Origin: an uncultured Oscillospiraceae bacterium
Lineage (GTDB): Bacteria > Bacillota > Clostridia > Oscillospirales > Oscillospiraceae
Direction of reading: 5' to 3'
Assembly (NCBI GenBank): GCA_934636045.1
Contig: CAKTZP010000024.1
Coordinates: 1-19,980 of the forward strand
Length of the DNA: 19,980 nucleotides
This document shows, piece after piece, positions 1 through 19,980 of this stretch. The translations under genes were made by a program, and so were the position numbers. A model generated the notes under the pieces. That model was not told where the DNA came from and did not search any database. It was given only the letters and a program-made list of their open reading frames with translations. Position 1 is the first letter of the stretch; each line of letters opens with the position of its first letter.

Positions 1-25
1 CAACTGCGAGCTGTAAGGAATTTTC

Positions 26-54
26 TTGACACCTCCGGGAAAAGCTGATACTAT
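26..54 (+). promoter_or_regulatory. Sigma-A promoter for the leader RNA and cysE operon
   Basis: A perfect -35 box TTGACA (26-31) and a -10 box TACTAT (49-54) are separated by exactly 17 bases. Transcription would start near 61. It precedes a structured RNA and then the cysteine T-box, and I see no second promoter of similar quality before cysE, so it probably drives both. Confidence 0.8.
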
Positions 55-60
55 AGTAGT

Positions 61-240
61 AGTGAAGCTTAAAGGAAGCACTGATGTAACCGTCGAGAAC
101 ACACACCGAAAGATTTTTTGTCGAATTGAGGTTTGAAAACGCAGGAATACTTTGTGTATTTCAAGTTTTCGAACCGAAAAGTCGGCAAAAAAGATTCGGC
201 GTGCGCCGAAGGAGGTTGCATCAGTGATTCCGCCAACCTA
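61..240 (+). ncRNA. ssrS: Candidate 6S RNA (rod-shaped structured RNA)
   Basis: The RNA starting near 61 folds into one long rod. The closing stem pairs 79-91 with 214-226 and continues after one mismatch (74-77 with 228-231). It is followed by a symmetric open bubble (about 92-101 against 204-213). An inner stem pairs 102-110 with 195-203, an AU-rich helix lies further in, and the terminal stem pairs 130-140 with 165-175. A closing stem, a central bubble and a terminal hairpin in about 160-180 nt is the layout of 6S RNA, which binds sigma-A RNA polymerase by imitating an open promoter. The CTGATGT ... GCATCAG ends also resemble Firmicute 6S closing stems as I recall them. There is no ORF with a ribosome site inside. 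No terminator separates it from the T-box, so it may be processed from a shared transcript. It could also be an unrelated leader RNA. Confidence 0.5.
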
Positions 241-244
241 ATAT

Positions 245-460
245 CGCGTTGACCGAAAAGAGTAGCAGGCTGCCATGCGCAGCAGAGAGCTCCCGTCATT
301 GGCTGGAAGCGGGAGCGGCGCCGCGCCTGTGAAGTGCATTCGTGAGCGAGGGGAGACCCCGTTTGCCGCGTGAAGGCAGAAGTAAGAAATCAGAGTGGAA
401 CCGCGAGTATGTGATGAAAGCTGCCCGCCTCTGGCATGACCAGAGGCGGGTTTATTTATT
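245..460 (+). promoter_or_regulatory. Cysteine T-box riboswitch
   Basis: A full T-box leader is visible. The loop E sequence AGAGTAG lies opposite a specifier loop reading GAAG-TGC-A, with TGC at 335-337, a cysteine codon. Small stems flank this loop (CAGG with CCTG, CGAA with TTCG). The antiterminator core AGAGTGGAACCGCG sits at 392-405. A terminator follows: 424-434 pairs with 440-450, then a T-rich tract to 460. Uncharged tRNA-Cys should pair with the specifier and the core bulge and block the terminator, turning on cysE-cysS when cysteine is short. The identity of the downstream genes agrees with the TGC specifier. Confidence 0.95.
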
Positions 461-518
461 CAGCGCTTCCCGGATTCTCAAGTCGAACCATGGAACCCGC
501 AAATTGGAGTTGATTGCA

Positions 519-1130
519 TTGCATTTAAAGGAAACCATCGAGGCCTATCAGCGCAATGACCCGGCAGCGCGGAGCAAGCTGGAGGTCTTCTGGCTGTATA
601 ACGGCCTGCACGCAGAGATCTACTACCGCATTGCGCACTGGCTCTATCTGCACCGTCTGCGCTTTTTGGCTCGCTGGCTCTCGCAGCTTGCCAAGCGCCA
701 GACGGGTGTGGAGATCCACCCCGCCGCCACCATCGGCCGCCGCCTCGTCATAGACCACGGCACCGGCATCGTCATCGGCGCGACGGCCGAGATCGGCGAC
801 GACTGCCTGCTGTATCAGGGCGTGACCCTCGGCGGCACGGGTGCACAGCGCGAAAAGCGGCACCCCACCCTCGGCAACAACGTCATGATCGGCAGCGGCG
901 CAAAGGTGCTCGGCCCGTTCAAGGTCGGCGATAACGCGCGCATCGCCGCCAACGCCGTGGTGCTCAACGAGGTCCCGCCGAATTCCACCGTCGTCGGCGT
1001 TCCCGGCCGCATCGTGCGCATCAACGGCGAAAAGCTCGACCATATTCACACGCCTGACCCCATCCGCGCCGAATTGGACCACCTTTTGGAGCGCATCGAA
1101 CAACTGGAAAAACAATTGGAGGAAAAATAA
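519..1130 (+). CDS. cysE: Serine O-acetyltransferase CysE
   Basis: CysE transfers acetyl from acetyl-CoA to serine, giving O-acetylserine, the first committed step of cysteine synthesis in the cytoplasm. The N-terminal helical region carries the family pattern DPAARSKLEVFWLYNGLHA, and a left-handed beta-helix of hexapeptide repeats runs from about residue 63 to 165. Seen are IDHGTGIVIG (catalytic His near residue 80), YQGVTLGGTG and KRHPTLGNNVMIG. The C-terminal tail is coiled. The reading frame is open back to 342, but that part lies inside the T-box and cannot be the start. I chose TTG at 519 because GGAG at 506-509 gives a 9-base spacing and the length (203 aa) suits the family. TTG at 504 or 510 is possible. 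Its stop directly abuts cysS. Confidence 0.93.
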   Translation: MHLKETIEAYQRNDPAARSKLEVFWLYNGLHAEIYYRIAHWLYLHRLRFLARWLSQLAKRQTGVEIHPAATIGRRLVIDHGTGIVIGATAEIGDDCLLYQGVTLGGTGAQREKRHPTLGNNVMIGSGAKVLGPFKVGDNARIAANAVVLNEVPPNSTVVGVPGRIVRINGEKLDHIHTPDPIRAELDHLLERIEQLEKQLEEK

Positions 1131-2543
1131 ATGTATCTTTACAATTCTTTATCTCACAAAAAGGAGCTCTTTGTCCCCAACCATCCCGATATCGTCAAAA
1201 TGTACACCTGCGGCCCGACGGTCTACCACTATGCCCACATCGGCAACCTGCGCAGCTATATCATGGAGGACGTGCTGGAAAAGAGCCTGCGCTACCTCGG
1301 CTACAACGTCCGCCGCGTCATGAACATCACCGACGTCGGCCACCTCGCCTCCGACGCAGACACCGGCGAGGACAAAATGCTCAAGGGCGCCAAGCGCGAG
1401 CATAAATCCGTCATGGAGATCGCAAAATACTACACCGACGCGTTCTTCTCCGACTGCGATAAGCTCAACATCAAGCGCCCTGACGTCGTCGAGCCGGCCA
1501 CCAACTGCATTGCCGAGTATATCCACATCATTGAGACTCTGCTTGCCAAGGGCTATGCCTATCTTGCCGGCGGCAATGTGTATTTCGACACGTCCAAGCT
1601 GGAAAAATACTACGTCTTCAACGACCACAAGGAGGAGGACCTCGAGGTCGGCGTCCGTGAGGGCGTGGAGGAGGACGTCAACAAGCGCAACAAAAACGAC
1701 TTTGTCCTCTGGTTCACAAAATCGAAATTTGAGGATCAGGCGCTCAAGTGGGACTCCCCGTGGGGCGTCGGCTACCCCGGCTGGCACATCGAGTGCTCCG
1801 GCATCAGCATGAAGCACCTCGGTGAAGACCTCGACATCCACTGCGGCGGCATCGACAATGCCTTCCCGCACCACACGAACGAGATTGCACAATCCGAGGC
1901 CTATCTCGGCCATAAGTGGTGCAACTACTGGTTCCATGTGCACCACCTCAACACGGAAACCGGCAAAATGTCCAAGTCCAAGGGCGAATTTCTGACCGTT
2001 TCGCTGCTCGAGGAAAAGGGCTACGACCCGCTGGTCTACCGTCTGTTCTGTCTGCAAAGCCATTATCGGCGCAATCTCGTCTTCTCGTGGGAGAATCTCG
2101 ACAACGCCGCCGTCACCTATGAAAAGCTGATTGCAAAGATCGCCGCACTGAACCCCGAGGATACCGCACCCGTGGACGAGGCCGCCCTTGCCGCGCTCCG
2201 GGAGCGCTTCGTTTCCGCACTCAACGGCGACCTCAACACCTCGCTGGCCGTCACCGCCGTTTATGACGTGCTCAAGGCCAAAACCAACGACGCCACCAAG
2301 CTGGCCGCGCTGGCCGATTTCGATAAGGTGCTCGGCCTGAACCTGCTGCAGGCGGCGCAGCGCGTCCGCGACGCCCAGCCCAAGCAGGAGCACGACCCCG
2401 AGATCGACGCCCTCGTCGCCGCCCGCACCGCCGCGAAGAAGGAAAAGAACTGGGCCGAGGCCGACCGTATCCGCGACGAGCTGAAGGCCCGCGGCATTGA
2501 GATCATCGACACCCCGCAGGGCACAAGCTGGAAGCGTATTTAA
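1131..2543 (+). CDS. cysS: Cysteinyl-tRNA synthetase CysS
   Basis: This class I aminoacyl-tRNA synthetase charges tRNA-Cys with cysteine. The product of 470 aa matches the usual length. The zinc ligands that select cysteine are visible as C27, C222, H247 and E251. The HIGH-type motif is HIGN at 36-39, and KMSKS lies at 279-283. The conserved stretches [18 protein letters not shown] and [15 protein letters not shown] are intact. The C-terminal DALR and anticodon-binding part ends in a short basic tail. The ATG follows the cysE stop with no gap, and GGAGG just upstream within cysE serves as the ribosome site, so translation is coupled. It shares the cysteine T-box, so charging capacity and cysteine supply are regulated together. 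Confidence 0.98.
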
Positions 2544-2564
2544 AAAAGCAACGGAGGAACCCGC

Positions 2565-5189
2565 ATGAAGCTGATGATTTTGGACGGCAACAGCGTCATC
2601 AACCGCGCATTTTACGGCGTCCATCCCCTGACCACCCGCGACGGGCTGTTCACAAACGCCATTTTCGGCTTTCTGAACATTTTGGAGCGCATGCGCCGCG
2701 AGGAGGCGCCGGACGCGCTGTGCGTCGCCTTCGACCTGCACGGCCCGACCTTCCGCCACCTGAAATACGACGGCTACAAGGCCACGCGCCACGGAATGCC
2801 AGACGAGCTTGCCATGCAGATGCCGGTTATGAAGGACGTTCTGCGCGCCATGAACATCCCCATCTACGAATGTCAGGGCTGGGAGGCCGACGACGTCATC
2901 GGCACCGTCGCGCGCGACTGCGACGAGGCCGGCTGGGACTGCGTCATTCTGACCGGCGACCGCGACAGCCTACAGCTTGTAAATGACCATGTTACCGTCA
3001 AGCTCGTCCGTTCGCAGGGCGGCCAGACGCTCGCCGTCAACTATACTCCCGAGGTCTTCCGGCAGGAATACGGCCTCGAGCCGCGGCGCCTGATCGATCT
3101 CAAGGCGCTCATGGGCGACAGCTCCGACAATATTCCCGGCGTTGCCGGCGTCGGCCCGAAGACCGCCTCCGACCTGCTGCACCGCTTCGGCACGCTCGAC
3201 GGCGTCTATGAAAATCTCACGCCGCAGAATATGAAGGGCAAGCTTTTTGAAAAGCTGCAAAACGGCCGGGACGCCGCCTATCTTTCCTATGAGCTTGCCA
3301 CCATCCGCACCGACGCACCCATTGAGAACTTCACCCCCGAGGCAAACCTCGTCCGCCCGCCGAAGCGCCGGGAGCTGCACGACCTGTTTGTCCTGCTGGA
3401 ATTCCAGAAGCTGATCGACAAATACGGTCTGCGCGGCGCGGCGCTTGAGCCGTCGGAGGATGAGCCGGCGCAGGCCGAAGCCGCTTCCGGCACCTGCACC
3501 GTCATCGAGGTCACCGCAGCAGAGCAGGCAGAGCCGCTCTTTTCCGGCGCGCTGCTCTTCCTTGCGGCGGACGCCGCGCTTGACACCGTTGCCGTCACCC
3601 CGCAGTCGAAAAATGCGGACACGCAGACCTATGTTCTGCGCCGCGCCGCGCTGGGCGAGGCCTATCTGCCGCTGCTGCGCCGCCTGTTTGCCGCCGCCTG
3701 CCCCAAGGCCGCGCACGATGTCAAGCCCCTGCTGCGCCGCCTGTTCGCGCTCGGGCTTGACGCCGACGGCTTTGTATTCGACACGGCCGTCGCCGCCTAT
3801 CTGCTCGATGCCACCCGCGGCAAATATGAGCTTTCGCAGCTGACGCAGGACTACCTGCACTTTGTTCCCACGCTGCCGGCGGAATGCCCCGCGGAGGTCT
3901 CCCTCAGCACACAGGCCGCGTGTATCGCCGGGCTTTACGACCTGTTTTCGGTCAAGCTCCGCGAGGAAAATATGCAAACGCTCTTTGCGCGCATCGAGCT
4001 CCCCCTCTGCCGCGTGCTGGCGCAGATGGAGCACGACGGCATCCTTGTCGACCGCACCGCGCTGCACGACTTCGGACAGATGCTCTCGGCGCGCATTGCC
4101 GACTGTGAGCGCATCATTTTTGATGCGGCAGGCGGCGAATTTAACATCAATTCCACCAAGCAGCTCGGCGCAGTGCTGTTTGAGCAGCTCGGTCTGCCCC
4201 CGGTCAAAAAGACGAAAAGCGGCTATTCCACCAACGCCGACGTGCTGGCGCAGCTGCGCGACAGGCACCCCATCATCCCCGCCATCATGGACTACCGCAT
4301 GCTGACCAAGCTGAACTCGACCTATGCCGAGGGTCTGCAAAAGGTCATTGCGGACGACGGGCGCATCCACACGACCTTCCAAAACACCGTCACCGCCACC
4401 GGCCGCCTGTCCTCGACCGACCCGAATCTGCAAAATATTCCTGTCCGCACGGAGCTCGGCAGTGAGATCCGCAAAATGTTTGTCCCGCGCGAGGGCTTCG
4501 TCCTCGTCGACGCGGACTACAGTCAGATCGAGCTGCGCGTGCTGGCGCACATCGCCGGAGATAAGGCAATGCAGGACGCCTTCCGCTCGGGTGAGGACTT
4601 CCACGCCGTCACCGCCTCGCAGGTCTTCGGCGTCCCGCTCAGCGAGGTCACGCCGCTCATGCGCCGCAACGCCAAGGCCGTCAATTTCGGCATCGTCTAC
4701 GGCATTTCGGAGTTTTCTCTGGCGCAGGACATCGGCGTGTCGCGCTATGAGGCCAAGGCCTATATCGAAAGCTATCTGCGCAAATACCCTGGCGTGCGCG
4801 ATTATATGCACGACATCGTGGAAACCGCGCGGACACAGGGCTATGTGGAAACACTGTTCCGCCGTCGCCGGTATATTCCGGAGATCAAGAGCACCAATTT
4901 TAACGTCCGCTCCGGCGCGGAGCGCATCGCGCTCAACACGCCCATTCAGGGCACCGCCGCAGACATCATCAAGCTGGCCATGGTGCGCGTCTTCCGCGCG
5001 CTGGAGACCGAGGCGCTGCAGGCGCGGCTGGTGCTGCAGGTGCACGACGAGCTGATCGTCGAGTGCCTCGCCTTTGAGGCGCCGCGCGTGATGGAGCTGG
5101 TCACCCGCGAGATGGAGCAGGCCGTGCAGCTCGACGTGCCCCTCGTGGCCGAGGCAAAAATGGGAGAAAGCTGGTATGCAGCAAAATGA
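2565..5189 (+). CDS. polA: DNA polymerase I
   Basis: PolA fills gaps and removes RNA primers in replication and repair. The protein of 874 aa has an N-terminal 5' nuclease (about 1-290; DGNSVINRAFYG, GWEADDVIGT, TGDRDSLQL, MGDSSDNIPGV). A degenerate 3'-5' exonuclease-like domain follows (about 300-470), then the polymerase domain with motif A DADYSQIELR near residue 650, the O-helix RRNAKAVNFGIVYGIS, and motif C QVHDELIVE near 826-828. In the middle domain the usual DxE of exo motif I is not found, and only the later FDTAVAAYLLD resembles the family, so proofreading is probably lost, as in the Bacillus and Taq enzymes. The start has GGAGG 7 bases upstream. It lies 21 bases after cysS and overlaps rimI by 4 bases. 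Confidence 0.98.
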   Translation: MKLMILDGNSVINRAFYGVHPLTTRDGLFTNAIFGFLNILERMRREEAPDALCVAFDLHGPTFRHLKYDGYKATRHGMPDELAMQMPVMKDVLRAMNIPIYECQGWEADDVIGTVARDCDEAGWDCVILTGDRDSLQLVNDHVTVKLVRSQGGQTLAVNYTPEVFRQEYGLEPRRLIDLKALMGDSSDNIPGVAGVGPKTASDLLHRFGTLDGVYENLTPQNMKGKLFEKLQNGRDAAYLSYELATIRTDAPIENFTPEANLVRPPKRRELHDLFVLLEFQKLIDKYGLRGAALEPSEDEPAQAEAASGTCTVIEVTAAEQAEPLFSGALLFLAADAALDTVAVTPQSKNADTQTYVLRRAALGEAYLPLLRRLFAAACPKAAHDVKPLLRRLFALGLDADGFVFDTAVAAYLLDATRGKYELSQLTQDYLHFVPTLPAECPAEVSLSTQAACIAGLYDLFSVKLREENMQTLFARIELPLCRVLAQMEHDGILVDRTALHDFGQMLSARIADCERIIFDAAGGEFNINSTKQLGAVLFEQLGLPPVKKTKSGYSTNADVLAQLRDRHPIIPAIMDYRMLTKLNSTYAEGLQKVIADDGRIHTTFQNTVTATGRLSSTDPNLQNIPVRTELGSEIRKMFVPREGFVLVDADYSQIELRVLAHIAGDKAMQDAFRSGEDFHAVTASQVFGVPLSEVTPLMRRNAKAVNFGIVYGISEFSLAQDIGVSRYEAKAYIESYLRKYPGVRDYMHDIVETARTQGYVETLFRRRRYIPEIKSTNFNVRSGAERIALNTPIQGTAADIIKLAMVRVFRALETEALQARLVLQVHDELIVECLAFEAPRVMELVTREMEQAVQLDVPLVAEAKMGESWYAAK

Positions 5190-5629
5190 CCATTCGTAGC
5201 ATGCTCCCCGCGGACGTTCCGCAGATCGCCGCACTGGAGCGGCTGTGCTTCTCCGATCCGTGGAGCGAGGGCTCCGTCGCCGGTGAGCTGGAAAATGAGC
5301 TGAGTCTCTGGTTGGTTGCCGAAACGGACGGCAGGATTCAGGGCTATATCGGCTCACAGTCCGTCCCGCCGGACTGTGATATCCTGAACCTTGCCGTTGC
5401 GCCCGACGCGCGGCGGCAGGGTCTCGGGCGGCAGCTGCTGCAGGCGCTGCTGGATGCCTTGCACAGGCACGGCATCGAGCGCGTCTTCTTAGAGGTACGC
5501 CCCACCAACGTCCCGGCGCGGGCGCTCTACGCCGCCCTCGGCTTCGAGGAAATCGGCCGGCGAAAAGAATATTATGTAAACCCCGTTGAGGACGCCCTCA
5601 TCCTCAGAAAGGAGCTGTTCCCATGCTGA
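5186..5629 (+). CDS. rimI: Ribosomal-protein-alanine N-acetyltransferase RimI
   Basis: This GNAT-fold enzyme moves acetyl from acetyl-CoA to a protein N-terminus, classically ribosomal protein S18. The 147 aa length is normal. The acetyl-CoA loop RRQGLG (76-81) follows the beta strand ILNLAVAP. The family pattern FLEVRPTNVPARALYAALGFEEIGRRKEYY (101-130) contains E103, N108 and Y115, positions that match catalytic and substrate residues of RimI. The ATG shares an ATGA overlap with the polA stop, and its own end overlaps tsaD by 7 bases. In Firmicutes rimI usually sits beside tsaB and tsaD. Here tsaD is present and tsaB is not, so tsaB should be sought elsewhere in the genome. Confidence 0.93.
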   Translation: MTIRSMLPADVPQIAALERLCFSDPWSEGSVAGELENELSLWLVAETDGRIQGYIGSQSVPPDCDILNLAVAPDARRQGLGRQLLQALLDALHRHGIERVFLEVRPTNVPARALYAALGFEEIGRRKEYYVNPVEDALILRKELFPC

Positions 5630-6639
5630 TTCTATCGGTGGAATCCTCCTGCGACGAAACCGCCGTAGCGCTCGTGCGCGACGGCCGCGAGGTCTTGACC
5701 GACCGCATCGCCTCACAGGTCGCGCTGCACCGCCTCTACGGCGGCGTCGTGCCGGAAATCGCCTCGCGCAAGCATATCGAAGCCATCTACGCGCTGGCCG
5801 ACGAGGCGCTGCGCGACGCGGGCGTCACCCGGCGCGATATCGACGCCATTGCCGTTACCTATGCCCCCGGCCTGATCGGCGCGCTGCTGGTCGGCGTGAA
5901 CTTTGCCAAGGCCGCAGCGCTGGCGCTCGGCGTACCCCTCGTCCCCGTCCACCATATCCGCGGCCACATCGCCGCCAATTACATCGCCTACCCCGACCTG
6001 AAGCCCCCGTTTCTTTGCCTCGTCGTCTCCGGCGGGCACACGATGCTCGTCGACGTGCGGGACTACACAAGGATGGAAATTCTCGGCTCCACGCGCGACG
6101 ATGCGGCAGGCGAGAGCTTTGACAAGGTCGCGCGCCTGCTGGATATGCCCTATCCCGGCGGCGCGGCGCTCGACCGCGCGGCGCACAGCGGCGACGAAAC
6201 GCGCTATCCCCTGCCGCACACCAAGCTCAGCGGCAACCCGCTGGATATGTCCTTTTCGGGCTTAAAGACCGCAGCGGTCAACCTGATCCACAACACGCGA
6301 CAGAAGGGCGAGGAGGTCAACGTCCCCGACCTGTGCGCCAGCTTTTCCCGCGCGGTCAGCGAAATGCTCGTCCCGCGCACCATGCTGGCGCTTGACCGGA
6401 CCGGCTACCGGACGCTCGCCGTGGCCGGCGGCGTGGCTGCCAACAGCCGCATCCGCGGCGATCTGACGCGCGAATGCGAGCGCCGCGGCGTCCGCCTGTG
6501 CCTGCCGCCGCTCAGCCTCTGCGGCGACAACGGCGCCATGATCGGCGCGCAGGGCTATTATGAATACTTGGCCGGTAACATTGCTGACCAAACGCTCAAC
6601 GCCTACGCCACCAAGTCGATGGAGGGCGAAACGCTTTGA
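5623..6639 (+). CDS. tsaD: tRNA threonylcarbamoyladenosine transferase TsaD
   Basis: TsaD moves the threonylcarbamoyl group from its AMP adduct to A37 of tRNAs that read ANN codons, working with TsaB and TsaE. The 338 aa length is typical of this ASKHA-fold family. Seen are the N-terminal LSVESSCDETAVALV, YGGVVPEIASRKH, the metal-binding HIRGH (H111 and H115), CLVVSGGHTMLV, FSGLKTA, VAGGVAANS and the C-terminal metal ligand region CGDNGAMIG. The start is fixed by AGGAGCTG about 7 bases upstream, inside rimI, giving a 7-base overlap. It is the last gene of the run that starts with cysE, and a hairpin follows its stop. Confidence 0.97.
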   Translation: MLILSVESSCDETAVALVRDGREVLTDRIASQVALHRLYGGVVPEIASRKHIEAIYALADEALRDAGVTRRDIDAIAVTYAPGLIGALLVGVNFAKAAALALGVPLVPVHHIRGHIAANYIAYPDLKPPFLCLVVSGGHTMLVDVRDYTRMEILGSTRDDAAGESFDKVARLLDMPYPGGAALDRAAHSGDETRYPLPHTKLSGNPLDMSFSGLKTAAVNLIHNTRQKGEEVNVPDLCASFSRAVSEMLVPRTMLALDRTGYRTLAVAGGVAANSRIRGDLTRECERRGVRLCLPPLSLCGDNGAMIGAQGYYEYLAGNIADQTLNAYATKSMEGETL

Positions 6640-6647
6640 AAAACCGC

Positions 6648-6684
6648 GAAATGCAGGGTGCTTTGTCGCATCCTGCATTTTCAA
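6648..6684 (+). terminator. Intrinsic terminator after tsaD
   Basis: Bases 6649-6661 pair with 6668-6680 (13 bp including one G-U pair) around a 6-base loop, starting 9 bases after the tsaD stop. Only four T residues end the stem, so it may be a modest terminator. It closes the cysE-tsaD run. Confidence 0.65.
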
Positions 6685-6937
6685 GTCTTGTCACAGTACG
6701 TCAAAAATCCCACCGTTTTAGCATTATGTAAACCATTTTTTCTCTTTCATCTGCGAAAGAAATTCATTTGTCGCAATCGCCATTTTTGTGTCGAAAAAGC
6801 GAAAACGCTGAAAACACAGCCCTTTCCCCTTGTGCACAACCCTGTGCAAGCTGTTTATAACCTTTGCCCAAATGTGTAGAAATTAAATTTATTGTAAACC
6901 TTTCGCTCAAATCGCAGCTGAAGGTTTCCCTGCACGC
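6685..6937. other. AT-rich gene-free stretch between converging genes
   Basis: I see no credible coding region here. Base composition is clearly AT-richer than in the flanking genes. It holds a perfect 10-base palindrome TTGTGCACAA (6830-6839), a DnaA-box-like TGTTTATAA (6852-6860, reverse complement TTATAAACA, one base off TTATNCACA), and GTGTCGAAAAA (6788-6798), which recurs twice elsewhere in the window. A weak inverted repeat pairs AAACCTT (6896-6902) with AAGGTTT (6921-6927). No function can be assigned. Confidence 0.5.
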
Positions 6938-6971
6938 AAAAACCTCCGCAGCCTGCGCTGCGGAGGTTTTT
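6938..6971 (-). terminator. Strong two-way intrinsic terminator
   Basis: A perfect 15-bp stem (6938-6952 with 6957-6971) has a CTGC loop and runs of five A and five T at its ends, so it can stop transcription from both sides. It sits just beyond the stop of the leftward ABC ATPase gene and is its main terminator. It also backs up the end of the tsaD transcript. Confidence 0.9.
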
Positions 6972-6977
6972 CGTGTG

Positions 6978-8162
6978 TCAAATCAAATTCTGCTCCGTCT
7001 CAGGGTCGAAGAGGTGAACCAGAGACGGGTCGAAGGAAAAGCCGATCTGCTTGCCGCCTTGAACGGTGACAAAGTCCAAGCATGCCGTCGGAATGACGGC
7101 AACGACGTCCTGTCCGCCCGCCGTCATATGCAGGTGCAGCTCACTGCCCATCATTTCCGAAACGTCCACCGTGGCCGGGATGCCGTTTTCGTCAATGTGC
7201 AGATGCACCGGGCGGATGCCGAGGATGACCGTGCCTTCACTGCGGCCGGAGGCCAGCAGCTTCTTCTGCTGCTCCTCGCCGAGAACAAAGGTCTTGCCCA
7301 GCAGCTCCACGGCGTATTTTCCGTCCTGCTTGACAAGTCTTGCATCGCGGAAGAAGTTCATCTGCGGCGTGCCGATAAAGCCCGCGACGAACAGGTTCAG
7401 CGGATGGTTAAAGACCTCCTGCGGCGTGCCGATCTGCTGGATGAAGCCGTCGCGCATGATCACGATGCGGTCGCCGAGCGTCATGGCCTCGGTCTGGTCG
7501 TGGGTAACATAGATAAAGGTAGTATTGATTCTCGAACGCAGCTTGATGAGCTCCGCGCGCATTTGGTTGCGCAGCTTAGCGTCGAGGTTCGACAGCGGCT
7601 CGTCCATCAGCAGCACCTGCGGATTGCGGACGATGGCACGGCCGATGGCCACGCGCTGCCGCTGGCCGCCGGAAAGCGCCTTCGGCTTACGGTCGAGGTA
7701 CTCGGTAATGCCGAGGATCTCCGCCGCCTCCATGACCTTGCGCTGAATCTCGTCCTTCGGAACCTTTTTCAGCTTCAGGGAGAAGGCCATGTTCTCATAG
7801 ACCGTCATATGCGGATAAAGGGCATAGTTCTGGAAGACCATGGCGATGTCGCGATCCTTCGGCGCAACGTCGTTGACCAGCCGGTCGCCGATGTACAGCT
7901 CACCGTCGGTGATCTCCTCCAGACCGGCGATCATGCGCAGGGTCGTGGACTTGCCGCAGCCGGACGGGCCGACCAGCACGATAAACTCGCGGTCCTTGAT
8001 GTCCAGCGAGAATTCCTGCACCGCAACGACGCCCTCGTCAGTGATCTGAAGATTGGCCTTGCGCTCCTCAGGCTCGCCCTTTTTCTTCTTCTTTTTCTTC
8101 TCTGTGTTCGGGTAGATCTTCTTGATGTTTTTCAGTGTTACACTTGCCATGCAACCGACCAT
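6978..8162 (-). CDS. Carbohydrate ABC transporter ATPase, MsmK/UgpC type
   Basis: This is the ATP-hydrolysing subunit of a CUT1-type sugar importer. Seen are Walker A GPSGCGKSTT, Q-loop VFQNYALYPHMTVYENMAF, signature LSGGQRQR, Walker B VLLMDEPLSNLD and the H-loop VTHDQTEAM. A C-terminal regulatory TOBE/OB region follows (VFNHPLNLFVAGFIGTPQMNF, VILGIRPVHLH). An unusual charged insert, KKKKKKKGEPEERK, lies between the first strand (SVTLKNIKKIYPN) and the Walker A strand, where relatives have only a short turn. No permease or sugar-binding gene is adjacent, so it is probably a shared ATPase serving several importers, as shown for streptococcal MsmK. ATG at 8162 has GGAGG 10 bases upstream. ATG at 8150 (MASVTL) is closer to the family start but lacks a good ribosome site. 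Confidence 0.93.
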   Translation of the reverse strand: MVGCMASVTLKNIKKIYPNTEKKKKKKKGEPEERKANLQITDEGVVAVQEFSLDIKDREFIVLVGPSGCGKSTTLRMIAGLEEITDGELYIGDRLVNDVAPKDRDIAMVFQNYALYPHMTVYENMAFSLKLKKVPKDEIQRKVMEAAEILGITEYLDRKPKALSGGQRQRVAIGRAIVRNPQVLLMDEPLSNLDAKLRNQMRAELIKLRSRINTTFIYVTHDQTEAMTLGDRIVIMRDGFIQQIGTPQEVFNHPLNLFVAGFIGTPQMNFFRDARLVKQDGKYAVELLGKTFVLGEEQQKKLLASGRSEGTVILGIRPVHLHIDENGIPATVDVSEMMGSELHLHMTAGGQDVVAVIPTACLDFVTVQGGKQIGFSFDPSLVHLFDPETEQNLI

Positions 8163-8333
8163 GAAACGGGAGCCTCCGCTTGCCCGTTCCTCGCGCCCGC
8201 CCGCTTGGGAGCGGCACGCCTTACAGCAGGTCTCCACACTGCTGCACCGCAGGTCCTGCGGAAAAAAGCGTTCTCCTTTCTTGGCGGCTCACGGCTATTT
8301 TTGTGGAGTAGCCGCGCCTACCTTAATATCATA

Positions 8334-8362
8334 ATAGTAGCACATCCGCTGCGGCTGCGCAA
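8334..8362 (-). promoter_or_regulatory. Probable promoter of the ABC ATPase gene
   Basis: On the minus strand TTGCGC (8357-8362) and TACTAT (8334-8339) are 17 bases apart. Transcription would start near 8327, leaving a 5' leader of about 165 bases. That leader contains a short hairpin (8247-8261) and no convincing riboswitch. It is divergent from the tryptophan T-box promoter. Confidence 0.5.
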
Positions 8363-8394
8363 CAAGTTTTCCGAAAATTTTTTCCGAAACCCTG

Positions 8395-8423
8395 TTGACA
8401 AATCCGTTGCCATGTGCTAAGAT
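8395..8423 (+). promoter_or_regulatory. Sigma-A promoter of the trpB T-box transcript
   Basis: A perfect TTGACA (8395-8400) and TAAGAT (8418-8423) are separated by 17 bases. Transcription should start near 8430, directly at the base of T-box stem I. Confidence 0.85.
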
Positions 8424-8429
8424 GCAGAA

Positions 8430-8690
8430 AACCGAAGATGATGCGTAAGTAAATACGCCGCGAAAATCACAGAGAGCCGCCGGCGGTGGGAGTGCGGTAT
8501 GGACGGGCGTATTGAATGGGCATCGGAGGGCAAGCTGAATTAAGTAGGCAAGACGGAGTGGGCGCTCCGTTATCAAGGGTCAGCGCATGACAGTGCGCAA
8601 GAGTGGGCGCGAAAGCGCCAAGCCGGGTGGCACCGCAGGAATGTTATTTCACTCCTGTCCCAGCAAAATCTGGGACAGGAGTTTCTTTAT
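8430..8690 (+). promoter_or_regulatory. Tryptophan T-box riboswitch
   Basis: Stem I shows the loop E segment AAGTAAATACGC paired through ATACGC with GCGTAT. The specifier loop reads TTGAA-TGG-G, with TGG at 8517-8519, the tryptophan codon, closed below by GATGC with GCATC. The AGAGAGC bulge and GTGGGAGTGCGG distal loop are present. The antiterminator core GGGTGGCACCGC lies at 8625-8636. The terminator pairs 8652-8662 with 8671-8681 and is followed by a T-rich tract. Uncharged tRNA-Trp should allow read-through into trpB. Confidence 0.95.
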
Positions 8691-8724
8691 CTCCTCTCCC
8701 GAACCATTGAAAGGAGAACGCACC

Positions 8725-10092
8725 ATGGAAATCCCGTACAAAATCTATCTCGAAGAATCGGAAATGCCGAAGGCATGGTACAACGTCCGCGCGGACATGA
8801 AGAACAAGCCCGCCCCCCTGCTCAACCCCGCTACGCTCCAGCCGCTGACGGTCGACGAGCTGTCGCAGGTGTTCTGCCGCGAGCTTGCCGAGCAGGAGCT
8901 GGACAACGACACCGCCTTCATCCCCATCCCGCAGGAGATCCGCGATTTTTACCGCATGTATCGCCCGTCGCCGCTGGTGCGCGCCTATTGCTTGGAGGAA
9001 AAGCTCGGCACCCCGGCGCACATCTATTACAAATTTGAGGGCAACAACACCTCCGGCAGCCATAAGCTCAACTCCGCCATTGCACAGGCCTACTACGCCA
9101 AAAAGCAGGGCCTCAAGGGCGTAACCACAGAGACCGGCGCCGGGCAGTGGGGCACGGCACTGTCCATGGCCTGCTCTTACCTTGGACTGGACTGCAAGGT
9201 CTTTATGGTCAAGGTGTCCTATGAGCAAAAGCCTTTCCGCCGCGAGGTCATGCGCACCTACGGCGCGTCCGTCACCCCCTCGCCGTCCGAGACGACCGAG
9301 GTCGGCCGCAAGCTGCTGGCGGAATTCCCCGGTACGAACGGCTCGCTCGGCTGCGCGATCTCCGAGGCGGTCGAAACCGCCGCAAGCCTCGACGGCTATC
9401 GCTATGTCCTTGGCAGCGTTCTGTCGCAGGTGCTGCTGCACCAAAGCGTCATCGGACTGGAAACCAAGGCCGCCATGGACAAATATGGCATTCGTCCCGA
9501 CATCGTCATCGGCTGCGCCGGCGGCGGCAGCAACCTCGGCGGCCTGATTGCCCCGTTCGTCCGCCAAAAGCTACGCGGCGAGGCCGATATGCGCATCATC
9601 GCCGTTGAGCCCGCCTCCTGCCCCAGCCTGACGCGCGGCAAATATGCCTACGATTTCTGCGATACCGGCATGGTCTGCCCGCTGCAAAAGATGTACACGC
9701 TCGGCAGCTCCTTCATTCCCTCGCCGAACCACGCCGGCGGCCTGCGCTACCACGGCATGAGCGGCATCGTCTCGCAGCTGTACCACGACGGCTATCTGGA
9801 AGCGACCAGCGTCGAGCAGACGGCAGTCTTTGCGGCCGCAACGGAGTTTGCCCGCATCGAGGGTATTCTCCCCGCTCCGGAGAGCAGCCACGCCATCCGT
9901 GTTGCCATCGACGAGGCGCTCAAATGCAAGGAGACCGGCGAGGAAAAGACCATCGTCTTCGGTCTGACCGGCACGGGCTACTTCGATCTTCAGGCCTATG
10001 CCAAATTCAACGACGGCCAGATGACCGATCGGATCCCGACCGATGCCGAAATTGCTCAAAGCCTCGCCAAGCTTCCCAAGGTCGACGCCTAA
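8725..10092 (+). CDS. trpB: Tryptophan synthase beta chain, TrpB2 class
   Basis: This PLP enzyme joins indole and serine to give tryptophan. The 455 aa length, longer than the usual ~400 aa TrpB1, and the family patterns RPSPLVRAYCLEEKLGTPAHIYYKFEGNNTSGSHKLN and TTETGAGQWGTALS mark the TrpB2 class. The PLP lysine is K114 after H113, and the phosphate-binding loop CAGGGSN lies near 264-270. The C-terminal FGLTGTGYFDLQAY is intact. ATG at 8725 has GGAG 9 bases upstream; the open frame back to 8587 is T-box and was excluded. No trpA or other trp gene is nearby. TrpB2 does not need TrpA in known cases, so rescue of free indole is a likely role, under tight tryptophan control by the T-box. Confidence 0.95.
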   Translation: MEIPYKIYLEESEMPKAWYNVRADMKNKPAPLLNPATLQPLTVDELSQVFCRELAEQELDNDTAFIPIPQEIRDFYRMYRPSPLVRAYCLEEKLGTPAHIYYKFEGNNTSGSHKLNSAIAQAYYAKKQGLKGVTTETGAGQWGTALSMACSYLGLDCKVFMVKVSYEQKPFRREVMRTYGASVTPSPSETTEVGRKLLAEFPGTNGSLGCAISEAVETAASLDGYRYVLGSVLSQVLLHQSVIGLETKAAMDKYGIRPDIVIGCAGGGSNLGGLIAPFVRQKLRGEADMRIIAVEPASCPSLTRGKYAYDFCDTGMVCPLQKMYTLGSSFIPSPNHAGGLRYHGMSGIVSQLYHDGYLEATSVEQTAVFAAATEFARIEGILPAPESSHAIRVAIDEALKCKETGEEKTIVFGLTGTGYFDLQAYAKFNDGQMTDRIPTDAEIAQSLAKLPKVDA

Positions 10093-10244
10093 TCCGCCGC
10101 AGTGCCTCGGCTCCCCTTACTAAGGGGAGCTGGCACGGCGAAGCCGTGACGGAAGGGTCATTCCCCCCCTCTCAGCCGAAGGCGAATTTACTCACTCTTC
10201 CCGATTCACTCCGCCCCCTGCCGGCAGCGAGCCGATAGGTAACC
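10093..10244 (+). repeat. REP-like palindromic interspersed repeat
   Basis: Just after trpB, 10110-10119 and 10121-10130 form a perfect inverted repeat (GCTCCCCTTA/TAAGGGGAGC). It is followed by a second hairpin, CACGGC-GAA-GCCGTG (10134-10148), and a C-rich stretch. This pair of GC palindromes resembles short repeats scattered between genes in Faecalibacterium-like genomes, as I recall them. Bases 10180-10244 hold nothing else that I recognise. Confidence 0.6.
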
Positions 10245-10284
10245 AAAAACCCGCACAACCAAGAAATTGGCTGTGCGGGTTTTG
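10245..10284. terminator. Two-way terminator shared by trpB and the ModE-like gene
   Basis: Bases 10246-10260 pair with 10269-10283 (15 positions, one mismatch) around an 8-base loop. A-runs on the left and T-runs on the right allow termination from both directions. It lies between the converging ends of trpB and the regulator gene. Confidence 0.85.
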
Positions 10285-10296
10285 ATTTTGGGCAGA

Positions 10297-10647
10297 CTAA
10301 ACTACGCCGTCGAATATCTCGTGAAAGGCGTCGGCGGCATAGGCGCGCACCCGGGCGCAGTATTCCTCATAAGCGGTCAAGAGTTTTTTTGCCTCAGGCG
10401 AGAGCGTTGCACCTCCTCCGTTTTTGCCGCCGGTCGAGGAAACCAGAAGTCGATAGCCGAGGGCGTTTTCGGCATTTTTGATGACCGTCCATGCCTTGGA
10501 ATACGCCATGCACATGGAATTGGCGGCGGCGCGGAGGGAATGATGCTCCTCCACGCGGCGCAGCAGCTCCGCCACGCCGGGGCCGAAGCACTTGGCCTCG
10601 CCCCCAAAGATCCGCACGGACAGTACCGGTCTGAATTTCTGTTCCAT
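10297..10647 (-). CDS. ModE-like molybdenum-type HTH repressor
   Basis: The 116 aa protein consists only of a ModE/LysR-type winged helix domain. Pattern: FGPGVAELLRRVEEHHSLRAAANSMCMAYSKAWTVIKNAE, then the wing STGGKNGGGATLSPEAKKLL, as in the N-terminal DNA-binding half of ModE. It lacks the C-terminal molbindin domains that bind molybdate in E. coli ModE, so its ligand, if any, is unknown. ATG at 10647 is preceded by no Shine-Dalgarno site. A TATAAT box ends only 6 bases before it, so the mRNA should be leaderless. The longer open frame back to 10923 overlaps the divergent yqeC gene and is not real. It faces the selenium-hydroxylase genes and probably regulates them. Confidence 0.85.
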   Translation of the reverse strand: MEQKFRPVLSVRIFGGEAKCFGPGVAELLRRVEEHHSLRAAANSMCMAYSKAWTVIKNAENALGYRLLVSSTGGKNGGGATLSPEAKKLLTAYEEYCARVRAYAADAFHEIFDGVV

Positions 10648-10653
10648 ACGGGT

Positions 10654-10683
10654 ATTATACACGCTTTTCCCGCCCTGCGTCAA
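10654..10683 (-). promoter_or_regulatory. Promoter giving a leaderless mRNA for the ModE-like gene
   Basis: On the minus strand TTGACG (10678-10683) and a perfect TATAAT (10654-10659) are 18 bases apart. Transcription would begin 6-8 bases later, at or within a base or two of the ATG at 10647, leaving no room for a ribosome site. Confidence 0.75.
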
Positions 10684-10723
10684 CGTTTTTCTCAGCTTTT
10701 CGCAAAATCCCTCCCGTCCGCGG

Positions 10724-10752
10724 TTGACGAACGGCGTTCGGCGTGTTATTCT
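10724..10752 (+). promoter_or_regulatory. Promoter of the yqeC-yqeB-selD operon
   Basis: TTGACG (10724-10729) and TATTCT (10747-10752) are 17 bases apart, with a start expected near 10759, just before the GGGAGG ribosome site of yqeC. It stands back to back with the ModE-like gene promoter, so one regulator site could act on both. Confidence 0.65.
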
Positions 10753-10783
10753 ATTAGAAGAATCACGAAGGGAGGCCAAAGGG

Positions 10784-11425
10784 GTGGATTTTTCCCGTTT
10801 GCTGCAAATCCCGCGCGGCGTGACCGCCATCATCGGCAGCGGCGGCAAGACGACGCTGCTGTATCTTCTGGCGCGCGAGCTTTCGCGCACGAGCCGCGTT
10901 ATCGTCACGACCTCAACGCACATTCAGCGGCCGGAGGAGCTGCCCTATTGCGAAGCCGTTGCGGCGGTTTCCGGCCTTAGCGTCGTCGGCACCCCCTGTG
11001 AAAACGGCAAGCTGGCCGCACCGCGCCAGAGCTTTGCCGCGCTGGCAGCGCTGGCCGACTATGTGCTCGTCGAGGCCGACGGCTCCCGCCGTCTGCCGCT
11101 CAAGGCGCACGCACCGCATGAGCCTGTTTTGCCCGAAAACACGGCGCAGGTCATCACCGTCGTCGGCGCGTCCGGCCTGAACCGGCCGATTGCCGAGGTC
11201 GTGCACCGTCCCGAGCGCTTCACCGCCCTGACGGGCAAGACCGACACTGCCACGCCGCAGGCCGTGGCCGCCGCGCTGATTGCCGAGGGGCTGACGCACC
11301 GCGTCGTGATCAACCAAGCCGACCTCCCGGGGCAGCTCGCCCCGGCGCTGGAATTAAAAGCCCTGCTGCCCTACCCAACGGTAGTCGCGGCACTTAAAAA
11401 GGAGGAGCTGCTATGCTCGTATTGA
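10784..11425 (+). CDS. yqeC: Selenium-dependent hydroxylase accessory protein YqeC
   Basis: YqeC is a putative nucleotide-binding protein tied by comparative genomics to selenium-dependent molybdenum hydroxylases. Its exact reaction is not settled. The 213 aa product begins with a P-loop, IIGSGGKTTLL (GSGGKTT at 18-24). It then shows VIVTTSTHIQRPE, YVLVEADGSRRLPLKAHAPHEPVLP (VEADG is the family hallmark) and VVGASGLNRPI. The C-terminal part contains VVINQADLPG, a GTPase-like NxxD stretch. GTG at 10784 is chosen because GAAGGGAGG ends 8 bases upstream; the open frame further left runs through the divergent promoter. It overlaps yqeB by 13 bases. Confidence 0.88.
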   Translation: MDFSRLLQIPRGVTAIIGSGGKTTLLYLLARELSRTSRVIVTTSTHIQRPEELPYCEAVAAVSGLSVVGTPCENGKLAAPRQSFAALAALADYVLVEADGSRRLPLKAHAPHEPVLPENTAQVITVVGASGLNRPIAEVVHRPERFTALTGKTDTATPQAVAAALIAEGLTHRVVINQADLPGQLAPALELKALLPYPTVVAALKKEELLCSY

Positions 11426-12213
11426 TTCGCGGCGCGGGCGACCTCGCATCCGGTATCGCCCTGCGGCTGCACCACGCGGGCTTCCGCGTGGTGATGACCG
11501 ACCTGCCGCGCCCGACGGCCATCCGCCGTACCGTCTGCTTCTCGCAGGCCATTTTGTTTGAAGCCATGCGCGTGGAGGACGTGACCGCCCGCTTCGCGCC
11601 CACGCCGGACGCGGTACCGGAAATTCTGGAAAACCACGAAATCGCCGTCCTCGCCGACCCGGAGGCGGCGTGCATCCCCGTTTTGCGCCCCGACGCAGTC
11701 GTCGACGCCATTCTGGCTAAGCGCAACCTCGGCACCAAAATCACCGATGCGCCCTGCGTCATTGGCGTCGGCCCCGGCTTTACCGCGGGCGTGGACTGCC
11801 ACGCGTGTGTGGAGACCATGCGCGGCCACACGCTCGGCCGCGTCATCACGGATGGCTCGCCCATTCCGAACACCAACATTCCCGGCCTCATCGGCGGCTT
11901 TGCGGGCGAGCGCGTGCTGCGCGCCCCGGCGGACGGCATTTTCCGTCAGCTGCTGGACATCGGCGCGTCCGTCCGGCAGGGTGACGTGGCCGGCACGGTC
12001 GGCGACGCGCCGATGCTCTGCCAGATCGACGGCATGCTGCGCGGCATTCTCGCCGACGGGACGCCTGTGTTCCGCGGCATGAAGGCGGGCGACGTTGACC
12101 CGCGCGGCGTCCGCGAATACTGCGACCTCGTTTCCGACAAGGCGCTGGCCATCGGCGGCGGCGTTTTGGAAGCAATTTTACGTTTTTCGGAGGGTAAAAA
12201 TGGAAGAAATTAA
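11413..12213 (+). CDS. yqeB: Selenium-dependent molybdenum hydroxylase protein YqeB (EF2563 family)
   Basis: YqeB belongs to the family found in genomes that have selD and selenium-type molybdenum hydroxylases. It is thought to help put labile selenium into the molybdenum cofactor site, without proven chemistry. The protein of 266 aa has an N-terminal Rossmann-like nucleotide site, LIRGAGDLASGIA (GAGDLASG 7-14). It continues with VMTDLPRPTAIRRTVCFS, KITDAPCVIGVGPGFTAGVDCHACVET and a C-terminal barrel-like part (ADGIFRQLLDIGASVRQGDVAG). ATG has GGAGGAGCTG just upstream, inside yqeC. The end overlaps selD by 14 bases, so the three genes are coupled. Confidence 0.9.
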   Translation: MLVLIRGAGDLASGIALRLHHAGFRVVMTDLPRPTAIRRTVCFSQAILFEAMRVEDVTARFAPTPDAVPEILENHEIAVLADPEAACIPVLRPDAVVDAILAKRNLGTKITDAPCVIGVGPGFTAGVDCHACVETMRGHTLGRVITDGSPIPNTNIPGLIGGFAGERVLRAPADGIFRQLLDIGASVRQGDVAGTVGDAPMLCQIDGMLRGILADGTPVFRGMKAGDVDPRGVREYCDLVSDKALAIGGGVLEAILRFSEGKNGRN

Positions 12214-13234
12214 ACTGACCAAGCTTGCAAAATGCGCCGGGTGCGGCGCGAAGGTCGGCGCTGGCGTGCTGGCCAAGCTGCTCGACGGCATCAAGGTGCA
12301 CCATGATCCGAACCTGCTTGTCGGCTTCGACAAATCCGACGATGCCTCGGTCTACCGGGTCTCCGACGAGCTTGCGCTCGTCCAGACGGTTGACTTCTTC
12401 CCGCCCATCGACGACGACCCCTACACCTTCGGCCAGATCGCCGCAACGAACGCGCTGTCCGATGTCTACGCCATGGGCGGCGAGCCGAAGTTGGCGCTGA
12501 ACATCATGGCCATTCCCGACTCCCTGCCCAAGGAGGCCGTCCACGCCCTGCTGCGCGGCGGCTATGACAAGGTCTACGAGGCGGGCGCCATCATCACCGG
12601 CGGCCACAGCATCCTCGACGACGAGCCGAAATACGGTCTCGCGGTCACGGGCTTTGTCCATCCGGAAAGGCTCCTGACCAACTCCGGCGCCAAGCCCGGC
12701 GACGTGCTGTTTTTGACCAAGCCGCTCGGCATCGGTGTTTACACCACCGCCGCCAAGGCCGACCTGCTGTCCGAGGACGGCAAAACACTGGCCAAAACGC
12801 TCATGACCACGCTCAACAAGGGCGCACGCGACGTCATGGTGCGCTACCGCGTGCACGCCTGCACGGACGTGACCGGCTTTGCCCTGCTCGGCCACGCGCT
12901 GGAAATGGCGCAGGGCAGCGACACCGAGCTGGAGATCGACACACAGAAGCTCTGCCTCCTGCCAGAGGCGCAGGAGCTTGCCGCCATGGGCATTCTGCCC
13001 GCGGGCGTCTACCGCAACCGCAGCTTTGCCGAGTCCTTCGTCGACCCCGGCAACGTTCCCCTCGCGGTGCAGGACATTCTCTATGACCCGCAAACCTCCG
13101 GCGGTCTTCTGATCGCCGTCGATCCCGCCGACGCCGACGCGCTGGAGCGAGAGCTGCTGCCCGCCGTTCCTGCCGCGCAGCGCATCGGCCGCGTCCGCCC
13201 CTATCAAGGCGGAAAGCGCATTTTCCTGCGCTGA
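12200..13234 (+). CDS. selD: Selenide, water dikinase SelD
   Basis: SelD makes selenophosphate from selenide and ATP, the selenium donor for all known biological selenium uses. The 344 aa length is normal. The catalytic loop near the N-terminus reads KCAGCGAKVGAG, with Cys15 and Lys18 matching the essential Cys and Lys of E. coli SelD; there is a Cys, not selenocysteine. Also seen are LVQTVDFFPPIDDDPYTFGQIAATNALSDVYAMGG (metal and ATP-binding aspartates), GGHSILDDEPKYGLAVTG, TDVTGFALLGHALEMA and the C-terminal DPQTSGGLLIAV. ATG at 12200 has GGAGG 6 bases upstream. No selA, selB or selC lies in the window, and the partners are yqeC and yqeB. Confidence 0.96.
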   Translation: MEEIKLTKLAKCAGCGAKVGAGVLAKLLDGIKVHHDPNLLVGFDKSDDASVYRVSDELALVQTVDFFPPIDDDPYTFGQIAATNALSDVYAMGGEPKLALNIMAIPDSLPKEAVHALLRGGYDKVYEAGAIITGGHSILDDEPKYGLAVTGFVHPERLLTNSGAKPGDVLFLTKPLGIGVYTTAAKADLLSEDGKTLAKTLMTTLNKGARDVMVRYRVHACTDVTGFALLGHALEMAQGSDTELEIDTQKLCLLPEAQELAAMGILPAGVYRNRSFAESFVDPGNVPLAVQDILYDPQTSGGLLIAVDPADADALERELLPAVPAAQRIGRVRPYQGGKRIFLR

Positions 13235-13243
13235 GGTGCCGCC

Positions 13244-14011
13244 ATGGAAAATCGCGGAAGAAGAATTCACGCCATTGAAAAGGCGCTGCATTTGCTCGAC
13301 TGCTTCTGGGCAGCGCACCGCCCGCTGTCGCTCAGCGAGCTGGAAAAAATGACCGGCTGGGCCAAGAGCACCATCCACGGGCTGCTGGCATCGATGCTCG
13401 ATTCCGGCGTCGTCGAGCAGAACGCGTCGGACGGCCGCTACCGGCTGGGCTATCACCTGTTTGAGCTCGGCAATGCCGTCAACCAGAGCTGGGACGTTCC
13501 CGCCATCAGCCGCCGCCATCTGCAAAGCATCGTCGACCGCTTCCACGAGTCCGCTTACCTCGCCCGCCTGTCCGGAGACGAGCTGCTGCTGGCCATCTGC
13601 GAGGAGCCGCACACGGGCTTTCGCATCACCTCGGAGGCCGGAACGCGGCTGCCGCTGCATTGCACGTCGCAGGGCAAGGTCATTCTTGCCAACCTTCCGC
13701 CGCGGGACGCCGAGCGGCTGTTGACCCGCACGCCGCTGCACCCCTACACGCCCAACACCGTCACCGATCCCGCCGTTCTGCTCGGCTCGCTGGCAGAGCT
13801 GCGCAGTCAGGGCTACGCCGAGGAGCTGGAGGAATACAAGGTCGGTCTGCGCTCCGTGGCCGCGCCGATCTACGAGCGCAGCGGCATCTGCCGCTATGCC
13901 ATCGGCATCATCTGTATGGCGGGCGTCGATCCCGAGAGCGTCCGCGCCATGCGCAGCGCCGTGATGGAGGCCTCCGCCGCCGTCTCCGCCGAGATGGGGC
14001 GTATTGGTTGA
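13244..14011 (+). CDS. IclR-family transcriptional regulator
   Basis: The 255 aa protein has an N-terminal winged helix-turn-helix (about 8-70: AIEKALHLLDCFWAAHRPLSLSELEKMTGWAKSTIHGLLASMLDSGVVEQ). The IclR effector-binding domain follows, with GYHLFELGNAV, LPLHCTSQGKVILA and the typical GYAEELEEYKVGLRSVAAPIYERSG. IclR proteins often control catabolic operons with small organic acid or purine-related effectors; the ligand here cannot be read from sequence. It starts 9 bases after selD with GAGGTG before the ATG, so it belongs to the same transcript. I infer that it may control a hydroxylase substrate pathway such as purine breakdown. Confidence 0.9.
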   Translation: MENRGRRIHAIEKALHLLDCFWAAHRPLSLSELEKMTGWAKSTIHGLLASMLDSGVVEQNASDGRYRLGYHLFELGNAVNQSWDVPAISRRHLQSIVDRFHESAYLARLSGDELLLAICEEPHTGFRITSEAGTRLPLHCTSQGKVILANLPPRDAERLLTRTPLHPYTPNTVTDPAVLLGSLAELRSQGYAEELEEYKVGLRSVAAPIYERSGICRYAIGIICMAGVDPESVRAMRSAVMEASAAVSAEMGRIG

Positions 14012-14049
14012 CATAATATTTTATCCTGCGCCGCCCGCGCAAATAGCAA

Positions 14050-14078
14050 CGCCGCGAGGTCAAGCCGGCCTCGCGGCG
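14050..14078 (+). repeat. Hairpin copy A, CGCCGCGAGG stem
   Basis: A perfect 10-bp stem (14050-14059 with 14069-14078) with a 9-base loop lies 38 bases after the IclR stop. The same stem sequence returns at 14336-14364. It may end the selenium operon transcript, although no T-run follows. Confidence 0.7.
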
Positions 14079-14080
14079 CT

Positions 14081-14112
14081 CAGTGTGTCGAAAAACCCTT
14101 TTCGACACACTG
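14081..14112. repeat. Perfect 14-bp hairpin containing GTGTCGAAAA
   Basis: Bases 14081-14094 pair fully with 14099-14112 around a 4-base loop (ACCC). The arm includes GTGTCGAAAAA (14085-14095), also found at 6788-6798 and 19857-19867, each time between genes. Confidence 0.75.
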
Positions 14113-14139
14113 ACAGACTGCAAAAAGTTCGGAAGACAA

Positions 14140-14187
14140 GCAACTCACGCCCGTCGGCGTACAAAGGTACGTTAGGGCGTGAGTTGC
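14140..14187. repeat. 13-bp hairpin with small inner stem
   Basis: Bases 14140-14152 (GCAACTCACGCCC) pair perfectly with 14175-14187. The loop itself contains GTAC ... GTAC, which can form a small inner stem. Its function is unknown. Confidence 0.7.
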
Positions 14188-14335
14188 GCAGTAAGTCAAA
14201 ATTCTTGCGAAGCAAGCTTTTTCTCGGGTTATAAAGTTCAGGATACTCTGTTTTTGCAAAACAAAACACAGAGAACAAAAATCCATTAAAATGGGAACCG
14301 ATTTTGACGGTTACGGACTTTTTTGGCAGTCTGAA

Positions 14336-14364
14336 CGCCGCGAGGTCTTCTTGACCTCGCGGCG
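14336..14364 (-). repeat. Hairpin copy B, CGCCGCGAGGTC stem
   Basis: A perfect 12-bp stem (14336-14347 with 14353-14364) has a 5-base loop. It lies 22 bases beyond the stop of the leftward surface-protein gene and could end that operon, but no T-run follows on the minus strand. It repeats the stem at 14050-14078. Confidence 0.7.
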
Positions 14365-14386
14365 CTGCTGTGTTTTTCCATGTTCT

Positions 14387-17254
14387 TTACTTTGCCATCA
14401 GCTGCTGTGACGCTTTGCGGCTGTGACCTGCAAAGCGGACAAAGTTTGACAGCATCTGCGCGATCTCTGCGCGCGTGGCGTAGCTGCCCGGGCTGAGCGT
14501 CCGCGCGGCGGTGCCGCGGATCAACCCGCTGGCCACCGCCCACTGCACCGCCGAGAGCGCATACTGCGAAACGGCCGCGCGGTCGTCATAGGCCATCAGC
14601 TCGTCGCGCTCGGTGACGTCCATGCCGCACGCCCGCGCAAAGCGATACAAAAACGTCGCCAGCTGCTCGCGCGTCACCGGCTCGTCCGGCGAGAAGGTCG
14701 TCTTGCTCGTGCCTTGGATGATGCCGACCATCGCGCCCCAGTTGACCGCGCCGGCGTACCATGCGTCCTCCGGCACGTCGCGGAAGCCATACGACCAAGT
14801 AAAATCGCGGATGCCGCTCAGATTGGCCAGCACCTTGGCCACCATGGCGCGCGTCGTCGTCGCGTCCGGTGCAAAGGCCGTGTCCGAAACGCCGTTCATC
14901 ACACCGTTCCAGTAGACAAAATGCACCGCGTCGTGGTACCATGCACCGCGCGCAACATCGCGGAAGGGCGTTGTTGCCGTATCCAAAAAGCGGTAGCCGT
15001 TTTCGGCTGCGTACTGCTCGGCGTAGGTGCCGGTCGTGCCGAAGATCGTCAGCGGTGCGTCGCCGCAGAGCTTCGGCGGCAGGGAGCGCACACTCGTCGG
15101 AACGACCAGCTGCGCCAGCCTTGCGGTTTGAGCGTCGGTGAAAAATGCTCCGGGCTCCACGTCGCGCACATTTTCGCCCAGCACGGCGCTGTCCGGATCC
15201 CCCATCGAGCCGGCAGCCAGCCGCGTAACCGGTCTTCCCTCTACCGTGTCCGGCACAACGGCGGAGGCCGCGCCCGCGCTATAGGTCGGCCGGACGTACA
15301 GCGCCGTCAGCTCTGCGCCGTTGCGCGCAAAGACGCCGCTTTTGCTCTGCACCGTTTCCGCGCCTGCAGGAATCGCAAGGAAGCGCAGTCCCTCCGCCGC
15401 AGCAAATTCCTCCGCCTCCGTTCCGGCGTAGCCGAGGAGCACCTCGATACCGTAAAGGTGTGCGTTGGCCGTGCTGCTGCGCCGGAAGGTCGGCGGCAGG
15501 TAGAGCATCTGCAGCTTTTCGCAGCCCGCAAACGGCGTGCCGAGCAAGGTCTCCAGCCCCTCCGGCACAGCCACGAAGGTCAGCTCACTGCACTGCAAAA
15601 ACGCCCAATCCTCCAGAAGACGCAGCGTCTCGGGCAGACGGAATGCCGTTGCCGGACAGCGCGCCAGCGCCGAGTCACAGATGCGTTCGACCGCCGCGCC
15701 CTCCACCGTCGCGGGGATAACGACCTCGCCGGTCAGATACTGCGCCTCCGCGCCGACGACCCACGCCTTGCCGGACGGGAAAATTTTATATTTAATGTGG
15801 TCGAGCATGACGACCCGCGCGCCCGGCCCCTCCTCTCCGGTCAGGAGATTCACAAACGGGATCTCCTCCCGTTTGCAGTAAGCCTCCATCGGGCTGTCCG
15901 GATAGCCGCGCACGCGGCTGACGCTCGAATTTTTCAGGCAACCCTCGCACTGCGTCACCGTTGAGGGCACGGTCAGCTCCAAAAGCGCCGCGTTCCATGC
16001 AAACACCTCCGCGCCCAGCGTTTCCACGCCCTCGGCCAGCGTCACCGCGCGCAGCTGGTTCAGCGCAAATGCCCGCTCGCCGAGACTGCGCAGCGCCGTG
16101 CCGAACACCGCCTCCGTCAGTCCGCAGCCGAGGAAGCTCTCCGCACCCGCGCGCACCAGCGCCGAAAACTGCGGCGTGCCGGTCAGCCGGGTCTCCGCAA
16201 ACGCACCGTCCCCGGCCACGCGCAGCTGCTGCGGCACATTGGCCTGCTTGGCGCAGACCGCGCGCCGCCCAACCGTCCGCACCGTATCTGGCAGGGTCAC
16301 GGTGCCGTATTTTTGACCCGTTTCATAAAAGCACAGCGGCTCCAGCGCCGTCACCGGCGCGCCGTCCAGCGTCTCCGGGACAATCACGTCCCCTTCGCCC
16401 GGGCCGCGCACCACGACCGCCTCGTCACCGATCCGCCGGTATTGCAGCCCGCCGGCCGCACGCAGCGGATACGCCGCCGGGTCATAGTCCAATTCGTCAA
16501 AATAGATCCGATGCGTCGGCTCCTTGATTTCCCGCGCGATCGGCGCACTGCGATGGCAATAGACCGTCTGCACGCCGGAAAACGGCTCGTTTGCACTGCT
16601 CGTTGTTGTGCCGCAGACGAGCAGCTCCTCGATGCGGCAGGGAAACGCCAGACGGCCGATGTATTTGACCGACGCCGGAATGCGCACGCGCATTTGGTCA
16701 GCCAAGCCGAAAAACGCCTGCTCGTCAATGCGCTCAAGCCTCTCCGGCAGCTCCACCGACTGCAGCGCGGCGCCGGCAAAGCACGCCGTACCGATCTCGC
16801 GCAGCCCTGCGGGCAGGCGGATCACCGTCAGCGCCGTATTGGCAAAGGTGCGGCTGCCCAGATAGCGTACGCTCGCCGGAAGCATGATCTCGCCGAGCTG
16901 CGTACAGTCGGCAAACGTCCCGCGCAGCGTCGTCAGTCCCTCCGGCAAAACGGCCTCCGAAAGCCCGCTGCAGCCGCGGAACGCGCCGTCCAGACGCTCC
17001 AGCCCTGCCTCAACGATCACGGAAACCAGCCCCTGCTCGTTTTCAAATGCGCCGTCGGCAACCGCCGTCACAGTGTAGCCGTCGATCGTCTCGGGGATGA
17101 TGAGCTGACCGGTCACCGCGCCGGTCGCGCCCGTGATCGTCGCGTTTCCGTCCACAAGCGTATAGGTCAGCTCCGCCCCTGCCGCGTGCGCCGTCGGCAG
17201 GTAAGCAAGCAGCGCCGCCAAAACCAGCAGCGCTGCAAGAATTCTACGTTTCAC
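14387..17254 (-). CDS. Leucine-rich-repeat (BspA-like) surface protein with SLH anchor
   Basis: The 955 aa protein starts with a signal peptide (basic KRR, hydrophobic ILAALLVLAALLAYLP, cleavage near AHA-AG). A long region follows of BspA-type LRR_5 repeats (about 28-760), with recurring VIPETIDGYTVTAVADGAFEN-like units and patterns such as LPEGLTTLRGTFADCTQL. Three S-layer homology domains end the protein (about 763-815, 822-872 and 887-940), each with a TRA/TRE motif, two opening with FRDV and AWY. SLH domains bind cell wall polysaccharide, so the repeats face outward, probably for adhesion or ligand binding. The likely start is the GTG at 17254, overlapping the blaR1-type stop as GTGA, with GGAGAGG upstream. 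It is the last gene of the BlaI/BlaR1-type operon. Confidence 0.92.
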   Translation of the reverse strand: MKRRILAALLVLAALLAYLPTAHAAGAELTYTLVDGNATITGATGAVTGQLIIPETIDGYTVTAVADGAFENEQGLVSVIVEAGLERLDGAFRGCSGLSEAVLPEGLTTLRGTFADCTQLGEIMLPASVRYLGSRTFANTALTVIRLPAGLREIGTACFAGAALQSVELPERLERIDEQAFFGLADQMRVRIPASVKYIGRLAFPCRIEELLVCGTTTSSANEPFSGVQTVYCHRSAPIAREIKEPTHRIYFDELDYDPAAYPLRAAGGLQYRRIGDEAVVVRGPGEGDVIVPETLDGAPVTALEPLCFYETGQKYGTVTLPDTVRTVGRRAVCAKQANVPQQLRVAGDGAFAETRLTGTPQFSALVRAGAESFLGCGLTEAVFGTALRSLGERAFALNQLRAVTLAEGVETLGAEVFAWNAALLELTVPSTVTQCEGCLKNSSVSRVRGYPDSPMEAYCKREEIPFVNLLTGEEGPGARVVMLDHIKYKIFPSGKAWVVGAEAQYLTGEVVIPATVEGAAVERICDSALARCPATAFRLPETLRLLEDWAFLQCSELTFVAVPEGLETLLGTPFAGCEKLQMLYLPPTFRRSSTANAHLYGIEVLLGYAGTEAEEFAAAEGLRFLAIPAGAETVQSKSGVFARNGAELTALYVRPTYSAGAASAVVPDTVEGRPVTRLAAGSMGDPDSAVLGENVRDVEPGAFFTDAQTARLAQLVVPTSVRSLPPKLCGDAPLTIFGTTGTYAEQYAAENGYRFLDTATTPFRDVARGAWYHDAVHFVYWNGVMNGVSDTAFAPDATTTRAMVAKVLANLSGIRDFTWSYGFRDVPEDAWYAGAVNWGAMVGIIQGTSKTTFSPDEPVTREQLATFLYRFARACGMDVTERDELMAYDDRAAVSQYALSAVQWAVASGLIRGTAARTLSPGSYATRAEIAQMLSNFVRFAGHSRKASQQLMAK

Positions 17255-18711
17255 GGTGTGTCTTCCTCTCCGTTGAGAAGCCACGACAGGTCGCCCGCCG
17301 GGCCATTGTTCGGATTGATGTCGATCTGCGGCTGGTAATCCTCGCCCAAGAACGACGCCTTCCGGTCTTCGTCCACGGCCGTGGCCTGCACCGTGACCGT
17401 CGCCACAAGCATGCTGCCCGAGCCGTTGTCACAATAAAGATTCGCCGTGCCGCTGCCATAGGCGCAGAGCGTGTATTCCAGCGTGCCGTCTATGGCCTCG
17501 GAATAGCACTCGATGGCCAGCACCGACGGCTGGTCTGATACCAGCCGCGCAGCCGTATCCCCCGTCAGCGTCACGTAGAGCATTGTTCCGGGCGTCACCG
17601 ACGACGGGATCGCCGAGATGTGCACCGCGTCTGCGGGTTCCTCGGGTCTCTCCGGCTCGGTCGGCTCGCTGGCGTCGGCCTCGTTATCCTCCGTCCTCTC
17701 GACTGCCGTCACCGGCTGCGTCTGCTCCGGCCGGTTGTCCTCCTTCGCCGTCTCCTGCTGTGTGGCAGGCTCGGTCATCTTCTTCGTCGTCAAACGCGGA
17801 ATATCGACTTTTTCCGCCGCTGCGCTGACCGTCAAAAAGCCCATGCATGCCATGACCACCGTCACGATGCCGAGCATCACGCTCAGCGCGGGGCGAACCT
17901 TCGCCTTGGCCAGTGCCTTCAAGCGCTTTGCCGTGCTGTTGACGGAAAAGCCGGTCTGCAGCACGCCGCCAAAGGTGCGGTCTCGCTCGGTTTCCACCAG
18001 AGTCCGGGCATATTGCACCTTGCCGCCCTTTCCCAACGCGCGGACGACCGCCGCGTCGCAGCGCATTTCCATATCCTGTGACGCGAGATACAGCATCAGC
18101 CACACCGCGGGATTGAACCAGTGCACGCAGCAGACCGTCAGCAGCAGTCCCTTAAACAGGACGTCCCGGTGGCGGATATGCGTGCGCTCGTGCGCCAGAA
18201 CCTGCGTCAGCTTCTGCCCGTCGTGCCAGTCAAAGTCCGCCGGGAGCAGAATGACCGGACGGAGCACGCCGTAGGTCAGCGGCGAGGCCAGCCCATCGAG
18301 CATGCGCACATTTGCCGCAACGCCCGCCTGCTCTGGCATCGGCACAGAAAAGCGAAAGGAGCGACGCAGCCGCACATGCGACACGGCAAAGCCGATCAGG
18401 AGCGCCGCCGCCACAGCCATCCAGACCCACGGCAGCAGGCGCAGCAGGGACGCATTGCTCTGCACCGGGGTCAGCTCCGTCGGCTGCACAATCGAGCGCA
18501 CCGCCGTCGCGGCAAAATTCTGCTCGCTCTGCGCGGGCAGCGCGATCTGCACCCCCGTGGGAATAAACACCGGCACGAGCAGCCGCAGTGCTGCGATCGC
18601 CCACAGGGTGAGGAACACACTGCGGTGCACCCGCCGCTGCAGCAGCAGCCGCAGCAGGGTGATCATGCCAATCATCCCTGCGCCGATCAGGCTCATTCGT
18701 AACAGCGTCAT
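17251..18711 (-). CDS. BlaR1-type M56 membrane protease with Ig-like sensor
   Basis: This 486 aa protein has the BlaR1/MecR1 layout. Hydrophobic segments lie near 7-24, 31-52, 91-112 and 278-298. A cytoplasmic M56 zinc protease has HERTH at 174-178 and the third ligand candidate E215 in QDMEMRCD. In BlaR1 this protease is switched on by an outside signal and leads to BlaI cleavage. The outside part differs: after a Glu/Thr/Pro-rich linker (about 308-360) comes a small Ig-like beta domain (about 362-445, ISAIPSSVTPGTMLYVTL to VATVTVQA). It has no penicillin-binding domain and no SxxK active site, so beta-lactam is not the expected signal. ATG overlaps the blaI-type stop by 4 bases, and its stop overlaps the surface-protein start. 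Confidence 0.9.
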   Translation of the reverse strand: MTLLRMSLIGAGMIGMITLLRLLLQRRVHRSVFLTLWAIAALRLLVPVFIPTGVQIALPAQSEQNFAATAVRSIVQPTELTPVQSNASLLRLLPWVWMAVAAALLIGFAVSHVRLRRSFRFSVPMPEQAGVAANVRMLDGLASPLTYGVLRPVILLPADFDWHDGQKLTQVLAHERTHIRHRDVLFKGLLLTVCCVHWFNPAVWLMLYLASQDMEMRCDAAVVRALGKGGKVQYARTLVETERDRTFGGVLQTGFSVNSTAKRLKALAKAKVRPALSVMLGIVTVVMACMGFLTVSAAAEKVDIPRLTTKKMTEPATQQETAKEDNRPEQTQPVTAVERTEDNEADASEPTEPERPEEPADAVHISAIPSSVTPGTMLYVTLTGDTAARLVSDQPSVLAIECYSEAIDGTLEYTLCAYGSGTANLYCDNGSGSMLVATVTVQATAVDEDRKASFLGEDYQPQIDINPNNGPAGDLSWLLNGEEDTP

Positions 18712-19073
18712 TCCGCCGCTGCCTCCAGCTCGCTGAGCTGCTGATAAAGCTTCTTCAGCTGCTTAAGGCTCAGCTTCTTCTGCCCCACCAGCGCAGCGAC
18801 AAGCACATCCGCCGAGCCATGGTAATTGTTCTGCAGCAGCTCGTCAGTCTCCCACTCCGCTGCCTGTTCGCGGGTAATGGCCGCGCTGCACCGATAGGCA
18901 GGCTCCTGCCTATGCAGCAGCCGCTTGCCCTCGCAGCGGGAAAGCATCGTATAAGAGGTCGTCTTGCTCCAGCCGACCCGGTTTTTCAGCTCCACCGCGA
19001 TATCCTTTGCGGTCATATTGTCCTGTTCCCACAGAACCTCCATCACCTTGCGTTCCGCCTCTGTCAGGTGCAT
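18708..19073 (-). CDS. BlaI/MecI-type transcriptional repressor
   Basis: The 121 aa length and pattern are those of the BlaI/MecI/CopY family. A winged helix runs LTEAERKVMEVLWEQDNMTAKDIAVELKNRVGWSKTTSYTMLSRCEGKRLLHRQEPAYRCSAAITREQAA, followed by a C-terminal dimerisation part (LVAALVGQKKLSLKQLKKLYQQLSELEAAAE). In known systems the dimer blocks its own operon until the paired M56 protease triggers its cleavage. ATG at 19073 has GGGAG 8 bases upstream; the frame stays open further left, but that part covers the promoter. It overlaps the protease gene by 4 bases (ATGA) and leads the three-gene operon. Confidence 0.94.
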   Translation of the reverse strand: MHLTEAERKVMEVLWEQDNMTAKDIAVELKNRVGWSKTTSYTMLSRCEGKRLLHRQEPAYRCSAAITREQAAEWETDELLQNNYHGSADVLVAALVGQKKLSLKQLKKLYQQLSELEAAAE

Positions 19074-19101
19074 AACGTTCACTCCCTTCTTCACTGTCCT
19101 T

Positions 19102-19130
19102 ATTTTACCAGCCTTACCATGTCTTGTCAA
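19102..19130 (-). promoter_or_regulatory. Promoter of the BlaI/BlaR1-type/LRR-SLH operon
   Basis: On the minus strand a perfect TTGACA (19125-19130) and TAAAAT (19102-19107) are 17 bases apart, 29 bases before the ATG. TGGTAAGG and TGGTAAAA are a direct repeat inside or beside the spacer and -10 box and could be part of an operator. I see no clear TACA-TGTA type BlaI site. Confidence 0.75.
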
Positions 19131-19177
19131 TGGATTTTCGGAGAAAAACCCGACATCCTTTCGCATTTTTCCGACGC

Positions 19178-19206
19178 TTGCATAATGACACGCGTTGTGC
19201 TATAAT
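19178..19206 (+). promoter_or_regulatory. Promoter of the TetR-family gene
   Basis: TTGCAT (19178-19183) and a perfect TATAAT (19201-19206) are 17 bases apart. Transcription would start near 19213, 42 bases before the ATG. It is divergent from the BlaI-type operon promoter. Confidence 0.7.
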
Positions 19207-19254
19207 ATGGCTGTGGTGTTCGGCCGCTAAACCAGCTCCAACGGAGGTCAAGAG

Positions 19255-19812
19255 ATGGCAAATTTTACAAAAAAAGCGATCAAGGAATCCTTTTTGAAGC
19301 TGCTCAACGAGAAGCCGATGAGCAAGATTACCGTGCGCGACATCGTCGAGGACTGCGGCATCAACCGTAACTCCTTTTATTATCACTATCAGGACATTCC
19401 CGCCCTGCTTGAAAGCATTGTGGAGGAGGCCACCGCAGAGACCATTGCCCGCTATCCGCGCATCAACTCGCTGGAGGAGTGCTTTCAGGCCGTTTTTTCC
19501 TTTGCCGTCAAAAATAAGCGCGCGGTTTATCACATTTTCCATTCCGTCAACCGCGACGTTTTTGACCGCGAGCTGCTCAAGCTCTGCAGCTATGCCGTAA
19601 CGACCTATGTCGACACCGTCTTCCCCGAGCACCATCTCGACGAGGCCGAGCGTGCGCGGGCCATCCGCTTCATCCAGTGCGAGTTTTTCGGTCTGATCAT
19701 CGAATGGCTCAACAGCGGCATGCGCAGCGACGCCGTTGAAGACCTCCACCATATCGCTGCCCTCTGCAAAGAGCTCCCTGCCATTCTTCCCGAGGAGCTG
19801 CAGACCACCTGA
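19255..19812 (+). CDS. TetR-family transcriptional regulator
   Basis: The 185 aa protein begins with a TetR helix-turn-helix (about 4-52: TKKAIKESFLKLLNEKPMSKITVRDIVEDCGINRNSFYYHYQDIPALLESI). The C-terminal helical ligand domain has VKNKRAVYHIFHSV, FDRELLKLCSYAVTTYVDTVF and FIQCEFFGLIIEWLNSGM. This resembles the DhaS-like branch with a short C-terminal domain. Its target and ligand are unknown. ATG has GGAGG 9 bases upstream. It is transcribed away from the BlaI-type operon and stands alone before a terminator-like hairpin, so it may regulate itself and perhaps a gene outside the window. Confidence 0.92.
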   Translation: MANFTKKAIKESFLKLLNEKPMSKITVRDIVEDCGINRNSFYYHYQDIPALLESIVEEATAETIARYPRINSLEECFQAVFSFAVKNKRAVYHIFHSVNRDVFDRELLKLCSYAVTTYVDTVFPEHHLDEAERARAIRFIQCEFFGLIIEWLNSGMRSDAVEDLHHIAALCKELPAILPEELQTT

Positions 19813-19825
19813 ATTCCAAAAAAAC

Positions 19826-19852
19826 ACGCCCTGATGTGCAGCATCAGGGCGT
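19826..19852. terminator. Intrinsic terminator, strongest leftward
   Basis: Bases 19826-19836 pair with 19842-19852 (11 bp, 5-base loop), 13 bases after the TetR stop. On the minus strand the stem is followed by a run of seven T, so it should stop a leftward transcript entering from beyond 19980. On the plus strand only two T follow, so it ends the TetR mRNA less strongly. Confidence 0.75.
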
Positions 19853-19874
19853 TGGCGTGTCGAAAAACTACCCC

Positions 19875-19974
19875 GCATGTCATTGCGAAGGCGCAGCCGT
19901 TGGCGACGAAGGAGCCTTGCGGATGCGGGCTCTCCGCTTGCCGGTCGGAGCGAAGCGACGTGGCAATCTTATGC
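19875..19974. repeat. Interspersed repeat of the GTCATTGCGA ... TGGCAATCT type
   Basis: The segment begins GCATGTCATTGCGAAGG and ends CGTGGCAATCTTATGC, with ends that are imperfect inverted copies of each other (19875-19886 with 19963-19974). Short repeats with these CATTGCGA and TGGCAATCT ends are found dispersed between genes in many bacteria. An inner inverted repeat CCGCAT/ATGCGG is also present. It may extend past the window. Confidence 0.65.
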
Positions 19975-19980
19975 AGGCAG

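What the first reader, a model, noticed from the sequence alone, without database searches (positions are those of the whole stretch)
14387..19073. Three-gene operon placing a giant LRR-SLH surface protein under proteolytic repressor control
The repressor, protease and LRR-SLH genes overlap by 4 bases at both junctions (ATGA at 18708-18711; GTGA at 17251-17254) behind a single strong promoter. This implies strict co-expression and suggests that the surface protein is the output, or even part of the sensing complex, for example by touching the Ig-like sensor outside the membrane. I know of no described system with this composition. This is the best candidate for an undescribed system in the window.
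Basis: partly seen in the sequence, partly recalled or inferred. Interest (0 to 1): 0.78.

Follow-up and report, generated by a model that had tools for sequence, protein, structure and literature searches.

The report
BlaI-M56 operon driving a surface protein
In some uncultured Clostridia, a repressor and a membrane protease of the kind that normally switches on penicillin resistance sit instead in one operon with a protein predicted to stick to the outside of the cell wall, and relatives keep this wiring while changing the outer part of that protein.

Summary
BlaI (18708-19073), an M56 protease with an Ig-like ectodomain (17251-18711) and an LRR_5 + 3xSLH protein (14387-17254) overlap by 4 nt at both junctions behind one 11/12 sigma-70-like promoter.

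In one M56 clade, 6 of 11 BlaI-M56 units have an SLH gene within 60 nt downstream, against 1 of 31 outside it (p = 5e-4). L001 and L002 repeat the whole triple with both overlaps. What is kept is the SLH anchor; other partners carry WG or Big_2 regions, and LRR-SLH homologues also occur without BlaI-M56.

A dyad, TCTA-N6-TAGA, marks the blaI start region in 6 of 9 other clade loci; the window lacks it and has only an imperfect, untested dyad beside its -35.

Best reading: an autorepressed, protease-released switch dedicated to a wall-bound protein, BlaR1/BlaI-like but without a penicillin-binding sensor. Repression, proteolysis and the signal are inferred. A short M56 tail is better conserved than the protease core. 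New variant of a known kind.

The parts
19102..19130 (-). sigma-70-like promoter TTGACA-17-TAAAAT (TG before the -10) for the operon
   Evidence: 11 of 12; no TCTA-N6-TAGA here
19132..19150 (-). imperfect inverted repeat (8-nt arms, 1 mismatch, 3-nt spacer) just upstream of the -35: candidate operator, untested
   Evidence: no shuffle control was made for it
18708..19073 (-). BlaI/MecI-type winged-helix repressor, 121 aa
   Evidence: (PF03965 3.2e-22); recognition-helix region WSKTTSYTM
17251..18711 (-). M56 (BlaR1-type) membrane metalloprotease with a non-penicillin-binding ectodomain, 486 aa
   Evidence: PF05569 2.2e-39, the only Pfam hit; S. aureus BlaR1
18178..18192 (-). zinc motif HERTH (residues 174-178)
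   Evidence: H174, E175, H178 and E215 invariant in the 17 rows of A1; HExxH in the 7 M56 proteins checked
17389..17625 (-). Ig-like extracytoplasmic domain (residues 363-441) after a P/E/T-rich linker
   Evidence: topology inferred from BlaR1
17269..17322 (-). conserved C-terminal tail of M56 (residues 464-481)
   Evidence: 24 of 57 homologues printed; 66% identity to the L001-type; Ig 26%, core 50%
14387..17254 (-). BspA-type LRR_5 protein with three C-terminal SLH domains and a signal-peptide-like N-terminus, 955 aa, GTG start
   Evidence: (mean pLDDT 84.5); signal peptide judged by eye
14435..15004 (-). SLH triplet (residues 751-940), predicted wall anchor
   Evidence: Sap SLH 3pyw TMt 0.85; SpaA-SLH with pyruvylated glycan 7sv4 TMt 0.78
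14336..14364 (.). 12-bp hairpin after the LRR-SLH stop, possible terminator (perhaps shared with convergent plus-strand genes)
   Evidence: read by eye; no good T-run on the minus strand and not among the terminator-like hits

Best explanation
A self-contained, inducible surface-protein cassette. BlaI represses the single promoter of its own operon. The M56 protein spans the membrane with its zinc protease inside and a stalk, an Ig-like domain and a short C-terminal tail outside. When the outer part meets its cue (probably a state of the wall or surface layer, since it is not a penicillin-binding domain) the protease cleaves BlaI. Transcription rises and, through the overlapping stop/start codons, the LRR-SLH protein is made in step with its sensor and anchored to wall polymer by its SLH domains. 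Shown by sequence: composition, overlaps, one consensus promoter, conserved order, and in several relatives a dyad at the blaI promoter. Inferred: repression and cleavage (from the BlaI/BlaR1 families), surface location (signal peptide, SLH), the nature of the cue.
For: Overlaps, domains, one consensus promoter on the minus strand. The triple with both 4-nt overlaps recurs in L001 and L002 with a homologous LRR-SLH (37% over 966 columns for L001), and BlaI-M56-SLH with both 4-nt overlaps in L006. 6 of 11 clade units against 1 of 31 outside have SLH within 60 nt downstream, p = 5.4e-4; clade support 100/100. Strict dyad TTCTA-N6-TAGAAT in 10 genomes: one hit each in G001, G002, G005 and G170, all four at the blaI promoter; the reversed control pattern gave 3 hits, so the position and not the number is the evidence. 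PDB matches to S. aureus BlaR1. BlaR1 cleaves BlaI directly (PMC9834060, abstract read). In Clostridium thermocellum the BlaI_1845 regulon is one operon, its own (PMC8457756, section 25 read).
Against: The window's promoter lacks the dyad found in relatives, as do L003, L068 and L069; only an imperfect repeat lies near it. LRR-SLH homologues stand without BlaI-M56 at five fetched places. L004, L005 and L068 have no SLH neighbour on the same strand (L005 is a 3793-nt contig). The tree's own label test gave no sign of clustering of the SLH labels among the nine labelled rows, which all lie in the clade. No expression data.
Confidence: 0.6

Rival explanations
1. Feedback sensor: the LRR-SLH protein is also the ligand. 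Its arrival at, or loss from, the wall is read by the M56 tail or Ig domain, so the cassette holds the amount of surface coat constant.
For: The tail (residues 464-481) is the best-conserved part of M56 between the window and the L001-type (66%; core 50%, Ig 26%, linker 16%, means over six L001-type rows). It is present in WIN, L001 and L002, whose M56 overlaps an LRR-SLH gene, and absent in the M56 proteins of L003-L007 and L068-L070 (read by eye). It is in 24 of 57 homologues printed, the 24 closest full-length ones, the window's own sequence included.
Against: Only two lineages carry the tail; it could serve M56 folding or translational coupling. L006 and L070 have overlapping SLH partners without it. 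No binding evidence and no complex was modelled.
Confidence: 0.15
2. Coincidental neighbour: BlaI-M56 pairs moved into SLH gene arrays, and the LRR-SLH gene is expressed mainly on its own terms.
For: SLH genes are abundant and clustered. In L003 a gap of 665 nt separates M56 from a tandem LRR-SLH array; in L069 and for the first pair of L007 the nearest SLH gene lies upstream.
Against: 4-nt overlaps in WIN, L001, L002 and L006 and an 11-nt overlap in L070; no consensus promoter inside M56 ahead of the partner gene in WIN, L001 or L006; L070 has one 9/12 match at 6548-6577 across the junction; L002 was not scanned. Enrichment p = 5.4e-4.
Confidence: 0.15
3. Classical beta-lactam response: the operon answers penicillins and the SLH protein is a wall-protection effector.
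For: BlaI and M56 belong to the families that do this. A peptidoglycan fragment is reported as trigger in Bacillus licheniformis (PMC3305447; title and start of abstract seen in the listing).
Against: No transpeptidase or beta-lactamase domain in the window's M56; ectodomain is an Ig fold of about 80 residues; no beta-lactamase or penicillin-binding domain in the 18 window ORFs scanned with Pfam.
Confidence: 0.07

Closest known systems
BlaR1-BlaI / MecR1-MecI of staphylococci and bacilli
   Same: Repressor family, M56 protease family with HExxH, membrane part plus ectodomain, BlaI and M56 adjacent
   Different: No penicillin-binding sensor; output gene is a wall-anchored LRR protein, not blaZ or mecA; below NCBIfam cut-offs (M56 65.7 bits against 400 for blaR1_generic; BlaI 61.8 against 121.95 for CopY_TcrY)
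Clostridium thermocellum BlaI_1845 and BlaI_0696 operons (PMC8457756)
   Same: Clostridial BlaI, BlaR1-like protein and extra genes in an autoregulated operon; small regulon; operator core TCTAT (GTCTAT inverted repeats five nucleotides apart)
   Different: Extra genes there are hypothetical, one put down as peptidoglycan synthesis; 's-layer' does not occur in the text; spacer differs from TCTA-N6-TAGA
BspA-type LRR_5 proteins and SLH wall-anchored proteins
   Same: LRR_5 repeats (PDB 4gt6, 4fs7, 4cp6) and SLH triplet like Sap and SpaA
   Different: Here directly behind a BlaI-M56 pair; homologues in L138-L142 are not

Membership tests
BlaI/MecI repressor family (PF03965) | Full-length Penicillinase_R match | tested here: met
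   79.5 bits, cut-off 22.6, profile 1-114 of 115
BlaI/MecI repressor family (PF03965) | Dyad operator at its own promoter | tested here: inconclusive
   Window has no TCTA-N6-TAGA, which 6 of the 9 other clade loci with BlaI have near the blaI ORF start; it has an imperfect 8-nt-arm repeat with 1 mismatch beside the -35, not controlled
BlaR1/MecR1 beta-lactam sensor | M56 protease with HExxH | tested here: met
BlaR1/MecR1 beta-lactam sensor | C-terminal penicillin-binding sensor domain | tested here: not met
   Only PF05569 found; ectodomain Ig-like
BlaR1/MecR1 beta-lactam sensor | Signal-dependent cleavage of BlaI | not testable with these tools
   Needs biochemistry
SLH wall-anchored proteins | Three SLH repeats | tested here: met
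   PF00395, three stretches; fold matches to SLH-glycan complexes
SLH wall-anchored proteins | Secretion signal and binding to wall polymer | not tested
   Signal peptide judged by eye; binding needs biochemistry
BspA-type LRR_5 proteins | LRR_5 repeats | tested here: met
   PF13306 154 bits, four stretches

The most novel reading that the evidence does not exclude
An undescribed class of surface-remodelling switch: BlaI-M56 pairs without a penicillin sensor act as dedicated one-operon controllers of SLH-anchored proteins with interchangeable ectodomains (LRR, WG, Big_2), and a short C-terminal peptide of the protease reads its own SLH product on the wall, giving homeostatic control of the surface coat.
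Probability: 0.15. Interest if true: 0.8.

Novelty: new variant of a known kind. Interest (0 to 1): 0.52.

Why it matters
BlaI-M56 pairs were common in the genomes sampled here (42 units counted) and are usually thought of as beta-lactam resistance regulators (recalled). This cassette suggests that one branch controls surface architecture instead. It gives a testable answer to what BlaI-M56 pairs without a penicillin-binding sensor do, and a handle on when Clostridia with dozens of SLH domains display a particular surface protein.

Tried and rejected
Tested and dropped or weakened: (1) That the LRR partner is what is conserved: relatives carry WG-SLH and Big_2-SLH in that place and GDSL-SLH upstream, and LRR-SLH homologues occur without BlaI-M56 in the 9-17 kb fetched around them. 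(2) A TCTA-N6-TAGA operator in the window: absent; an exhaustive look at 19040-19200 gave no perfect dyad with arms of 6 or more, only imperfect ones. (3) Conservation of the divergent TetR gene: the long minus-strand ORFs upstream in L001 and L002 are not TetR-sized (ORFs only). (4) The full M56 model: mean pLDDT 53.5, so only the Ig domain and protease core were used. (5) Classical beta-lactam sensing: no sensor domain found.

Rows dropped: six M56 rows without an HExxH[IVL] match were left out of the tree (L082, L083_4551, L100, L101, L102, P0033). L008-L011 (outside, A1 155-165 bits) were not in the counts; one search shows no A2 match in them. L088 repeats L004. One search leaves out units with under 150 nt downstream (L080, L083) and M56 genes without a BlaI partner. 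The Fisher p used a looser either-side count (10 of 13 against 3 of 31) typed by hand; I rely. Its binomial values use background rates that I assumed. L001 and L002 are near-identical (LRR-SLH 96%), so p-values are optimistic. Gene calls in GC-rich loci are mechanical ORFs.

Full report
What is there. On the minus strand three genes overlap by four bases at each junction: a BlaI-type repressor (18708-19073), an M56 membrane protease (17251-18711) and a 955-aa LRR_5 + 3xSLH protein (14387-17254). One consensus promoter (TTGACA-17-TAAAAT, 11 of 12, TG before the -10) lies just upstream of blaI; the only other promoter-like site in 13500-19980 is on the plus strand. A divergent TetR-family gene (19255-19812, plus) starts 181 bp away. 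A 12-bp hairpin follows the last stop (14336-14364, read by eye; weak T-run).

The proteins. H174, E175, H178 and E215 of M56 are invariant in the 17 aligned rows. The best PDB matches by fold and the only ones by sequence are S. aureus BlaR1. No penicillin-binding domain was found. After the last predicted membrane helix come a P/E/T-rich linker, an Ig-like domain (residues about 363-441, pLDDT about 80) and a C-terminal tail; the rest of that model is poor (mean pLDDT 53.5). The LRR-SLH model is good (mean pLDDT 84.5). Its SLH triplet matches SLH domains solved with pyruvylated glycans, and its repeats match BspA-type LRR proteins.

Is the order kept? The one scan of genome contigs gave 11 loci from uncultured Clostridia and Oscillospiraceae. 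L001 and L002 repeat BlaI-M56-LRR/SLH with both 4-nt overlaps. L001's LRR-SLH (884 aa) aligns over 966 columns with the window's at 37% identity, M56 at 37-40%, BlaI at 54%. L006 has BlaI-M56-SLH with both 4-nt overlaps, but its partner matches WG repeats (37.6 bits, cut-off 25.6) instead of LRR. L070 has a partner of the same kind with an 11-nt overlap, and the two WG-SLH proteins are 33% identical over 711 columns. L007 holds two BlaI-M56 pairs, a GDSL-SLH gene before them and, 42 nt after the second pair, a Big_2-SLH gene followed by an LRR-SLH gene. L003 has a 665-nt gap and then tandem LRR-SLH genes. L069 has an LRR-SLH gene upstream of blaI on the same strand.

Controls. A tree of 71 M56 cores puts all these, with L004, L005 and L068, in one clade (40 rows, 100/100, branch 1.03), apart from the other 31 rows. 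In the clade 6 of 11 BlaI-M56 units have an SLH gene at most 60 nt downstream on the same strand, and 7 of 11 within 700 nt; outside it 1 of 31 in both cases (Fisher p = 5.4e-4 and 8.8e-5). The tree's own label test (nine labelled rows, all inside the clade) showed no clustering of the labels and is uninformative for this question. L004 (no BlaI either), L005 (a DUF4234 gene follows; contig of 3793 nt) and L068 have no SLH gene on the same strand. Homologues of the LRR-SLH protein at over 570 bits occur without BlaI-M56 at five places in four genomes, three of them matching only the C-terminal half of the model. At E <= 1e-78 the M56 search met 6 of 400 genomes sampled from the family, 3 of them clade members (G003, G004, G170), so the clade is rare in that sample at that threshold.

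Operator. TCTA-N6-TAGA lies between 160 nt upstream and 60 nt downstream of the listed blaI ORF start in 6 of the 9 other clade loci: L001, L002, L005, L006 (twice), L007 (both copies), L070; not in L003, L068, L069. It is also there in 8 of 33 units outside the clade, each time as a pair 26-29 nt apart. In L001, L006 and L070 it overlaps the predicted -10 box, and by eye also in L002 and L005. The stricter TTCTA-N6-TAGAAT was searched in 10 whole genomes: one hit each in G001, G002, G005 and G170, each at the blaI promoter, none in the other six. The reversed control gave 3 hits, so it is the position of the hits that counts. C. thermocellum BlaI proteins bind a similar core, and one of them regulates only its own operon (PMC8457756, section 25). 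The window's promoter has no such dyad; the nearest thing is an imperfect repeat (8-nt arms, one mismatch) at 19132-19150, directly upstream of the -35, for which I made no control. For the window, autorepression therefore rests mainly on family knowledge.

The tail. Between the window and six L001-type homologues the mean identity is 50% in the membrane/protease core, 16% in the linker, 26% in the Ig domain and 66% in the tail (17 columns). The motif is in 24 of the 57 homologues printed (the window's own sequence included), and by eye in none of the M56 proteins of L003-L007 and L068-L070. This is why I hold open that the tail, rather than the Ig domain, touches the partner or another fixed target. 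Two lineages are too few to prove it.

How it most likely works. BlaI holds the promoter down; an outside cue read by the stalked ectodomain activates the protease; BlaI is cut; sensor and surface protein are made together. Direct cleavage of BlaI by BlaR1 is reported for S. aureus (PMC9834060, abstract); here it is inference. The cue is unknown; a wall or surface-layer state is my guess.

Literature. Six searches for this composition returned 1, 1, 0, 2, 0 and 3 papers, none on it as judged from titles and abstract starts. One search was broader (40 papers, 20 listed) and gave the two papers I opened; one search gave one unrelated paper. Papers outside that open-access library could describe it.

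Verdict. The idea that the LRR protein is part of the sensor is untested. I rate it a new variant of a known regulatory kind, worth a specialist's attention, not a new kind of system.

Noticed in passing
window 8145-8326 (-): malK-I RNA motif (RF03069, 121.9 bits) at the 5' end of a MalK-like ABC ATPase ORF 6978-8237 (-).
   Followed up: no
window 10592-14011 (+): YqeC, YqeB (selenium-dependent molybdenum cofactor), an AIR-synthase-related protein and an IclR regulator in a row.
   Followed up: no
L072, L073, L074, L080, L083, L086, L098, L099, blaI promoters: Paired TCTA-N6-TAGA dyads 26-29 nt apart outside the clade, reminiscent of the paired inverted repeats reported for C. thermocellum BlaI.
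   Followed up: partly
BlaI alignment: BlaI proteins with the TCTA dyad have [K/S/A/R/P]-K-or-T TTTYT-like recognition-helix regions, while the NxNTTYT group lacks the dyad; a possible specificity code, though some KTTxYT members (WIN, L003, L068, L069) also lack it.
   Followed up: partly
P0030, P0036, P0037, P0040, P0043, P0044, L005 M56 C-termini: Another M56 group ends in its own conserved short tail (like YGFPIIDLETGYVGFP), so conserved C-terminal peptides may be general in these M56 proteins.
   Followed up: no
L001 12283-14079: A second LRR-SLH gene (598 aa) starts 44 nt after the first on the same strand, so the L001 operon may have a fourth gene.
   Followed up: no
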